From the NCBI RefSeq assembly GCF_003634555.1, contig NZ_RBKS01000001.1, forward strand, positions 3,472,001-3,536,000: a stretch of DNA of 64,000 bases. The letters are read 5' to 3'. This document shows positions 1-64,000 of the stretch, one piece after another (positions within the stretch are counted from its first letter, which is position 1; every line of letters starts with the position of its first letter). The notes under the pieces were generated by a model that was not told the DNA's origin, searched no databases, and worked only from the letters and a program-made list of their open reading frames with translations. Position numbers and translations under genes: made by a program. Source of the DNA: Frondihabitans australicus. Lineage in GTDB: Bacteria > Actinomycetota > Actinomycetes > Actinomycetales > Microbacteriaceae.

Positions 1-413
1 AAGTCGCTCTTGTTCGGCAGCTGGTCGCCGTAGGCGAGGAGGTCGCCGGCCTTCGCGTAGCCCGCGACGGCGCTCGAGGCGACGTAGAAAACGTCGGCGG
101 GCTTGCCCGACGCGAAGCCCTGCGCGAGCTGCTGGTCGAGGTTGTTGGCCGCGGTGACGCTGGCCTTCGTGCCCGACGACTTCGACCAGTCGGCCACCGC
201 GTTCGTGACGGCCTTCGTCTCGGCGGGGCCGGACGAGCCGATGAGCACGCTCAGGGCGGTGTTCTTGTGCGTGAGGTCTTTCGACAAGGCGCCGCTCGTC
301 GACGAGGAGCTCGAGAAGCCCGAGCCGCAGGCGGTGAGGGCGAGGGCCGTGGCCGTCGCGAGGGCGCCGGCGGCGAAGAGGCGCCGGGCCGTTCGAGGTG
401 TGCGTCGTTGCAT
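1..413 (-). CDS. Sugar ABC transporter substrate-binding lipoprotein, N-terminal part (cut by window edge)
   Basis: Extracellular solute-binding protein of an ABC importer, probably for a sugar, anchored outside the membrane. The visible 137 residues start at ATG 413 with an AGGGAG ribosome site. They give an Arg-rich signal peptide and a lipobox (LTAC) at about residue 30, a Ser-rich linker, then the start of a periplasmic-binding fold (LSVLIGSSGPAETKAV, and GFASGKPADVFYVASS, the usual 'DVF' strand of family 1). The C-terminus lies beyond position 1. It is divergent from a LacI regulator with an operator between them (468-481), so it is probably repressed by that protein until the substrate appears. 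The substrate cannot be told from this fragment. Confidence 0.85.
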   Translation of the reverse strand, partial: MQRRTPRTARRLFAAGALATATALALTACGSGFSSSSSTSGALSKDLTHKNTALSVLIGSSGPAETKAVTNAVADWSKSSGTKASVTAANNLDQQLAQGFASGKPADVFYVASSAVAGYAKAGDLLAYGDQLPNKSD

Positions 414-467
414 GTGGGTCTCCCTGAGGTGGTGCGCGCTGCGCTGCGTGTCGGTTCGTCGCCAGAA

Positions 468-481
468 TTTGAACGATCAAA
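468..481. promoter_or_regulatory. LacI-family operator between the sugar-binding protein and its regulator
   Basis: TTTGAACGATCAAA is an inverted repeat around a central CG (TTTGA-N-CG-N-TCAAA), the usual shape of LacI-family operators. It stands 55 bases upstream of the sugar-binding protein start and about 108 bases upstream of the regulator start, in an A/T-rich patch of an otherwise GC-rich spacer. Binding here would most directly block the leftward transporter transcript. The site is read from the sequence; which protein binds it is inferred from position. Confidence 0.6.
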
Positions 482-588
482 CTTTCTGAGCAAGACTGTA
501 GGGCGCGGCCCGCCGAAGTGTCAACCGGGGTCGGGTAACGTACCGGACACGCTCAGGATCGTGATCCGGGCACGAGGAGGTGGGGCTC

Positions 589-1668
589 ATGACGCGTGGA
601 GCACTCTCGCGCCAGCCCACCGTCCACGACGTCGCCAGCGCCGCCGGGGTCTCCCGGCAGACCGTGTCGAACGTCCTCAACGCCCCCGGCATCGTCAAGG
701 CCGCAACCCGCGAGAGGGTCGAGAGGGCGATCCAGGAGCTCGGCTACCGCCCGCACGCCTCCGCCCGGCGCCTCCGCACCCGCAAGTCCTCCACCATCGG
801 CATCCGCCTCGACCCCGTGACGAACGGCATCTCGGGAGCAGTGCTCGACCGCTTCCTGCATGCCCTCACCGAGCGGGCCGACGCGAGGGGCCTGAGGATC
901 CTGCTGTTCACCGCTCGTGACCCCGCCGATGAGATCCGGCAGTTCGAGCGCCTGCTCGACGGCGCGGACGTCGACGGCTTTGTGCTCACCTCGACGACCT
1001 ACGACGACCCCCGCATCGACTGGCTGATCGACAACGACGCCCCGTTCGTCACGTTCGGTCGGCCGTGGGGCGTCGACGACATCGACGACGCCGCGCATCG
1101 CTGGGTCGACGTCGACGGGCGGCACGGTCTCGCCGAGGCCACGCGCGCGCTGATCGAGCTCGACGCCCGGCGGATCGCCTACCTCGGCTGGCCGTCGCCG
1201 TCGGGAACGGGCGACGAGCGCTGCCGCGGCTGGCGCGAGACCATGGAGACCGAGGGGCTGGGGCCGGGGCTCTCCGCGGGGGAGCTCGACCAGCTCGAGC
1301 TGCGCAGCGAGGACGGCGTCGCCCAGGGCTCGGACGCCATCCGAGGTCTCCTGGCGACCGGAGCCGTCGTCGACGGGGTCGTCTGCGCGAGCGACTCGCT
1401 GGCCCTCGGCGCCCTCATGGTGCTCGGCTCGTCGGTGCCGATCGTCGGCTACGACAACACCCCGGTCGCGTCGGCGGTCGGGCTGCCGAGTGTCGAGCAG
1501 CCGCTCGAACAGGTCGCGGCGGCGGCCCTCGACCTCCTGCTCGAGTCGACCGACGGCCCCGGGGCGCAGGAGCAGCCGGACCCCGACTCGGCGGCCGTCA
1601 TCGGCGACCCCGAGGGCCCGGGCGACCCCCGCCATCGTCTCCTCCGGCCGGCGGTCGTCTGGCGCTGA
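589..1668 (+). CDS. LacI-family transcriptional regulator
   Basis: A 359-residue repressor. Residues about 10-60 form the LacI helix-turn-helix (TVHDVASAAG, then GVSRQTVSNVL) and hinge (RRLRTRK). The rest is a periplasmic-binding-protein-like ligand domain ending in a typical HRLLRPAVVWR tail. ATG 589 is chosen over the in-frame GTG 580 because AGGAGG at 575-580 is correctly spaced for it. It is divergent from the sugar ABC lipoprotein and probably senses that sugar. Its 3' end overlaps the convergent gene ending at 1598 by 71 bases. Confidence 0.92.
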   Translation: MTRGALSRQPTVHDVASAAGVSRQTVSNVLNAPGIVKAATRERVERAIQELGYRPHASARRLRTRKSSTIGIRLDPVTNGISGAVLDRFLHALTERADARGLRILLFTARDPADEIRQFERLLDGADVDGFVLTSTTYDDPRIDWLIDNDAPFVTFGRPWGVDDIDDAAHRWVDVDGRHGLAEATRALIELDARRIAYLGWPSPSGTGDERCRGWRETMETEGLGPGLSAGELDQLELRSEDGVAQGSDAIRGLLATGAVVDGVVCASDSLALGALMVLGSSVPIVGYDNTPVASAVGLPSVEQPLEQVAAAALDLLLESTDGPGAQEQPDPDSAAVIGDPEGPGDPRHRLLRPAVVWR

Positions 1669-2059
1669 GCGCGCTCGCGGCGAACACGGTCGCGGCGCTC
1701 AGCATGATCGCCCCGGCGAGGATCGGCACGCTCCAGAAGTGCAGCGGTGCTGTGGCGATGATGCCGGCGATTCCGGCCGCGATCGCGTAGAGGCGGAGCA
1801 TGGCGGGTGAGAGGAGCTCCGCCCGCGTCAGTCGGCGACGGAGGTCGACCGAGCCGGTCTGGTGGGGCAGGCGACGCGTCGCGTGAGCGACCAGCAGAGC
1901 GATCGAGCCGAAGCAGGCCGCCCAGCCGAGCCACGGGCTCCCGGAGAGGCGCCACACGGTGACGGCGACGACGAGGGCGCCGATCTGGCCGGGTTCGGAG
2001 ACCAGGAGGCGAACCCGGTGGTCGAGTGCGCGACGCGGCGCGGCGAGTGTCGGGTGCAC
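1598..2059 (-). CDS. Hypothetical four-helix membrane protein
   Basis: No family recognised. 153 residues from GTG 2059 (VHPTLAAP), with four likely membrane helices at about 26-42, 44-62, 86-104 and 107-128 and an Arg/Gly-rich hydrophilic tail. It begins 12 bases after the stop of the upstream hypothetical gene, so the two are probably cotranscribed. Its last 71 bases run antisense through the end of the LacI gene. The tail is very GC-rich and might be simple read-through rather than selected sequence. The start is not certain because the ribosome site is weak. Confidence 0.6.
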   Translation of the reverse strand: MHPTLAAPRRALDHRVRLLVSEPGQIGALVVAVTVWRLSGSPWLGWAACFGSIALLVAHATRRLPHQTGSVDLRRRLTRAELLSPAMLRLYAIAAGIAGIIATAPLHFWSVPILAGAIMLSAATVFAASALSARRPPAGGDDGGGRPGPRGRR

Positions 2060-2070
2060 TGCGGCTCGCC

Positions 2071-2538
2071 TCAGGCGGGGAGGAGCGGGGCCGAGAGCAG
2101 GCGCAGCGCGCGGCGCAGAAGCGACTCGTAGGCGGCCGGATTCGCGTCGGCGGCGGCCGCATCCAGCGCGTCGACCGCGCGACGGAGGCGGCCCTCGTCG
2201 AGCAGGATGCGACGCGCGCGAAGGTTGTCGTCGCAGAAGAAGTCGCGGACGGTCTCGAGAGCGACCGGCGACTCGGTGGCCGTCTGAGCGCACAGCGCCT
2301 CGATCGCGGCGAGGAGCCGGCATGCGGCGTTGTGGCCGCACGCGTCGATCGGCGCGAGAGCGGCGCCGTCGCGCACCAGGTCGGAGCAGAGCTGCTGCAG
2401 TTCGAGCGTGGCGACGGCGACGGTGAACTCGTCGCCGACGACGGCCCGGCGGCGGGCGTTGTGGCCCTGGGGCGCGCGGGCGCTGTCGAAGACCCAGCTG
2501 CCGCTGAGGGGGCTGTCGAGAAGAGTGGTCGTGGTCAT
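2071..2538 (-). CDS. Hypothetical soluble protein
   Basis: Not recognised. 155 residues from ATG 2538, with GGAG in the leader. The protein is helical and acidic, has no signal peptide or membrane segment, and has several Cys residues (LCSDLV, ACGHNAACR, FFCDDN). An in-frame extension to 2631 exists but would start inside a likely promoter: TTGTCT, 17 bases, AATACT, within the A/T-rich stretch 2600-2637. It probably forms a two-gene unit with the four-helix membrane protein downstream. Confidence 0.65.
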   Translation of the reverse strand: MTTTTLLDSPLSGSWVFDSARAPQGHNARRRAVVGDEFTVAVATLELQQLCSDLVRDGAALAPIDACGHNAACRLLAAIEALCAQTATESPVALETVRDFFCDDNLRARRILLDEGRLRRAVDALDAAAADANPAAYESLLRRALRLLSAPLLPA

Positions 2539-2637
2539 GCGGGACTCCGGGGTTGTGGGGGTTCGTGTGACTCGCGAAACAGCCGTTCGGCCGTGCATAC
2601 ACAGTATTTCAGATATAGATAAAGAAGACAAGGTCTC

Positions 2638-2805
2638 TCAGGAAGACTCGATCGACCCGTCGGGCGACGGCAGCAGATCGGAGGCGATCCACGGGAAGAC
2701 GATGTCGAACAGAGCCCAGACGGCGGCCGCCGCGAGGGCGAGCATCAGGAGCAGGCGGAACCAGACCGGGCCCGGCAGGAGGCGCCAGAGGAGCGAGACG
2801 ATCAT
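2638..2805 (-). CDS. Small single-pass membrane protein of the sortase operon
   Basis: 55 residues: a short amphipathic start ([13 protein letters not shown]), one strong membrane helix (about 15-42) and an acidic C-terminal tail. Its ATG (2803-2805) overlaps the sortase stop as ATGA, so it is translationally coupled to the sortase. Small one-helix proteins commonly follow class E sortases in actinobacteria, but I know of no proven role. It may help place the sortase in the membrane. Confidence 0.7.
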   Translation of the reverse strand: MIVSLLWRLLPGPVWFRLLLMLALAAAAVWALFDIVFPWIASDLLPSPDGSIESS

Positions 2806-3569
2806 GGGCGTGCGCCTTTCGAGAGTTCTTTCGGGGTGCCGTCTTTCGCGTTCATCCAGGCGGTGAGCTTCGCGTGGACGACGTAGCGCTCGGCGGCGGA
2901 CCACATCGGGTGGCAGGCCGTGAGGGTCAGCCAGCGATCGTTCCCGCTCGGGGAGACGCCCGGCCTGTTCGGAACGGGAGCGATGGTCTCGACGTGGTCG
3001 GGCGTGACGATCTCGGCGTCGGTGACCTCGTAGACGTACCAGACGTCGAATCCTGCGGCCTTGTCGGTCGCCCGGACCACGATCGGGTCGCCGGTCTTCA
3101 GCTCTGCGATCTGATTGAGCGGCTTGCCGTAGGTGACCCGGTGGCCGGCGACGGCGAAGTTGCCGACGCCGCCGGGCATCGCCGTGCCCTCGTAATGGCC
3201 GAGGCCGATCGTGTTCAGGACCTTCTGGCGGTCGATGCCCTCGCCGATCGGGCGTTCGTAGTCGGCGCCGAATCGGGGGATGCGCATCGTGCCGAACACG
3301 TCCGCGAGCCCTTGGGGCTCGGCCAGAACAGGGATGTCGGTGTCGGTCGCGGGGCGCTCGGCACCGCCCGGCTTCGTCTCGGGCAGCCGGAGCTGCTCGA
3401 CGATCGCGTTCTGGGCGGCGACGCCCGTGACGTCGGTGTACCAGGTGCTCCAGAGGACGTAGAGGCCGATGCCGCTGCCGCCGAGGAGGAGGAGCTCGGC
3501 GAGGAGCCCGGCGAGGACCGCGCTCGCCGAGCGGCGGGACCGCCTGGCGCGGCGGCCGCGCTGAGTCAA
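2802..3569 (-). CDS. Class E sortase
   Basis: A membrane-anchored transpeptidase that attaches secreted proteins to peptidoglycan through a C-terminal sorting signal. It has an N-terminal basic patch and membrane helix (about 14-38), then the sortase barrel. The triad is visible: His in VAGHRVTYG, Cys in LTLTACHP and Arg in ERYVVHAKL. The start is taken as TTG 3569, which overlaps the wecB stop (TTGA); no ATG or GTG lies before the membrane helix. At 255 residues it has the usual length. It is coupled to wecB upstream and to a 55-residue membrane protein downstream. No sorted substrate with a sorting motif is visible in the window. Confidence 0.85.
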
Positions 3570-4735
3570 GACGCCAGGGTGTAGCGGCCGGCGGCGACCC
3601 GGCCGCGCGTGGCGGAGACCGCGTCGAGCGGATCGAGCCCCTCGGCGATGTCGGTCGCGATGTCGGCGATCTGTCGGGCCGCGGTGCCGTCGCCGTAGGG
3701 CGAGCCCTGCGGCAGATCGCCCGCGAACCCGCGGAGGACGGCGTTGGCGGCCTCGGCGATGTCGAGGTCGGGGGTGATGAGGCGCGCGTGGCCGGAGTCG
3801 ACCGACTCGGGTCGCTCGGTCGAGCGCCGGACCACCAGGAGGGGGACGCCCAGGACGGTGCACTCCTCTTGCACGCCGCCGGAGTCGGACACGAGGAGCG
3901 ACGCGTCGGCCGCGAGCCGGAGGAACGCGGCGTGGCCCGGCGACGGGAGCACCGTGAGGCCGGAGAGCAGGTGCTCGAGGCCGAAGCGCTCGATCGCGGC
4001 GCGGGTGCGGGGGTGCAGGAGCAGCACGACCTCCGCCTCGATGCCGCGGAGGCCTTCGAGCACGCGCGTCAGCGCCTCGGCGGTGTCTGTGTTCTCGGGC
4101 CGGTGGGTGGTGGCGACGACGTAGCGGCCGGCCGGCGCAGGGATCGCCGAGCCGGAGTCGAGCGGGTGGGCGAGCGAGGCCAGGGTCGCCTCGACGATGG
4201 TGTTGCCGGTGACGATCACGCGTGCCGGGTCGACGCCCTCGCCCTCGAGGTTGACCGCGTTGTGCGGTGTGGCCGCGCAGTGGACGTCGCTGAGCGCGCC
4301 GGTGACGACGCGGTTGAGCTCTTCGGGCATGGCGCGGTCGTACGAGCGGAGGCCGGCCTCGACGTGGATCACCGGGATGCCAAGGTAGTTGGCGGCCTGC
4401 GCGCCGGCCGACACGGCGTTGGTGTCGCCCTGGACGATGACGACGGCCGGGCGGTCGCGCTCGAACGAGGCGGTGAGCGCGAGCAGAGCCGTTGCGATCT
4501 GCTGACCGCGCGTGGCCCCGCCGACGCCCGAGAGGATCTCGTCGGGCTCGCCGATGCCGAGCTGGGTGAGGAACTGGCCGGAGAGCTCGGCGTCATAGTG
4601 CTGACCTGTGTGGATGGTGCGGGCACGGTCGCCGAGCAGGGCGATGACGGGCGCGAGCTTGATGATCTCGGGGCGCGTGCCGAAGACGACGGCGACGTCC
4701 TTCGACGGGGAGGTGACGGGGTGCTTCGGATTCAT
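3566..4735 (-). CDS. wecB: UDP-N-acetylglucosamine 2-epimerase (non-hydrolysing)
   Basis: Interconverts UDP-GlcNAc and UDP-ManNAc, giving ManNAc for wall teichoic acid-type or capsular polymers. The 389-residue length is normal. It carries the family marks GTRPEIIK near residue 19, [19 protein letters not shown] near 120-140, THRPEN near 210 and SDSGGVQEE near 285. ATG 4735 has GAAAGGAC upstream. It is first in an operon with sortase E (overlap TTGA) and a small membrane protein, which links cell-wall polymer supply with wall protein anchoring. A promoter lies at 4765-4793. Confidence 0.92.
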
Positions 4736-4764
4736 GAGACGTCCTTTCGGGGGTGACGTCTCAT

Positions 4765-4805
4765 ATCGTCACATAAATATCACATTCAATCAAGATGTGA
4801 AATAT
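4765..4805 (-). promoter_or_regulatory. Promoter and inverted repeat upstream of wecB
   Basis: On the minus strand a -35 TTGATT (4788-4793) and a -10-like GACGAT (4765-4770) are 17 bases apart, about 25-30 bases before the wecB ATG. An imperfect inverted repeat (arms 4775-4785 and 4795-4805, 9 of 11 paired, 9-base loop) covers the -35 box. It could be an operator or help terminate the upstream permease transcript. The stretch is strikingly A/T-rich for this genome. Confidence 0.5.
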
Positions 4806-4818
4806 AACAGTCTGGCTC

Positions 4819-6924
4819 TTACCGCAGACTGCCCTCGTCCTGGCCTTTCTTGGAGGGGGCGGACGCGCTGTTGCGGGCCGTGGAGCGTGCGGCCGCGCCG
4901 ACTTCGCGATCCTGCGCCCCTCGCTTGACCGGCATCTCGGGTCGGCGGGGCTCGCCGCTGCGCGCTTGGCCCGGGAACGCCCACGTGCGCGAGCGTCGTC
5001 CGTAGAGCAGCTCGGACGAGTCGAGCAGCCACGGCACGAGCGCGACGGTGACGCCGTGGGCGAGCATCAGCTTCTGCCGGATACGGCGCGAGCGGTGGTT
5101 GTGCAGGATCGCCTCCCACCAGTGGCCGACGATGTAGATCGGGGTGTAGACGGTGACGACCTCGGCCCCGAACTCTTCGCGGTGGGCCTTGATGTACTTG
5201 ATGACCGGCACGGCGACGTCGCGGTACGGCGACGGGATGATGATGAGGGGCACGTCGATGTTCATGGCGTCCCACTGGGCCTGGAGCTTCTCGGTCGCCT
5301 CCGGCTCGACGGAGACGTGGATCGCCTCGAGCGTGTCGTGGCGGGCCGCGATCGCGTAGTCGATGGCCTTGAGCACCGGCTTCTGCATCTTGCCGACGAG
5401 GACGATCGCGTGGTCGCCCGAGGCGCCGAAGGTCGTCGTGGCGTCGACCTCGACCTCGACCTCGACGTCGCGGTAGTAGCGGTTCACGCCGAGCATGAGC
5501 AGCCACAGGATCGGCATGACGACGAAGACGATCCAGGCGCCGTGCGTGAACTTCGTGATCGTCACGACGATGAGCACCGTGAAGGTGAGGATCGCCCCGA
5601 ACAGGTTGATCACGAGCGACCGCTTGATCTGGCCGCGGCCGGTCGTCTCGGGATCGCGGAGCAGGCGGATCCAGTGCCGGACCATGCCCGACTGCCCGAG
5701 CGTGAACGAGACGAAGACGCCGATGATGTACAGCTGGATCAGCTGAGTGACGTTGGCGCGGAAGATGAGCAGGATCACGCTGGCGATCACCGCGAGGGCG
5801 ATCACGCCGTTCGAGTAGATGAGCCGGTCGCCGCGGCTGTTGAGGGCTTTCGGCGCGTACGTGTCGCGGGCGAGGATCGAGCCGAGGAGGGGGAAGCCGT
5901 TGAACGCGGTGTTCGCGGCGAGGAGGAGCACTGCGGCCGTCACGGCCTGGATCAGGAAGAACGGGATGCTGTCGGCGCCGAACACCGCCGTCGCGACCTG
6001 CGAGATGAGGCTCGGCTGCACGGCCGTGGCGCAGTTCTTCAGCCCGACGAGGTCGCACGACGACTCGGCGTAGTGCACCTTCGCGATGAGCGACACCGTG
6101 GTGAGACCGGCGAACAGCACGATCGCCGTGCCGCCCATGAGCGCCAGGGTCTTCTGCGCGTTCTTGACCTTCGGGAACCGGAAGGCGGGCACGCCGTTCG
6201 CGATGGCCTCGACGCCGGTGAGCGCCGAGCAGCCCGAGGCGAAGGCGCGCAGGATCAGCAGGACGAACGCGGCGTGAGCCACGTTGTCGCCCTGCACCGT
6301 GTACGACGCGCTCTCGGCGACCGGGGCGTGGCCGGCGGCCGTGCGGAGGAGGCCGACGACGACCATGACGAACACGCTGGCGATGAAGAGATAGGTCGGC
6401 ACGGCGAACGCCTTGCCGGACTCGCGGACGCCGCGGAGGTTCACTCCGGCCAGCAGGATCACGAAGAAGATCGCCATCTCGACGCGGAACTCGTTGAGCT
6501 CGGGCACGGCGGAGATGATGTTGTCGACGCCGGACGCGATCGACACCGCGACCGTCATGACGTAGTCGACCAGGAGCGCCGACGCGACGACGAGGCCGGC
6601 CTTCTCGCCGAGGTTCGTGCGCGCGACCTCGTAGTCGCCGCCGCCGGACGGGTAGGCCTTCACGAGCTGCCGGTACGACAGCACGACGACGATGAGCAGC
6701 ACGACGACCGCCGTGGCCACCCACGGGGCGAGCGTCAGGAAGCCGAGTCCGCCGATGAGCAGGATCATCAGCATCTCCTGCGGCGCGTAGGCCACGGAGC
6801 TCAGCGGGTCGCTCGCGAAGATGGGGAGGGCGAGGTGCTTCGGGAGGAGCTGGTGCTCGAGCTTCTCCGACGACAGCGGCTCGCCGATCAGCCACCGTTT
6901 CGGCGACCGTACGTCGTTTGTCAC
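4819..6924 (-). CDS. KimA-like APC-family potassium permease
   Basis: Probable proton-coupled K+ importer of the APC superfamily, related to Bacillus KimA. The 701 residues hold about 12 membrane helices (roughly 45-500), starting with the family segment LPIFASDPLSSVAYAP, then a long cytosolic tail (about 500-640) with an alpha/beta fold and a basic, disordered end. GTG 6924 is chosen because a full promoter, TTGACA (6955-6960), 16 bases, TAGGCT (6933-6938), puts transcription start on or beside it: a leaderless mRNA. In Bacillus the family is c-di-AMP controlled through a riboswitch; there is no room for a riboswitch here. Substrate assignment is by family only; generic 'APC permease' is the safe name. 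Confidence 0.8.
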   Translation of the reverse strand: MTNDVRSPKRWLIGEPLSSEKLEHQLLPKHLALPIFASDPLSSVAYAPQEMLMILLIGGLGFLTLAPWVATAVVVLLIVVVLSYRQLVKAYPSGGGDYEVARTNLGEKAGLVVASALLVDYVMTVAVSIASGVDNIISAVPELNEFRVEMAIFFVILLAGVNLRGVRESGKAFAVPTYLFIASVFVMVVVGLLRTAAGHAPVAESASYTVQGDNVAHAAFVLLILRAFASGCSALTGVEAIANGVPAFRFPKVKNAQKTLALMGGTAIVLFAGLTTVSLIAKVHYAESSCDLVGLKNCATAVQPSLISQVATAVFGADSIPFFLIQAVTAAVLLLAANTAFNGFPLLGSILARDTYAPKALNSRGDRLIYSNGVIALAVIASVILLIFRANVTQLIQLYIIGVFVSFTLGQSGMVRHWIRLLRDPETTGRGQIKRSLVINLFGAILTFTVLIVVTITKFTHGAWIVFVVMPILWLLMLGVNRYYRDVEVEVEVDATTTFGASGDHAIVLVGKMQKPVLKAIDYAIAARHDTLEAIHVSVEPEATEKLQAQWDAMNIDVPLIIIPSPYRDVAVPVIKYIKAHREEFGAEVVTVYTPIYIVGHWWEAILHNHRSRRIRQKLMLAHGVTVALVPWLLDSSELLYGRRSRTWAFPGQARSGEPRRPEMPVKRGAQDREVGAAARSTARNSASAPSKKGQDEGSLR

Positions 6925-6932
6925 GACGGACG

Positions 6933-6960
6933 AGCCTACGCCCTGACGAGGACGTGTCAA
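6933..6960 (-). promoter_or_regulatory. Promoter of the KimA-like permease
   Basis: -35 TTGACA at 6955-6960, 16-base spacer, -10 TAGGCT at 6933-6938 (minus strand). The GTG at 6924 begins 9 bases downstream of the -10, so the transcript is expected to start at or within two bases of the start codon. Confidence 0.7.
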
Positions 6961-7025
6961 CATCGCGGCCCTGCGCGGTATTCCCCCAGTTGTCGGGGTC
7001 TTCGCTGTCTTTTCTCCACGGGTGC

Positions 7026-7056
7026 TTGACCTTGACGCGGCGTCAACGTTTAGCGT
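7026..7056 (+). promoter_or_regulatory. MerR-type promoter with 19-base spacer and palindromic operator
   Basis: -35 TTGACC (7026-7031) and -10 TAGCGT (7051-7056) are 19 bases apart, the overlong spacing typical of MerR-controlled promoters. The spacer holds a perfect palindrome TTGACGC-G-GCGTCAA (7032-7046). The -10 ends 7 bases before ATG 7064. This predicts that the MerR protein controls its own leaderless transcript. Confidence 0.75.
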
Positions 7057-7063
7057 CGTGGCC

Positions 7064-7804
7064 ATGGAGTACGGCATTCAGGAGGTCGCGCGGATCGCGG
7101 GAGTCTCGAGTCGCACGCTGCGGCACTACGACCAGGTCGGGCTCCTGCCGGCCCTGCGGTCGGAGCGGAACGGCTACCGGGTCTACGACGACGCATCGCT
7201 GGGCAGGCTTCAGCGGATCCTGCTGCTCCGCGATCTCGGGGTGGGGCTGGACGAGGTCCGCAGGATCCTGGAGCACCCCGGCGACCGCGTCTCGGCCCTC
7301 GAGACGCACCGCTCCCTCCTCGAGGGGGAGCGGGAGCGCCTGGACCGCATGATCGCATCGGTGGACCACACCCTCGGCGCCTGGAGAGAAGGAGAAGAGG
7401 CCATGGCCGAGAAGATGTTCGACGGGTTCGACCACACCCGGTTCGAGGGAGAGGTGCGCGAGCGCTGGGGCGCGGACCGCCAGAGGGCCTCGTCGGACTG
7501 GTGGGAGGCGCTCGGCGACGACGGACGCGAGGCGCACCGGGCCGAGCAGCGCGCGATCGCCGCGGGGTTCGCGGCGCTCGCCGACGAAGGAGTCGACCCG
7601 GCGTCGCCCGAGGCGCGATCTCTCGCCCGGCGGCAGCTGGACTGGGTGTCGGCCGCGTGGGGCGGGCGTCGGCCGACCGCCGCCGAGTTCGAGGGCCTCG
7701 CCGAGATGTACGTGAGCGACCCGCGGTTCGCGAGCGCCTATGCTCCTGCGACCGGCTACGTCAGGGACGCCCTGGCCTCGTTCGCCCGCGACGAACTGGA
7801 GTAG
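7064..7804 (+). CDS. MerR-family regulator with TipAS-type ligand domain
   Basis: 246 residues. The N-terminal MerR winged helix (about 4-70) reads IQEVARIAGVSSRTLRHYDQ. A coiled dimer helix follows (about 75-110), then a TipAS-like antibiotic-recognition domain (about 120-240; RWGADRQRASSDWW, AEMYVSDPRF, YAPATGYVRDAL). In Streptomyces, TipA binds thiopeptides through this domain and activates its own promoter. Start ATG 7064 fits a leaderless mRNA from the promoter at 7026-7056; an in-frame GTG at 7058 is too close to the -10. The neighbouring RND exporter, 89 bases downstream on the same strand, is a plausible second target, but no matching operator is seen there. Confidence 0.88.
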   Translation: MEYGIQEVARIAGVSSRTLRHYDQVGLLPALRSERNGYRVYDDASLGRLQRILLLRDLGVGLDEVRRILEHPGDRVSALETHRSLLEGERERLDRMIASVDHTLGAWREGEEAMAEKMFDGFDHTRFEGEVRERWGADRQRASSDWWEALGDDGREAHRAEQRAIAAGFAALADEGVDPASPEARSLARRQLDWVSAAWGGRRPTAAEFEGLAEMYVSDPRFASAYAPATGYVRDALASFARDELE

Positions 7805-7893
7805 CTCCGGGCTCCGGCATCAGCCGACTCACGGCGCGGGTGGTGTTCGATTGAGCCAACCCGCGCCCATCACCCCACCACACCGGAGCGCTT

Positions 7894-10800
7894 GTGCACT
7901 TCCTCTCGATCTTCAGCCTCCGCAACCGCGCGCTCATCGCGCTGATCACGATCGTCGTCGCGATCTTCGGCGGCTACGCTCTGACGTCGCTGAAGCAGGA
8001 GCTGATCCCCGACATCACCCTGCCGCAGGTCGCGATCGTGACCAGCTACCCGGGCGCGTCGCCCCAGGTGGTGAGCGACTCGGTGTCGTCGCCGATCGAG
8101 AAGGCGATCCAGGTGATCCCGGGGCTGCAGACGACCACGGCGACCTCGCAGACCTCGACGTCGACGATCCAGGCGTCGTTCGACTACGGCACCGACATCC
8201 CGCAGGCCGAGGAGAAGATCCAGCAGGCGATCGACGCCACGACGCTGCCCGACTCGGTGCAGACGCAGGTCGTGGCGGGCGATCTCAGCGACCTGCCGGT
8301 GGTCGAGATCGCGGTGACGGGCGGGCCGAGCGACAAGCAGAAGCTCGTCGACGACCTGAACAACATCACCGTTCCGGCGCTGCAGAAGCTCGACGGCGTG
8401 AATCAGGCGACCGTCTACGGCGACGCCGGGCAGCGCGTCACGATCCAGCCCGACGCCTCGAAGCTCGCGGCGGTGGGACTGTCGACGAGTGCCATTAAGG
8501 ACGCCCTCGACGACAACGGCACCCTCGTGCCCGGCGGGCAGATCACTCAGAACGGCAAGACGCTGTCGATCCAGTCGGGGTCGCGGCTGACCAGCGTCAC
8601 GCAGGTCGAGAATCTCCCGCTGGTCGGAGCCAAGTCGCCCGTCACCGGCGCGGCCGTGGCGACCGCCATCAAGGACGTCGCGACGGTGAAGCTGACGAGC
8701 GCGCCGGTGACCTCGATCTCGCGGGTGAACGGCAAGGACGCCCTCACGATCGCCGTCACCAAGACGCAGGACTCCAACACGGTCGACGTCTCGAAGACGA
8801 TCCGGAACGACATCCCCTCGCTGCTGTCGAACCTGAACGACGGCGTGAAGATGACCGTCGTCTTCGACCAGGCGCCGTTCATCCAGCAGTCGATCACGTC
8901 GCTCGCGACCGAGGGCGGCCTGGGTCTCCTCTTCGCCGTGATCGTGATCTTCCTGTTCCTCTTCTCTTTCCGCTCGACGATCGTCACCGCGATCAGCATC
9001 CCGACGAGCGTGCTCATCACGTTCATCGGCCTGCTCGCCACCGGCTACACGATCAACATCCTCACCCTCGGTGCGCTCACGATCGCCGTCGGCCGCGTCG
9101 TCGACGACTCCATCGTCGTCACCGAGAACATCAAGAGGCATCTCGTGCCCGGGGTGCCCCGGGTGCAGGCGATCACGGCCGCCGTCCGCGAGGTCGCCTC
9201 GGCCGTCACGGCGTCGACGCTCACCACCGTCGTCGTCTTCCTGCCGCTCGCCTTCGTGCAGAGCGAGGTCGGCGAGCTGTTCCGGCCGTTCGCGCTCACC
9301 GTCGTCATCGCCCTGCTCGGGTCGCTGTTCGTCTCGCTGACGATCGTGCCGGTGCTGTCGTATTGGTTCATGCGGGCGGGCAAGGAGCATCGCCACGTGG
9401 AGGCCTCCCCGGTCTCGGGCGGCGAGGTGGCACGGGGTGGGGAGCGGTTGCGCCGGGGGTACCTGCCGATCCTGAGCTGGACCCTGAAGTTCAAGAAGCT
9501 GACTCTGCTGTTCGCGGTGCTCGTGCTCGCGGGGTCGGGTGCCGCCGCCACGCTGCTGACGACCAACTTCCTCGGGTCGTCGGGGCAGAACACGCTGTCG
9601 ATCTCGCAGAAGCTGCCTGCGGGCACGTCGCTCACCGCGCAGTCCGACGCCGCGAAGAAGGTCGAGACCGCCCTGGAGTCGGTGAAGCAGGTGCAGACCG
9701 TGCAGTTGACCATCGGGTCGAGCGGCAACTCGTTCGCGGCGTTCCTCGGTGGCGGCGACGACTCGACCGTCACCTACCAGATCACCACCGACGAGAACGC
9801 CGACCAGGACGCCCTGACCGCGACGATCCGGTCGAAGATGGACGCGCTTCGCGGTGCGGGGGACATCACCGTCGAGCCCTCGAGCGGGTTCGGGTCGAGC
9901 AACGACATCGAGGTCGACGTCACCGCGAACGACGCCTCGACGCTGACCACGGCGGCGAACCGGGTCGAGAAGGCGATGCAGGGCATCCCGTCGGCGGCGG
10001 GCGTGACGAGCAACCTGTCGAAGGCGCAGCCGCTGATCGGCATCTCGGTCGATCGCGTCGCGGCGGCGTCGTACGGGCTCAGCGAGATCGAGGTCGGCGG
10101 GCTCGTGTCGCAGGAGGTGCAGCCCACCGACGTCGGGTCGCTCGAGATCAGCGGCGCCACCGTCGACATCTACACGACGCCGACCTCGCCGCCGACGACG
10201 CTGTCGGCGCTCAAGGACCTGACGATCCCGACCGCGCGCGGCGTCATCCCGCTCTCCAAGGTCGCCACCGTCACGCAGACGAACGGGCCCGCGTCGATCA
10301 CGACCGAGAACGCGGTGCGGAGCGCGACGATCACCATCACGCCGGCGTCGAACGACCTGTCGGCCGCGAACTCGCAGGTGTCGAAGGCGCTCGCCGGGGT
10401 GTCGCTGCCCCGGGGCGCGTCCGCGGCGATCGGCGGCGTGACGTCGCAGCAGACGACGGCGTTCCAGGATCTCGGGATCGCGCTGATCGTGGCGATCCTG
10501 GTCGTCTACATCGTGATGGTGGCGACGTTCAAGAGCCTGCTGCAGCCGCTGCTGCTGCTCGTGTCGATCCCGTTCGCGGCGACCGGCGCGATTCTGCTGC
10601 AGGTCGGGGCGAACATCCCGCTCGGGGTCCCGTCGCTGATCGGCGTTCTCATGCTCGTCGGGATCGTGGTCACGAACGCGATCGTGCTCATCGACCTCGT
10701 CAACCAGTACCGGCGCAACGGGCTGTCGGTGCACGATGCGCTGGTCGAGGGGGCCTCGCGGAGGCTCCGGCCGATCCTCATGACCGCCCTCGCGACGATC

Positions 10801-11025
10801 TTCGCGCTGACGCCGCTCGCGCTCGGCCTCACCGGCCACTCGTCGTTCATCTCGCAGCCGCTCGCCATCGTCGTGATCGGCGGCCTGCTGTCGTCGACAG
10901 TGCTGACGCTGATCGTGCTGCCGGCCCTGTACGCCTGGGTGTTCGGGGCGCTCGAGCGGCGGGCGGCGAGGCGTGCGTCCGCGGACGGCGCGCTGTCGGC
11001 GCAGGCTCTGCCGTCGCGCCAGTAG
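7894..11025 (+). CDS. RND-family efflux transporter (AcrB/SwrC-like)
   Basis: A proton-driven exporter of 1043 residues, the full length of the AcrB family. It shows the classic two-fold layout: TM1 (about 11-30), a large porter loop, TM2-6 (about 340-480), TM7 (about 530-550), a second loop, and TM8-12 (about 860-1020). The TM4 proton-relay acidic pair is present in GRVVDDSIVV, and the repeat ends with SRRLRPILMTALAT. In Gram-positives such proteins (Bacillus SwrC/YerP) export surfactin-like amphiphiles without an outer-membrane channel. GTG 7894 has GGAG at 7884-7887. No membrane-fusion partner gene is adjacent. It lies just after the TipA-like regulator. Confidence 0.92.
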   Translation: MHFLSIFSLRNRALIALITIVVAIFGGYALTSLKQELIPDITLPQVAIVTSYPGASPQVVSDSVSSPIEKAIQVIPGLQTTTATSQTSTSTIQASFDYGTDIPQAEEKIQQAIDATTLPDSVQTQVVAGDLSDLPVVEIAVTGGPSDKQKLVDDLNNITVPALQKLDGVNQATVYGDAGQRVTIQPDASKLAAVGLSTSAIKDALDDNGTLVPGGQITQNGKTLSIQSGSRLTSVTQVENLPLVGAKSPVTGAAVATAIKDVATVKLTSAPVTSISRVNGKDALTIAVTKTQDSNTVDVSKTIRNDIPSLLSNLNDGVKMTVVFDQAPFIQQSITSLATEGGLGLLFAVIVIFLFLFSFRSTIVTAISIPTSVLITFIGLLATGYTINILTLGALTIAVGRVVDDSIVVTENIKRHLVPGVPRVQAITAAVREVASAVTASTLTTVVVFLPLAFVQSEVGELFRPFALTVVIALLGSLFVSLTIVPVLSYWFMRAGKEHRHVEASPVSGGEVARGGERLRRGYLPILSWTLKFKKLTLLFAVLVLAGSGAAATLLTTNFLGSSGQNTLSISQKLPAGTSLTAQSDAAKKVETALESVKQVQTVQLTIGSSGNSFAAFLGGGDDSTVTYQITTDENADQDALTATIRSKMDALRGAGDITVEPSSGFGSSNDIEVDVTANDASTLTTAANRVEKAMQGIPSAAGVTSNLSKAQPLIGISVDRVAAASYGLSEIEVGGLVSQEVQPTDVGSLEISGATVDIYTTPTSPPTTLSALKDLTIPTARGVIPLSKVATVTQTNGPASITTENAVRSATITITPASNDLSAANSQVSKALAGVSLPRGASAAIGGVTSQQTTAFQDLGIALIVAILVVYIVMVATFKSLLQPLLLLVSIPFAATGAILLQVGANIPLGVPSLIGVLMLVGIVVTNAIVLIDLVNQYRRNGLSVHDALVEGASRRLRPILMTALATIFALTPLALGLTGHSSFISQPLAIVVIGGLLSSTVLTLIVLPALYAWVFGALERRAARRASADGALSAQALPSRQ

Positions 11026-11084
11026 CGGAGGGGGGTGTCGCCGGGCGAGGCGCTCGTGTAACGTAGGCTGGTCGGCTCGAGACA

Positions 11085-11173
11085 CCGCAGAGTGCTGCGG
11101 ATGGGTTTTGTACGTCTCAGGGGCCGGAATCACGACGAACGGTCGTGACGAAAACGGCGGCGATCATCGCCGC
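11085..11173 (+). promoter_or_regulatory. Structured 5' leader of the DEAD-box helicase gene
   Basis: The 216-base spacer before the helicase gene holds three consecutive perfect inverted repeats: CCGCAG-AGTG-CTGCGG (11085-11100), TCACGAC-5 bases-GTCGTGA (11130-11148) and GCGGCGAT-C-ATCGCCGC (11157-11173). A TAGGCT box (about 11064-11069) could be the -10, giving a leader of about 170 bases. Long folded leaders are known for cold-shock RNA helicase genes, where temperature or the helicase itself tunes expression. No known Rfam class is recognised. Confidence 0.5.
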
Positions 11174-11241
11174 GTCGGTCCCTGGCCAATGGCGCCCGGG
11201 TGCTTTCTTTTCGCACCGCATCTACGAACCCAGAGAGAATC

Positions 11242-13422
11242 ATGTCTCCCTTCAACAAGAGCAATTCGTCGCGCCCCGGGCGCCCCGCCACCGGCCAGGC
11301 CGCCCGCGGTCAGGCCGCCGGCCGCAAGCCCGGCTCGAAGAGCCCGAAGCACCGCGGCTACCGCCCCGAGGCCGACCAGCCCAAGAAGAACCGGTGGGAG
11401 ACCGCCGAGCGCAACGCCTCCAGGGCGCAGGAGCAGGCGGACCGCCCCGGCGGCCGACGCTACGACCGCGACGACCGCACCTCGGGCCGCCCCAACTGGG
11501 AGCCCCGCACGCCCGGCGGCTCGAACTCGCGCTTCGGCGGCGGCCGCGACGACCGTGACGCCCGTAACGGCGCGCGCGGCGGCAACGACCGCGGCTCGCG
11601 GTACGACCGTGACGACCGCCCGGCCCGAGGTGGCTACGACCGCGACGACCGCGGCTCGCGCTTCGGCGGCGGACGCCGTGACGAGCGTCCGGCTCGCGGC
11701 GGCGACGACCGCTTCCGCGACGAGCGCCCCGCCCGCGGTGCCGACCGCGGCGACCGCGGCGGCTACGACCGTCGCGACGACCGTGACCGCGCGCCCCGCA
11801 CCGAGGGGCGCGCGCCGTTCGTGCGCCGCGACGACTACGGCTCCGGCCGCCCCGCCCGCCACGACCGACCCGCCCGCGACGACCGCGGCTCACGCGGCGG
11901 CTTCGACCGCGACGACCGCCGCCCGGCGCGCGACGAGCGCCCGGGGCGCTTCGACCGCGACGACCGCCGGTCGCGCTTCAGCCGCGACGAGCGGCCGGCG
12001 CGCGGCGGCTTCGACCGCGACGAGCGGCCTTCCCGCGGAGGGTTCGGGAGCGACGAGCGTCGTCCTTCCCGCGGCGGGTTCACGGGCGACGACCGGCGCG
12101 GCTCCGGACGCGAGCAGCGCGGCGGTCAGAGCCGCAGCGACTTCTACCCGGCGCGCGATGAGGCGAGCTCCTGGGCCCCTGAGGCCGACGTCAAGCTCGA
12201 GAAGCTCCAGGCCGAGATGGTGACCGCGGCCGAGGTCGAGGGCACCACGTGGGGCGACCTGGGCCTCGGCGACAACATCACGAGGCAGCTTCAGGCCATG
12301 GGCGCCGAGACGCCGTTCCCGATCCAGGCCGCGACGATCCCCGACGTGCTCGCCGGGCGCGACGTGCTCGGCCGTGGCCGCACGGGCTCGGGCAAGACCA
12401 TCGCCTTCGGCGCTCCGCTGGTCGAGAAGCTCATGGAGAACGGCGGTGGCAAGAAGCGCGCCATGGGGCGTGCGCCGCGCGCGCTAATCCTCGCGCCGAC
12501 CCGCGAGCTGGCGCTGCAGATCGACCGCACGGTGCAGCCGATCGCCCGCTCGGTCGGGCTCTTCACCACCCAGATCTACGGCGGCGTGCCCCAGGGTCGC
12601 CAGGTCGGTGCGCTCAGCCGCGGCGTCGACATCGTCATCGGAACCCCGGGCCGCATCGAGGACCTCGTCGAACAGGGGCGCCTCGACCTCTCGGAGGTCG
12701 TCGTCACGGTGCTCGATGAGGCCGACCACATGTGCGACCTCGGGTTCCTCGAGCCGGTGCAGCGGATCATCCGCGAGACGGCGCAGCTCACCCCCGCGGG
12801 CGACCGCGCGCAGAAGCTCCTCTTCAGCGCCACGCTCGACCGGGGTGTCGCGAAGCTCGTCGACGAATTCCTGGTGAAGCCCGCAGTGCACGAGGTCGCC
12901 GGTGAAGACCAGGCGTCGGCCACGATCGACCACCGCGTGCTTCTCATCGAGCAGCGCGACAAGGTGCGCGTGATCGAAGAGCTCGCGTCGGGCGAGGGCA
13001 AGACGCTCGTCTTCGCCCGCACCCGCGCGTTCGCCGAGCAGCTCGCCGAGGAGCTCGGCGACGCCGGGATCCCGACCACGAGCCTCCACGGCGACCTGAA
13101 CCAGGGGCGCCGCACGCGGAATCTGCAGCAGCTGACCTCGGGCCGCGTCAACGTGCTCGTCGCCACCGACGTTGCCGCGCGCGGAATCCACGTCGACGAC
13201 ATCTCGCTCGTGATCCAGGCCGACATGCCCGAGGAGTACAAGACCTACCTGCACCGCGCCGGCCGCACCGGCCGCGCCGGCAAGGAGGGCACCGTCGTCA
13301 CGCTGATCACGCGTCAGCGCCAGCGCAAGATGGGCGAGCTGCTCGGTCGCGCCGAGATCTCGGCGCCGATGGAGCAGGTGCGTCCGGGTGATCGGTTGAT
13401 CGCGGAGATCGCCGGCGCCTAG
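11242..13422 (+). CDS. deaD: DEAD-box RNA helicase with long Arg/Asp/Gly-rich N-terminus
   Basis: ATP-dependent RNA unwinding enzyme, probably for ribosome assembly and RNA decay in the cold. 726 residues. About 1-305 is a low-complexity region of repeated RDDR, RGG and DERPAR units. About 325-720 is the helicase core: Walker A GRTGSGKT, APTRELALQI, TPGRIEDL, DEAD box VLDEADHM, FSATL, VATDVAARG and HRAGRTGRAG. ATG 11242 has AGAGAGAA upstream. In most DeaD/RhlE proteins the basic tail is at the C-terminus; here it is N-terminal and the protein ends soon after the core. A structured leader precedes it. Confidence 0.93.
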   Translation: MSPFNKSNSSRPGRPATGQAARGQAAGRKPGSKSPKHRGYRPEADQPKKNRWETAERNASRAQEQADRPGGRRYDRDDRTSGRPNWEPRTPGGSNSRFGGGRDDRDARNGARGGNDRGSRYDRDDRPARGGYDRDDRGSRFGGGRRDERPARGGDDRFRDERPARGADRGDRGGYDRRDDRDRAPRTEGRAPFVRRDDYGSGRPARHDRPARDDRGSRGGFDRDDRRPARDERPGRFDRDDRRSRFSRDERPARGGFDRDERPSRGGFGSDERRPSRGGFTGDDRRGSGREQRGGQSRSDFYPARDEASSWAPEADVKLEKLQAEMVTAAEVEGTTWGDLGLGDNITRQLQAMGAETPFPIQAATIPDVLAGRDVLGRGRTGSGKTIAFGAPLVEKLMENGGGKKRAMGRAPRALILAPTRELALQIDRTVQPIARSVGLFTTQIYGGVPQGRQVGALSRGVDIVIGTPGRIEDLVEQGRLDLSEVVVTVLDEADHMCDLGFLEPVQRIIRETAQLTPAGDRAQKLLFSATLDRGVAKLVDEFLVKPAVHEVAGEDQASATIDHRVLLIEQRDKVRVIEELASGEGKTLVFARTRAFAEQLAEELGDAGIPTTSLHGDLNQGRRTRNLQQLTSGRVNVLVATDVAARGIHVDDISLVIQADMPEEYKTYLHRAGRTGRAGKEGTVVTLITRQRQRKMGELLGRAEISAPMEQVRPGDRLIAEIAGA

Positions 13423-13466
13423 CCTCGGCCTCCGCCGGTTCACCTGCGTGGTGCACACTGTGCCCC

Positions 13467-14966
13467 ATGCAGATCGTGACTTCGACGACACCCAGCGGAA
13501 TTCTCACGCGCACTGCCAATGTCCCCGGGCGCACCTACGGGGCCGTGGTCTTCGGCGTCGGCACCCGTGACGAGCCCGTCGCCACGGCCGGGATGGCGCA
13601 CCTCGCGCTCCACCTCATCGAGGCGGCGCTCGAGCCGCGGCTGATTCCGTCGCGCGCCCGTCTCGACGCGAACTCGATCACCTTCGAGGCCTCGGGCACG
13701 ACGGCGCAGGTGGTCGCGCATTTTCGCGCGATCGCCGACGCCGTGCTGGCCCTCGGCAGCGTCACCGCGTACGAGCTGGGGCGGGCGAAGAGGCTGCTGG
13801 AGGTGGAGGAGCCGGGCGAGTACCGCCATCCCGGCGTCGACGTCTTCACCTTCCGCTACGGCCTCGGCGAGCTCGGTCGTACCGGCTTCGGCTTCCCCGG
13901 CATCGCCGCGACGAGCAAGAAGGACATCGCTCGTTGGGCCGCCTCACGCCTCGTCGCCGAGAACACGGCCGTCGTGCTGACGAAGCCGCTCACCGCCTCC
14001 TTCGACCTCGACCTCCCGACCGGGCCGGTGCCGACCCGGGGTGACGCCGTGCAGATCCTCGAGACGCCCACCCTGGTGGCCTCCGAGAACCTCGACGTCT
14101 GCGCCTCGCTCGTCGTTCCGGCCGCAGGAGCCGAGGCACTCGCCGACGCCATCAAGTTCGGCCTCCGCGAACGTCTGGTCGACCAGGCCGGGCTCGCGTA
14201 CGACGTCAGCGTCGCCACGGCGCGCGTCGATGAGGCCACGGCCGCGCTGTCGTTCGACGTGTCGCCGCGCCGGGACGACCTGCCCGAGACCGTGCGGGCC
14301 CTGGTGCTCGGTCTCCAGGACATCGCCGACGACGGGGTGTCGCCCGCCGCGGTGACCCTCGCGGTGGAATTCGCCCGGCTGGAGCTGGCGAGCGACCCCG
14401 CGTCGGTGCGCGACTCGCTCGTCGGCGAGGCGACGCTCAGTCTGCGAGGGTTCTCGGCGGACTCCCGAGACGAGACCCTCGGACTCGCGCTCGCACTGAC
14501 CCCCGAGACGGTCGCCGCGGCGGTCGCGGCGGCGATGCCTTCGCTGCTCGTCGCCTTCGACGACGACGCCGACGAGAAGACGATGGCCAAGGTCGCGAAG
14601 GGCCTCTCGCTGCCGATCGACCCCTTCCGGCTCCTCCAGCCCGTGTCCGAGAAGCTCTGGAAGAAGGCGGTGAAGGGTGACGCCGTCGTCTTCACCAAGA
14701 AGAAGATCAAGGGCCTGCCGGATGCCGAGGCGGTCATCACCGACTCGGCACTCCTGCACCGATACGAAGACGATAGCTACGCCGCCGTCGAGTTCGACGA
14801 CCTGATCCTGGTCGGCGAGCGACCGAACGGCACTCTCGTTTTGGTGGACGGCGCGGGTCGATGGTTGCCCTTCACTGTGAAGCGCTGGAAGAACGGTCAG
14901 CGCTTCGTCAAAGCCCTGCGGAAGGCGGTGCCGGCCGAGCTGGTGCGGGAGTTCCCTGCGGTCTGA
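13467..14966 (+). CDS. M16 peptidase-like protein with degenerate zinc motif
   Basis: 499 residues with the two-lobed M16 (insulinase/processing peptidase) pattern: an N-terminal MQIVTSTTPSGILTRTA strand pair, a GTRDEP segment, and a second lobe beginning near residue 190. The zinc motif HxxEH is broken: the corresponding residues near 50 read HLIEA, so the second metal-binding His is Ala. It is therefore probably not an active peptidase, like the non-catalytic subunits of this family. The C-terminal third (from about 370) is Lys-rich and reads like an added domain. CACACT sits 7 bases before ATG 13467, so the mRNA may be leaderless. No active M16 partner is adjacent. Confidence 0.65.
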   Translation: MQIVTSTTPSGILTRTANVPGRTYGAVVFGVGTRDEPVATAGMAHLALHLIEAALEPRLIPSRARLDANSITFEASGTTAQVVAHFRAIADAVLALGSVTAYELGRAKRLLEVEEPGEYRHPGVDVFTFRYGLGELGRTGFGFPGIAATSKKDIARWAASRLVAENTAVVLTKPLTASFDLDLPTGPVPTRGDAVQILETPTLVASENLDVCASLVVPAAGAEALADAIKFGLRERLVDQAGLAYDVSVATARVDEATAALSFDVSPRRDDLPETVRALVLGLQDIADDGVSPAAVTLAVEFARLELASDPASVRDSLVGEATLSLRGFSADSRDETLGLALALTPETVAAAVAAAMPSLLVAFDDDADEKTMAKVAKGLSLPIDPFRLLQPVSEKLWKKAVKGDAVVFTKKKIKGLPDAEAVITDSALLHRYEDDSYAAVEFDDLILVGERPNGTLVLVDGAGRWLPFTVKRWKNGQRFVKALRKAVPAELVREFPAV

Positions 14967-15017
14967 GCCCGCGGCTCCTGCGCCCGGAAGCGCCGGGGAG
15001 GCGCACTGGCGCGGCGA

Positions 15018-15524
15018 CTACGCCCGATCGAGCAGCCCGCGCACGTACGAGGCCTGGCCGGCGTGCTGAAGACAGTCGTTGACGATCGAGACGAGGCGGG
15101 CGCCGCGGGTGACGGGTGGGTTCCAGGCCGTGTCGACGATGTCGTCGAGGTCGTCGGCCGAGACCACCGAGAGGTAGTCGAGCGTGCGCTGGGTCACCCC
15201 GGCGAGGTAGCCGTTGAGCAGAGACGCGGGAGCGACGACCTTCTCGACGTCGGCGGGGCTCATGCCGTAGCCCATCTCGTCCGGCCCGAACGGCAGGTCG
15301 AAGCGGCCGTGCCAGTCGTCGAGAGTCCAGGTCTGCTCGCGACCCTCGAGGGCGGCGATCTGGACGTCCTGCCCGCGAGCGGTGTGCCAGGCGAGCCAGG
15401 CGATCGTGTTCGCGCCCGGTGCCGGCGGGGTCGCCAGCGCCGTGGCGTCGAGGCCGTCGGTCGCGCGGTCGATGATCGCGGGGATGCGGCTGAACGAGTC
15501 GGTGAGCAGGTCGGTCGGCGTCAT
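15018..15524 (-). CDS. DinB-family (DUF664-like) protein
   Basis: 168-residue four-helix-bundle protein of the DinB / mycothiol-transferase superfamily. These use a three-His metal site and often act as thiol-S-transferases with mycothiol in actinobacteria. Seen: TIAWLAWHTARGQDVQ (about 40-56), DLPFGPDEMGYGMS and CLQHAGQASYVRGLL (about 150-165). The start ATG 15524 is 6 bases after a TAGCGT -10 box (15531-15536), so the transcript is leaderless. It is convergent with nothing and stands alone. Substrate unknown. Confidence 0.82.
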   Translation of the reverse strand: MTPTDLLTDSFSRIPAIIDRATDGLDATALATPPAPGANTIAWLAWHTARGQDVQIAALEGREQTWTLDDWHGRFDLPFGPDEMGYGMSPADVEKVVAPASLLNGYLAGVTQRTLDYLSVVSADDLDDIVDTAWNPPVTRGARLVSIVNDCLQHAGQASYVRGLLDRA

Positions 15525-15598
15525 GGCCTCACGCTATGCCCTGCCTCCGACGGTCGTTCAGGCGGGGGCGCAGGATCGCCGAGACCCCGCTCGCCGAC

Positions 15599-16090
15599 TC
15601 ACTTCTCGGTCGAGAAGCAGCCCGACCCCTCGGTCAGCGCCAGCGCGATCGACCGGAACAGCGCGGCCATCTCGGTGTAGGCCGACTCGGGGATCGCGGT
15701 CGAGAGAGCACAGCGGTAGACGTCGGCCACGTGGCGCACTGCGTCCTGCCCGGCCTCGGTGACGTGCAGCACGACGCTGCGGCGGTCGGTCGGGTGGGCC
15801 TGGCGGACGAGGGTGCCGGCGTTGACCAGTCGGTCGACGAGGCTGGTGGTGGCGCCGGTCGAGAGCTCGAGGAACTCCGCGACCTGCTTCGGCGTCGCGC
15901 CGTCGGAGTTGCCCGACGCGATGAAGAACAGTGCGCGGATGTCGGTCGCGCCCATCGAGAGCGCTTCGCTCTCGTGCACGATGACGCGGCCGTGCTGCAG
16001 CTGCATCTGTCGGAAGGCCTGGAGCAGGTCGGTGAGTCCTGCGTCGGAGGCGAGGGGGGCCGCGGGGAGCGGTGCCGCGCTGGTGGTCAT
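15599..16090 (-). CDS. MarR-family transcriptional regulator
   Basis: 163 residues from ATG 16090 (GGAG upstream). It has a winged helix with TPKQVAEFLELSTGATTSLVD as the DNA-reading helices, the wing DRRSVVLHVTEAG, and dimer helices at both ends. An upstream in-frame ATG at 16210 is rejected because it falls inside the likely -10 region and operator (16209-16229). The palindrome there predicts autorepression. No clear divergent target: the next gene to the right is a DIP1984 protein 340 bases away. Confidence 0.87.
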   Translation of the reverse strand: MTTSAAPLPAAPLASDAGLTDLLQAFRQMQLQHGRVIVHESEALSMGATDIRALFFIASGNSDGATPKQVAEFLELSTGATTSLVDRLVNAGTLVRQAHPTDRRSVVLHVTEAGQDAVRHVADVYRCALSTAIPESAYTEMAALFRSIALALTEGSGCFSTEK

Positions 16091-16208
16091 GGTGGGGGCT
16101 CCGGGTGGGTCGTGGTTCGGTCGGGACGTGGGGGCAGCTCCCGCCTGATCCGCGGGAGCTGTCGTCGTCGAGCCGGCCGCGAGTGAAGTCTGACCCGACA
16201 CTCGTTGC

Positions 16209-16229
16209 ATATCTCGACGATCGAGATAT
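16209..16229. promoter_or_regulatory. MarR operator: 21-base palindrome
   Basis: ATATCTCGA-CGA-TCGAGATAT, perfect 9-base arms, in the promoter region of the MarR gene. On the minus strand TTGAAT and TATGCA flank it 16 bases apart as -35/-10, so the palindrome fills the spacer. A partial half-site (GTCGAGACAT) lies near 16254-16263. The match of dyad and promoter strongly suggests autorepression. Confidence 0.7.
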
Positions 16230-16335
16230 TCAACGATAAGCCATTACTTGACCGTCGAGACATCCCCCTTAGTGGGGAGACTTCATGCCTTGCGTGAATC
16301 TCGCACCCCAAGTAACTTGATTGCCGTACCAACCA

Positions 16336-16373
16336 GCGCTTCGAAGCGCCCGACCGAATCGGCCGCTTCGAAC
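16336..16373. promoter_or_regulatory. Palindrome and repeated CGCTTCGAA in the spacer before the DIP1984 gene
   Basis: The 459-base spacer 16091-16549 holds the MarR operator and, here, a perfect 14-base palindrome GCGCTTCGAAGCGC (16336-16349) and a second copy of its core CGCTTCGAA (about 16364-16372). I see no gene in the rest of the spacer. Function unknown; it could be an operator for the rightward gene. Confidence 0.35.
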
Positions 16374-16549
16374 CCGTGAACGGCTTCCCCCGAATGTCTG
16401 TTCACCGGCGCGGATCGAGCTCACACCTTCCCTCTCCAGAGCCTCGGTCCGCGCCTCCTCTGCTTAAGGCGGACTACGGTCGCTCCCGGTCGGGGCGACG
16501 TCTCGCCGCCACCGGGCCCAGCGGTCCGCGCCGGTGCCAGGATGGCTCC

Positions 16550-17020
16550 ATGAAGCTCGCCGAAGCGCTCATCAACCGGGCCGACCTGCAGCGCCGCGTC
16601 GAGCAGCTCCGCGCCCGGATCACTGCGAACGCCCGGTACCAGGAGGGCGAGGAGCCCGCCGAGGCCGCCTCCGAGCTCCTCGTCGAGGTCACGCGGATCC
16701 TCGACGGTCTCGAGCAGCTCATCGTGGCGATCAACCTCACGAACGCGCAGACTCGGCTCGACGACGGCCGCACGATGACCGAGGCGCTCGCCCAGCGCGA
16801 CCTCCTGCGCACCCGTCACTCGATCCTCGTCGCCGCGGCGGACGCCTCGGCGGGAGTCGGCGACTTTGGCGGCTACCGCCAGCTGCGGAGCGAGCTCCGT
16901 CAGGTCAGCGCTCTGCCCACGGCCCGGATCCGCGCCGAGGCCGACGACGTGGCGCGACGCCTCCGCGAGCTCGACGTGCTGGTCCAGCGGGCGAACTGGG
17001 AGGCCGATCTGGCGGACTGA
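16550..17020 (+). CDS. DIP1984-family protein
   Basis: 156 residues matching the DIP1984 family closely: MKLAEALINRADLQRRVEQL at the start, ANARYQEGEEPAE, the central INLTNAQTRLDDGRTMTEAL and the terminal ELDVLVQRANWEADL. The fold is a long helical coiled coil. Some members are annotated septicolysin, but no activity is proven. ATG 16550 lies 6 bases after CAGGAT (16538-16543), fitting a leaderless start; longer in-frame upstream sequence is Arg/Pro-rich noise. Confidence 0.88.
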   Translation: MKLAEALINRADLQRRVEQLRARITANARYQEGEEPAEAASELLVEVTRILDGLEQLIVAINLTNAQTRLDDGRTMTEALAQRDLLRTRHSILVAAADASAGVGDFGGYRQLRSELRQVSALPTARIRAEADDVARRLRELDVLVQRANWEADLAD

Positions 17021-17287
17021 CGAGAGCATCCACGCGCGAGGACGAGTCGGTAGGCGCGGCCGGAGCGAGCACGGAGCCGACGGGGCGGCGGTCGATCCGC
17101 CCTACTCATGTCCGCGAGGGGCAGCGGTTCGCATCTGCGAGCACACCTCAGCCCAGCACCGTTCACCGGTGATCGCGTACGAGTCACATCTCACCACCGC
17201 GTGCTGGCCGACCGTCGTCGAGGGAGGGTTCGGGGCCTCATCCTCGCGCTGGCGCCGCCACCGCAGCGCTGTCCCGTGGGCCTGACG

Positions 17288-18070
17288 CTAGGCGACCGCG
17301 TCGAGGGCCTTCCGCGCAGCCATCACGATCGAGTCGTCGGTGATGAAGTAGCTGTCGCCCGCGGCCTCGGTCGCCTGGGAACCCAGCGAGACCCAGGATC
17401 CCCCCGCCCGCTCGGCGGTCCGCTTCGCCGACAGGTGAACTGCGTCGACCCCCAGCCCGCGGAGCGCCGGGACGTCCGAGACGTCGACGCCGCCCCCGGC
17501 CATCACCTCGACGGGCCCGGCGACCTCCACGATGCGGGCGAGGGTGGCGAGACCGTCTCCGGCGCGCGACGCTCCGCCGGACGTGAGGACGCGGGTGATG
17601 CCCAGGCCGTGCAGCTGTGAGGCGGCGACGATCGGATCCTGCGCCTGGTCGATGGCGCGGTGCAGGGTCACGTCGCGACCGCCTGCTGCCTCGACCAGCC
17701 TTTCGAGGGCGATCGGATCGAGGGTGCCGTCGGGGCGGAGGGCGCCGACGACCACGCCGGCGGCACCCGAGGCGACGGCCGCACGGACCTCGCGCTCCAT
17801 GACGTCGACCTCGCTCGGCGAGAACACGAAGTCGCCGGGCCGCGGCCGGATCAGCGCGTGCACCGGCAGCCCGATCTCGACGGTGGCCTCGAGCAGGCCC
17901 TGCGACGGCGTGAGCCCGCCGAGCTCGAGCCCGACGCAGAGCTCGACGCGGTCGGCGCCGCCCTCGAGGGCGGTGAGAGCGCCCGCCGGCGAGCCGACGG
18001 CGATCTCGAGCGCGAGACCGGGAGCGTCTCGCGGGGCCTGCGACGGTGCGGGGCGGAGCGACGGAGCCAT
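17288..18070 (-). CDS. cutC: CutC-family copper homeostasis protein
   Basis: 260 residues, a TIM-barrel of the CutC family: LEIAVGSPAGALTALEGGAD near the N-terminus, then HALIRPRPGDFVFS, VTLHRAIDQAQDP, VLTSGGA and VMAGGGV. CutC has been linked to copper tolerance in bacteria, but the evidence is weak and the true activity is unsettled. ATG 18070 follows TACGAT (18077-18082) by 6 bases, so it is probably leaderless. The spacer 17021-17287 on its 3' side shows no gene or clear structure. It is divergent from sbcD. Confidence 0.88.
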   Translation of the reverse strand: MAPSLRPAPSQAPRDAPGLALEIAVGSPAGALTALEGGADRVELCVGLELGGLTPSQGLLEATVEIGLPVHALIRPRPGDFVFSPSEVDVMEREVRAAVASGAAGVVVGALRPDGTLDPIALERLVEAAGGRDVTLHRAIDQAQDPIVAASQLHGLGITRVLTSGGASRAGDGLATLARIVEVAGPVEVMAGGGVDVSDVPALRGLGVDAVHLSAKRTAERAGGSWVSLGSQATEAAGDSYFITDDSIVMAARKALDAVA

Positions 18071-18209
18071 GCCGCGATCGTACGCGGGGTGGCCCGCAGG
18101 GGTGTCGGGGGGTGTGTGCGCCGGCCCGAGGACTCGGGGTCGAGGCCGGACGTCGGCGTCGGTGGCGACCGCTACGTTGGGGGCGAACCCCGAGACGGAA
18201 GGCGGCCGC

Positions 18210-19400
18210 GTGCGGATCCTGCACACCAGCGACTGGCACCTCGGTCGCACCCTGCACGGGGTCGACCTGCTCGAGCATCAGCGGGCGTTCGTCGACTTCC
18301 TGGTGGAGCTGGTGCGCTCGCGGGCGGTCGACGTGGTCGTCCTCGCCGGCGACGTCTACGACCGCGCGGTGCCGCCGGTCGCCTGCGTCTCCCTGCTCTC
18401 CGACGCCCTCACCCGGCTCAGCGAGCTTGCGACCGTGATCGTCACGCCGGGCAACCACGACTCGGCGACGAGGCTCGGGTTCGCCGCGCCGCTGATGCGC
18501 GAGGGCGTGCACATCCTTCCCTCGGTCGACCGACTCCACGAGCCCGTGGTGGTGGCCGACCCCGACGGGCCCGTGGCGTTCTACGGCCTGCCGTACCTCG
18601 ACCCCGATCTCGTGCGAGGGGCGCTGGGCGGCGAGGCCGTCGCCGATCCTGCGGTCGATGCGGCGCAGGAGCCCGCGCCTCGCCTGGCCCGCTCGCACGA
18701 GGCCGTCGTCGGCGCCGCGCTCGACCGCATTCGTGCCGACCTCGCGTCGAGGCCCGGGGCGAGGTCCGTCGTCTCGGCGCACGCCTTCGTGGTCGGCGCC
18801 GCACGCAGCGAGAGCGAGCGCGACATCCGGGTCGGCGGCGTCGACTCGGTGCCGTCCGAGGTCTTCGAGGGCATCGACTACGTGGCGCTCGGGCACCTCC
18901 ACGGCGCGCAGCGCGTGGGCTCGTCAGGCCGGATCCGCTACTCGGGCTCGCCGCTCGCCTTCTCGTTCGGCGAGAAGGATCACACGAAGTCCGTCGCCGT
19001 CGTCGACCTCGACGCTGACGGGCAGGCGTCGGTCAAGCTCGTACCCGCGCCCGTCCCGCGCCGGCTGGCGGAGCTCACGGGCACGCTCGACGAGCTCGTC
19101 GGCGGAGACCACGACGCGCACGTCGACGACTGGGTGCGGGTCTTCGTGACCGACACCGTGCATCCTGCCGACCTCCACGCCCGGGTTCGCGCGAGGTTCC
19201 CGCACGCGCTCTCGATCCAGCACGTGCCCGAGGGCGGCGGGCCGGCCTCGACGCGGCGCGTGGTGGCGGTCGACAGCGACCCGGTCGAGGTCGCGACCGA
19301 CTTCGTCGAGTTCGCCACTCGCGGTGCGGCGACCGACGAGGAGGTCGCGGTGCTCCGGTCGGCGTACGAGCGGGCCCGCGCCGAGGCGGGGAGCGCCTGA
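18210..19400 (+). CDS. sbcD: Exonuclease subunit SbcD
   Basis: Mre11-like nuclease of the SbcCD complex, which opens DNA hairpins and trims protein-blocked ends. 396 residues from GTG 18210 (GGAAGG upstream). All metallophosphatase motifs are present: SDWHLGRT (about 8), AGDVYDRA (about 46), PGNHDSAT (about 80), SAHAFV (about 190) and ALGHLHGA (about 228). A capping domain follows. The stop overlaps the sbcC start by one base, so the two subunits are made together. Confidence 0.97.
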   Translation: MRILHTSDWHLGRTLHGVDLLEHQRAFVDFLVELVRSRAVDVVVLAGDVYDRAVPPVACVSLLSDALTRLSELATVIVTPGNHDSATRLGFAAPLMREGVHILPSVDRLHEPVVVADPDGPVAFYGLPYLDPDLVRGALGGEAVADPAVDAAQEPAPRLARSHEAVVGAALDRIRADLASRPGARSVVSAHAFVVGAARSESERDIRVGGVDSVPSEVFEGIDYVALGHLHGAQRVGSSGRIRYSGSPLAFSFGEKDHTKSVAVVDLDADGQASVKLVPAPVPRRLAELTGTLDELVGGDHDAHVDDWVRVFVTDTVHPADLHARVRARFPHALSIQHVPEGGGPASTRRVVAVDSDPVEVATDFVEFATRGAATDEEVAVLRSAYERARAEAGSA

Positions 19401-22363
19401 TGCAGCTGCACCGTCTCACCCTCTGCGCGATCGGGCCCTACGCCGGCGAGCACACCATCGAGTTCGCCGAGCTCGGGGCGTCGGGAGTCTTCCTCCTCGA
19501 CGGGCCGACCGGCTCCGGCAAGTCGACGATCATCGACGCCATCGTGTTCGGCCTCTACGGGCAGCTGGCCGGCTCGACCTCGGCCACCAGCAAGGACCGC
19601 CTGCACAGCCACCACGCCTCGGCGGCGACCGAGCCGTTCGTCGAGATCGTCTTCTCGACGGGCTCCGGCATCTACCGCGTGAGACGCGCGCCGGCCTGGC
19701 AGCGGCCGAAGGCGCGCGGAGTCGGCACGACACTGCAGAACGAGAAGGTCGTGCTCGAGCGACTCACCTCGCCCGACGCGGTGACCGGCGAACCGGTGTC
19801 GTCGTCGACGCAGGAGGTCGGGCACGAGATGCCGGGCATCGTCGGGCTGACGCGCGAGCAGTTCACGCAGACGGTCGTGCTGCCGCAGGGCGAGTTCGCC
19901 CAGTTCCTCGGTGCGAGCGGCGAGAACCGCAAGGCGGTGCTGCAGTCGCTCTTCGGCACGCGCATCTACGACGACACCACGGCCGTGCTCGTCGAGCTGC
20001 GCCGTGCCGCGCACAACGAGATCGGCGCAGCGCAGAAAGCCGTCGACGAGGCGCTCGCCGGCCTCCGGACCGCTGCCGACGACGACGAGCTCGCGGCGGA
20101 CGGGGCGGAAGACGTCGTCGCCACGTTCACGGCGGAATCGACCGCGGCCGCCGCCCGACGCGACGCCGCGCGAAAGACCCGCGAGGCGGCGGAGACGCGG
20201 GCCGCCGCCGAGCGAGCGCTGGCGGCGGCGATCGCGCGACGCACCTCGCTGCTGTCGCGGCGGGCGGAGCTCGAGGCCGCGGGGCAGGAGGTCGAGGGCG
20301 TGCGGCTCCGGGTCGAGGAGGCGGGGCGGGCCGCGACGGTTCGTCCGACGCGTGTCGCCCTGGACTCGGCCGAGCGGGCTCTCGCCGTGGCGGAGGGGGC
20401 GGTCGCCGAGGGGGAGGGCGCGGCTCCTGCGCTCGCCGCGCTCGAGCCCGCGGCGCTGGAGGCGCGGCGCGACGACCTGCTGCGCGAGATCGGGTCGCTC
20501 GCCGGTGTGATCGAGGTGGAGGCGGGGCTCGAGGCGCGGTCTTCGGGGCTCGAGACTGCGACGGCGCGACTGGCCGAGGCACGAGCGGAGGCCGACGCCG
20601 ACAGCGAGGCGCTCGGGCGACGCGGTGAGGAGCACGAGGCGCTCGCGGCACGCCTGGCATCGGCCGCGGCGCTTGCGGCGGGCGGGGCGCTCGCGGAACA
20701 GCGGGTCGTCGACGCCGCAGCGGCGCGCGACGCGGCCGTCGAGCTGGTGAACCTCGATGAATCGCTGCGTCAGACGACGGACGAGGTCACGGGTGCCGCC
20801 CGCCTCGCAGCCTCGGCCGTCGAGGCCGAGACAGGGCTGCGACAGCGCAGGATCCTCGGCATGGCCGGCGAGATCGCGACGACGCTGGTCGACGGCGAAG
20901 CGTGTGCCGTGTGCGGCTCGACAGAGCATCCGTCTCCGGCCGTGCTCACCGCCGACCACCCGACCGACGACGACATCGCCGAGGCGGAGTCGGCGCGGCA
21001 GGAGGCCGAGGCTGTGCTCGCGTCGAAGCGAGACAAACTCACCACGCTGACGGCCCACCGCGACGGCCTGGCGGCGCGGGTCGGCCCGCTGACGCCCGAG
21101 GCGGCTCAGGGGGCCCTCGACGCGGCGGTCGTGACCGCGAGGAGCTCCCGCGAGGCCGATGCCGAAGCCGAGTCGTTGCGCGAGCTGGTGGACTCGTTCG
21201 ATGCGACCACCCGCCAACTTCAGGAGGCCCTGCAGGCCCTGCGGGTTCGCCTCGCCGCCGACGGCGAACGTCTCGACGCCGACGAGCGCGCCCTGCACGC
21301 CGATCGGGCGCGCGTCGCGACCGCCCTCGACGGCCGCGCCGAGTCGTGCGGGGCGCTCGCGGCGACACTCGGGGCGGACGAGGGGGCGGTGTCCCGGTTG
21401 ATCGTCGCTCGACAGCGGCGCGATGCGGCAGCCGACGACGTCGCGTCGCGCCGGGCCGAGTTCGACGAGGCACTCCGGGCCGCAGGATTCGAGACCGCTG
21501 AGGCCCTCGACGCCGCCGCCCTGCCTGCCGACGAACTCGAGGCGCTTCGGAGCCGCGTCCAGGACCACGACCGAGAGACGGACCTCGTAGCGTCGCAGCT
21601 CGCCGCCGACGACATCGCGGCGCTCACCGGCGACGAGACGGCCGATGTGCCGGCGGCCGAACTCGCGCTGGCCGACGCTCGGGAGGAGTTCGACGCCCTC
21701 GCGGGGGAGGCGTCGGTCGCCGCCGACCGTGCGAGTCGGGCCGGGCGGGCTCTCGCGATCCTGCGCTCTGCTCTGGCTGCCGCCGCGGAGGCGTCGTCGC
21801 GGGCGCGCGCGGTCGTGCGGATGGCGGACGTCGCGTCGGCGTCGGGGCCGGAGAACGTCACGGGCGTGACCCTCGGGACGTACGTGCTGCTCCGGCGGTT
21901 CGAGGAGGTCCTGGCCGCGGCGAACGTGCGGCTCGGGGTCATGTCGAGCGGGCGGTACCGGCTCGAGTCGTCGGACGTGCGTGAGAAGGGGTCGGGGTCC
22001 CGCCGCACCGGGTTGGCGTTGACGATTCGCGACAATGCCACCGACACGACGCGCGATCCGAAGAGCTTCTCGGGCGGCGAGACCTTCTACGCGTCGCTGA
22101 GCCTCGCGCTCGGCCTCGCCGACGTCGTGCAGGCGGAGGCCGGCGGCATCGACCTCGGCACGCTCTTCGTCGACGAGGGATTCGGCACGCTCGACCCCGA
22201 GACTCTCGACGCCGTGATGAGCGAGCTCGGGCGGCTGTCGGCCGGCGGGCGAACCGTCGGCATCGTCAGCCATGTCGACGAGCTGAAGCAGCGCATCGCC
22301 GACCGCATCGAGGTGCGGCGGCTGCCCGACGGCTCGTCGACGCTGCGCACGACCGTCGGGTGA
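19400..22363 (+). CDS. sbcC: Exonuclease subunit SbcC (SMC-like ATPase)
   Basis: Rad50-like partner of SbcD. 987 residues: N-terminal ATPase half with Walker A GPTGSGKST (about 36-44) and Q-loop LPQGEFAQFL, two long Ala/Glu/Arg-rich coiled-coil arms, and a central zinc hook CAVCGSTEHP (about residue 500). The C-terminal half has the ABC signature SFSGGETF and Walker B LFVDEGFGTLD. It is fused by a one-base overlap to sbcD. The coiled coils are unusually rich in GCG/GAG repeats but the frame is intact. Confidence 0.97.
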   Translation: MQLHRLTLCAIGPYAGEHTIEFAELGASGVFLLDGPTGSGKSTIIDAIVFGLYGQLAGSTSATSKDRLHSHHASAATEPFVEIVFSTGSGIYRVRRAPAWQRPKARGVGTTLQNEKVVLERLTSPDAVTGEPVSSSTQEVGHEMPGIVGLTREQFTQTVVLPQGEFAQFLGASGENRKAVLQSLFGTRIYDDTTAVLVELRRAAHNEIGAAQKAVDEALAGLRTAADDDELAADGAEDVVATFTAESTAAAARRDAARKTREAAETRAAAERALAAAIARRTSLLSRRAELEAAGQEVEGVRLRVEEAGRAATVRPTRVALDSAERALAVAEGAVAEGEGAAPALAALEPAALEARRDDLLREIGSLAGVIEVEAGLEARSSGLETATARLAEARAEADADSEALGRRGEEHEALAARLASAAALAAGGALAEQRVVDAAAARDAAVELVNLDESLRQTTDEVTGAARLAASAVEAETGLRQRRILGMAGEIATTLVDGEACAVCGSTEHPSPAVLTADHPTDDDIAEAESARQEAEAVLASKRDKLTTLTAHRDGLAARVGPLTPEAAQGALDAAVVTARSSREADAEAESLRELVDSFDATTRQLQEALQALRVRLAADGERLDADERALHADRARVATALDGRAESCGALAATLGADEGAVSRLIVARQRRDAAADDVASRRAEFDEALRAAGFETAEALDAAALPADELEALRSRVQDHDRETDLVASQLAADDIAALTGDETADVPAAELALADAREEFDALAGEASVAADRASRAGRALAILRSALAAAAEASSRARAVVRMADVASASGPENVTGVTLGTYVLLRRFEEVLAAANVRLGVMSSGRYRLESSDVREKGSGSRRTGLALTIRDNATDTTRDPKSFSGGETFYASLSLALGLADVVQAEAGGIDLGTLFVDEGFGTLDPETLDAVMSELGRLSAGGRTVGIVSHVDELKQRIADRIEVRRLPDGSSTLRTTVG

Positions 22364-22407
22364 GGTTGGCCGGAACGCGGCCGCTGGGGTCACGGCAGGA
22401 TGGAGCG

Positions 22408-22833
22408 ATGCTCATCCGGCCCTTCCAGCACACCGACGACGAGACCGAGCAGGTCGTGGCCCTGTGGGAGGCGTGCGGCCTCACCCGCCCGTGGAACGAC
22501 CCCCGCAAGGACATCGCGCGGAAGATGACCGTGCAGCCGGAGCTGTTCCTGGTCGGCGAGCAGGACTCTCGCGTCGTGGCCACCGCCATGGCCGGTTACG
22601 ACGGTCACCGCGGCTGGGTCTACTACGTCGCCGTCGATCCGCGCCTGCAGGGAGGCGGCCACGGAGCCCGGCTCATGGCCGAGGTCGAGCGGCTGCTCGT
22701 CGAGCTCGGCTGCCCGAAGATGATCGTGCAGGTTCGGCCGACGAACGAGCGCGCCGTCGGCTTCTACGAGCGCATCGGCTTCGAGCCCAACGAGGCGCTC
22801 GAGTTCGCGAAGCGCTTGATCCCCGACGACTGA
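22408..22833 (+). CDS. ypeA: YpeA-like GNAT acetyltransferase
   Basis: 141-residue acetyl-CoA-dependent N-acetyltransferase. It matches E. coli YpeA along its length: IRPFQHTDDETEQVVALWE, LTRPWNDPRKDIARKM, YDGHRGWVYYVAVDP and the CoA-binding QGGGHGARL, then GFYERIGF. The substrate is unknown. ATG 22408 lies 6 bases after CAGGAT (22396-22401) and also has a purine-rich GGATGGAG. It follows sbcC by 44 bases. Confidence 0.88.
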   Translation: MLIRPFQHTDDETEQVVALWEACGLTRPWNDPRKDIARKMTVQPELFLVGEQDSRVVATAMAGYDGHRGWVYYVAVDPRLQGGGHGARLMAEVERLLVELGCPKMIVQVRPTNERAVGFYERIGFEPNEALEFAKRLIPDD

Positions 22834-22906
22834 AGCGCGGCGCGGCGCGACGGCGGGCGGAGCGGCGGGCGGCGGGCCGCACAGCGGCGGCGGGTACCCT
22901 CACGGG

Positions 22907-23854
22907 GTGACGATCGAGTATCACCGGCTCCTGCGCGCCCTGCCCCGCTACCGCTGGTGGAAGCCGATTCTCGCGGTGCTGATCGGGTACTCGATGTACT
23001 TCGCCGCATCGCTCGTGTGGCAGGAGGGCGTGCTCACGGTCGTGCAGGCAGTCGGTGGCGCCTCGGCACGCGCCCAGCTGGTCAAGGCCGTGACGCAGGA
23101 TCAGCAGAACGCCTCTCAGCCCCTCGTGCTGCTGTTCACCCTCGGCTCCCTCGCCACCATGCTGCCGTCGGTCATCCTGGCGGTGCGTCTGGTCGGCCTG
23201 GGGACGGCCGGGCAGCTCACGAGCGTCGTCGGGCGACTGCGCTGGCGCTGGATGGCGTCGTGCGTCGTGCCCGCCCTCGTCTACATGGGCCTCACGCTGG
23301 GGCTCGGCTACGTCGTCCCGGTCTCGTGGCAGGGAGGGGCTTCGGCGAACGGAGCCCTCGTGCCCGTGTCGAGCGTGGTCGTCTCGCTCGTGATCATCGT
23401 CCTGCTCGTGCCGCTGCAGGCGGCCGGCGAGGAGTTCGCGTTTCGCGGTCTCGGGCTGCAGGCCTTCGGATCCTGGTTCCGCTGGCCGGTCGTGGGCATC
23501 GTCGTGCCGACCGTCGGGTTCGCGTTCGCTCACTCCTACAACATCTGGGGCAGGATCGACGTCGCCGCTCTCGGAGTCTCGTTCGCCTACCTCACGTGGC
23601 GCACCGGAGGCCTCGAAGCCGGCATCGTCGCGCACGTCGTCAACAACGTGGTGGTGTTCGGTCTCGCGGCGCCGTTCGCCACGTCGCAGCAGTCCGACGG
23701 GAGTGTCGGCGGCGCCCTCATCTCGATCGTCGCGTCGGCGGCGTACGTGGGGATGATCGAGTTCCAGCTGCGGCGTCGTCACCCCGCGCGCACGGCCCCT
23801 GGGTTGTCCACAGGCACGGCCTCCGCGCCTCCGGTCGTCGGTGGCGCCTCGTAG
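22907..23854 (+). CDS. CPBP-family intramembrane glutamic protease
   Basis: 315 residues with about eight membrane helices. The CPBP (CAAX protease/bacteriocin-processing) motifs are all present: GEEFAFRGLGLQAF (about 173-186, catalytic Glu pair), FAFAHS (about 205) and AHVVNNVVVF (about 244). Family members cleave membrane peptides; the substrate here is unknown. GTG 22907 is 6 bases after TACCCT (22895-22900): leaderless. The C-terminal tail is Pro/Ala-rich. Confidence 0.88.
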   Translation: MTIEYHRLLRALPRYRWWKPILAVLIGYSMYFAASLVWQEGVLTVVQAVGGASARAQLVKAVTQDQQNASQPLVLLFTLGSLATMLPSVILAVRLVGLGTAGQLTSVVGRLRWRWMASCVVPALVYMGLTLGLGYVVPVSWQGGASANGALVPVSSVVVSLVIIVLLVPLQAAGEEFAFRGLGLQAFGSWFRWPVVGIVVPTVGFAFAHSYNIWGRIDVAALGVSFAYLTWRTGGLEAGIVAHVVNNVVVFGLAAPFATSQQSDGSVGGALISIVASAAYVGMIEFQLRRRHPARTAPGLSTGTASAPPVVGGAS

Positions 23855-23863
23855 GATCGTCGC

Positions 23864-25936
23864 GTGACCACCGCTCTCGACCTCGACCAGCGCCCTCCGG
23901 GCCGCGCGCCGCTCGACGTGCTCCACGACGTCTTCGGCTACGAGTCGTTCCGCGGCAGCCAGGCGGCGATCATCGACCAGCTCGTCTCGGGCGGCGACGC
24001 CCTCGTCCTCATGCCCACCGGCGGCGGCAAGTCGCTCTGCTACCAGGTGCCCGCGCTCGTCCGCGACGGCGTCGGCATCGTCGTCTCGCCGCTCATCGCC
24101 CTCATGCAAGACCAGGTCGACGCGCTCGAGGCCGTCGGCGTGCGCGCGGCCTTCCTCAACTCGACCCAAGACGCGATGGCGCGGCGCGAGGTCGAGCAGG
24201 CCTTCCGCGAGGGCGACATCGACCTGCTCTACCTCGCGCCCGAGCGGCTCCGGCTCGAGTCGACCAAGCAGCTGCTCGACTCCGGGCGCATCGCCCTCTT
24301 CGCGATCGACGAGGCGCACTGCGTCGCCCAGTGGGGCCACGACTTCCGGCCCGACTACCTCGAGCTCTCGGTGCTGCACGAGCGCTGGCCACAGGTGCCG
24401 CGCATCGCGCTCACGGCGACCGCGACCGAGGCGACGCACCGCGAGATCTCGGCGCGCCTCGGCCTCGACGACGCCGCGCACTTCGTCGCCGACTTCGACC
24501 GGCCCAACATCCAGTACCGCATCGAGGCGAAAGACTCGCCGCTGCAGCAGCTCCTGCGGCTGATCCAGACCGAGCACCCGGGCGACGCCGGCATCGTCTA
24601 CTGCCTGTCGCGCAACTCGGTCGAGAAGACCGCGCAGTCGCTGGTCGATCGCGGCATCGACGCCCTGCCCTACCACGCGGGTCTCGACGCGGCGACGCGA
24701 CAGCGCAACCAGTCGAGGTTCCTCCGCGAAGACGGCATCGTCATGGTCGCGACGGTCGCGTTCGGCATGGGCATCGACAAGCCCGACGTGCGCTTCGTCG
24801 CCCACCTCGACCTGCCGAAGTCGGTCGAGGGCTACTACCAAGAGACGGGTCGAGCCGGCCGCGACGGCCTCCCGTCGACCGCCTGGCTCGCCTACGGCCT
24901 GCAAGACGTCATGCAGCAGCGGCGGATGATCGACCAGTCCGAGGGCGACGCCCAGCACCGCCGCGCTCTCTCCGCCCACCTCGACGCGATGCTCGCCCTC
25001 TGCGAGACCGTCGAGTGCCGCCGGGTGCAGCTGCTCGCGTACTTCGGTCAGCAGTCGACCGCCTGCGGCAACTGCGACACCTGCCTGAACCCGCCATCGT
25101 CGATCGACGGCACCATCCCCGCACAGAAGCTCCTGTCGACCATCGTGCGGCTGAAGCGCGAGCGCAATCAGCAGTTCGGCGCCGGCCACCTCATCGACAT
25201 CCTGCTCGGCAAGCGCACCGACCGCGTCGCGTCGAACGGCCACGACGCCCTGACCACGTTCGGCATCGGCGGCGACCTCAGCGACGTCGAGTGGCGCGGC
25301 GTCGTGCGGCAGCTGCTCGCGCAGGGCCTCCTCGCCGTGTCGCCCGACGGCTTCGGCACGCTCCTGCTCACCGAGGCCTCGAGCGAGGTGCTCTCGGGTG
25401 CTCGCCCTGTGCGGCTCCGCAAAGAGCCCGAGCGCGTGCGGGCTTCCCGATCGGGGCGGTCCGGTCGCGGTTCCGGGCGGGCCCAGGCCGCAGGAGCAGC
25501 GGCAGCCGCCGCCGACCTCCCCACCGACGCGCAGCCGCTGTTCGAGGCGCTCCGCTCCTGGCGCGCTGCCACGGCGAGGGCGGCCGGAGTACCGGCCTAC
25601 GTCGTCTTCGGCGACGTCACCCTCAAGGGCATCGCCGCCACACGCCCGTCGACCCTCATGCAGCTCTCGGCGATCTCCGGCGTCGGGCAGAAGAAGCTCG
25701 ACACGTACGGCGCCGAGGTGCTCGAGGTCGTTGCCCGCGAGGGCGGCGGTACCGATGGCTCGACCCGCGCCGCCGCCGAAGGGCCAGTCGCCACCGGCGG
25801 CCCCGTCACCTCGTTCGACGAGCCTCCCCGAGACATGGCGCCGCTCGACACTGTGCCGTTCGATGACGGGGGCCCGTTCGACGAGCCTCCGTACGACCCG
25901 TACGACGAGTCCGTGCCGCCGGAGGAGTGGCGGTGA
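23864..25936 (+). CDS. recQ: ATP-dependent DNA helicase RecQ
   Basis: 690 residues. It has helicase core [12 protein letters not shown] (Walker A, about 47), [29 protein letters not shown] and [10 protein letters not shown]; the RQC zinc region with [12 protein letters not shown] and DTC; an Arg-rich linker; then an HRDC domain (about 545-620). An acidic Pro/Asp-rich tail follows. It processes stalled forks and recombination structures. GTG 23864 sits 6 bases after TAGGAT (23852-23857), so it is leaderless. Its 3' end overlaps the next GNAT gene (GTGA). Confidence 0.97.
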
Positions 25937-26493
25937 GCGTCTCGCGGGCCGAGGAGGCTTTCAGCGCCGAGGGGGCATCGGCCACGGGCGGGTCTGCGGC
26001 TGCTCCTGCGCCCGAATCGGTCTGGACGACGGCCGACAGCCCCCTCGCACGGCCCCTGATCGACGACCTCGCCCGCGACTACGACGCCCGGTACGAGCCG
26101 AACGACGGCATCCCCTCGTCGGCCGAGCTCTCGCGCTACCCCGCGGAGCTGTTCGACGAGGCGCACGGCGGGGCGTTCCTGATTCTCCGGCAGGGCGGGG
26201 AGGCCGTCGCCGGCGGCGCGTTCATGCGCGAGTCGCCCGACGACGGCGAGATCGCCGAGATGAAGCGCGTGTGGACCCACCCCGACCACCGTCGGCGCGG
26301 ACTGGCGCGAAGGGTCATGGCCGAGATCGAAGACGAGGCGCGGCGCCGCGGGTACACCACGGCGCACCTCACCACGGGCGCCCGGCAGCCCGAGGCCCTC
26401 GGGCTCTACCTCGCGCTCGGGTACGAGCCGCTTTTCGACGTCGACGGCGACCTCGAGGCGATCAGCTACCTCCGCTTCACGAAGCCGCTGTAG
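25933..26493 (+). CDS. GNAT-family acetyltransferase
   Basis: 186 residues. After an Ala/Ser-rich start of about 35 residues comes a GNAT fold with [20 protein letters not shown] (acetyl-CoA loop), [14 protein letters not shown] and [17 protein letters not shown] 25933 is preferred over GTG 25927 because it overlaps the recQ stop as GTGA and has GGAGGAG just upstream. It is translationally coupled to recQ, though no functional link is known. Substrate unknown. Confidence 0.82.
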
Positions 26494-26569
26494 GCGGTCG
26501 GCCCGCCAACCGCGAAACCCCACGACTTTCGAATCGCATGCGACACGAGAACCCAGAAGGAGACGACAG

Positions 26570-27424
26570 ATGAAGGTGGCAGTCCTCGGACTCGGGATCA
26601 TGGGCAACGGCGTGGCCCGCACGCTGCTCCGCGACGGCTTCGACGTCGCGGTCTGGAACCGCACGGCCGAGAAGGCCGCTCCGCTCGCCGACGCGGGCGC
26701 AACGGTCGCGGCGACGGCGGCCGACGCCGTCGAGGGCGCCGACGTGATCCTGTCGATCGTGTTCGACGCCGACTCCGTGCTTGCCGTCCTCGACGAGGCT
26801 GGGCCGACCGTGCCCGCGAACGCCGTCTGGGCGCAGTGCTCCACCATCGGCCTCGACGGCACGAAGGCGGTCGACGCGAAGGCGCAGGAACTGGGTGTCA
26901 CCCTCGTTGAGGCCATGATGCTGGGCACGAAGACCCCGGCCGAGACCGGGAAGCTCGTCATGCTCGCCGCCGGCGACGCGAAGGCGATCGAGATCGTGCA
27001 GCCCGTGCTCGACTCGATGGGCCAGAAGACCGTCGTCGCGGGCCCCTCGATCGGCGACGCCTCGGCGCTCAAGCTCGCCGCCAATGCGTGGATCGCCACG
27101 ATCACCGCCGGCACCGCGCAGTCACTCGCGCTCGCCGGCGCGCTCGGGCTCGACGCGAACCTCTTCCTCGACGCGATCTCGGGCGGCGCGTCCGACAGCC
27201 CGTACGCCCACGTGAAGGGCGCGTCGATGCTCTCCGGCGACTGGCCCGCCTCGTTCGCGCTGGACGGGCTGCGGAAGGACATCGGGCTCGCGGGCGACGC
27301 GGCTCGAGGCTCCGGAGTCGACACGACGTTCCTCGACGCCATCGACGCGGTCTACGCGCGGGCGTCGGCCAAGGGCCACGGCGGCGACGACATCGCGAGC
27401 GTCTACGCGGGGTTCCGCGACTAG
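26570..27424 (+). CDS. NAD(P)-dependent beta-hydroxyacid dehydrogenase
   Basis: 284-residue oxidoreductase of the 3-hydroxyisobutyrate / 6-phosphogluconate dehydrogenase family. It has the N-terminal Rossmann motif LGLGIMGNGVA (about 6-16), substrate-loop sequence VEAMMLGTKTPAETGKL (about 120), catalytic Lys in SALKLAANAWI (about 165) and a helical C-terminal domain. Good ribosome site GAAGGAGA. Substrate could be a small hydroxyacid or an imine. It stands alone before aldO. Confidence 0.85.
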   Translation: MKVAVLGLGIMGNGVARTLLRDGFDVAVWNRTAEKAAPLADAGATVAATAADAVEGADVILSIVFDADSVLAVLDEAGPTVPANAVWAQCSTIGLDGTKAVDAKAQELGVTLVEAMMLGTKTPAETGKLVMLAAGDAKAIEIVQPVLDSMGQKTVVAGPSIGDASALKLAANAWIATITAGTAQSLALAGALGLDANLFLDAISGGASDSPYAHVKGASMLSGDWPASFALDGLRKDIGLAGDAARGSGVDTTFLDAIDAVYARASAKGHGGDDIASVYAGFRD

Positions 27425-27500
27425 AGACCCGACCGCCGGCGAGCCGCCCGCGCCGCCGCTTGCCGCCCACACACGCGCCGCCCGCGCGAAGCCCGCGCAT

Positions 27501-27519
27501 TTGTTGTTAATCACAACAA
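27501..27519. promoter_or_regulatory. Inverted repeat upstream of the alditol oxidase gene
   Basis: TTGTTGT-TAATC-ACAACAA, perfect 7-base arms, 43 bases before the oxidase start, in a short A/T-rich island. The shape suits a GntR- or LacI-like operator. No regulator gene is adjacent. Confidence 0.45.
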
Positions 27520-27561
27520 TTGGTCTTCCGCAGGGGCCGGGCGTCATGGCAGAGTGCTCCC

Positions 27562-28827
27562 ATGACGTTCACCGCCGAACACGAGTTGAACTGGGCCGGT
27601 ACCTACGCGTACGGCGCGACTCGCATCCTGAACCCGACCAGCATCCCCGAGCTTCAAGATCTGGTGGCCCACCAGCCCAAGATTCGCTCGCTCGGCACCC
27701 GCCACTCGTTCAACCCCGTGGCCGACGGGCCCGGAGTGCTCGTCACCACGCTCGGCCTGCCCGGCGAGGTCGTCATCGCCGACGACCGCCGCTCCGCCGT
27801 CGTGTCGTCGGGCCTCCGCTACGCCGACGTGGCGACGGAGCTCGAGGCGGCCGGCCTGGCCCTCCACAATATGGGGTCGCTGCCGCATATCTCGGTCGGC
27901 GGTGCCACCGCCACGGGGACGCACGGATCCGGCGTCGGCAACGGCTCGCTCAGCACCGCCGTGCGGGGGATCGAGTTCGTGGGCGCCGACGGGGAGCTCC
28001 GGTGGGTGCGGCGTGGGGATCCTGAGTTCGACGGAAGCGTGATCCACCTCGGCGTTCTCGGGCCGGCGACGCGCCTCGAGCTCGACGTGCAGCCCAGCTA
28101 CCGCGTGCGACAGGACGTCTACCTCGGCGTGCCGTGGGAAGCCGTCGACGGCCCGAAGCTGCGCGAGGTCATGGGGCTCGGCTACAGCGTCAGCCTCTTC
28201 ATGAACTGGGGCGACGACATCACGCAGATGTGGGTGAAGTCGCGGATCCCCGACAACGAGGCCGACATCGAGGTGCCCGACGAGTACTTCGGCGCGCCGC
28301 ACCACTCCGAGCGCGCGTCGTTCATCGGCAAGGAGGACAACACCACGCCCATGGATGGCTCCGTCGGCCCGTGGTCGACGCGCCTGCCGCACTTCAAGAT
28401 CGAGTCGACGCCCTCGAACGGCGACGAGATCCAGGCCGAGTTCTTCGTGCCGCTCGACCGCGGGTCGGAGGCGCTCGCCGCCGTGCGCACGCTGTCCGCC
28501 CGGATCCGGCCGCTGCTGCTCGTGACCGAGCTGCGGGCGATCGCCGCCGACGACTACTGGCTGAGCGAGACGCAGGGTCAGGACTCCCTCGCGATCCACT
28601 TCACCTTCGGCAAGCACCCCGACGAGGTCGAGGCGCTTCTGCCGCAGATCGAGGGCGTGCTCGAGCCCTTCACGTCGCGCCCGCACTGGGGCAAGGTGTC
28701 GTCGCTCACCCCCGAGCAGTACCGCGCGCGCTACTCGCGGATGCCCGAGTTCCGCGCGCTGGCCGAGAAGCACGACCCGGCCGCGAAGTTCGGCGGCGGC
28801 TTCGTCGACGCGATCCTCGAGCGCTAG
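27562..28827 (+). CDS. aldO: FAD-dependent alditol/xylitol oxidase (AldO-like)
   Basis: Oxidises a terminal alcohol of polyols (xylitol, sorbitol) to the aldehyde and makes hydrogen peroxide. 421 residues, matching the family length. VAO-type FAD domain: the covalent-flavin His in SLGTRHSFN (about residue 44) and the ATGTHGSG loop (about 115). Catalytic domain ends with PRLIKE-type residues SSLTPEQYRARYSRMPEFRA. ATG 27562 is 6 bases after CAGAGT (27550-27555). A strong terminator follows at 28851. Secreted-type signals are absent, so it is cytosolic. Confidence 0.88.
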   Translation: MTFTAEHELNWAGTYAYGATRILNPTSIPELQDLVAHQPKIRSLGTRHSFNPVADGPGVLVTTLGLPGEVVIADDRRSAVVSSGLRYADVATELEAAGLALHNMGSLPHISVGGATATGTHGSGVGNGSLSTAVRGIEFVGADGELRWVRRGDPEFDGSVIHLGVLGPATRLELDVQPSYRVRQDVYLGVPWEAVDGPKLREVMGLGYSVSLFMNWGDDITQMWVKSRIPDNEADIEVPDEYFGAPHHSERASFIGKEDNTTPMDGSVGPWSTRLPHFKIESTPSNGDEIQAEFFVPLDRGSEALAAVRTLSARIRPLLLVTELRAIAADDYWLSETQGQDSLAIHFTFGKHPDEVEALLPQIEGVLEPFTSRPHWGKVSSLTPEQYRARYSRMPEFRALAEKHDPAAKFGGGFVDAILER

Positions 28828-28850
28828 CCCCGCTGCTCGCCCCTCCTCAT

Positions 28851-28902
28851 CCCAAAAACGACTCTCCCGGCCATATTTCCGGTCGGGAGAGTCGTTTTTG
28901 GG
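28851..28902. terminator. Bidirectional terminator between aldO and the MATE gene
   Basis: A 19-base perfect stem (28851-28869 with 28884-28902), 14-base loop. The outer stem is CCCAAAAACG / CGTTTTTGGG, which gives an A-tract before and a T-tract within the stem in each direction. It lies between two convergent genes and should stop both transcripts. Confidence 0.85.
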
Positions 28903-28931
28903 AGGGGTAGAAGCACAACCAGGGCGCAGGA

Positions 28932-30359
28932 TCAGGCGGGCTGCTCCTCGAGCATCGCGTCCGCGCGCTCCGGCGAGCCCTCGGCGAGGCCGGCCGCGAT
29001 CGACCGACGCGACGCCGCCCACATCACGATCCCGGCGACGAGGACGAGCCCCTCGCTGACAGTCAGCGCCCAGATGATGCCGTCGAGGCCGAACCAGAGG
29101 TTCGCGAGGATGACGATCGGGATGAACAGCACGCCCTGCGTGATCGACATGATGGTCGCCGGCAGCGCCCGCCCGGTGGCCTGGAACATCGAGGTGATGA
29201 GCCCGGTGAAGCCGTTGAAGACCATCGAGACGAGCTGCGCCGTGAGGATCGTGGCGCCGACGGCCAGGTAGGCGGGGTTCGACACGAAGGCGGTGAAGAC
29301 CTGGTCGCGGAAGACGAAGACCACGACCGCGAACAGCAGGGTGATGGCTCCTACGGCCACGCCCGCCCCGCGCATCGACGACCGCAGCCGCGCGGCGTCG
29401 CCCTTGCCGAACGAGTAGGCGAGCAGCGGCAGCACGCCGATGGTGATGCCCATGACGAGGAACTCCGGGACCTGGGCGATCCGCACGGCGACGCCCATCG
29501 CGGCGAGCGGTCCGTCGCCGTAGTGCACGGCGAGGTTGTTGAGCACGAGCGAGGTGACGATGAGGAACGCCGACTGCAGCAGCTCGCCGATGCCCACCCC
29601 GAAGACCGGCTTCATCACGGCGGGAGACAGGGTGAACCACCGCGGAGCGAGGCTCACGTGCTCGCTGTGCCTGGTGAGCCAGAAGGCGAAGTAGGCGACG
29701 GTGATGAGGTTCGAGAGGCCGATCGAGAGCGCGGCTCCTGCGACCCCCCAGTGCAGCACCAGGATGAACAGCACGTCGAAGACGAGGTTGCCCACGGTCG
29801 ACGCGATCAGGCCGATCATCACCTGGCGGCTGGCGCCCTCGGCGCGCACGAGCTGCTCGAGGCAGAAGGCGGCGGCGAGCACGGGCACGAAAGCCAGCTC
29901 GACGCCGACGAAGGCGCTGGTCGCGGGCACCGCGGCGGCGTTCGCGCCGAGCACGGCGACCAGGGGGTGCAGGAGCAGCAGCCCCACCACCGCGATGACG
30001 GCCCCGACGATCACGGCGCCCCAGAGCGAGAACGACGAGACGTGCTTGATCTTGTCGGCCTCGCGCGGGTCGTTCTCGCTGGCTCCGAGGAGGCGGGAGA
30101 TGAGCGACGATCCGCCGGCTCCGAAGACGCCGCCGACGGCCATGATCAGGCCGAGGATCGGGGCGCCGAAGGTGACCGCGGCGAGGAGGGTGGCGTCGTG
30201 CAGCGAGCCGATGAAGCCGGCGTTGACGACGTTGTAGACGGCGCCGACGATCATCGCGGCGGCCATCGGCACGCAGAGGTGCACGAGGGCGCGGACGATG
30301 GGGGCGGAGGAGAGGTACCAGCGGTCGCTGCGGACCGTGTCGGAAGACGTGGTGCTCAT
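28932..30359 (-). CDS. MATE-family multidrug/metabolite exporter
   Basis: 475 residues with 12 membrane helices in two six-helix bundles: PMAAAMIVGAVYNVVNAGFI (TM1), GAGGSSLISRLLGA (loop typical of DinF/NorM), and the second bundle from about residue 240. It uses an H+ or Na+ gradient to expel organic cations or metabolites. ATG 30359 has AAAGGAG. It lies 93 bases downstream of a MarR gene on the same strand, and a stem-loop sits between them, so MarR probably controls its level. Confidence 0.92.
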   Translation of the reverse strand: MSTTSSDTVRSDRWYLSSAPIVRALVHLCVPMAAAMIVGAVYNVVNAGFIGSLHDATLLAAVTFGAPILGLIMAVGGVFGAGGSSLISRLLGASENDPREADKIKHVSSFSLWGAVIVGAVIAVVGLLLLHPLVAVLGANAAAVPATSAFVGVELAFVPVLAAAFCLEQLVRAEGASRQVMIGLIASTVGNLVFDVLFILVLHWGVAGAALSIGLSNLITVAYFAFWLTRHSEHVSLAPRWFTLSPAVMKPVFGVGIGELLQSAFLIVTSLVLNNLAVHYGDGPLAAMGVAVRIAQVPEFLVMGITIGVLPLLAYSFGKGDAARLRSSMRGAGVAVGAITLLFAVVVFVFRDQVFTAFVSNPAYLAVGATILTAQLVSMVFNGFTGLITSMFQATGRALPATIMSITQGVLFIPIVILANLWFGLDGIIWALTVSEGLVLVAGIVMWAASRRSIAAGLAEGSPERADAMLEEQPA

Positions 30360-30388
30360 GGTGGTGCTCCTTTCGGGCATGCCCGTCT

Positions 30389-30411
30389 CCGGGCAGCGCT
30401 GTGCTGCCCGG
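30389..30411 (-). terminator. Stem-loop between marR and the MATE gene
   Basis: CCGGGCAGC-GCTGT-GCTGCCCGG, a perfect 9-base GC stem with a 5-base loop, no T-tract. It may attenuate or process the marR-MATE transcript rather than end it. Confidence 0.5.
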
Positions 30412-30452
30412 TCTGTCGGGCGGAAGATGTGGGTGTCTGGAGGGGCCGGGCG

Positions 30453-30899
30453 CTAGCGCGTGGGGCGCGGAAGCCGGGCCGTGATCTTCGTGAGCAGGCC
30501 GATCAGGGTCTGCCGTTCGTCGTCGTCGAGGGGGCTCAGGATCTGATCCTCGAGCTGCTGGACGAACTCGTCGAAGCCGTCGATCATCGCCGCACCCTCG
30601 GCGGTCGCGTAGACGCGCTTGCTGCGTTCGTTCCCGTCTTCGGTGCGTCGTTCGATCAGCCCGCGGGCCTCGAGCCCCGAGAGGAGGCTCGAGACGCTCG
30701 CCGGCGTCGTGCGGGTGATGGTGGCGATGTCCTTCTGGATCGAGCCGGGGTTCTGCACCAGGTAGCCGAGCGCGAAGCTCTGCTGCTGGGTGAGGTCGCG
30801 CTCCTGCGTCCAGTCGCTGCCGGCCTTCATCTGCGCCCAGCCGATCCAGCGGAGCAGGCCGAGAGCGCTGGTGAGTTCGATCTCCGGTTCGTCGTTCAT
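30453..30899 (-). CDS. MarR-family regulator of the MATE exporter
   Basis: 148 residues with a winged helix (QKDIATITRTTPASVSSLLS), a wing with NERSKRVYATAEG and dimer helices. ATG 30899 begins 7 bases after a near-consensus promoter -10 (30907-30912), so it is leaderless. The promoter overlaps a dyad (30917-30936). It probably represses itself and the downstream MATE gene, with a ligand that the exporter removes. Confidence 0.9.
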   Translation of the reverse strand: MNDEPEIELTSALGLLRWIGWAQMKAGSDWTQERDLTQQQSFALGYLVQNPGSIQKDIATITRTTPASVSSLLSGLEARGLIERRTEDGNERSKRVYATAEGAAMIDGFDEFVQQLEDQILSPLDDDERQTLIGLLTKITARLPRPTR

Positions 30900-30906
30900 G
30901 ATGAGA

Positions 30907-30936
30907 ACTCTAACTGTTAGACATCAAACTGTCAAA
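30907..30936 (-). promoter_or_regulatory. Promoter and operator of the marR-MATE operon
   Basis: -35 TTGACA (30930-30935), exactly 17 bases, -10 TAGAGT (30907-30912), 7 bases to ATG. The imperfect palindrome TTAGACA-6 bases-TGTCAAA (30917-30936; 6 of 7 paired) overlaps the spacer and -35, where a bound MarR dimer would block RNA polymerase. Confidence 0.75.
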
Positions 30937-31009
30937 CCTCGAACTGAATTCTTCTCCGGTGGACGAGACGGGAAAGAATGTGCCCGCGGCCAGCGTTGTG
31001 TCGGGGGCT

Positions 31010-31026
31010 GGGGGTACTGTTCCCCC
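31010..31026 (+). promoter_or_regulatory. Short stem-loop in the folE leader
   Basis: GGGGG-TACTGTT-CCCCC. The loop contains TACTGT, which could be the -10 of folE. A second weak repeat (CCCC, 9 bases, GGGG) follows near 31033-31049. GGAGGGG near 31053-31060 is too far from ATG 31072 to be an ideal ribosome site. Confidence 0.3.
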
Positions 31027-31071
31027 GGATTCCCCGCATTTCCTGGGGTACACGGAGGGGTACAGACGCTC

Positions 31072-31725
31072 ATGGCAACCGACTTCGACCGGCCGCGACT
31101 CGAGGCGGCGGTCCTCGAGATCCTGAAGGCCATCGGCGACGACCCCTCGCGTGCCGGGCTGGCGGACACTCCTCGCCGCGTCGCCGACGCCTACGAGGAG
31201 TTCTTCGCCGGGCTCCGGGTCGACGTCCCCGCCCTCCTCGGCGGCAGCGTCGTGGCGGCCTCAGAGGGCGAGCTCGGCGAGCTGGTCATCGTGCGCGACA
31301 TCGAGTTCCGGTCGGTCTGCGAGCACCACCTCCTGCCCTTCCTCGGCGTCGCGCACGTCGCCTACGTGCCCGGCACGCAGATCGTCGGCCTCGGCAAGAT
31401 CCCGGGGCTCGTCGACGCCCTCGCTTCCCGTCCTCAGCTGCAGGAGCGCCTCGGCGAGGAGATCGCCGACGCCCTCTCGTCCGGCGTGGGCGCGGCCGGC
31501 GTGCTCGTGGTGCTCGACGCGGTGCACGGCTGCGTCACCTCGCGGGGTGCGCGCCAGACGCACAGCTCGACGGTCACCATCGCCAGCCGGGGCGTCCTCG
31601 CCGACGCGGCGGGGCGGGCTGAGGCCATCGCGCTGATCGGTTCGGGGCAGACGCCTTCGACCTACGCCTCGGCCGTCGCGACGGCCGACGTCGCCGGTGC
31701 CGTCGCGGGCGCGGGCCGCTCGTGA
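31072..31725 (+). CDS. folE: GTP cyclohydrolase I
   Basis: Converts GTP to dihydroneopterin triphosphate, the first pterin step. 217 residues. Zinc and catalytic residues are present: SVCEHHLLPF (about 81-90) with the Cys-His pair, and the second zinc Cys in DAVHGCVTSRG (about 147-158); TPRRVADAY and KIPGLVDALASR are also standard. Its stop overlaps the next gene (GTGA), a FolP2-like protein, and a RibD-C reductase follows. folB and folK, normally beside folE, are absent. Confidence 0.95.
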   Translation: MATDFDRPRLEAAVLEILKAIGDDPSRAGLADTPRRVADAYEEFFAGLRVDVPALLGGSVVAASEGELGELVIVRDIEFRSVCEHHLLPFLGVAHVAYVPGTQIVGLGKIPGLVDALASRPQLQERLGEEIADALSSGVGAAGVLVVLDAVHGCVTSRGARQTHSSTVTIASRGVLADAAGRAEAIALIGSGQTPSTYASAVATADVAGAVAGAGRS

Positions 31726-32648
31726 CCGACGAGCTGCTCGAGCCGCCGGCCACGGCGCCGCCGGGCCCGCTGCTGCCGTCCCTCCGCAGCCCGATCCGCA
31801 CGATCGGCCGCCGCACCTTCGACTTCGACCGTCAGATCGCCGTCATGGCGATCGTCAACCGCACACCCGACTCGTTCTTCGACCAGGGCGCCACCTTCGC
31901 CCTCGACCGCGCCGTCGAGGCTGCAGTCAGAGCTGCCGACGCAGGAGCCGACTGGGTCGACATCGGCGGCGTCAAGTTCGCGCCCGGGCCGGAGGTCCCC
32001 TCGCACGAAGAGGCCGAGCGCGTGGTGCCCGTGGTCTCCGCGCTGGCCGCACGCAGCGACGTCGTCATCTCGGTCGACACCTTCCGCGCCGACGTCGCCG
32101 AGGCGGCCATCGCCGCCGGTGCGAGCGTCGTCAACGACACGACGGGCCTCTCCGACCCGCGTCTCGCGCCGGTCGTCGCCGACAGTGAGGCGACGCTCGT
32201 CATCACGCACTCGCTCGCCGCGCCCCGGCAGCCTCTGCCCCATCCGCACTACGACGACATCGGGCGTCAGGTCCGCGAGTTCCTGGAAGAGCGCGTGGAT
32301 CGCGCCCTCGCCGCCGGCATCCCCGAGTCGCGAATCGTCGTCGACCCGGGTCATGACCTGAACAAGAGCACCGTGCAGACCCTCGAGATCACGCGCCGCC
32401 TGGGCGAGATCGTCTCCCTCGGCTTCCCCGTGCTGGCCGCGGTGTCGAACAAGGACTTCGTCGGCGAGGCCCTCGAGCGCGAGAAGCCCGAGCGACTGGC
32501 GGGCTCGCTCGCCGCGGCGACCGCCTGCGTCCTGCTCGGAGCCCGGATCGTCCGGATGCACGCCGTGCCCGAGTCGGTCGACGCGATGCGCATGGTCGAG
32601 GCAATCCTGGGGTGGCGGGCGCCGGTCAACCCCGTGCACAACGTATGA
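31722..32648 (+). CDS. FolP2-like dihydropteroate synthase homologue
   Basis: 308-residue pterin-binding TIM-barrel. True dihydropteroate synthases read 'GxxNVTPDSFSDGG' and 'DxGGESTRPG'; this one reads MAIVNRTPDSFFDQG (about 42-56) and DIGGVKFAPGPEV (about 81-93), so the Ser-Thr-Arg segment that binds p-aminobenzoate is replaced. That pattern is that of mycobacterial FolP2, which in M. leprae lacks synthase activity. It may bind another pterin substrate. GTG 31722 overlaps folE and its own stop overlaps the RibD-C gene (ATGA), so the three are one translational unit. Confidence 0.85.
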   Translation: MTDELLEPPATAPPGPLLPSLRSPIRTIGRRTFDFDRQIAVMAIVNRTPDSFFDQGATFALDRAVEAAVRAADAGADWVDIGGVKFAPGPEVPSHEEAERVVPVVSALAARSDVVISVDTFRADVAEAAIAAGASVVNDTTGLSDPRLAPVVADSEATLVITHSLAAPRQPLPHPHYDDIGRQVREFLEERVDRALAAGIPESRIVVDPGHDLNKSTVQTLEITRRLGEIVSLGFPVLAAVSNKDFVGEALEREKPERLAGSLAAATACVLLGARIVRMHAVPESVDAMRMVEAILGWRAPVNPVHNV

Positions 32649-33415
32649 GCGAGGGCGGGTCGGTGATCCTGCGCCTCGATGGCGACGGGGGATCGCGGCG
32701 TGAGCTGACCGACGACGATCTGCGCGAGCTGTACGCCCCGGCATCGCGCGAGGTGCCCCGGCTGCGGGCGAACTTCGTGGCGAGCGTCGACGGCTCGGCG
32801 ACGGCTTCGGGTCTGAGCGGTGCGCTCGGCGGGCCCGCCGATCATCGCGTGTTCGCGGTCCTGCGCGAGCTGTGCGACGTGATCGTCGTGGCCAGCGGCA
32901 CCGTTCGGGCCGAGGGGTACGCGGGGCCGCTCGTCGAGGGCGATGCGGCCGGGCGGAGGGTCGCGCAGGGTCTGCCCGCGCATCCTGCGATCGCTGTCGT
33001 CAGCGGCACGCTGTCGATGGACCCGGGGTCGGAGTTCTTCGCGACCGCTCCCGTCCGCCCGCTCGTGCTCACCTGCGACGCGGCGCCCTTCGATCGCCGC
33101 GAGGCGCTCGCCGAGGTCGCCGACGTCGTCTCGTGCGGCACCGACACCGTCGAGCCTCGCCGTCTCGTCTCCGAGCTGCTGGCCCGGGGCCTGGCGCAGA
33201 TGCACTGCGAGGGCGGCCCGTCGCTGCTCGGGTCGCTGATCGAGGCCGACGTGCTCGACGCCCTGGCGCTCACCGTCAGCCCCTCGCTCGAAGGCGGGCT
33301 GGGCGGCAGGATCACGCGACGCGACGGCTCGCCGATCGACCTGCGGGCCCTCGAACTCGACCACGTGCTCGCCTCGGGGTCGATGCTGCTCACGCACTGG
33401 ACACGTCGTCGCTGA
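32645..33415 (+). CDS. RibD C-terminal-domain reductase (pyrimidine/dihydropterin reductase-like)
   Basis: 256-residue NADPH-dependent reductase with the dihydrofolate-reductase fold of the RibD C-terminal domain: RANFVASVDGSATASG (about 40-56), ASGTVRAEGY (about 87-97), MHCEGGPSLLGSLI (about 190) and a last strand LTVSPSL. It lacks the deaminase half of RibD. The Mycobacterium homologue Rv2671 has dihydrofolate reductase activity, and the present gene is coupled (ATGA) to folE-folP2, so a pterin substrate is more likely than a riboflavin one. This is inference from context. Confidence 0.8.
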   Translation: MSEGGSVILRLDGDGGSRRELTDDDLRELYAPASREVPRLRANFVASVDGSATASGLSGALGGPADHRVFAVLRELCDVIVVASGTVRAEGYAGPLVEGDAAGRRVAQGLPAHPAIAVVSGTLSMDPGSEFFATAPVRPLVLTCDAAPFDRREALAEVADVVSCGTDTVEPRRLVSELLARGLAQMHCEGGPSLLGSLIEADVLDALALTVSPSLEGGLGGRITRRDGSPIDLRALELDHVLASGSMLLTHWTRRR

Positions 33416-33488
33416 GAGCGCCTGGCCCCTGACTCCTGAGAGCGCCCGGTCGTCTGCCTCTCCGAGCGCCTGGTCGTCCGTTCCTGGG
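33414..33488 (+). repeat. Three imperfect tandem copies of a 24-26 base unit
   Basis: Copies begin GAGAGCGCC at 33414, GAGAGCGCCC at 33438 and GAGCGCCTGG at 33464. Each continues with a CTGGYC- or CGGTCGTC-like block. It is a short degenerate repeat between the RibD-C and DedA-fusion genes. Function unknown. Confidence 0.4.
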
Positions 33489-33508
33489 AAACAGGGAAGA
33501 ATGGTCCG

Positions 33509-34831
33509 GTGAGCATCCTCGACTGGCTGAACGACGAGCACGCCGTGCTGCCCGTCGCCGCGGCCATCATGGTCGCCGCCGTCGCCGCCCTGCTCGAGTC
33601 GGCCGTCGGCCTCATCGTGTGGGTGCCCGCCGCACCCGTCGTGATCGTTGCGGCCGCGGGGCTCGCGAGCGTTCCCCGCATCCTACTGCTGATCGTCGTG
33701 GTGGCGATCGGCAGGCTCGCCGGCGACAGCATCGCGTTCGGCTATGGCCGGCGGCAGGGTGCCCAGCTCGCTTCGTCGCCGATCGCCCGCCGCATCGGCC
33801 CCGAGCGCTGGCAGACCGCGACCCGGGTGCTCGACCGCCGCGGGCCGATGGCCGCGCTCCTCGTGCGCCTCGTGCCCGTGCCGCGCACCCTCACCCCCGC
33901 GATCGCCGGGGCAGGCGGCATGCCCGCCGGTCGTTTCGTCCCTGCGAGTGCCGTCGCGTCGCTGTGCTGGGCCGCCCTCTGGGTCGTCGTCGGAGTGCTC
34001 GCACGGGCGTCGTTCCACGTGACGGAGCCGTACCTCGGGGTCGGCGGCTGGCTCGTGGTCGCCGTGCTGGCCGTGATCGGCGCCGTCTACCTCGCCGTCC
34101 GCGCGCTCGTGCTGCGCCTGCCCGACGGCGACCCCCGGCGCGTCCTCGGCGACTCGTCGGTCGCGGGCATGGCGCCGCACCCCTCCGGCGACGACACCGG
34201 GCTGCGGGTGCGACTCTTCCACGAGGACGAGTGGCGGACGCTGCCGAACGTCATCTCGGCCATCCGGATCCTCCTGCTGCCGGTCTTCGGTGTGCTGCTC
34301 GTCGTGCACCACTTCTGGAGCGCCATCGTCGTGCTCCTGCTCGTCTTCGTGAGCGACTTCGTCGACGGGTTCATCGCGCGCCGCTTCCATCAGACGTCGA
34401 ACCTCGGAGCCTGGCTCGACCCGGTCGCCGATCGGCTCACCGTCGTGTTCGTGGTCGCGGCGTTCGCGGCCTCGGGCATCGTGCCGTGGCAGCTGGTGCT
34501 GATCCTGCTGATCCCCGACATCCTCTCCGGGCTCTGGGCCGTGTTCTCGTTCAACGGCGCCCCCGACGTGAAGGTGTCGAAGGTCGGTAAGGTCCGCACG
34601 GCACTGCTGTTCGTCGGGCTGTTCATGATGCTCTTCGGCGAGGCCGTGCCGATGTTCGAGCGCGGGCTCGTCGGTGTCGGCTTCGCGTTCTTCGTGCTCG
34701 GCGTGGTCGGCCACTACATGGCGATGGCGCGCAACGCCCGCGGGCTGATCACGCTCTGGCAGCGCCAGGCGCTCGGTGTGCCGCTGTCGGCTCCCGCGGC
34801 GCCCGTGGCTCCGGCTCCGCGCGACTCTTAG
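33509..34831 (+). CDS. DedA-like / CDP-alcohol phosphatidyltransferase fusion
   Basis: 440-residue membrane protein with two domains. About 1-200 is DedA-like: LLESAVGLIVWVPAAP, GRLAGDSIAFGYGRRQG, and VRLVPVPRTLTPAIAGAGGM with the family Arg. About 245-420 is a CDP-alcohol phosphotransferase with its complete signature D-FV-DG-FI-AR then G-AW-L-D-PVA-D (about 286-311). DedA proteins move polyprenyl or glycerophospholipids across the membrane; the second domain makes a phospholipid from CDP-alcohol. A single chain would join head-group transfer to lipid movement. GTG 33509 is 6 bases after AAGAAT. Confidence 0.85.
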   Translation: MSILDWLNDEHAVLPVAAAIMVAAVAALLESAVGLIVWVPAAPVVIVAAAGLASVPRILLLIVVVAIGRLAGDSIAFGYGRRQGAQLASSPIARRIGPERWQTATRVLDRRGPMAALLVRLVPVPRTLTPAIAGAGGMPAGRFVPASAVASLCWAALWVVVGVLARASFHVTEPYLGVGGWLVVAVLAVIGAVYLAVRALVLRLPDGDPRRVLGDSSVAGMAPHPSGDDTGLRVRLFHEDEWRTLPNVISAIRILLLPVFGVLLVVHHFWSAIVVLLLVFVSDFVDGFIARRFHQTSNLGAWLDPVADRLTVVFVVAAFAASGIVPWQLVLILLIPDILSGLWAVFSFNGAPDVKVSKVGKVRTALLFVGLFMMLFGEAVPMFERGLVGVGFAFFVLGVVGHYMAMARNARGLITLWQRQALGVPLSAPAAPVAPAPRDS

Positions 34832-34909
34832 GCGCTTCAGGGGGGCCGCCGACGCCGGCCACAGCGTGTCGGGTGAGGGTGGATGCCTCACCGACCCGGA
34901 GGAGCCCTC

Positions 34910-35281
34910 ATGAACATCCGTGAACGCGGCCGCCGCAGCGCGCGTGCGGCCACAGCGGCCGTCGGCGTGCTCGGCGTCGGCATCGCGTCGTCGACCGGAC
35001 TGCTCGTCTGGCACGAGTCGACGGCGGCGTCGGGCTCCACCTCTACGTCATCCGACTCGTCGACCACGAAGTCGTCGTCTTCGGGCGCAGGATCGTCGAC
35101 GGACTCCTCGAGCACCGGCTCCTCGACCGGCTCGAGCTCGTCCTCCTCCACGTCCTCCGGCGGCTCGTCGAGCGACTCGAGCTCGTCGAGCGGCTCGTCT
35201 TCGGGCAGCAGCTCGTCGACCACCACGCCCGTCACGGGCTCGTCCGGCTCGTCGTCGCAGGCGACCACGACCGGCTCCTGA
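34910..35281 (+). CDS. Ser/Thr-rich single-pass membrane protein
   Basis: 123 residues: basic N-terminus, one membrane helix or signal (about 13-36, AATAAVGVLGVGIASSTGLL), then some 80 residues almost wholly Ser, Gly and Thr. No folded domain. ATG 34910 has GGAGGAG. It stands just before the ApbE cluster. In related actinobacteria a Ser-rich linker like this precedes an FMN-binding domain; none is present, so it may be a truncated flavin carrier or simply a wall-spanning stalk. A strong terminator follows at once. Confidence 0.7.
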   Translation: MNIRERGRRSARAATAAVGVLGVGIASSTGLLVWHESTAASGSTSTSSDSSTTKSSSSGAGSSTDSSSTGSSTGSSSSSSTSSGGSSSDSSSSSGSSSGSSSSTTTPVTGSSGSSSQATTTGS

Positions 35282-35294
35282 CCCCGCCCCCCGC

Positions 35295-35352
35295 GCGACA
35301 AAACGCGACACCTGCGACGTGGCGATGCGTCGCAGGTGTCGCGTTTTGTCGC
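35295..35352 (+). terminator. Long hairpin after the Ser-rich gene
   Basis: A perfect 25-base stem (35295-35319 with 35328-35352), 8-base loop. The stem contains ACAAAACGCGACACC and its complement GTCGCGTTTTGTCGC, so it holds a T-run on the descending side. It should end the Ser-rich gene transcript and insulate it from apbE 130 bases on. The 35353-35481 stretch holds no gene. Confidence 0.75.
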
Positions 35353-35481
35353 GGGGCGAGGGCAGGAACGGGCACCCAGCGAGCGTACGGAGACCTCATA
35401 GGGAAGCCACTGCGAGGCCAGGGCCACCCGCAAGCCGGCCCCGTCACAGTGGTCTTCCGATCGAGAGAAGGGACGGACCGG

Positions 35482-36453
35482 ATGAACACCACCGCCATGA
35501 CCCGCGAGGCCGTCGTCGACTGGCCGCTCTGGAGCACGACCGCCCGGATCGTGGTCACCGACGCGATGGCCCTGCCGAGAGCGAGGCAGATCGCCGACCG
35601 GATCCTGCTGGACGTCGAGATGGCCTGCAGCCGGTTCCGCCCGGACTCCGAGGTGTCGAGGATCGCTGGCCGTGCGGCCGACGGCGTCGAGGTGAGCGAC
35701 ATGCTCGCGGCCCTCGTCGAGCGCGCCCTCCTCGCGGCCCGCGACACGCAGGGCGACGTCGACCCGACGCTCGGCGGCGTGCTCGACGCGCTCGGCTACG
35801 ACCGCGAGGTGCGCCTGCTGCCGCATCCGCAGCACGGCGACGAGGCGTCCTACTCGGTCAGCGTGGCGATGCCCCGCGACCCGGGCTGGAAGCGCGTGAG
35901 CCTCGTCGGGCGGACGCTCTTCGTGCCCGACGACCTCCGCCTCGACCTCGGCGCGACGGCGAAGGCCATCGCCGCCGACCTCTGCGCCCGAGCGATCAGC
36001 GACGAGCTCCACGTCGGCGCGCTCGTGGCCCTGGGCGGCGACATCTCGACGGCGGGGCCGTCGCGCGATGCGCGGGGCTGGACGATCACCGTGCAGGACC
36101 TCCCCGGCGATCCTGCGACCACCATCACCCTCGCCGACGGGTTCGCGGTCGCGACCTCGAGCACGCAGAAGCGCCGGTGGGTGCACGACGGCCGTCAGCT
36201 GCAGCACATCCTCGACCCGCGCCTCGGGTTCCCGTCGCCGCCGGTCTGGCGCAGCGTGACCGTCGCGGCGCACAACTGCTACCGGGCGAACGTGCTCACG
36301 ACGTCGGCGATCGTCCGCGGTCGGAGGGCCCTCGAGTGGCTCGCCCGCGGCGACGAGCCGGCGCGCCTCGTCGACACCCACGGCAACGTCGTCCACCTCA
36401 ACGGCTGGCCCGAAGAGCCCGCCCCCGAGATCGAGTGGCGGCACGCAGGATGA
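35482..36453 (+). CDS. apbE: FAD:protein FMN transferase (ApbE)
   Basis: Moves FMN from FAD onto a Ser/Thr of an acceptor protein. 323 residues with family marks: CSRFRPDSEVSRI (about 39-52), DVDPTLGGVLDALGYDR (about 92-108), LRLDLGATAKAIAADL (about 153), the Mg2+-site GGDIST, AVATSSTQKRRW and HILDPRLGFPS. There is no lipoprotein signal, so it is cytosolic or exported by another route. GAAGGGACGG precedes ATG 35482. First gene of the redox cluster; no FMN-acceptor domain is visible nearby. Confidence 0.93.
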   Translation: MNTTAMTREAVVDWPLWSTTARIVVTDAMALPRARQIADRILLDVEMACSRFRPDSEVSRIAGRAADGVEVSDMLAALVERALLAARDTQGDVDPTLGGVLDALGYDREVRLLPHPQHGDEASYSVSVAMPRDPGWKRVSLVGRTLFVPDDLRLDLGATAKAIAADLCARAISDELHVGALVALGGDISTAGPSRDARGWTITVQDLPGDPATTITLADGFAVATSSTQKRRWVHDGRQLQHILDPRLGFPSPPVWRSVTVAAHNCYRANVLTTSAIVRGRRALEWLARGDEPARLVDTHGNVVHLNGWPEEPAPEIEWRHAG

Positions 36454-36469
36454 GCACCGGGAGCCTCCG

Positions 36470-37072
36470 GTGAGCGAGGCACTCTGGGCGATCGGTCGCG
36501 GCACCGGGATCGCATCGCTGATCCTGCTCACGATCTCGGTCGTGCTCGGGATCGTGACGCGCTCGGGGCGACCGCTGCCAGGCCTGCCGCGCTTCTCGGT
36601 GACGCTCGTGCACCGCAACGTGTCGCTCGCCGCCTCGCTCTTCCTCGTGGTGCACATCGTGTCGCTCATGTTCGACTCGTACGCGCAGCTCACGCTGCTC
36701 GACACCGTCGTGCCGTTCTTCGGCAGCTATCGGCCACTCTGGCAGGGCTTCGGCACGGTCGCGTTCGACCTCCTGCTCGTGCTGATCGTCACGAGCCTGC
36801 TGCGGCGGCGTCTCGGACCGCGCCTGTTCAAGGCGATCCACTGGGCCGCCTACGCGATGTGGCCGATCGCCCTCGCGCACGCGATCGGCAACGGGACGAA
36901 CGGCACCGAGGGCTGGTTCCTCATGCTCGCCGGCGCCTCGGTCGCCGCCGTTCTCGGCGCCCTCGCCTGGCGTCTCACCACCCGTTTCATCGAGTACCGG
37001 GGCGTGCGCGCCGAGCTCACGCCCCGCATCCGGCCCACCGCACCCCCGCCGACCCGACTGGAGACCCGATGA
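36470..37072 (+). CDS. Ferric-reductase-like cytochrome b membrane protein
   Basis: 200 residues, five or six membrane helices, with the haem-ligand His pattern of ferric-reductase-like domains: LVHRNVSL (about 46), VVHIVSLMF (about 60), AIHWAAYAM (about 122) and LAHAIGNG (about 138). Two His pairs could hold two haems across the membrane. GTG 36470 lies 16 bases after apbE and its stop overlaps the NuoF-like gene (ATGA). It probably takes electrons from the cytosolic NuoF-like protein to the outside. Confidence 0.85.
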   Translation: MSEALWAIGRGTGIASLILLTISVVLGIVTRSGRPLPGLPRFSVTLVHRNVSLAASLFLVVHIVSLMFDSYAQLTLLDTVVPFFGSYRPLWQGFGTVAFDLLLVLIVTSLLRRRLGPRLFKAIHWAAYAMWPIALAHAIGNGTNGTEGWFLMLAGASVAAVLGALAWRLTTRFIEYRGVRAELTPRIRPTAPPPTRLETR

Positions 37073-38355
37073 CGCTCACGCAGCCCATCCACACGACCGT
37101 GGCGCCGCCCGCCGGCGTCCGCCGCCTCTTCGCGACGCCCGGCGCCGACTGGCGCTCGCACCTCGACACCTACGGGCCCATGCCCGGCGACCACGACGAG
37201 GGGCAGCTGCTGGCAGAGCTCGAAGCGTCGGGGCTCTCGGGTCGCGGGGGAGCGGGATTTCCTGCCTGGCGCAAGCTGCTGGCGGCAGCGGCGGCTTCGC
37301 GTGACGAGGGGCGGGCGGGCGCGGGGAGCGGCCGGGCGGGTGGCGGGCGGGGTGCCCGCGGATCCTGCGCCCCCGTCGTCATCGCGAACGGTGCCGAGGG
37401 CGAGCCGCTGAGCCGCAAAGACCAGACCCTGCTCGCCCAGGCGCCCCACCTGGTGCTCGACGGGCTGCTGCTCGCGGCGTCGGTGCTGCGGGCGGGCGAC
37501 ACGGTGCTCTACGCGACCGAGGCGTCGCTCGGGCCCGTGCGTCGGGCGATCTCCGAGCGGCAGGATGCGACACGCGTGCGCCTGATCGTCGCTCCCCACG
37601 CCTTCCTCTCGGGGGAGGCCACCGCCGTCGTGCGCGCCGTCTCGGGAGGCCCGGCCCTGCCCCGCGACCACGCCTTCCGCCTCACGACGTCGGGTCTGGG
37701 CGGGGCGCCCACGCTCGTCCAGAACGTCGAGACGCTCGCCCACCTCGCCCTGCTGGCCCGCTTCGGCGCGGCGTGGTTCACGTCGGTCGGCGTGCCCGGC
37801 GACTCCGGGACCCGGCTCGTCTCGATCTCGGGCGACGTGCCGGTGCCGCAGGTGTTCGAGGTGCCCGGCGGGGTTCCGCTCGGCGAGGCGCTGCTGGCGT
37901 CGCGCGTGGCCCTGCCGTCGCTGCGGGCCGTGCTCGTGGGCGGGTACCACGGCGCCTGGGTGCCGGCGTCGGCGTTCGACGCGCCCCTGTCGCCCGTCGG
38001 GCTGGCTCCGTTCGGCGCCGCCCCCGGAGCAGGCATCCTGATGGCGCTCGGCGCGCATCGCTGCGGTGTCGCTGCGTCGGCGGAGATCGCGACCTACCTC
38101 GCCGCGCAGTCGGCGAAGCAGTGCGGACCGTGCGCCAACGGGCTGCCCCGCCTGGCCGAGGTGCTGCAGCGGGTCGCCCGCCGGGAGCGCGCACCGTGGC
38201 TCCGCGACGAGGTGGCCCGGCTCGCGGCGGTCGTGCGGGGTCGCGGATCGTGCCACCACCCCGACGGCACGTCTCGATTCGTGCTCTCGACGCTCGACGT
38301 GTTCGCGTCCGACGTGGCGGCGCACCTCGAGGGGCGTTGCGAGGTGGCGTCGTGA
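37069..38355 (+). CDS. NuoF-like NADH-binding flavoprotein (SLBB and 4Fe-4S domains)
   Basis: 428 residues resembling the NADH/FMN subunit of complex I: FMN/NADH site GLSGRGGAGFPAWRKL (about 47-62), ANGAEGEPLSRKDQ, LVQNVETLAHLALL, SLBB domain ISGDVPVPQVFEVPGG and a C-terminal iron-sulphur region. NuoF has CGxCxxC plus a distant Cys; here the run is QSAKQCGPCANG, with the first Cys replaced, and the distant Cys is in RGSCHHPDG. A Cys in AHRCGVA just before may substitute. Near residue 80 an Ala/Gly/Arg-rich insert breaks the domain. Coupled on both sides (ATGA, GTGA). Confidence 0.88.
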   Translation: MTLTQPIHTTVAPPAGVRRLFATPGADWRSHLDTYGPMPGDHDEGQLLAELEASGLSGRGGAGFPAWRKLLAAAAASRDEGRAGAGSGRAGGGRGARGSCAPVVIANGAEGEPLSRKDQTLLAQAPHLVLDGLLLAASVLRAGDTVLYATEASLGPVRRAISERQDATRVRLIVAPHAFLSGEATAVVRAVSGGPALPRDHAFRLTTSGLGGAPTLVQNVETLAHLALLARFGAAWFTSVGVPGDSGTRLVSISGDVPVPQVFEVPGGVPLGEALLASRVALPSLRAVLVGGYHGAWVPASAFDAPLSPVGLAPFGAAPGAGILMALGAHRCGVAASAEIATYLAAQSAKQCGPCANGLPRLAEVLQRVARRERAPWLRDEVARLAAVVRGRGSCHHPDGTSRFVLSTLDVFASDVAAHLEGRCEVAS

Positions 38356-38633
38356 CCGGCGGCTTCCGGCCGACGGGGTCGGGCAGCGTCAGGGCGCAGG
38401 ATCGGCGACAGCCCGCCGCTCCCGACCCGTCGCTCCACATCGACTGGACCCTCTGCGACGGCCGCGGGCTCTGCACCGAGCTGCTGCCCGAGCTCCTGAG
38501 TCGCGACGAGTGGGGCTACCCGCTCTCGCCCGACGGCTCGGACGTGCGCGTGCCGCCCTCGCTCGTCCCGGCCGCTCGCGACGCCGTCGCCCTCTGCCCC
38601 CGTGCGGCCCTCCGCCTCCGCGGGGTTGCCTAG
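38352..38633 (+). CDS. Small ferredoxin (probably 3Fe-4S)
   Basis: 93 residues. Cys pattern LCDGRGLCTEL (C-x5-C) and a last VALCPRAAL, i.e. three Cys, as in actinobacterial 3Fe-4S ferredoxins. An N-terminal 25-residue flexible stretch precedes LHIDWT. GTG 38352 overlaps the NuoF-like stop. It would shuttle electrons between the NuoF-like protein and the cytochrome b. Confidence 0.85.
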   Translation: MTGGFRPTGSGSVRAQDRRQPAAPDPSLHIDWTLCDGRGLCTELLPELLSRDEWGYPLSPDGSDVRVPPSLVPAARDAVALCPRAALRLRGVA

Positions 38634-38663
38634 AGTCCACTCGAGGTGAGTAGCGTCAGCCGC

Positions 38664-39626
38664 ATGACACGTCTCACCACGCCCTTCGGGGCCAAGACCA
38701 CCGCCGCCGAAGTCCTCGAGGGGGTCGACCTCACCGTCCGCCGCGCCGTCGTCACGGGCGGCGCCTCCGGCATCGGCATCGAGACCGCCCGCGCGCTCGC
38801 GGGCGCCGGGGCGGACGTGACGCTCGCCGTCCGCAACCTCGAGGCCGGGGCCGCAGCGGTCGACGACATCGTGGCGACGACGGGCGCAGGTGCCGACACG
38901 GTCCGGGCGTCGTACCTCGACCTCTCCGACCGGTCGACTCTCACCTCGTTCGGGCAGCAGTGGCAGGGCCCGCTCCACATCCTGGTCAATAACGCCGGAA
39001 TCATGGCGACACCCCTCACGCGCACGCCCGAGGGCTACGAGCTGCAGTTCGCCAACAACCACCTCGGCCACTTCGCGCTCGCCCTGGCGCTCCACGACGC
39101 CCTCGCGGCCGGTGCAGACGACGCAGGAGCAGCCGCACGCATCGTCAGCCTGAGCTCGACGGGCCACCTCCGCAGCGACGTGGACTACGACGACCTCATG
39201 TTCGAGCGTCGCGAATACGACCCCTGGGTCGCGTACGGCCAGTCGAAGACGGCCAACGTGCTCTTCGCCGTGGGCGCGTCGGCGAAATGGGCGGGCGACG
39301 GCATCACGGCGAACGCGGTGCACCCCGGCGGCATCATGACGAACCTGCAGCGCCACATGGACCCCGCGGAGTTCGTGCGGCGCGGCTGGGTCGACGAGAA
39401 CGGCACGCCGAACGCCGTGTTCAAGACGCCCGAGCAGGGTGCGTCGACCTCCACGCTGGTGGCCGCCTCGCCGCTCGTCGAGGGTGTCGCCGGGCGCTAC
39501 TTCGAGGACGCCAACGAGGCCCTCCCGTTCGACCCGTCGCGCCCCGGCAGCGGGGTCATGCTGTACGCCCTCGACCCCGAGTCCGCCGACCGGCTGTGGA
39601 AGGTCTCCCTCGACCTGATCGCCTGA
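38664..39626 (+). CDS. Short-chain dehydrogenase/reductase
   Basis: 320-residue SDR. It has the coenzyme loop VTGGASGIGIETA (about 31-43), NNAGIMATPL (about 112), and active-site Ser in IVSLSST and Tyr-x3-Lys in YGQSKTANVLF (about 188-198); the layout is that of the retinol-dehydrogenase/WW-oxidoreductase group. Substrate unknown. ATG 38664 is 7 bases after TAGCGT (38651-38656), so it is probably leaderless and not part of the ferredoxin operon. Confidence 0.88.
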   Translation: MTRLTTPFGAKTTAAEVLEGVDLTVRRAVVTGGASGIGIETARALAGAGADVTLAVRNLEAGAAAVDDIVATTGAGADTVRASYLDLSDRSTLTSFGQQWQGPLHILVNNAGIMATPLTRTPEGYELQFANNHLGHFALALALHDALAAGADDAGAAARIVSLSSTGHLRSDVDYDDLMFERREYDPWVAYGQSKTANVLFAVGASAKWAGDGITANAVHPGGIMTNLQRHMDPAEFVRRGWVDENGTPNAVFKTPEQGASTSTLVAASPLVEGVAGRYFEDANEALPFDPSRPGSGVMLYALDPESADRLWKVSLDLIA

Positions 39627-39711
39627 CCGCGAGGCCGCCGCGGGAGGAGCCGAAACAACCCCGCAGTGAGCCGGAAACACTCCCGCAACGCTCCGGCCCT
39701 AGGTTCATCAC

Positions 39712-41421
39712 ATGGGAGACCTCTTCGACGGATACGCCGGCTCCGCGAGCCGCACGATCCGGCCGGGTGGTTCGGGGGCATGGGACGAGATGTTCCAGGG
39801 TCCCGGCTCGCCCCGCAGCATGTACCGGGAGATCCACTCGGCGCTCGACAGCATGACCCAGGACGAACTGCGGGGGCGCACCGCGGCGCTCGCCGACTCG
39901 TACCTCGCTCAGGGCGTCACGTTCGACTTCGCCGGCGAGGAGCGCCCGTTCCCGCTCGACGCCGTGCCTCGGGTCATCGAGCAGGCCGAGTGGCAGGACG
40001 TCGAGAAGGGTGTGAAACAGCGCGTCCGCGCCCTCGAGGCCTTTCTCGCCGACATCTACGGCCCGCAGCGCTGCGTGGCCGACGGCGTCATCCCGGCGAG
40101 CCTCATCACGTCGTCGCACCACTTCCATCGGCAGGCGGCGGGCATCGAGCCGGCGAACGGCGTCCGGATCCAGGTCTCGGGCATCGACCTCATCCGAGAC
40201 GAGGCCGGAGCCTGGCGCGTGCTCGAGGACAACGTGCGAGTCCCCTCCGGGGTCAGCTACGTGATCTCCAACCGGCGGGTGATGGCACAGACGTTGCCCG
40301 AGCTCTTCGTCTCGATGCGCGTGAGGCCGGTCGGCGACTATCCGAACCGGCTCCTGCACGCCCTTCGTCGCAGCGCCCCGGTCGGCGTGGAGGATCCGAC
40401 GGTCGTCGTGCTCACGCCGGGCGTGTTCAACTCGGCGTACTACGAGCACACGCTGCTCGCCCGCCTCATGGGCGTGGAGCTCGTCGAGGGCCGCGACCTG
40501 TACTGCTCCGGCGGCCGGGTCTGGATGCGCACGACAGCCGGCCCGCAGCGCGTCGACGTCATCTACCGCCGCGTCGACGACGAGTTCCTCGACCCGCTGT
40601 CGTTCCGGGCCGACTCGGTGCTCGGTTCGCCGGGCCTGCTCATGGCGGCACGGCTCGGCACCGTCACGATCGCGAACGCGGTGGGCAACGGCGTCGCCGA
40701 CGACAAGCTCGTCTACACGTACTTGCCCGACCTGATCCGGTACTACCTCGGCGAGGACGCGGTGCTGCCGAACGTCGACACCTGGCGGCTCGAAGACCCG
40801 GGCGCCCTCGAGGAGGTGCTCGACCGGCTCGACGAGCTCGTCGTGAAGCCGGTCGACGGCTCCGGCGGCAAGGGCCTCGTGGTCGGGCCGGCCGCCAGCG
40901 CGAAGGAGCTCGACGAGCTGCGCGCCCGCCTGCTCAAGGACCCGCGCGGCTGGATCGCGCAGCCGGTCGTGCAGCTGTCGACCATCCCCACGCTCGTCGA
41001 CGACGGCCTCCGCCCTCGCCACGCCGACCTCCGGCCTTTCGCGGTCAACGACGGCGACGACATCTGGGTGCTGCCCGGCGGGCTCACCCGGGTGGCGCTG
41101 CCGGAGGGGCAGCTCGTCGTGAACTCCAGCCAGGGCGGCGGGTCGAAGGACACCTGGGTGGTCGGAGTCGACGCCGGCACCTGGTCGCAGGGCCAGAGCG
41201 TCAGCTCGCTCGTCACGTCGCAGGCGGCGCCGACCGCGTCGATCCCGATCGTCGCGGCCGACCACGTGCCCGACCACTCGCCCCAGGACGACCCCAAGCG
41301 CGACCAGCAGTCCCAGCAGCAGCAGGCGCAAATACCTGGCCCGCACAACGTCAGCCAGGACGAACAACAGCAACAACAGCACTGCAGGGCCCACGAGGCC
41401 CCGGAGAGGAAATCATGCTGA
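39712..41421 (+). CDS. Circularly permuted ATP-grasp protein with Gln-rich tail
   Basis: 569 residues. DUF404/DUF407-type permuted ATP-grasp ligase: MYREIHSALDSM, FLADIYGPQRCVADG, VLEDNVRVPSGVSYVI, VVVLTPGVFNSAYYEH, VVKPVDGSGGKGLVVGP (the ATP-binding Lys/Gly loop, about 380) and ADLRPFAVNDGD. The family is predicted to ligate amino groups to peptides. About 500-569 is an added tail rich in Gln (QQSQQQQAQ, DEQQQQQH), not usual in the family. ATG 39712 is 6 bases after TAGGTT (39700-39705). It overlaps the alpha-E gene by 7 bases. Confidence 0.88.
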   Translation: MGDLFDGYAGSASRTIRPGGSGAWDEMFQGPGSPRSMYREIHSALDSMTQDELRGRTAALADSYLAQGVTFDFAGEERPFPLDAVPRVIEQAEWQDVEKGVKQRVRALEAFLADIYGPQRCVADGVIPASLITSSHHFHRQAAGIEPANGVRIQVSGIDLIRDEAGAWRVLEDNVRVPSGVSYVISNRRVMAQTLPELFVSMRVRPVGDYPNRLLHALRRSAPVGVEDPTVVVLTPGVFNSAYYEHTLLARLMGVELVEGRDLYCSGGRVWMRTTAGPQRVDVIYRRVDDEFLDPLSFRADSVLGSPGLLMAARLGTVTIANAVGNGVADDKLVYTYLPDLIRYYLGEDAVLPNVDTWRLEDPGALEEVLDRLDELVVKPVDGSGGKGLVVGPAASAKELDELRARLLKDPRGWIAQPVVQLSTIPTLVDDGLRPRHADLRPFAVNDGDDIWVLPGGLTRVALPEGQLVVNSSQGGGSKDTWVVGVDAGTWSQGQSVSSLVTSQAAPTASIPIVAADHVPDHSPQDDPKRDQQSQQQQAQIPGPHNVSQDEQQQQQHCRAHEAPERKSC

Positions 41422-42344
41422 GCCGGATCGCCGAGAGCCTGTTCTGGATCGGCCGGTACATCGAGCGCGCCGACGGGACCGCCCGCATCCTGGACGTCCA
41501 CCTGCAGCTGCTGCTGGAGGACCCCTGGATCGAGGAGGACGCCGCCTGCCGCAGCCTCCTCAGCGTCATGGGCTCCGACGCGCCCGCCGACGTCGAGATC
41601 ACCCGCACCGACGTGCTCTCGATGCTCGCCGTCGACCGGCACAACCCGGCGTCGATCGCTTACTCGCTCGGCGCCGCCCGCGAGAACGCCCGACGCGCCC
41701 GCGAGATCGTCTCGACCGAGCTGTGGGAGTGCCTCAACACCACCCGCGCACGGATGCCGCGCAAGGTGTCGAGCGAGAAGGTGCACGAGTTCTTCGCCTG
41801 GGTCCGCGAGCGGTCCGCGCTCGCCGTGGGGATCATCGAGTCGGCGACCAGTCGCGACGAGGTGTGGCAGTTCTTCACCCTGGGTCGCTCGATCGAGCGC
41901 GCCGACATGACCGCGAGGCTGCTGGCCACGAGGACTCTGACCGAGGCGTCCGGGCCGTCGTGGACCACGATCCTGCGCTCCGTCGGCGCGTACGAGGCCT
42001 ACCTGCGCACCTACCGCGGGGTGCCGAGCGCCCGGAACGCCGCCGAGTTCCTGCTGCTCGACCGGCTGTTCCCGCGCAGCGTGCTCTTCGCGATCTCGCG
42101 GGCCGAGTCGTGCCTGCGCGAGGTCGACCCGAACACGGCGCGGACGGCGTCGAGCGACGCGGGCGTCCGTATCCTGGGCCAGATGCGCTCCGAGCTCGAG
42201 TACAAGCCGATCGCCGAGATCCTCGACGACCTGCCCACGCACATGGACGCCGTGCAGTCGGCTACGTCCGCCGCGTCCGAGGCGATCCGCCAGCGCTACT
42301 TCCCGACCAGCGCCGCGCCGACCTGGGTCGGTGAGAGGTCGTGA
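41415..42344 (+). CDS. Alpha-E domain protein (DUF403)
   Basis: 309-residue all-helical protein. It starts with the invariant LSRIAESLFWIGRYIERADGTA and has GRSIERADMTARLLATR (about 155-171) as an internal echo of the same motif, plus SVGAYEAYLRTYRG. The family always travels with the permuted ATP-grasp and transglutaminase genes and its activity is unproven. GAGAGGAAA precedes ATG 41415. Its stop overlaps the transglutaminase GTG. Confidence 0.9.
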   Translation: MLSRIAESLFWIGRYIERADGTARILDVHLQLLLEDPWIEEDAACRSLLSVMGSDAPADVEITRTDVLSMLAVDRHNPASIAYSLGAARENARRAREIVSTELWECLNTTRARMPRKVSSEKVHEFFAWVRERSALAVGIIESATSRDEVWQFFTLGRSIERADMTARLLATRTLTEASGPSWTTILRSVGAYEAYLRTYRGVPSARNAAEFLLLDRLFPRSVLFAISRAESCLREVDPNTARTASSDAGVRILGQMRSELEYKPIAEILDDLPTHMDAVQSATSAASEAIRQRYFPTSAAPTWVGERS

Positions 42345-43186
42345 GCAGGCTCAGGATCCGACACGTCACCGGCTTTCAGTACGACGGCGAGGCGAAGGCC
42401 TCCTACAACGAGGCCCGCATGCTGCCCGCATCGACCGAGAGCCAGTTCGTGCTCTCGTCGAACCTCCGGATCGAGCCGAACTCGGGCGCCCACGAGTACC
42501 TCGACTACTGGGGCACGAGGGTGTCGTCGTTCGAGGTGCTGCAGCCGCACCAGCAGCTCTCGCTCACGGCGACGTCGCTGATCGAGGTGCGCGGCTCGTC
42601 CCACCCCTCCCACGACGTGTCGTGGGACCAGCTGCACGACCTCGCCGCGAGGCGCTCCGAGTTCGTCGAACAGCTCGACCAGACGCCGCTCACCCAGCCG
42701 CCGGCGGAGGTCGTGCACCTCGCCGAGCGCGCCGTCGCCTCGACGACGACCCCGTGCGAGGCGGCCCTGCGGATCAACGAGGAGATCGGCGACCGCGTCC
42801 GGTACCTGCGCGGCGTGACCAACGTGAAGTCGACGGCGGCCGACGCCTGGAAGGCCGGCGCGGGGGTCTGTCAGGACATCGCGCACATCACGCTCGGTGC
42901 GCTGCGCAGCGTGGGGATCCCGGCCCGGTACGTGTCGGGGTATCTGCATCCGAAGCCCGACGCGGAGCTCCGTGAGACGATCGTCGGCGAGTCGCACGCC
43001 TGGGTCGAGTTCTTCTGCGGGTCGTGGACCGGCTTCGACCCGACGAACCTCATCGACATCGGCGAGCGGCACGTGGTCGTCGGCCACGGGCGCGACTACA
43101 ACGACGTGCCGCCGCTGCGCGGGGTGTACGGCGGGAGCCGTACGTCGAAGCTCTTCGTCACGGTGGAGATCACCCGCGAGGCGTGA
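42341..43186 (+). CDS. Transglutaminase-like cysteine protease of the ATP-grasp cassette
   Basis: 281 residues: an N-terminal beta-sandwich (RIRHVTGFQYDGEAKASYNE) and a transglutaminase core. The triad is visible: Cys in AGAGVCQDIAHITLGAL (about 168), His in GESHAWVEFF (about 212) and Asp in GFDPTNLIDIG (about 227). It probably cleaves or rearranges the peptide bond that the ATP-grasp enzyme makes. GTG 42341 overlaps the alpha-E stop (GTGA). A long terminator follows. Confidence 0.92.
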   Translation: MSRLRIRHVTGFQYDGEAKASYNEARMLPASTESQFVLSSNLRIEPNSGAHEYLDYWGTRVSSFEVLQPHQQLSLTATSLIEVRGSSHPSHDVSWDQLHDLAARRSEFVEQLDQTPLTQPPAEVVHLAERAVASTTTPCEAALRINEEIGDRVRYLRGVTNVKSTAADAWKAGAGVCQDIAHITLGALRSVGIPARYVSGYLHPKPDAELRETIVGESHAWVEFFCGSWTGFDPTNLIDIGERHVVVGHGRDYNDVPPLRGVYGGSRTSKLFVTVEITREA

Positions 43187-43215
43187 CCCTGGACTTCGCA
43201 GTCAGCCGCGAGAGT

Positions 43216-43259
43216 CCGCGATCTGCTGATGTCGCCGGCTCGACATCAGCAGATCGTGG
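43216..43259. terminator. Bidirectional terminator between the transglutaminase and GH114 genes
   Basis: Stem CGATCTGCTGATGTCG (43219-43234) with CGACATCAGCAGATCG (43241-43256), 16 perfect pairs and a 6-base loop, extended by a few weaker pairs. It lies between convergent genes. No T-tract, as is common in GC-rich actinobacteria. Confidence 0.75.
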
Positions 43260-43263
43260 CTAC

Positions 43264-44097
43264 TCAGCAGCTTCGGTAGACGTAGTCCTTCGAACCCGGC
43301 GTCGTGAGGTCGCGGTCGCGCAGCTCGGTCATCGGCGGCGTGTGCTTCCGGGCGCAGACCTGCGCGAACGTGCCCCGGAGGTCGTCGGTGTACTCGATGT
43401 CGATCACGTGCTTCCCGTAGACCCTCGTGTACTGGTCGCACTCGTCGAACGTATCGCACTCCTCCGACACCGCGAAGTCGTAGCCGATCTGCGTCTTGCC
43501 GCGCGACCCGAGCTGGTCGGTGTTCTTCTGCCCCGCGGCGAGGTCGCGGTCGTGCGCCTCCGCCACGAGCAGCTTCGCGAACGCGATCGCGTCGTCGAGG
43601 GTCAGCTGCTTCTTCGACCGCGTGTACGAGTCCAGGTTGTCGAACTCGACGGCACTGAAGCCCTTCCGCGCGCAGAGGTCGGTCGACTTGGCGATGATCT
43701 TCGCTGCGGCGGTCCGCTTGGCGGCCGTCGAGATGTCGATGATGTGCTCGTCGGGCCAGCCCGGGTCGACCAGCGGCGCACCCGAGGCCGCGTGCAGGAT
43801 CAGATCGCTCGGCCACTTCACGTCGGGCTGCGTCTGGAACCCGTTCACGTAGCAGATCGAGTAGACGCCCTTCGCGGGCTTGGACGTCGAATCGCGGGTC
43901 ACCACGGTGACGCCCTTCGGCGGCGTGTAGGCACCGCCGAGCTGGTAGTCGGCGGCGCCCGTGGTCGGCGGCAGCACTCTGTCGACGTGCTCGGAGTCGC
44001 CCTGCGGCGACCCGGCGCTGTAGCTGCATCCTGCGCCCGCCATCATCAGGCCCGACGCGATGGTCAGGGCGAGCAGGATCCGGGACGCGGCTTTCAC
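43264..44097 (-). CDS. GH114-like (endo-alpha-1,4-polygalactosaminidase) lipoprotein
   Basis: 277 residues. Signal peptide and lipobox ending MAGAGC (about residue 24), then a glycoside-hydrolase-114-like barrel: GVYSICYVNGFQ (about 80), LCARKGFSAVEFDNLDSY (about 145; catalytic acids), KLLVAEAHDRDL and YDFAVSEECDTFDEC. The family hydrolyses galactosaminogalactan-type polymers, though many actinobacterial members are untested. GTG 44097 is 6 bases after TACCGT (44104-44109), leaderless. It would act at the cell surface. Confidence 0.85.
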   Translation of the reverse strand: MKAASRILLALTIASGLMMAGAGCSYSAGSPQGDSEHVDRVLPPTTGAADYQLGGAYTPPKGVTVVTRDSTSKPAKGVYSICYVNGFQTQPDVKWPSDLILHAASGAPLVDPGWPDEHIIDISTAAKRTAAAKIIAKSTDLCARKGFSAVEFDNLDSYTRSKKQLTLDDAIAFAKLLVAEAHDRDLAAGQKNTDQLGSRGKTQIGYDFAVSEECDTFDECDQYTRVYGKHVIDIEYTDDLRGTFAQVCARKHTPPMTELRDRDLTTPGSKDYVYRSC

Positions 44098-44140
44098 CCT
44101 CGTACGGTACTCGACGCCCAGGCCGCGCCGCGGCCCCGCG

Positions 44141-44488
44141 TCAGTGCGCCACGCGGCGGTGCGGGTGCGTGTCGGCCACGGCGGGCGGGAGGGGGGTCGT
44201 GAGGCGGGAGCGGCGGTCGGCGCGATCGGCGAGGGCGGCGTCCCGCGCATCCTGCCGATCGAAGACGACCTGGGCGAGGGCCGCGATCGCGACGATCACC
44301 CCGGCGATGAGCAGGGCGACGCCCACGAGGAGCAGCCCCGCGACGGTGAAGTCGAGCTGCCGCCCGGTGAGGCCCGAGCTGCCGATCGCTCCGTCGGCGA
44401 CGAGGTGCTCGTAGCTCCTGACGGTGAGCACGGCTCCGCCCGCCGCGCACACGGCGGCGATGCTGGCGCTGATGATCCCTCGGCTCAT
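44141..44488 (-). CDS. Hypothetical two-helix membrane protein
   Basis: 115 residues with two membrane helices (about 5-25 and 46-74) and a polar Arg/His-rich cytosolic tail. ATG 44488 has a GGGAGCGG site. No family recognised. Probably independent of its neighbours. Confidence 0.65.
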   Translation of the reverse strand: MSRGIISASIAAVCAAGGAVLTVRSYEHLVADGAIGSSGLTGRQLDFTVAGLLLVGVALLIAGVIVAIAALAQVVFDRQDARDAALADRADRRSRLTTPLPPAVADTHPHRRVAH

Positions 44489-44590
44489 GTGCCGCTCCCT
44501 CGCGACGGTCGATCGCGTGGTGAGGCGATCTCGTGCCGTGAATCTAGCCCGTTGCGCCCTCGGAGGGAACCCCCCGAGCCCTGTCGGCGC

Positions 44591-45940
44591 CTACTGCCGC
44601 GCGAGCGACTCCTCGGTCTGGAGCCGCGCGGCCGCGGCCTCCTCGCGCTGGACCAGGATCGCCTCCGTCGCGGGCATCCCGTCGCCGTCGTGCCGCACGC
44701 GGAAGCTGAGCCCGTGGCCCACGTTGTGCCGCACGCGCAGGTGCTGGCTGCGCACCAGCCAGGTGAGGGCGACTCCCGCGGCCACGAAGCCGGCGGCAGC
44801 GCCGACCCCGATGGCCTCGCGGGGCCCGAACGTGTTCGCCACCCAGCCCACGATCGGAGCGCCGATCGGCGTGCCGCCGGTGAAGATCGCCATGTAGAGG
44901 GCCATGACCCGGCCGCGCATCTCGGGCGCTGCGCCGAGCTGCACGGTGCCGTTGGCCGTCGTCATGAGCGTGATCGACGAGAGGCCCACGGTGACGAGCA
45001 CCGCCGCGAAGCTCCAGTACGTCGGCATGAGGGCCGCGACCGTGCAGGTGACGCCGAACGAGATCGACGCCATCACGAGGATCCGCATGCGCGGCCTCTC
45101 GCGCCGAGCCGAGAGCAGGGCGCCGGTGAGCGAGCCGACGGCCACGGCGCTGGTCAGCAGGCCGAAGCCGTCCGACCCGACGTGGAACGCCCCCGTCGCC
45201 ATGGTCGAGGTGAAGATCGGGAAGTTCATGCCGAACGTGCCGATGATGAAGATCATGATGAAGACCACGATGAGGTCGGGACGACTGCGGACGTAGCCGA
45301 ACCCCTCGCGGATCTGGCCCTTGGCCCGGACGACGCGCGGCTTGAACTCGAGCTCGCAGACCCGGATGAACCTCAGCGACGCCAGGACCGCCAGGAACGA
45401 CGCGGCGTTGATGAGGAAGACGGGCCCCGTGCCCACGGCCGCGATCAGCACGCCGGCGACGGCCGGGCCGATGAGCCGGGCGCCGTTGAACGACGCCGAG
45501 TTGAGCGAGACGGCGTTCGTTAGCTTCTTCGGCGGCACGAGCTCCGAGACGAAGCTCTGGCGGATGGGAGCGTCGACCGCCTGGACGATGCCCATGACGA
45601 GAGCGAACGCCCACACCATCCACAGCTGGACGACGTCGGTCACCACGAGCAGGCCCAGTGCGAGGCCGAGGGCGCCCATCGACGCCTGGGTGACCATGAG
45701 CATCCTGCGCCGGTCGTAGCGCTCTGCGATGAGACCGGTGATGGGGATCATCAGGATCGGGGGCAGGAACTGCAGCGCCATCGTCACGCCGAGCGCCGTG
45801 GCGTTGTGGTTCGTCAGGTGCGTCAGCACGAGCCAGTCCTGGGCGGTCGCCTGCATCCACGTGCCCGTGTTCGACACCAGGGCGCCGCCGAACCACAGGC
45901 GGTAGTTGAAGACCCTGAGGCTCGAGAACATGGCGCTCAC
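44591..45940 (-). CDS. MFS exporter (EntS/MFS_3-like)
   Basis: 449 residues with 12 membrane helices: FNYRLWFGGALVSNTGTWMQ at the start, ERYDRRRMLM in the loop between TM2 and TM3, QSFVSELVPPKKLTNAVSLN and LGAAPEMRGRVMALYMAIF. That is the pattern of EntS-type exporters of siderophores and drugs. GTG 45940 overlaps the upstream MarR stop (GTGA), so the two are one operon and MarR likely represses it. The C-terminal 60 residues are a charged cytosolic helix. Confidence 0.88.
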   Translation of the reverse strand: MSAMFSSLRVFNYRLWFGGALVSNTGTWMQATAQDWLVLTHLTNHNATALGVTMALQFLPPILMIPITGLIAERYDRRRMLMVTQASMGALGLALGLLVVTDVVQLWMVWAFALVMGIVQAVDAPIRQSFVSELVPPKKLTNAVSLNSASFNGARLIGPAVAGVLIAAVGTGPVFLINAASFLAVLASLRFIRVCELEFKPRVVRAKGQIREGFGYVRSRPDLIVVFIMIFIIGTFGMNFPIFTSTMATGAFHVGSDGFGLLTSAVAVGSLTGALLSARRERPRMRILVMASISFGVTCTVAALMPTYWSFAAVLVTVGLSSITLMTTANGTVQLGAAPEMRGRVMALYMAIFTGGTPIGAPIVGWVANTFGPREAIGVGAAAGFVAAGVALTWLVRSQHLRVRHNVGHGLSFRVRHDGDGMPATEAILVQREEAAAARLQTEESLARQ

Positions 45941-46404
45941 GAGCGGGCCAGCTCTCGCAGGATGCGCGTGGCGTCGGCGAGCGTCTTCCGCTCGTCGGGC
46001 GTGAGCTTCGCCAATCGCGGCACCAGCCACTCATCGCGCCGACGGCGGGTCTCGAGGATGAACGAGGCGCCCGCCTGCGTGGCGCGGAGGACGACCTTTC
46101 GCCTGTCGGCGTCGTCGGTGCCGCGCTCGACGAGGCCGAGCTCGACGAGCGCGTTGACCGTGCGGTTCATCGAGGGAGGAGTCACGCCCTCGTGCTCGCT
46201 CAGCTCGCCGATGCTCAGGGGCTCGTTGGCGACGATGTAGCCGAGGGCCGCGCCCTGGGCGTCGCTGACGTGCGTGTCGGCCTTCTGCTGCCGGAGTCGG
46301 CGCGAGAGGCGCAGCACCCCCTGTCGCACGTCGGTGGCGAGCTGCGCGTGCGGAACGGTGCGGATGGCACCGGTGGTCGTGGGCAGGGGAGTGAGGTCTG
46401 ACAT
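45937..46404 (-). CDS. MarR-family regulator of the adjacent MFS exporter
   Basis: 155 residues, with helix-turn-helix SIGELSEHEGVTPPSMNRTV (about 64-83) and a wing DADRRKVVLRATQAG. ATG 46404 lies 8 bases after TAGACT (46413-46418), so it is leaderless or nearly so. A dyad (46412-46439) covers the promoter. It is coupled to the MFS gene and is divergent from an SDR gene that it may also control. Confidence 0.9.
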   Translation of the reverse strand: MSDLTPLPTTTGAIRTVPHAQLATDVRQGVLRLSRRLRQQKADTHVSDAQGAALGYIVANEPLSIGELSEHEGVTPPSMNRTVNALVELGLVERGTDDADRRKVVLRATQAGASFILETRRRRDEWLVPRLAKLTPDERKTLADATRILRELARS

Positions 46405-46411
46405 CGGTGCT

Positions 46412-46439
46412 TAGTCTAACAAATTAGTTTGGCTAACTA
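46412..46439. promoter_or_regulatory. MarR operator between the marR-MFS operon and the divergent SDR gene
   Basis: TAGT-4 bases-CAAA-TTAG-TTTG-4 bases-ACTA, a broken 28-base dyad in an A/T-rich stretch that includes the marR -10 (TAGACT on the minus strand, 46413-46418). The outer TAGT/ACTA and inner CAAA/TTTG arms are symmetric. It probably mediates autorepression. Confidence 0.55.
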
Positions 46440-46531
46440 CATAGCGATCCCGAAAGGCGTACGATAAACGACGGTTGTCGTCAAACGTGACGGCACGCGC
46501 GGATTTCACCAGCACCAGAACGAAGGAAGAC

Positions 46532-47284
46532 ATGAGCAGGTTCGAAGGCAAGGTCGCGATCGTCACCGGTGGCGGCTCCGGCATCGGCGAGGGCATCTCG
46601 AAGGCCCTGGCCGAGGAGGGCGCCTCGGTCGTCGTCGCCGACCTCAAGCTCGAGGCGGCGCAGCGCGTCGTCGACGAGATCACCGCCGCCGGCGGCACGG
46701 CCACCGCGTTCTCGGCCAACACCGCCAAGCCCGAGGACAACGAGGCGACCGTGAAGTTCGCCCAGGAGACCTACGGCGCTCTGCACCTCGCCGTCAACAA
46801 CGCCGGCATCGGCGCCCCGGCCCACAACATCGGCGACTACGACATCGCCGCCTGGGATCGCGTCGTCGGCGTCGACCTGAGCGGCGTCTTCTACGGCCTG
46901 AAGTACGAGCTGCCCGCGATCGTCGCGGCCGGCGGCGGCGCGATCGTCAACATGGCGTCGGTGCTCGGCTCGGTCGGCATCGCGCAGAACGCCGCCTACG
47001 TCGCGTCGAAGCACGCGCTCATCGGCCTGACGAAGGTCGCGGCCCTCGAGTACACGGCCCAGGGCGTCCGCACGAACGCGGTCGGTCCCGGCTTCATCGA
47101 CACTCCGGCCGTGCGCGCCGCCCTGTCGCCCGAGCAGCTCGCCGGGCTCGAGGCCGAGCACGCCTCGAAGCGCCTCGGCACCGACAGGGAGGTCGCGGCT
47201 CTCACGCTCTTCCTCCTCAGCGACGACGCCTCGTTCATCACGGGGTCGTACCACCTCGTCGACGGGGGCTACTCGGCTCACTGA
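46532..47284 (+). CDS. Short-chain dehydrogenase/reductase (classical SDR)
   Basis: 250 residues, the classical SDR length: VTGGGSGIGEG (about 10-20), NNAGIGAPA (about 88), catalytic Ser in NMASVLGS and YVASKHALIGLTK (about 156-168), PGFIDTP and SYHLVDGGYS at the end. ATG 46532 has GAAGGAAGA. Divergent from a MarR gene whose operator lies 93 bases upstream. Substrate unknown. Confidence 0.92.
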   Translation: MSRFEGKVAIVTGGGSGIGEGISKALAEEGASVVVADLKLEAAQRVVDEITAAGGTATAFSANTAKPEDNEATVKFAQETYGALHLAVNNAGIGAPAHNIGDYDIAAWDRVVGVDLSGVFYGLKYELPAIVAAGGGAIVNMASVLGSVGIAQNAAYVASKHALIGLTKVAALEYTAQGVRTNAVGPGFIDTPAVRAALSPEQLAGLEAEHASKRLGTDREVAALTLFLLSDDASFITGSYHLVDGGYSAH

Positions 47285-47330
47285 GCCACCGGCTCCTGCG
47301 CCCTGCGGGGTCGTGGTGCAGACTCGCACC

Positions 47331-48266
47331 ATGGCCCTCGCAGACGTCGCCCGCACCGACCGCACCTACGTCGACGCGTTCGGCGTCGAGATCACGTACT
47401 ACGTCTGGGCTGCGCCGTCGCCCCGCGGCGTGGTGCAGCTGGCCCACGGCGTCGGCGAGTACGCGCTGCGCTACACCGAGCTCGCCGAGAACCTCGTGCG
47501 CGCCGGCTACACGGTCTACGCCGACGATCACCGCGGCCACGGGGCGACGGGCATCGCCCAGTGGGGTGAGGGCTCCGGCCGGCTCGGCCACCTCGGCCCG
47601 GGCGGGCTGAGGGCGACGCAGGATGCACTGCGCCAGCTGACCGGGATCATCCGCTCCGAGCACGACGAGACGCCCGTCGTCCTGCTCGGCCACTCGTGGG
47701 GGTCGCTCATGGCCCAGAACATCGCCAACGAGCACGCGTCGTCGTACGACGGGCTCGTCCTTACCGGGACCGCCTACCGGACGCCCGGCTCGATGAACGG
47801 CGGCGACCTCAACAAGCGCCACGCGCACCTGGGCACGACCGGGTTCGAGTGGCTCAGCCGCGACCCCGCCGTCGCGCAGGCGATGTCGGTCGACCCGCTG
47901 GCCGTCGAGGCGAGTGTGCTGAAGCTCTTCGGGCTCCGCGACTCGCTGCGGTTGTACGGCCGCCCCGGTCGAGATCTCGCCCGCGACCTGCCCGTGCTGA
48001 TCATGGTCGGCGACGACGATCCGCTCGGCGGGGCCAAGAGCGCCGAGAGGCTCGCCCACGCCTACCTGAACCGGAGCCACCTGACCGACGTCGAGCTGAT
48101 CGTCTACGACGGCGCGCGCCACGAGGTGTTCAACGAGACGAACCGGGCGGAGGTGACGCAGGATCTGATCGCCTGGCTGGACGACCGCTTCGCCGTCGGC
48201 ACAGACCCTGCGGCCGACCCCGCCGCCGGCCCCGCCGCCGAAGACCCGTCCGCGCCCGCGGAATAG
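47331..48266 (+). CDS. Alpha/beta hydrolase (monoacylglycerol-lipase-like)
   Basis: 311-residue serine hydrolase of the Hydrolase_4 group: oxyanion AHGVGEYALRY (about 38), DDHRGHGATG (about 65), nucleophile elbow LLGHSWGSLMA (about 118-128), acid in VGDDDPLGG (about 228) and His in YDGARHEVFNE (about 258). It has an Asp/Ala/Pro-rich C-terminal tail. ATG 47331 is 6 bases after CAGACT (47319-47324). Likely acts on monoacylglycerols or lysophospholipids. Confidence 0.88.
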   Translation: MALADVARTDRTYVDAFGVEITYYVWAAPSPRGVVQLAHGVGEYALRYTELAENLVRAGYTVYADDHRGHGATGIAQWGEGSGRLGHLGPGGLRATQDALRQLTGIIRSEHDETPVVLLGHSWGSLMAQNIANEHASSYDGLVLTGTAYRTPGSMNGGDLNKRHAHLGTTGFEWLSRDPAVAQAMSVDPLAVEASVLKLFGLRDSLRLYGRPGRDLARDLPVLIMVGDDDPLGGAKSAERLAHAYLNRSHLTDVELIVYDGARHEVFNETNRAEVTQDLIAWLDDRFAVGTDPAADPAAGPAAEDPSAPAE

Positions 48267-48275
48267 GCTGGCGTC

Positions 48276-49325
48276 ATGCACGGTGAGTACAAGGTCCCCG
48301 GGGGAAAGCTGGTCGTCGTCGACCTCGACGTCGAGGACGGCCGGATCGCCTCGTTCCATCTCGCGGGCGACTTCTTCCTCGAGCCGGACGACGCGCTGGA
48401 GGCGATCGACCGGGCCGTCAACGGACTCGACGCCGCGGCGGACTCGACCGATCTGGCGGCCGCGATCCGCTCGGGTCTGCCCGAGGGCACGCAGATGCTC
48501 GGCGTCACGCCGGAGGCGATCGCCGTGGCGATCCGGCGCTCGCTCAGCCGTGCCACCGACTGGCGCGACTACGACTGGCAGATCGTGCACGACGGCCCGG
48601 TCTCGCCCAACATGCACCTCGCCCTCGACCAGGTGCTCACGGAGGAGGTCGGGGCGGGACGCCGCGGGCCCACCCTGCGTTTCTGGGAGTGGGACCAGCC
48701 GGCCGTCGTCATCGGCAGCTTCCAGAGCCTCAAGAACGAGGTCGACCCCGAGAACGCCGAGAAGTACGGCTTCGAGGTCGTCCGCCGCATCTCCGGCGGC
48801 GGCGCGATGTTCATGGACGCCGGCAGCGTCGTCACCTACTCGCTCTACGCGCCGGGCGACCTCGTGCAGGGCATGAGCTTCGCCGACAGCTACGCCTACC
48901 TCGACGAGTGGGTGATCACCGGCCTGAAGTCGATGGGCATCGACGCGTTCTACCAGCCGCTCAACGACATCACGAGCGCCAAGGGCAAGATCGGCGGGGC
49001 CGCGCAGAAGCGGCTCGGCAACGGCGCGCTCCTCCATCACGCGACCATGAGCTACGACATGGACGGCGACAGGATGGTCCAGGTGCTCAGGATCGGGCGC
49101 GAGAAGATGAGCGACAAGGGCACCACCTCGGCGGCGAAGCGCGTCGATCCGCTCCGCTCGCAGACGGGCCTTCCGCGCGCCGAGATCATCGAGCGCCTCA
49201 AGCAGACGTTCACCGGCCTGTACGGCGCGAGTACCGGTCACGTCACCGAGTCCGAGCTCGCCGCCGCCTCCGCCCTCGTCGAGTCGAAGTTCGCCACGCC
49301 CGCCTGGCTGGCGCGCGTCCCCTAG
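48276..49325 (+). CDS. lplA: Lipoate-protein ligase, accessory domain first
   Basis: Attaches lipoate to E2 and GcvH proteins using ATP. 349 residues. The first ~85 (KVPGGKLVVVDLDVEDGRIA, HLAGDFFLEPDDALEAID) match the small accessory domain that is C-terminal in E. coli LplA. The catalytic domain follows with FWEWDQPAVVIGSFQ, VVRRISGGGAMFMD (the RRxxGGGxVxHD motif) and AKGKIGGAAQKRLGNGALLHH (lipoate/AMP-binding Lys). So domain order is permuted, like the separate LplB-LplA of archaea. ATG 48276 is 6 bases after TAGGCT (48264-48269). Confidence 0.87.
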   Translation: MHGEYKVPGGKLVVVDLDVEDGRIASFHLAGDFFLEPDDALEAIDRAVNGLDAAADSTDLAAAIRSGLPEGTQMLGVTPEAIAVAIRRSLSRATDWRDYDWQIVHDGPVSPNMHLALDQVLTEEVGAGRRGPTLRFWEWDQPAVVIGSFQSLKNEVDPENAEKYGFEVVRRISGGGAMFMDAGSVVTYSLYAPGDLVQGMSFADSYAYLDEWVITGLKSMGIDAFYQPLNDITSAKGKIGGAAQKRLGNGALLHHATMSYDMDGDRMVQVLRIGREKMSDKGTTSAAKRVDPLRSQTGLPRAEIIERLKQTFTGLYGASTGHVTESELAAASALVESKFATPAWLARVP

Positions 49326-49370
49326 CCCGTCGCCCGAGGACTAGGGCAGACGTTCCGCGATCCTGAGCCC

Positions 49371-50272
49371 TCATCGCCAGGGGGCACCGGCCAATGCTCC
49401 GGCTACGCGCCGGACGAGAAGATCGGCATGGTCGTGCAGATCGGACTTCGTGACCCGGATGACACGCCAGCCTGCTTCGGCGTAATCCTCGCGACGGCGG
49501 ATGTCTTTCGCGAACTGCGCAGGATCGGTGCGGTGCTGGTCGCCCTCGTACTCGACGACCACTCGAACAGCACGCCAGATCAGATCGGACTCGCCCAACC
49601 TTCGCCCTCGATCGTCGCGGACGATGCCGTTCACCTCGGGCTCGGGAAGCCCCCTCCTGAGCAGGAGGAGCCTCAGTGCGGTCTCCTGGGGTGAGCGGAC
49701 CCCGGGCCGGGCGAGGCCCAGGGCTTGCCTCAGTGCTGTGATGCCGCGTCTGCCGCCCTGCTCGCGAGCGCGTCGACGAGCGCGGACTCGGGCAGCAGCC
49801 TTGCCTGAGCCAGCTTCGACCACCGTCCCATGAGTGCGTCGGCCAGGGCGACCAGAGCATCGAGTGACAAGGTCTCACCGCACTGGCACCAGGCCTCGAT
49901 CGGTGACACGACGGGCAGGCCTTGCACCGTGAAGATGGTCGCCTGTACCAGCCGGTGACCTACTATTCCGGGACGCCGCGGCTCTCGGCCGTCCACGGCA
50001 GAGACATGCAGTGGCGTCTCGGGATGCCCCGGTGGCAGAGGCAGTCCCCACAATCGTGCGGCCGTGGCGTGGCTGAAGGCCTGACCCGGCAGCAGCGCCG
50101 GCGCATAGTCGAGGCAGAGGTCGGCGTGGGTCTTCGGTGGCTCGCGCGAGCGCATGCCGTGGTGCGGCGCCTGGAGGTCCTGCGAGCGGAGTCGCCACTG
50201 CGTGGCTCCCGCGAGGCGGGCGTGTGCGACTCGGAAGGCGGGCGCGGAGACGGGCAACGGCTGGCTTCTCAT
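49371..50272 (-). pseudogene. AbiEi-like / DUF559 endonuclease-domain gene, broken by a frameshift
   Basis: Two overlapping frames together make one normal protein of about 300 residues. The 5' part (50272 to about 49760) encodes an AbiEi-type antitoxin-like region: HATAARLWGLPLPPGH, HVSAVDGREPRRPGIVGHR and LSLDALVALADALMGR. It runs into a stop at 49730. The 3' part (frame of 49823-49371) continues with RGITALRQALGLARPGVRSP and a DUF559 (Vsr-like) nuclease domain ending EYEGDQHRTDPAQF and WRVIRVTKSDL. The join lies near 49750-49780, where one base is missing or extra. Either a real pseudogene or a sequencing error. Confidence 0.7.
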
Positions 50273-50353
50273 GCGTCGAGCCTGGCCGAACGAGGCCTGG
50301 TCGATGGCCCCTCCGCCCAATCTGTGGACAGCTCCCGCTCCCAACCCGACGAG

Positions 50354-50401
50354 CGTCCACAGATGGCGGAAAATGGTCGAGATTTCCGCCGTTTGTGGAC
50401 G
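50354..50401 (-). terminator. Long stem-loop with DnaA-box-like arms
   Basis: 19-base arms (50354-50372 and 50383-50401) with two G-T wobbles and a 10-base loop. The arm reads CGTCCACAGATGGCGGAAA. It lies just downstream (minus strand) of the gene ending at 50442 and may terminate it. The arms and a nearby CTGTGGACA (about 50321) resemble DnaA boxes. Confidence 0.5.
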
Positions 50402-50441
50402 GTCAGCGGACGGGGGCGGGGGGAGGGGCAGAGCGCGCAGG

Positions 50442-50984
50442 CTAGAGGGGACGGAAGCCGATCACCTGGGCGGCGACGGCGCCGAGCACGCTCGGCTTGG
50501 CGGGGTCGATGGGCTCGGTGATGGCGCTGGCGCCCCGGGGAAGCTTGACGGTCGCGATGATCCGCTGGCCCTGCGGCGTCTCGCCGGGCGCACGACCGTG
50601 CACGCCGATCACGAGAGTCGCCTCGCCGTCGCTGACGCGGTACTCGGTGTATCCGCGGGTGCGCCAGGTGTTCGTGATGACGCCCTCGACCGCGCCGACG
50701 ATCGCGTGGCGCTCGCTGGCGTCGATGAGCTCGGCGATGGTGTGCGTGGCCGCCTCCGGAGTGGTCGCCCGGAACGGCGCGCGGCTGAGGGCACGCAGGC
50801 GCTCGAACGGGTCGGCCCCCGCGGCCTCGGCCGCCTCCACGATCTCAGCGAGCAGGAGCTCCGCCTCCGCCGACGGAAGCGCGTTCAGGCGCTGGCGGAA
50901 CACCGGCGACACGAACGCCCGGGCGTCCGGGTCGAACGAGTCGAGGAGCGCATCGAAGCGCGCGAGGAGGTCGGCGAAGGTCAC
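50442..50984 (-). CDS. Hypothetical soluble protein
   Basis: 180 residues, no family recognised. An acidic helical N-terminal half (MTFADLLARFDALLDSFDPD) is followed by a beta-rich C-terminal half (EYRVSDGEATLVIGVHGRAP, QRIIATVKLPRG). No membrane or signal segment. GTG 50984 lies 6 bases after GACGAT (50991-50996), consistent with the leaderless starts around it. Confidence 0.65.
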   Translation of the reverse strand: MTFADLLARFDALLDSFDPDARAFVSPVFRQRLNALPSAEAELLLAEIVEAAEAAGADPFERLRALSRAPFRATTPEAATHTIAELIDASERHAIVGAVEGVITNTWRTRGYTEYRVSDGEATLVIGVHGRAPGETPQGQRIIATVKLPRGASAITEPIDPAKPSVLGAVAAQVIGFRPL

Positions 50985-51099
50985 TCAACAATCGTCCAGG
51001 AAGCGCCAAGTCGCCGTAAGTCCACGTTGGGGGGCTCCACGATCGGGGGGCACGCCGTTCCCCGGGTCCTGCGCCCGGATCGGCTACAAGCCGGCGCCG

Positions 51100-51384
51100 T
51101 CAGCGACGCGTGAGCTCTTGGTACTCGGGGTGGTTCTGCACCCAGGTGGCGACGTACGAGCACGCCGGCACCACGCGGAGGGTCCCGGACGCCTTGACGT
51201 CGTCGAGGGCGTAGCGCACGAGCTGCGAGGCGTAGCCCTTGCCCTGCTCTTTCGGATTCACCTCGGTGTGGGTGAAGGCGATCTCGCCGCCCGAGACCTG
51301 GTAGACGGCGAAGCCGACGGGCTCGCCGTCGGCCGTGATCGTGTACTGGTTCTGGGCTTCGTCATTGTGCACTTCGACGGACAT
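51100..51384 (-). CDS. Small GNAT (NAT-type) acetyltransferase
   Basis: 94-residue protein of the compact YjdJ/Gtn-type N-acetyltransferases (COG2388): DGEPVGFAVYQVSGGEIAFT, HTEVNPKEQGKGYASQLVRY (acetyl-CoA loop) and LRVVPACSYVATWVQNHPEY with the conserved Cys. ATG 51384 is 7 bases after TAGCCT (51392-51397): leaderless. Divergent from the DNA methyltransferase gene. Confidence 0.87.
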   Translation of the reverse strand: MSVEVHNDEAQNQYTITADGEPVGFAVYQVSGGEIAFTHTEVNPKEQGKGYASQLVRYALDDVKASGTLRVVPACSYVATWVQNHPEYQELTRR

Positions 51385-51485
51385 GTCAGGCAGGCTACCC
51401 CGCGCCGGGTCGGAGGACGCCGGGAGCGACGTCACGACGGGCGCGGGACGCCGGGAGGCCCGCCGGAACCCGGCAGAATAGGAGG

Positions 51486-52340
51486 ATGCCCGTCTCCTGG
51501 ACTCCTGCGTCAGCCGACACGGTGGTCCACGGCGACAACCTCGACGTGCTGCAGACGCTGCCCGACGAGGCGTTCACGGTCATCTACCTCGACCCGCCGT
51601 TCAATACCGGCCGCAGCCAGACGCGTCACGAGACGCACTCGGTGCGGGGCACGCGGGCCGGCGCCGTCGCCGGCTTCAAGGGCGTGCAGTACGAGCGGAT
51701 CCGCGGCGACCTCATGAAGTACGACGACCGGTTCGACGACTACTGGTCGTTCCTCGAGCCTCGTCTCGCCGAGGCCTGGCGGCTGCTCGCCGACGACGGC
51801 ACGCTCTACCTGCACCTCGACTACCGCGAGGCGCACTACGCGAAGGTGCTGCTCGACGCGCTCTTCGGCCGCGCGAGCTTCCTCAACGAGATCATCTGGG
51901 CGTACGACTACGGCGCGAAGAGCCAGCGGCACTGGCCGACGAAGCACGACACGATCCTGGTGTACGTGAAGAACGCCGCGTCGTATCACTTCGACTCGTC
52001 GGCGGTCGACCGCGAGCCCTACATGGCGCCGGGCCTCGTCACCCCCGAGAAGGCCGCGCGCGGCAAGCTGCCGACCGACGTCTGGTGGCACACCATCGTG
52101 TCGCCGACCGGTCGCGAGAAGACCGGCTACCCCACGCAGAAGCCCGAGGGCGTGCTGCGGCGCATCGTGCAGGCCTCGAGTCGCGAGGGCGACTGGGTGC
52201 TCGATTTCTTCGCAGGATCAGGCACCACCGGCGCCGTGGCGACCGCCCTCGGCCGGCGCTACCTCCTCGTCGACGAGAACCCCGAGGCGATCGCTGTCAT
52301 GCGGCAGCGTCTCCCCGGGGCGTCGTTCGAAAAGGCGTGA
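51486..52340 (+). CDS. Orphan DNA methyltransferase (N4-cytosine/N6-adenine type)
   Basis: 284 residues with motif IV (YLDPPFNTG, about 35-43) before motif I (DFFAGSGTTGAVA, about 244), which is the beta-class order. Also VVHGDNLDVLQTLP, EIIWAYDYGAKSQRHWPTKH, TDVWWHT and GYPTQKPEG. No restriction enzyme gene is next to it, so it is probably a solitary epigenetic methylase. ATG 51486 is preceded directly by AGGAGG and by CAGAAT (51474-51479). It ends one base before the convergent flavin reductase gene. Confidence 0.87.
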   Translation: MPVSWTPASADTVVHGDNLDVLQTLPDEAFTVIYLDPPFNTGRSQTRHETHSVRGTRAGAVAGFKGVQYERIRGDLMKYDDRFDDYWSFLEPRLAEAWRLLADDGTLYLHLDYREAHYAKVLLDALFGRASFLNEIIWAYDYGAKSQRHWPTKHDTILVYVKNAASYHFDSSAVDREPYMAPGLVTPEKAARGKLPTDVWWHTIVSPTGREKTGYPTQKPEGVLRRIVQASSREGDWVLDFFAGSGTTGAVATALGRRYLLVDENPEAIAVMRQRLPGASFEKA

Positions 52341-52341
52341 C

Positions 52342-52845
52342 CTAGGCCGACTTGAGCAGCTGCTTGAAAGCGCTTCCGTGGAAGACGAGGGGCTCGAGCG
52401 ACGCGTCGGTGTAGAGGCCGGTGACCTCGAGCAGGATCATCTGGTGGTCGCCCGCCGGGTACTCGGCGTACGCCTTCGTCTCGAGCCACACCGGCGACCC
52501 GTGCACGAACAGGGCGCCCGAGTCGCTGGTCTCGAGCTCGAGGTTCTCGAAGCGCGTCGACTTGTCCTTGGCCGCGATCTGGCGTGCCGTCTGGCCGTGG
52601 GTCTCACCGAGCACGGAGATGCCGATGCGGTCGGCCTTCTTCAGCGTGGGCCAGGTCGTGGACGTGTTCTGCACCGAGAAGGCGACGAGCGGCGGCTCCA
52701 TCGAGACGCCCACCGTGAACGACGACGCGACCATGCCCTCGCGCTCGCCGTCGACCTCGGCGGCCAGCGCGACGACGCCGGACGGGAAGTACGAGAAGGT
52801 CGTGCGGAGCAGCTGCGAGTCGGGGGAGTACGGGGTCAGAGCCAT
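52342..52845 (-). CDS. Flavin reductase-like FMN-binding protein
   Basis: 167 residues of the flavin-reductase (HpaC/ActVB) fold: LRTTFSYFPSGVVALAAE (about 13-30), GMVASSFTVGVSMEPPLVAF (about 38-57), LKKADRIGISVLG and AGDHQMILLEVTG. It reduces FMN/FAD with NAD(P)H for a monooxygenase, whose partner is not adjacent. ATG 52845 has an AGAGGAC site. An A/T-rich regulatory region with a dyad lies upstream (52929-52944). Confidence 0.88.
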   Translation of the reverse strand: MALTPYSPDSQLLRTTFSYFPSGVVALAAEVDGEREGMVASSFTVGVSMEPPLVAFSVQNTSTTWPTLKKADRIGISVLGETHGQTARQIAAKDKSTRFENLELETSDSGALFVHGSPVWLETKAYAEYPAGDHQMILLEVTGLYTDASLEPLVFHGSAFKQLLKSA

Positions 52846-52928
52846 GATCGAGTCCTCTTTCGGGGTGGTGCGTCCATGGTGGCACTCGATTGTTGAATTC
52901 AGATTACGCCGATGCAAAAAAGGTGTAT

Positions 52929-52944
52929 CGAATGGTTCAATTCG
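52929..52944. promoter_or_regulatory. Dyad in the A/T-rich region upstream of the flavin reductase gene
   Basis: CGAAT-GGTTCA-ATTCG in the A/T-rich patch 52886-52945, which also holds TTGCAT-17 bases-AACAAT as a possible minus-strand promoter. The remaining spacer up to 53080 shows no gene. Confidence 0.35.
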
Positions 52945-53080
52945 TGCGTATGGGCCGCTGATGCCCGAGATTCCGCGGATCCTGCGCCCGTCATAGTTCG
53001 TAAAGCCGGTGTCGACCGCCGGCGCGGGCGCGACGCGAGAGGGCTTTCCGCCACCCCGCGAGGCCGTTCGGCGGCGCTCG

Positions 53081-54925
53081 TCAGCGACCGGGGATGCGGA
53101 TGCTCCCCGTGTCGGGCGCGACCGGGGAGCCCATCCGGTTGGCGGCCTCCTGCGCCTTGAGGGCTGCCTCTTCGGCCGAGATGGTGTCGGCTGCGGCGTC
53201 CTTCGCATCCTGCGCCGCCGCCTCGTCGAGAGCCGAGCGCGTGCGGAGCGGGGCCGGCCGCAGGAAGAAGCTGAGGATGAACGCGATCACGACGACGGCG
53301 AGCGCGATGGTGAACACCGTGACGCAGGCGTTCGCGAACCCGTCGAGGAACGGCGCCTTGAGAGCCAGGGTCGCCTTGTTGAGGAACGACGTGTCGCCGT
53401 TCAGCGCGTTGCCGAGCGCCGAGAAGTCGCCCGTCGACGCCTTCTTGAGCAGGGCCAGCAGGGTCGCGTTGTTCGGGTCGGAGAGCACCGACGGGTCTTT
53501 GAGCGCCGCCGCCTGGTTCGCCGCGAGCGTCTTGTCTTTGAAGGCGTCGGGGATCGTCGTGCCGAGACGCGAGAACAGCACCGAGAACAACACCGCGGTG
53601 CCGAGGGTTCCGCCGATCTGCCGGAAGAACGTCGACGACGACGTCGCCACGCCGATGTCGCGCGGCCCGACCGAGTTCTGCGACGCGAGCGTGAGCGTCT
53701 GCATCAGCTGACCGAGACCCAGACCGACGAGCACCATGCCGATCGAGAGGTACCACCACGGCTTGTCGTAGGTGAGCTGCGTGAACCAGGCGAAGCCCAG
53801 GATCATGAAGCCGGTGCCGATCGGCGGGAACATCTTGTACTTGCCGGTGCGCGAGATGATCTGGCCCGAGACGATCGACGAGATCATGAGGCCCAGGATC
53901 ATCGGGAGCATCTGGAATCCCGACTCCGTCGGCGTCGACCCGTTCACCAGCTGGAGGTACAGCGGCACGGTCAGCAGGGCGCCAAACATGCCGAAGCCGA
54001 CGAACACTCCGAGGACGGTGGCCATGGAGAACGTGCGGCTGCGGAACAGCTTGAGGGGGATCAGGGCGGCGTCGCCCATCCTGCGCTCGGTGGCAATGAA
54101 CGCGATGATCGCGAGCCCGCCGATGATGTAGCAGGTGAACGCCGCGGCGCTCGCCCAGCCCCACGTGCGGCCCTGTTCGGCCACCAGGAGCAGCGGAGCC
54201 GCCGCCACGATCACGAACACCGCGCCGAACCAGTCGATCACGACATTCGCCTTGCGCTGCTGCCCGGGGATGTGGAGGAACAGCGACACGATCACGAGAG
54301 CGATCACGCCAATCGGCACGTTGAGCAGGAACACCCAGCGCCACCCGGTGATGAAGAGGATCTGGTCGGCTCCTGCGAACAGCCCGCCGATCAGCGGGCC
54401 GATCACGCTCGAGATGCCGAACACGGCGAGGAAGTAGCCCTGGTACTTCGCGCGCTGACGAGGAGCGAGGATGTCGCCCATGATCGTCAGCGGCAGAGCC
54501 ATGAGGCCGCCGGCGCCGAGCCCCTGCAGACCGCGGAACGCCGCCAGCATGTACATCGACGTCGAGAACGACGCCGCGAGCGAGCCGACCAGGAAGATGC
54601 CGATCGCGATGAGGAACAGCGGCCGCCGGCCGAACAGGTCGGAGAGCTTGCCGTAGATCGGCGTCGCGATGGTCGAGCAGATCAGGTACGCGGTCGTCAC
54701 CCAGGCCTGGTGGTCGAGGCCGTGGAGGTCGTCGCCGATCGTGCGGATCGCGGTTCCGACGATGGTCTGGTCGAGCGACGACAGGAACATCCCCGCCATC
54801 AGTCCGAAGATCACGAACAGGATCTGCCGGTGGGTCATCAGGCCCTGCTGCTCGACCGGCGAGGTCGTCGTGTCGACCGTCTCTCCGCGTGCTGAACGGC
54901 TGCGTGCTGAACTGGCGCTGGACAT
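53081..54925 (-). CDS. DHA2-family MFS drug exporter (14 helices)
   Basis: 614 residues with 14 membrane helices and long ends. Family marks: FLSSLDQTIVGTAIRTIG (TM1, motif D), KLSDLFGRRPLFL (motif A), RGLQGLGAGGLMALP (motif B) and AVFGISSVIGPLIGGLF (motif C). Between TM13 and TM14 is an extracytosolic loop with KASTGDFSALGNAL. It expels drugs or other toxic compounds. ATG 54925 has AGAGGTAGACG. A palindrome (54958-54970) sits 33 bases upstream; no TetR gene is adjacent. Confidence 0.92.
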   Translation of the reverse strand: MSSASSARSRSARGETVDTTTSPVEQQGLMTHRQILFVIFGLMAGMFLSSLDQTIVGTAIRTIGDDLHGLDHQAWVTTAYLICSTIATPIYGKLSDLFGRRPLFLIAIGIFLVGSLAASFSTSMYMLAAFRGLQGLGAGGLMALPLTIMGDILAPRQRAKYQGYFLAVFGISSVIGPLIGGLFAGADQILFITGWRWVFLLNVPIGVIALVIVSLFLHIPGQQRKANVVIDWFGAVFVIVAAAPLLLVAEQGRTWGWASAAAFTCYIIGGLAIIAFIATERRMGDAALIPLKLFRSRTFSMATVLGVFVGFGMFGALLTVPLYLQLVNGSTPTESGFQMLPMILGLMISSIVSGQIISRTGKYKMFPPIGTGFMILGFAWFTQLTYDKPWWYLSIGMVLVGLGLGQLMQTLTLASQNSVGPRDIGVATSSSTFFRQIGGTLGTAVLFSVLFSRLGTTIPDAFKDKTLAANQAAALKDPSVLSDPNNATLLALLKKASTGDFSALGNALNGDTSFLNKATLALKAPFLDGFANACVTVFTIALAVVVIAFILSFFLRPAPLRTRSALDEAAAQDAKDAAADTISAEEAALKAQEAANRMGSPVAPDTGSIRIPGR

Positions 54926-54957
54926 CGTCTACCTCTGATCCTGGTGTGAGAGTTGCG

Positions 54958-54970
54958 CGTGAGGCTCACG
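54958..54970. promoter_or_regulatory. Palindrome in the spacer between the MFS and amidase genes
   Basis: CGTGAG-G-CTCACG, perfect 6-base arms, 33 bases upstream of the leftward MFS gene and 85 bases upstream of the rightward amidase gene. A candidate operator for the exporter. Confidence 0.4.
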
Positions 54971-55054
54971 GTACGCGCGAGACTGCGATGTTGTTTTGGT
55001 AGCGTTGCGCCCGGCTTCCGGGGTGATTCCGCTCTCGGGGCGGAGAGGTGTCGG

Positions 55055-56002
55055 ATGAAGCGCAGGGCGTTCCTGGCGGGTGGCGTGGCTGTGGCGGCGA
55101 CGGCTGCGCTCGCGGCGTGCACGGCGGCTTCGGCGGGTTCCGGTGCGTCGAAGGGGGCGGGCGCAGGATCGGCGACTGCCGTCGCGACTCCCGCTGCTCC
55201 TCGCGTCACGTCGCTCTCCTCCACGTCGGGGTCGCTCGTCGGCGGAGAGACCGTGGCCCTCGCCGGCGTCTCGCTCACCGGCGTCACGCGCGTCGTGTTC
55301 AACGGGGTCGACTCGCCGTCGGTCACGGCCGTCTCCGCGACATCGGTGAAGGCCGTCGTGCCGAGCGCCGTGAACTTCCAGCCGTCGTCGGGCGGCGTGG
55401 TCGCGTACAGGGGGACGACCGTGGTCGCCTCGGCTCGCGCACTCACCTACACCTGGGCGCCTCGTACGGGCGTCGACAAGCAGATGCAGTACGCCTTCGC
55501 GCACTGGAACGCGCCCACCTACAACCCCGCCTACCTCAACTTCGACTCGGTCGGCGGCGACTGCCAGAACTTCGTGTCGCAGTCGCTCCTCGCGGGCGGT
55601 CTGCCGAAGTCGTCGTCGTGGTTCTACGACTCGGCCTCGTCGCACTCGTCCTCCTGGGGCTACGCGCCGGCCTTCAACGACCTCGCGCCGTCGCTCGGCT
55701 TCACCCGGCTGACCAGCGCACAGGAGTCGCAGGTGCAGATCGGCGACCTCGCCTACTTCGACTGGAACGGCAACGGGATCCCCGACCACGTGATGATGGT
55801 GAGCGCTGTCTCCGCGGCGGCGACGTCTTCGGGCTCGGGCTCGTCGGCGAGCGGCTCGACGAGCGCAGCGAGTTCGAGCACCATCATCAAGCTCGTCGGC
55901 CACAACCTCGACTACGACTACCGCGACCTCCAGACCACCATCACCAAGGACCACCCCGGCGCCACCGTCTGGTTCTACGCCCTCCCGAAGTCCTTCCGCT
56001 AG
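55055..56002 (+). CDS. Lipoprotein with IPT/TIG domain and Amidase_6 domain
   Basis: 315 residues. MKRRAFLAGGVAVAATAALA is a Tat-like signal ending in a lipobox (LAAC, about 21). An IPT/TIG immunoglobulin-like domain (about 48-130; VTSLSSTSGSLVGGETVALA) is followed by an Amidase_6 domain. That has the catalytic Cys in FDSVGGDCQNFVSQSLL (about 170-184), His in IPDHVMMVSAV (about 248) and IIKLVGHNLDYDYRDL near the end. It likely cleaves an amide bond in the cell wall. GGAGAGG precedes ATG 55055. A Ser/Gly-rich loop interrupts the domain near 262-280. Confidence 0.85.
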   Translation: MKRRAFLAGGVAVAATAALAACTAASAGSGASKGAGAGSATAVATPAAPRVTSLSSTSGSLVGGETVALAGVSLTGVTRVVFNGVDSPSVTAVSATSVKAVVPSAVNFQPSSGGVVAYRGTTVVASARALTYTWAPRTGVDKQMQYAFAHWNAPTYNPAYLNFDSVGGDCQNFVSQSLLAGGLPKSSSWFYDSASSHSSSWGYAPAFNDLAPSLGFTRLTSAQESQVQIGDLAYFDWNGNGIPDHVMMVSAVSAAATSSGSGSSASGSTSAASSSTIIKLVGHNLDYDYRDLQTTITKDHPGATVWFYALPKSFR

Positions 56003-56069
56003 CGCCGAGTGTCCGCATTCGGCGGAATTCGGGGCTGATTCCCGCCATTCCTGGACTCTCAGCGGGCGT

Positions 56070-56594
56070 TTACCGGGCGGGGCGGAGAAGTGCGGGGACG
56101 AGCACCAGGGCCGCCAGGGCGAGGGCCGCGACGGACGCGACGACGGCGAGCCAGACGACGCCCTGTGCCCCGGGCGCCAGCAGGGTGAGCACGGCGAACG
56201 CGATGGCCTGGCAGGCGACCTGCACCGCCACGTAGCGGAGGAGCGGGGCTCGCAGGAGCCGCAGCTGCACCCGCGCCCGCAGCGGAAGCCAGGCGCACAG
56301 GCTGCCGAGCGTGAAGAGCAGGTGCCCGGCCGCGAGGACGACGGCGAACTGCCACGTGTAGCCGCGAGGGCCTGCCACGACGAGCGCGAACGCCCACTGC
56401 AGGGTCAGCAGGGCGACCATCGGCCCGCGCGGCAGGAGCATGGCGCCGAGGATCAGCAGCAGCGACACGACCAGCCAGCCGCTGACTCCGATCGCGACCC
56501 AGGCACCCAGGATCCCGACGACACCCGTCGCCGCGGTGAGGACGAGCGCCGGCATCGTCCGCCCGAGCGCGGGGAACCCGGGGGCGCGGCTCAT
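56070..56594 (-). CDS. Hypothetical membrane protein, last gene of the MoxR operon
   Basis: 174 residues with four or five membrane helices (about 15-60, 62-80, 84-105, 122-145, 150-170). No catalytic motif. ATG 56594 overlaps the DUF58 stop (4 bases), so it is part of the operon. In many MoxR-DUF58 operons this place is held by a large transglutaminase (TgpA); this small protein aligns in position only. Confidence 0.7.
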   Translation of the reverse strand: MSRAPGFPALGRTMPALVLTAATGVVGILGAWVAIGVSGWLVVSLLLILGAMLLPRGPMVALLTLQWAFALVVAGPRGYTWQFAVVLAAGHLLFTLGSLCAWLPLRARVQLRLLRAPLLRYVAVQVACQAIAFAVLTLLAPGAQGVVWLAVVASVAALALAALVLVPALLRPAR

Positions 56595-57952
56595 CGCACC
56601 CTCCTGGGTCGGCTCAGCATGCGCAGCTGCACGCTCGCCGGCATCGACGAGGGGCCCGTGCCGCCCTTCAGCGGCTGCCAGCGCACCGGCTCGACGCCCG
56701 AGGCGACCATGCCGTCGATCCGATCGTTCCGCTCGACCATGATCAGGCTGTAGGCGGCGCGTTCCTCGTGGGTGAGGCGCCGCACGTCGGGCTCCGGCAG
56801 GGTGTCGACGGCGATCACCCGGTGCCCGGTCGAGGCCCAGGAGATGGCCATGGTCGCGGCGGGGTCGTCGAGGAAGGTCGACAGGACGATCACGAGCGAG
56901 GACGCGGGCACGAGCGGGGTTCGCGCGTTGCGCACGGGCTCGCCGGTCGGCGCCGCGAGGGCGATCGTGGACTGCAGGCGCTCGAGGTGCCGGGTGCTCC
57001 CGCCGGGCTCGACGGAGCGGGCAGTCCCCGCGAGGTCGCGCAGGCCGACCCGGTCGCCGGCCGCGATGTACGCGGCGGCGAGCGACGACGCGGCCTCGCG
57101 GCCGAGGTCGAGGGAGGTCGCGTCGGCCGTGGCGCCGCGCGCTCCCGACCAGAGCGAGACGTCGGGGCCGAGCTCGTCGCGATCGTCGAGCACGAGCATG
57201 ACGATGGCGTCGGCGGTCGAGAAGCTGCGGCGCACGTAGAGCTCGCCGGGCCGCTGGGAACGCCTCGCGGTCGCCTTCCAGTCGATCCGGCGGAGCCGGT
57301 CGCCCGGGGCGAAGAGCGCGATGTCGCGGAACTCACCGCCGTCACCCGGGGTCGCCGACGAGTGTGCGCCGGTGATGCCGACGACCCGGTGCGGCAGCGG
57401 GAGGCTCTCCATGCGCAGCCGCGGCGGCGGGATCAGCCGTCGGCTCGCGGGGCCGGGGTCGGGCGACGTGAGGGCGGTGCCGCGGGCGCCGAGCAGCGAG
57501 TAGTGCAGGCGGACTATCTCTTGCGGGCCGGAGTGGGTGACCGGGATCCTGCCGCCCACACCCGCCCTGGCCGTCTCGGCGTCGACGGCGAAGCGGTGCG
57601 TGAGGTTGTCGGCCGAGACCAGTTGCACGGCGACGCCGTCGACGGCGTCGGGCAGGTCGAAGGTGATGCGGTACCCGACGCCGGTGGCGTCGTCGTCGGG
57701 GGCCAGGCGCGTGCCGACCGTCACCTCGGCGTCGCGCCGGGGCCGCCGGTCGAGGCCCAGAGCGATGCCCAGGATCGCCGGGAGCGCGAGCAGGGCGAAC
57801 TCCGCGCGGCCCGAGACGAGCGCCACCCCGAGCAGCAGCGCGACTCCGGCCCCGCTGAACGCCACGGGCGGAGTCACCGACCAGCGTGGGCGCTCGCGCG
57901 TGGTGTCGGCAGGCGGGGCGGGCGGGCCGGCGTCGGGGGGTGGGGGTGTCAC
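56591..57952 (-). CDS. DUF58-domain protein
   Basis: 453 residues: two N-terminal membrane helices (about 30-65), then a beta-domain and a von Willebrand-like DUF58 region with the signature FRDIALFAPGDRLRRIDWKA (about 208-227) and the MIDAS-like strand AIVMLVLDDRDELG. DUF58 proteins are thought to be clients or adaptors of MoxR ATPases. GTG 57952 overlaps the moxR stop (GTGA). Confidence 0.9.
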   Translation of the reverse strand: MTPPPPDAGPPAPPADTTRERPRWSVTPPVAFSGAGVALLLGVALVSGRAEFALLALPAILGIALGLDRRPRRDAEVTVGTRLAPDDDATGVGYRITFDLPDAVDGVAVQLVSADNLTHRFAVDAETARAGVGGRIPVTHSGPQEIVRLHYSLLGARGTALTSPDPGPASRRLIPPPRLRMESLPLPHRVVGITGAHSSATPGDGGEFRDIALFAPGDRLRRIDWKATARRSQRPGELYVRRSFSTADAIVMLVLDDRDELGPDVSLWSGARGATADATSLDLGREAASSLAAAYIAAGDRVGLRDLAGTARSVEPGGSTRHLERLQSTIALAAPTGEPVRNARTPLVPASSLVIVLSTFLDDPAATMAISWASTGHRVIAVDTLPEPDVRRLTHEERAAYSLIMVERNDRIDGMVASGVEPVRWQPLKGGTGPSSMPASVQLRMLSRPRRVR

Positions 57953-59010
57953 GCGGGCTCCTGCGACCCGGTCGAGAGCGCCCCGCCGACGGACGGCGCG
58001 GCCGCCTGCGAGCCGGCACCGCGAGCCCCGACCGCGGGCGGGCCGGCGACCTGGGCGACGATGCCGGTGACGACGGCGGCCGCGTCGACGCCGTTCGCCC
58101 AGGCCTGCGGCGTCAGAGAGATGCGGTGGGCGAGGACGGGGACGGCGGCGGCCTTGACGTCTTCCGGGGCGACGAAGTCGCGGCCCTCCATGACCGCGCG
58201 GGCGCGGCCGACGAGCATGAGGCCCTGGGCGCCGCGCGGCGAGGCGCCGACCTGCACGTCGCGGTGCGTCCGGGTGCCGTTGACGAGGTCGACGCAGTAC
58301 AGAGCGATGTCGGGGTCGACGTGCACGCTCTCGACGGTCGCCTGCATCGAGCGGAGGGTCTCGGGCGTGATGACGGCCTCGACGCTGGCGACCTCGCGCT
58401 GCCGGGCGACGCGGTTCAGGAGCACGCGCTGCTCGCTCTCGCGGCTCGGGTAGCCGACCGACAGGCGCACCATGAAGCGGTCGAGCTGCGCCTCGGGCAG
58501 CGCGTAGGTGCCCTCGTACTCGATCGGGTTCGACGTCGCTATGACGTGGAACGGGCTCGGCAGCGGGAAGCTCTGCCCCTCGACCGTCACCTGCCCCTCC
58601 GCCATCGCCTCGAGGAGCGCAGACTGCGTCTTCGGCGACGTGCGGTTGATCTCGTCGGCCAGGAAGAGCCCGGTGAAGACCGGGCCGGGCCGGAACACGA
58701 ACTCAGCCTCGGCCGGGGCGTAGAGGAACGAGCCGGTGATGTCGGCGGGCAGCAGGTCGGGCGTGCACTGCAGGCGACGGAAGTCGAGGCCGGTCGCCTC
58801 GGCGATGCTGCGTGCGGCGAGCGTTTTGCCGAGACCCGGGACGTCCTCGAAGAGCACGTGACCGCCGGCCAGGATGCTCGCCAGGGCCAGCTCGAGCGGC
58901 TCGCGCATTCCGACGACGACGCTGCCGACCTGCTCGAGGATCGCGGCGGACAGTCGCGAGACGTCGCCGATCGAGAGGGCGGGCTCGGTGGAGGGGGTGG
59001 ACGTCGTCAC
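57949..59010 (-). CDS. moxR: MoxR-family AAA+ ATPase
   Basis: 353 residues. AAA+ core: Walker A EDVPGLGKTLAARSIA (about 58), FLYAPAEAEFVFRPGPVFTG, Walker B LFLADEINRTSP (about 118-129), sensor HVIATSNPIEYEGTYALPEA and a C-terminal helical lid. A chaperone-like ATPase that matures or inserts metal cofactors in partner proteins. GTG 59010 and its own stop both overlap neighbours by 4 bases. The C-terminal 40 residues are Ala/Gly-rich. Confidence 0.94.
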   Translation of the reverse strand: MTTSTPSTEPALSIGDVSRLSAAILEQVGSVVVGMREPLELALASILAGGHVLFEDVPGLGKTLAARSIAEATGLDFRRLQCTPDLLPADITGSFLYAPAEAEFVFRPGPVFTGLFLADEINRTSPKTQSALLEAMAEGQVTVEGQSFPLPSPFHVIATSNPIEYEGTYALPEAQLDRFMVRLSVGYPSRESEQRVLLNRVARQREVASVEAVITPETLRSMQATVESVHVDPDIALYCVDLVNGTRTHRDVQVGASPRGAQGLMLVGRARAVMEGRDFVAPEDVKAAAVPVLAHRISLTPQAWANGVDAAAVVTGIVAQVAGPPAVGARGAGSQAAAPSVGGALSTGSQEPA

Positions 59011-59549
59011 GGGCGGAAGTGCCTCTCGGTGCTGGTGCCGGCGTGTCCGCCGGGCGCGGACGGGCTGCCGAGCCGCTCGAGGGCGGTCAGGCAGCGCGTG
59101 AAGGTGGACAGGTTCAGATTGTTCTGAGACGGCGTGAGCAGGATCCGCACCACACCCGGCGCGAGATACCTCTCGACGGCCTCCCGGTCGGCGGGGTCGT
59201 ACAGGTCGAGGCCGTAGAGGAAGAGGAGTCGGTGCCGTGTCGCCTCGCGGACCCGGGCGAGCGACTGCCCGCCGACGCCGCCGCGCGTCTTCATCGACCA
59301 GCTCAGCGTCTCGAGGTCGCGCCGAGCGCCGGGCGTGCGGCGAGCGGGAGGCTTCGGCCAGTCGATCTTCTCGCCCTCCTGCACGGCGATCCAGGTGGCG
59401 CCGACCGCGGCGAAAGCGACGGCCACGAGGGCCGACTGCGGGATTCCGAGGCCGAAGTACCAGACCACCCCGCCGATGACGACGGCGAAGACGATCACCG
59501 CGACGGAGAGCCGGCGCAGCGGGGGAGCGAAGAACCGCACGCCCTTCAC
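59007..59549 (-). CDS. Membrane-anchored protein of the MoxR operon
   Basis: 180 residues; a paired membrane hairpin (about 12-48: VAVIVFAVVIGGVVWYFG, then ALVAVAFAAVGATWIAV) and a cytosolic domain with REATRHRLLFLYGLDLYDP and VRILLTPSQNNLNLSTF. No named family. GTG 59549 overlaps the DUF4129 stop and its own stop overlaps moxR, so it is translated in series with them. Confidence 0.8.
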   Translation of the reverse strand: MKGVRFFAPPLRRLSVAVIVFAVVIGGVVWYFGLGIPQSALVAVAFAAVGATWIAVQEGEKIDWPKPPARRTPGARRDLETLSWSMKTRGGVGGQSLARVREATRHRLLFLYGLDLYDPADREAVERYLAPGVVRILLTPSQNNLNLSTFTRCLTALERLGSPSAPGGHAGTSTERHFRP

Positions 59550-60268
59550 GACGTGGCCGCCCATTGCCGCTGCAGCGTGAGGAGGGCGGAGCGCGCCGTG
59601 TCGACGTCGTCGTCCGTGGCGACGTGGTCGCCGAACCGAACACCGAGATAGAGGCGCCGGAGCTCGGCGAGAGCCGCCGGGTCGACGTCGACGCGCCGGA
59701 GGATCCTCGTCGTGAACTCCGTCGGCGTCTCGGCGCTCTGGCGCTGGAAGCCCGCGTCCTCCGCAGCCTCCTGCAGGCCGAGCCACGCCTCGACGATCGC
59801 GTCGGTCGGCCGACGACCACCGTCGAGCGCATCGAGCGCTCGCTCGAGGCCGCGCCGCAGGTAGGGCATACTCGTCTCGATCGAGGGGTCGTCGGGGAGG
59901 CTCTCGAGGTCGGGCACGGCCTGGAGCTCGCCGCCCGTCCCGTCCGGCCGGCGACGCCGGTTCAGCAGCCAGCGCACGACGAAATAGGCGATCGCCGCCA
60001 GGAGGACGACGCCGAGCACGATCGCGATCCAGCCCAGGTTCGGCACGTGCACCGCGGTGACCGGGGGCTTCGGCGTCGGGGTGCCTGACCCCTGCGGCAT
60101 CGGCGTGCTCGTGATCACCGCCCTGGTGGGGTGGAAACCCGGAAGCCAGCGCGGCCCGGTGAAGTTCAGGGAGCCGCCGACGGCGGCACCGACGGCGATG
60201 AGCACGCCCAGACCGCCGGCCACGAGCACCGCGACCGGCGCTCGCCGCTCGGTCGTGGGCTCCGCCAT
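59546..60268 (-). CDS. DUF4129-domain protein, first gene of the MoxR operon
   Basis: 240 residues: signal/first helix (about 11-30), a short outside segment, a second helix (about 82-105), then a C-terminal DUF4129 region with DPSIETSMPYLRRGLERALDAL and TPTEFTTRILRRVDVDP (the conserved 'TPxEF' motif). The family normally sits beside transglutaminase and MoxR genes. ATG 60268 is 7 bases after TAGCGT (60276-60281), a leaderless start for the whole five-gene operon. Confidence 0.85.
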   Translation of the reverse strand: MAEPTTERRAPVAVLVAGGLGVLIAVGAAVGGSLNFTGPRWLPGFHPTRAVITSTPMPQGSGTPTPKPPVTAVHVPNLGWIAIVLGVVLLAAIAYFVVRWLLNRRRRPDGTGGELQAVPDLESLPDDPSIETSMPYLRRGLERALDALDGGRRPTDAIVEAWLGLQEAAEDAGFQRQSAETPTEFTTRILRRVDVDPAALAELRRLYLGVRFGDHVATDDDVDTARSALLTLQRQWAATS

Positions 60269-60376
60269 TCCCGAAACGCTACCCGACGGGGCTGTGGCGA
60301 CCGTCGCGCGCGGCGGTCACCTGTGGAGAACTCGAACGATGCACACGACCCAGACGGATCGGATGACGAGGACGGC

Positions 60377-61213
60377 TCAGACGGCCGCAGGCACGCCGGC
60401 CCGCAGGGGAGCCGTGGAGGACGCGGTGATGCCGAGGCCGTCGAGCGCCTTCTCGAAGATCCGGAGACCTTTCATGCCGGGCAGGCCGGCGATGTTGGCG
60501 TCGAGCTTCTGGATCTCCTTGCGACCCTCGGGGCCCGACATGATCTGGTTGAAGACGAACTGGACGTCCTCGCGCTCGCTGATGCTCGAGCCGACGGGCG
60601 CCCAGAATTTCGAGAGCAGGAGTCGGGTGAGCTTCTGTGCGCGGGTGCTCTTGAGCAGGCGCTCGCGGGCCTGCGACACGTAGAAGGCGACGTGACGCGT
60701 CTCCTGCTTCGCGATGCGGCGCAGGAGCTCGCCCAGCACCGGATCGGTCTCGAGGTCGGCCATGCGCTTGTACGCGCTCACGGCGGACCACTCGTTCGCC
60801 GCACCCCACGACATGTGCACGGCAACGAAGTCGCTGCCGACGATCTTGCCGAGCATGGACTGCTTGATCGGGTCGAGGCGGTCGCGCCAGCCGAGCTTGA
60901 GGCGGGAAGCCCGGAGGGCGTCGTAGTCGACGGTGATGCCGTGGACGTCGAGGACGGCGCCGAGAGCCTCGCCGTGCCAGAACTCCTCGCGGTTCCACAT
61001 CGTCATGAACGTGGAGATGTCGCCCTCCTTGTGCGAGGGCGTGGTGAGGAGGTCACGGGTGTAGCAGACGGTGTGGTACTCGACGTCGCACATGTACCGG
61101 AGCACACGGAGCGACTCGGGTGAGAGCGGGTTCTGCCGGAAGTGATCGAGATCGAGGTCGTCCCAGCCGAGGCGCTCTGAGCCGGCGGCGTACTTGTCGA
61201 TGTCGAATGCCAT
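60377..61213 (-). CDS. Ferritin-like diiron protein (putative acyl-modifying oxygenase)
   Basis: 278 residues, all helical, with a complete diiron ligand set in the order of acyl-ACP-desaturase-like proteins: CDVEYHTVCY (about 45), NREEFWHGEALG (about 74-85, ExxH), GAANEWSAVSAY (about 136) and KQETRHVAFYV (about 167, ExxRH). No signal or membrane segment. It follows the acyl reductase-HAD gene by 48 bases, with a dyad in the gap. A paralogue (63607) lies at the other end of the cluster. It could oxidise or desaturate a fatty acyl or aldehyde group. The class is sure, the reaction unproven. Confidence 0.8.
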   Translation of the reverse strand: MAFDIDKYAAGSERLGWDDLDLDHFRQNPLSPESLRVLRYMCDVEYHTVCYTRDLLTTPSHKEGDISTFMTMWNREEFWHGEALGAVLDVHGITVDYDALRASRLKLGWRDRLDPIKQSMLGKIVGSDFVAVHMSWGAANEWSAVSAYKRMADLETDPVLGELLRRIAKQETRHVAFYVSQARERLLKSTRAQKLTRLLLSKFWAPVGSSISEREDVQFVFNQIMSGPEGRKEIQKLDANIAGLPGMKGLRIFEKALDGLGITASSTAPLRAGVPAAV

Positions 61214-61226
61214 TGCATACCGGAGG

Positions 61227-61241
61227 CGGCATATATTGCCG
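61227..61241. promoter_or_regulatory. Dyad just upstream of the ferritin-like gene
   Basis: CGGCA-TATAT-TGCCG, 14 bases before ATG 61213 in the 48-base gap after the reductase gene. GGAAGGAG near 61252-61259 is too far from the start to be its ribosome site. The dyad may be an operator or may limit translation. Confidence 0.35.
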
Positions 61242-61261
61242 ACTCCTGCTCCTTCCGGGTT

Positions 61262-63610
61262 CTACGCGTCTGCGACGCCTGTCGACGATTGTATGTACTT
61301 CGAGGTCTCGCCGTAAGGGCCTCGCTTCCAGTTTCGGATCGCCCACCTTCTTCGGAGGGCCTCCCGAGACAGATTGGGGTCGGGGTTCACCGCACTGGGA
61401 TTTCCCAGGAGTTCCAGCCAGACGAGGTCGGAGTGGCTGTCTCCGTAGCCGTACGAGGAGGCCAGATCGAAGCCGTTCCGTTCGGCGTACTGCTTCAGCC
61501 AGGCCGCCCTCGCCTCGTCGACGAGCGGCGGTGCCGCGAGGTACCCGGTGAAGATGCCGTCACGGGCATGCATCGTTCCGGCGACGACCTCGTCGAAGAG
61601 CCCGGCCAGCGGCTGCGCGAGCGTGCCGATTGAGCCGGTGACCAGGATCGTGCGATGGCCGGCCGCGCGGTGGGCCGCGATCCGCTCCAGCGCCTCGGGC
61701 ATGGTGTGCCGCAGCATCGTCTGCGCGAAGCCCTTCGAGACGACCTCCTCGAGCCGCGCGACGGGCATCCCCTCGTAGCGCCTCAGGAACGACCGGATGA
61801 ACTCGCCGCGGTCTCGCTGCTCGGCGCGGAGGTAGCTCGGCAGGGAGGCCAGCAGGGAGGCGACCTCGCCCGGCCAGGCGGCCTTCCCGAATCCTGCGCC
61901 CCTAACCCAGAGGTACTGCTCGACGATGTTGGAGTCGACGACGGTGCCCTCGAGGTCGAACACCGCCACGATGTCGCTGCGCTGGGGCAGCGGCGGCTCG
62001 GCCCGCTCGACGGAGCCGCCGCGCACGGAGAACGCGCGGGTCATCGTCGTGATCGCCGGGAAGTGGATCTCCTGGAAGAACTGCTCCCAGTCGATGTCGG
62101 TCACGTCGAAGCCGACGTCGACCGACACCTCGGCCGGCTGCGTGGCGACGAGACGGGCCTGGAGGGCCTTCGTGTGGCCGTCGTCGAAGATGATCTCGGA
62201 CTGGATGTAGTGACGGTAGAGGTCGGTGAGGCTCTGCAGCGACTCGAGGTTGCCTCGCCGCTCGTCGACGTCGGCCAGGATCCGCCTGGTCCGGTCGCTC
62301 GCGGGCAGCCGGACCACGAGGCGCTCGCGGGCGTCGTTGATCCGAGCCCGGAGGCGGACGGCGCGCTCGACGCGACGGACGCCGGGGAACCGCCAGTCGG
62401 CGGCCTCGATCGAGCCCTGGTCGGGCGTCGGCACCGGGTGCGCCGTGAAGAACCGGTTGAGGTTCGTGAACATCCGGTGGATCGGGAACGGGTTGCTCGC
62501 ACCCGACGACGAGTGGAAGTACTGGGGCTCGCCCGCGGGAGCGGGATTCGCGGCGACGAGCAGGATCACGTTCACGACGAAGTCGACCGGGATCACGTCG
62601 AGGACGCTGTCGGGCACGCCAGGGAACTCGGGCAGCATGCCGCGGCCGTAGGCCATGATCAGCGGGTCGGCGACCTTGAACCCGTCGATCCAGCCTGGGT
62701 ACGGGTGCCGCAGGGCGCTCTCGACGATCGCGGGCCGCACGAACGAGAGTCGGTGGCCGGCGGCAGCCCACATCTGCTCGGCGGCGCGCTCGGCGAACGC
62801 CTTGGTGAGCGTGTAGACGTCCGTCCAGCCGAGGCTCTCCGCGCGGGTGCGGCCGTGGTCGACGAGCTTCGCCTTGACCCAGGCGACCCGCGCCTCCTCG
62901 GCGTGGCTCGAGACCGCGAGCGGCCCCTCCTTGCCGTGCTTCGCGCGCGCCTCGGCCAGGAAGCGCCGCAGCACCTCGGGCTGGCGCGACGCAAGCTCGA
63001 CGCGGGAGCGCGCGGCCCGGGCGGCTTCGAACTCGGCCCGCCAGTCGACGTCGTGCGTCAGCGACGCCTCGGGGAAGATGCCCTTGCGCAGGCCGCCGAC
63101 GTAGGCGGTCGACACGTGGACGACGTGCGGGTCGGTGCCCGTCGCGAGCAGCGCCTCGTAGAGCCCGACCGCGCCGCCGACGTTCGTCTCGAACGCCTGG
63201 TCGATCGGCGGGTCGAACGACACGCTCGACGCCGAGTGGATCACGAGATCGAGGTCGTTCGGCAGGGGCGGAACCGAGTCGAGCCCGCCCTCGAGCACGC
63301 GCAGGCGCTCGGCGATGGCCTTCTCGACGCCCTCGGCCCCGACCTCCTCGCGCCAGCGCTTGAACACCGGCTTGCGCAGGAGGTGGCGCAGACGGTCGTC
63401 GCCCGAGGTCGAGCCTTTCGTGCGGATCAGCAGCGAGACCGTGGTCGCAGGATGATCGGACAGCAGCCGCTCGAGAATGGCCTGGCCGACGAACCCGGTG
63501 CCCCCGGTGAGCAGCACGTGCGCCGACCCGAGCGAGACCCCGAGGCCCTCGAACGCGAGGCCGTCGTCGAACGCCGGCACAGCTGGCCCCTTCGGTGCGC
63601 GCGGGCTCAC
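61262..63610 (-). CDS. Fatty acyl reductase-like / HAD phosphatase fusion
   Basis: 782 residues, two enzymes in one chain. About 25-380 is a NAD(P)-binding extended SDR of the fatty-acyl-CoA reductase (NAD_binding_4) type: VLLTGGTGFVGQAILERLL (about 32-50), VIHSASSVSFDPP, VHVSTAYVGG, YTLTKAFAERA (Tyr-x3-Lys) and FVRPAIVESA. About 540-765 is a HAD-IB hydrolase: VFDLEGTVVD (about 545; the nucleophile Asp, but with Glu in place of the usual second Asp), TILVTGSIGTLA and YGYGDSHSDLVWLEL. GTG 63610 overlaps the upstream paralogue (GTGA). It would reduce an acyl thioester to aldehyde or alcohol. Confidence 0.85.
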   Translation of the reverse strand: MSPRAPKGPAVPAFDDGLAFEGLGVSLGSAHVLLTGGTGFVGQAILERLLSDHPATTVSLLIRTKGSTSGDDRLRHLLRKPVFKRWREEVGAEGVEKAIAERLRVLEGGLDSVPPLPNDLDLVIHSASSVSFDPPIDQAFETNVGGAVGLYEALLATGTDPHVVHVSTAYVGGLRKGIFPEASLTHDVDWRAEFEAARAARSRVELASRQPEVLRRFLAEARAKHGKEGPLAVSSHAEEARVAWVKAKLVDHGRTRAESLGWTDVYTLTKAFAERAAEQMWAAAGHRLSFVRPAIVESALRHPYPGWIDGFKVADPLIMAYGRGMLPEFPGVPDSVLDVIPVDFVVNVILLVAANPAPAGEPQYFHSSSGASNPFPIHRMFTNLNRFFTAHPVPTPDQGSIEAADWRFPGVRRVERAVRLRARINDARERLVVRLPASDRTRRILADVDERRGNLESLQSLTDLYRHYIQSEIIFDDGHTKALQARLVATQPAEVSVDVGFDVTDIDWEQFFQEIHFPAITTMTRAFSVRGGSVERAEPPLPQRSDIVAVFDLEGTVVDSNIVEQYLWVRGAGFGKAAWPGEVASLLASLPSYLRAEQRDRGEFIRSFLRRYEGMPVARLEEVVSKGFAQTMLRHTMPEALERIAAHRAAGHRTILVTGSIGTLAQPLAGLFDEVVAGTMHARDGIFTGYLAAPPLVDEARAAWLKQYAERNGFDLASSYGYGDSHSDLVWLELLGNPSAVNPDPNLSREALRRRWAIRNWKRGPYGETSKYIQSSTGVADA

Positions 63611-64000
63611 GGGAGGAGCTTCCGGGTCGTCGCCTGGCCGACGCGCGCATCGAGACCGGGCAGCCCGGCGACGCGCGAGCCGATGCTCTCGGCCGCGGCG
63701 AGCCCTTCGGCGTCGCCGAAGACGTAGCGCTCGAACATGTCGCGGTCGGCCGCGGCACGCTCGACGGCCCCGATCGGCCAGACGGCCGTCAGCAGGGCGG
63801 CGCGCGTCTGGCGCACGGCGCGGGTGGAGTCGCGCAGACGCCAGTCCGCCTCGTCGGCGAAGAACGCCTCGTGGCGGGTCTTGATGTGCTGGATGCGCTC
63901 GAGGGTGGCGACGAGCGCCGGCGAGCCGGAGTTCTGTTTCACGCGGTCATATGCCGTTCGAAGTATCCATTCGTCGATGAGGCCGAAGGTCATGTGGGTG
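63607..64000 (-). CDS. Second ferritin-like protein, C-terminal part (cut by window edge)
   Basis: 131 residues remain, and the frame is still open at position 64000. It aligns with the 60377 protein from its residue ~124 onward: HMTFG against HMSWG, DEW against NEW, the TRHxAF block and the tail VAGLPGLD against IAGLPGMK. The ATG at 63993 therefore falls inside the protein and the true start lies beyond the window. One metal ligand has changed: HIKTRH here against KQETRH there, so the Glu of the ExxRH motif is Lys. It overlaps the reductase fusion (GTGA). Confidence 0.8.
   Translation of the reverse strand, partial: THMTFGLIDEWILRTAYDRVKQNSGSPALVATLERIQHIKTRHEAFFADEADWRLRDSTRAVRQTRAALLTAVWPIGAVERAAADRDMFERYVFGDAEGLAAAESIGSRVAGLPGLDARVGQATTRKLLP

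Follow-up and report, generated by a model that had tools for sequence, protein, structure and literature searches.

A six-gene cluster of aerobic soil bacteria that very probably makes ether-linked membrane lipids, with one gene that may encode a new kind of plasmalogen-making enzyme

What is made by three same-strand genes at the end of a 64,000-nucleotide stretch of Frondihabitans australicus DNA (the window), two of them ferritin-like paralogues on either side of an acyl reductase-HAD fusion? The first-pass annotation, made from the letters of the window, proposed an alcohol, aldehyde, hydrocarbon or ether-type lipid, by analogy with cyanobacterial alkane synthesis. The three open reading frames (60377-61213; 61262-63610; 63607 to beyond 64000) all lie on the minus strand, and the spacings that it gave, a 4-base overlap (GTGA) and a 48-base gap, are both exact. 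It had missed that the first gene is truncated at the window end and that the protein of this gene is without metal ligands. That gene, ferB, reaches window-equivalent position 64428 (273 aa from the ATG used; L004, 11607-12428). Just past the window end, divergent from the three window genes, lie genes for a short-chain dehydrogenase/reductase (SDR), a PlsC-type acyltransferase, and AgpS; a scan of the divergent region for promoters and terminators found none. The features are as follows.

60377..61213, minus strand: ferA, ferritin-like, diiron-type oxidase, 278 aa; candidate vinyl-ether desaturase (open reading frame, ligand conservation, fold matches)
60692..61081, minus strand: span with the six presumed FerA metal ligands (E45, E77, H80, E141, E171, H174; conserved columns, ligand role assigned by pattern)
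61262..63610, minus strand: FAR-HAD fusion, 782 aa, GTG start (open reading frame and Pfam)
61415..61966, minus strand: HAD domain, PF12710 (Pfam, alignment)
62564..63511, minus strand: fatty-acyl-reductase-type domain, PF07993, with TGGTGFVG and YxxxK (Pfam, alignment)
63607..64000, minus strand: ferB, C-terminal part only inside the window; FerA paralogue without the metal site
Window-equivalent 64469-65341, plus strand: SDR gene, outside the window
Window-equivalent 65344-66174, plus strand: PlsC-type acyltransferase gene, outside the window
Window-equivalent about 66171-67880, plus strand: AgpS gene, outside the window

The three-gene arrangement is not due to chance, because it is conserved. 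The annotation had made its reading depend on the three genes staying together in other genomes; they do, and three more genes stay with them. The order agpS-plsC-sdr / ferB-FAR/HAD-ferA is kept in 64 of the 80 named FerA loci, and of the 35 fusion loci in Microbacteriaceae, 32 have all six genes. The cluster is present in another family too, and the six-gene order also occurs on a Streptomyces megaplasmid.

The fusion is built as the annotation had read it, with residues 34-349 matching NAD_binding_4 (PF07993; E, 3.3e-43) and residues 549-732 matching HAD (PF12710; E, 3.9e-33). The TG..G and Y/K residues of the reductase domain are invariant (58/58 aligned fusions), and in HAD motif I of the window fusion a Glu replaces the second Asp. 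An in-frame TGA in f12 fusions gave no sign of recoding: at L075 the TGA lies at the C-terminal end, and at the four other f12 loci the match ends without a stop. AgpS was compared with solved proteins, of which the best matches were two alkyl-DHAP synthases (2uuu; E, 1.3e-119; and 4bby; E, 1.3e-91), the next best reaching only 9.6e-22. Its LSHHHGVG stretch, with the active-site HHH run, is identical to the aligned stretch of 2uuu. Judged by sequence, this gene beyond the window encodes alkylglycerone-phosphate synthase, the enzyme by which ether-lipid synthesis is recognised.

The alkane pathway, in which the reductase would make an aldehyde for FerA to deformylate to a hydrocarbon, was dropped once AgpS, PlsC, and SDR were found, and we consider it very improbable. 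As in the cyanobacterial AAR/ADO pair, an acyl reductase adjoins a ferritin-like diiron protein, and one aldehyde-deformylating oxidase (6d9f; TMq, 0.45) is among the Foldseek matches; however, the families differ, no aldehyde-deformylating-oxygenase (ADO) family is among the FerA Pfam matches (E up to 10), and the cluster adds AgpS, PlsC, and SDR, enzymes that would use the fatty alcohol to build an ether. From the same list of products, the ether-type lipid is strongly supported by these three genes outside the window.

Which reaction might FerA carry out? The homology of the two outer proteins noted in the annotation was borne out (31% identity over 251 aligned positions; E, 9e-40). Neither has a Pfam or NCBIfam match above cut-off. 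FA_desaturase_2 scores 17.7 bits on the window FerA, below its gathering score of 22.7 bits, and matches FerA relatives weakly (45/45 at E ≤ 0.1; best, 3.8e-6). The predicted models of both proteins match diiron oxidases and acyl-ACP desaturases (Foldseek; none at E ≤ 0.001), and the FerA model resembles R2-like ligand-binding oxidases (TMq up to 0.57) and stearoyl-ACP desaturase (castor desaturase; TMq up to 0.60), so that the label ferritin-like holds for both. FerA has the two Glu and two ExxH ligand pattern of acyl-ACP desaturases (FA_desaturase_2); all six of its diiron-type ligands are kept in 100/100 near relatives and in 12 to 13 of 13 distant homologues per position. FerA shares helical fold and ligand pattern with acyl-ACP desaturases (DesA2, castor desaturase) and R2-like oxidases, but identity to them is about 15%, and FerA is linked to ether-lipid genes and paired with a ligand-less paralogue. 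In FerB, E77, H80, and E171 are all lost (95/95; in another alignment E77 is kept in 2 of 39 rows), a loss that makes it look like a conserved pseudo-enzyme partner of FerA. Yeast Rnr4/Rnr2 is a comparable pair.

Put together, the FAR domain would supply a fatty alcohol by reducing a branched acyl thioester; dihydroxyacetone phosphate (or, at a later stage, the sn-2 position) would be acylated by the PlsC-type enzyme; AgpS, going by its sequence, would exchange the acyl group for the fatty alcohol to give alkyl-DHAP; and the SDR would reduce the ketone of alkyl-DHAP. After attachment of the head group, FerA (O2-using, diiron-type) would take two hydrogens from beside the ether oxygen to leave a vinyl ether, with FerB, the paralogue without a metal site, as structural or substrate-binding partner. 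We lean towards this reading, in which the six genes form a self-contained aerobic cassette for ether lipids, probably plasmalogens, whose ferritin-like oxidase makes the vinyl ether. What the data show is gene content, the identity of AgpS by sequence, conserved order, co-occurrence, and ligands kept in FerA and lost in FerB. The case that the cluster makes ether-linked lipids is strong; we infer every reaction of the pathway, the vinyl-ether step of FerA above all.

Co-occurrence of FerA and AgpS bears on whether FerA belongs to that pathway. Counted as both, FerA only, AgpS only, and neither, 120 Microbacteriaceae genomes gave 33/5/2/80 and 296 genomes of the class gave 21/4/14/257 (AgpS, ≥600 bits; FerA, ≥400 bits; thresholds set after the scores were known). 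The Fisher values (7e-22 and 3e-19) merely describe these tables, since related genomes are not independent and the thresholds were post hoc. In f38 g166, ferA stands apart from the cluster in 12/12 genomes, with AgpS and FAR-HAD still present. AgpS occurs without FerA in G105, f12 G147, G178, and f36 g164, and in 14 of 35 class-sample genomes that have AgpS. FerA/FerB could instead be a general fatty-acid or phospholipid desaturase merely adjoining ether-lipid genes, as suggested by the weak FA_desaturase_2 similarity of the 45 FerA rows, by genomes with FerBA only, and by distant homologues of FerA (35-56%), whose genomes and gene contexts show no linked AgpS; its strong co-occurrence with AgpS, even where unlinked, and its movement with the cluster on a plasmid argue against this, and we think it improbable.

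FerBA without AgpS is found in one clade (Agromyces, Leifsonia, Humibacter), where 10/10 FerBA-only genomes searched had no AgpS ortholog, and likewise in G030, G062, G084, and G106. The FerBA-only loci as proof that FerA is unrelated to ethers are weakened by the tree, in which their 13 rows form one branch within cluster-linked FerA. Their neighbours, by open reading frame, differ and give no functional clue (an epoxide-hydrolase-like gene at L173, proS and nusA at L174, pth and mfd at L175), and tblastx of the flanks was too noisy for use.

This clade, the relationship of FerA to acyl-ACP desaturases, and an unlinked membrane FA_desaturase (PF00487) in the own genome, a possible rival enzyme, are also compatible with a cluster that yields alkyl (plasmanyl) ethers. 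FerA/FerB would then perform another oxidation, such as hydroxylating the alkyl or acyl chain or desaturating it at mid-chain, and any vinyl ether would come from an unlinked enzyme. We hold this to be possible though unlikely: the FerBA-only clade is a single derived branch, and the dimethyl acetals (DMAs) of carriers need a vinyl-ether-forming enzyme, and the conserved cluster has no oxidase other than FerA. PF10520 (CarF/PEDS1) gave no match on FerA (E up to 10), and a CarF search matched 0/199 genomes, yet 0/14 controls matched either. PF09989, the activase domain of the anaerobic PlsA/PlsR route, was not found in the own genome (0/1; controls, 4/14 positive).

DMAs, the signature of plasmalogens, are reported in the cluster carriers Frigoribacterium faeni and Agreia. 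The 'C14:0 2OH' peak of Kineococcus rubinsiae is anteiso-C15:0 DMA by GC-MS, and 'C14:0 2-OH' is a major peak in Frondihabitans. Counting against the plasmalogen reading, Frondihabitans is stated to lack DMAs (PMC5945732), and no DMA is reported for F. endophyticum, which has the cluster (L104). In Frigoribacterium D8, C14:0 2OH and anteiso-15:0 aldehyde/DMA are separate entries, which is evidence against taking every C14:0 2OH for a DMA. Excerpts of PMC10713820, which give neither DMA nor C14:0 2-OH among the major acids of one Agromyces and one Salinibacterium, add little. We give an even chance to the proposal that FerA, with inactive FerB, is a second O2-dependent plasmalogen desaturase, which arose independently and is the ferritin-like equivalent of membrane CarF/PEDS1. 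This would account for the DMAs found in aerobic Actinobacteria, including some that go by the name C14:0 2-OH.

Up to the alkyl ether, the cluster resembles the animal plasmalogen pathway (FAR1, GNPAT, AGPS, alkyl-DHAP reductase, PEDS1/TMEM189), as outlined in excerpts of PMC9131029, in having acyl reductase, acyltransferase, AgpS, and SDR reductase. It differs in being one bacterial gene cluster with FAR fused to HAD, and in having ferritin-like FerA and metal-less FerB in place of the membrane desaturase PEDS1. The same excerpts describe ether-lipid operons of the aerobe Myxococcus xanthus, elb and MXAN_1676-1674, with FAR, acyltransferase, AGPS, NAD-dependent dehydrogenase, and HAD-like ElbB; there, however, domain combinations differ, desaturation is by CarF, encoded apart, and no FerA/FerB is described. 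The anaerobic PlsA/PlsR system also makes bacterial plasmalogens, and plsA/plsR are reported in several actinobacterial orders (PMC9702350, in part), but its substrate for reduction is a diacyl lipid, and neither DHAP nor alcohol takes part.

Two 2022 reviews (PMC9702350, PMC9131029) treat aerobic-bacterial plasmalogens, in the sections available, as absent or a myxobacterial exception. The text of one review, searched for Subtercola and Kineococcus, mentions neither, and among the papers listed from an open-access library (subscription papers being outside the search) none ties the cluster or a ferritin-like protein to plasmalogens. If the reading is true, FerA/FerB would be a clear example of a working oxidase retained beside a dead paralogue, and the genes would form a compact cassette for vinyl-ether lipid production. 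Many aerobic Actinobacteria would make plasmalogens via the AgpS route with a different desaturase, and the chemotaxonomic puzzle that Microbacteriaceae pose, with their DMAs and questionable 2-hydroxy acids, would have a genetic explanation, testable by single knockouts.

An ORF check found the three-gene arrangement of the first-pass annotation (ferB, the FAR-HAD fusion and ferA) in place, with both the 4-base overlap and the 48-base gap as claimed. The window is C1:3472001-3536000 of a 4.04-Mb, one-contig genome; ferB, truncated by the window end, encodes 273 amino acids in the full genome sequence (L004, counted from the ATG chosen). The cluster continues on the other strand with three genes:

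SDR: first gene opposite ferB, about 40 bases away (a spacing that depends on the start codons we picked); other strand; PF00106
PlsC-type acyltransferase: beyond the window; other strand; PF01553
FAD oxidase (AgpS): beyond the window; other strand; PF01565 and PF02913

The plsC/agpS junction is a GTGA overlap, as is the ferB/fusion junction. Downstream of ferA (window 56591-60268, same strand) an AAA-type ORF, which we read as MoxR-like, separates genes for DUF4129 and DUF58 proteins; nothing indicated that these genes belong to the lipid cluster.

Among solved proteins, the FAD oxidase matched 2uuu (E 1.3e-119) and 4bby (E 1.3e-91), both deposited as alkyldihydroxyacetonephosphate synthase, with the next protein at 9.6e-22. 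Its HHH run, presumably catalytic, is identical in the alignment with 2uuu. NCBIfam returned sub-threshold matches only (top, GlcD; 129.7 of 567.9 bits). Judged by sequence, the protein is an alkylglycerone-phosphate synthase, and we consider it very probable that the six-gene locus is an ether-lipid cluster.

Fifty-eight loci of relatives were collected around the fusion. All six genes were found in 32 of 35 Microbacteriaceae loci of this fusion-centred set, in which L048 and L091 were incomplete through contig ends. L053 kept sdr, plsC, agpS and the fusion, with ferA and ferB missing; within the 32, ferA and ferB lay ∼7 kb from the fusion at L064, and ferA was separated from the rest of the cluster at L065-L067. 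Family f14 carried all six genes in rearranged order (4/4 loci), and f12 carried sdr, plsC, agpS and the fusion (5/5), with ferA/ferB not nearby. At 14 loci from other Micrococcales families (L077-L090), the fusion (43-46% identity) had no linked AgpS ortholog; a PlsC match lay within seven loci and a distant FAD-oxidase fragment within two, and for some an AgpS ortholog was found unlinked, elsewhere in the genome. An extra, weaker PlsC-like gene (26-32%) occurred near ferA or the fusion at L065, L066, L067, L195, L197 and L198.

Named genomes were scanned with the FerA alignment, and the best 80 of 209 relatives were kept. The cluster appeared in its own order in 64 of these best 80; the other 16 were ferB-ferA only (11), cut by contig ends (3), ferA alone (1) or on a 4.3-kb contig (1). 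All seven genomes of the window's genus carried the cluster; in G001, of the same genus, a frameshift at residue 694/695 splits the fusion (L039, about 10838). Genus f38 g191 had the full cluster at L195-L198 (L195 in different order; L199 cut). The sole match among 72,556 plasmid records was an own-order full cluster on the 2.35-Mb plasmid NZ_CP109481.1 of Streptomyces sp. NBC_01450 (L212, 4813-12792; fusion 61%, FerA 62%, AgpS 66%), a sign of horizontal spread.

The co-occurrence counts describe related genomes and do not amount to a test. Across 120 Microbacteriaceae, FerA with AgpS, FerA only, AgpS only and neither numbered 33, 5, 2 and 80; because G111 (FerA-only) and G117 (AgpS-only) are contig ends, the real exceptions are G030, G062, G084, G106 and G105. 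Across 296 genomes of the class, the counts were 21, 4, 14 and 257. A single genus (f36 g164) contributed 12 of the 14 AgpS-only genomes, and G320, counted as FerA-only, encodes a distant AgpS-like protein (36%, 308 bits). All 12 FerA genomes of f38 g166 also encoded AgpS (762 bits or more) and FAR-HAD (824 bits or more) away from FerA, and FerB was undetected in these 12; the neighbourhood of FerA was inspected in five of them (L192, L193, L194, L201 and L211). Both f38 g186 genomes had FerA and FAR-HAD, and neither an AgpS ortholog.

The strongest sign against FerA acting on ethers only is ferB-ferA without the other four genes: an AgpS ortholog was absent from all 10 such genomes searched (L121 not among them). 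At L136, with ferA alone, the AgpS ortholog lay on a different contig. A tree built on 96 rows of FerA placed all 13 FerBA-only rows on a single branch (95/84) inside the cluster-linked ones, the 76 "cluster" rows taking in L136 and L169, neither of which shows the cluster at its locus. The simplest reading is that the ether genes were lost once and FerBA was retained; the retained pair has perhaps changed substrate.

The presumed metal ligands of FerA (E45, E77, H80, E141, E171 and H174) were kept in 100/100 near rows and each in 12 or 13 of 13 distant rows. Among 95 FerB rows, none retained E77, H80 or E171 (position 77 is Lys in 88, position 171 in 89), and all retained E45 and E76; a separate alignment of 39 other FerB rows kept E77 in 2, H80 in 0 and E171 in 0. 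FerB therefore appears to be a protein maintained without a metal site. Both proteins of the window's genus fell below every Pfam and NCBIfam cut-off. Predicted models (FerA, pLDDT 84.6; FerB of L093, pLDDT 91.6) resemble R2-like ligand-binding oxidases, DesA2 and plant acyl-ACP desaturases with large rmsd values, and no match in the structure search reached E 0.001. Distant FerA homologues (53-56%) occur in f12 (L176-L178, adjoined by a weak FerB-like gene) and f5 (L182 of G123, convergent with a paaK-like gene).

In the proposed pathway, the FAR domain would supply the alcohol, AgpS would form the ether, the SDR would reduce alkyl-DHAP and FerA may perform an oxidation step. Motif I of the HAD domain (61415-61966) reads DLEGT. 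Ordinary HAD phosphatases use the second Asp of this motif. With one truncated fusion dropped, that position was Glu (35), Asp (5) or His (4) in 44 fusions outside L077-L090 and Asp (9) or Ala (5) in the 14 within, so the domain may lack ordinary phosphatase activity. A single PF00487 membrane desaturase turned up in the genome (L213, G000:C1:1972506-1973294); it is a rival candidate for any lipid desaturation.

Polar lipids named for these genera in the published excerpts are PG, DPG, glycolipids and unidentified phospho- and aminolipids (PMC5945732, PMC7033078); because phosphatidylethanolamine is unnamed there, a plasmanyl-ethanolamine enzyme might be without substrate. Excerpts of PMC5945732 give dimethyl acetals (DMAs), a plasmalogen signature, for four Subtercola species (iso-16:0 DMA, 6.9-17.0%; anteiso-15:0 DMA, 3.2-11.0%; S. 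lobariae entries include C14:0 2-OH, 10.3%, and anteiso-15:0 DMA, 9.7%) and, at most 4%, for Agreia (iso-15:0 DMA), and describe Frondihabitans as DMA-free (major acids 18:1 and C14:0 2-OH). C14:0 2OH is listed at 17.0% for Frigoribacterium D8, with anteiso-15:0 aldehyde/DMA as a distinct entry; earlier reports of both exist for F. faeni and, in that excerpt, none for F. endophyticum or F. salinisoli (PMC12823222). Another excerpt puts C14:0 2OH at 17.0% for F. faeni and 4.2% for Glaciihabitans tibetensis, and records a trace at most for Lacisediminihabitans profunda and Lysinibacter cavernae (PMC7033078). In aerobic Kineococcus rubinsiae, GC-MS identified the MIDI peak "C14:0 2OH" as anteiso-C15:0 DMA, and its authors suspect equal mislabelling in congeners (PMC7472656, in part); Kineococcus and Subtercola are genera without an identified genome among the loci compared. 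Cluster carriers include F. faeni (L100, L106), F. endophyticum (L104), G. tibetensis (L134), Agreia bicolorata and A. pratensis (L132, L139) and Lacisediminihabitans changchengi (L142).

On these excerpts, DMAs are on record for cluster carriers of two genera. For G. tibetensis and Frondihabitans to match the plasmalogen reading, their C14:0 2-OH would have to be a misnamed DMA; F. endophyticum either conflicts with it or was not analysed for DMAs. The portion of the open-access literature covered held no paper on this cluster. The pathway type is already known, and we give FerA about an even chance of being its vinyl-ether desaturase.
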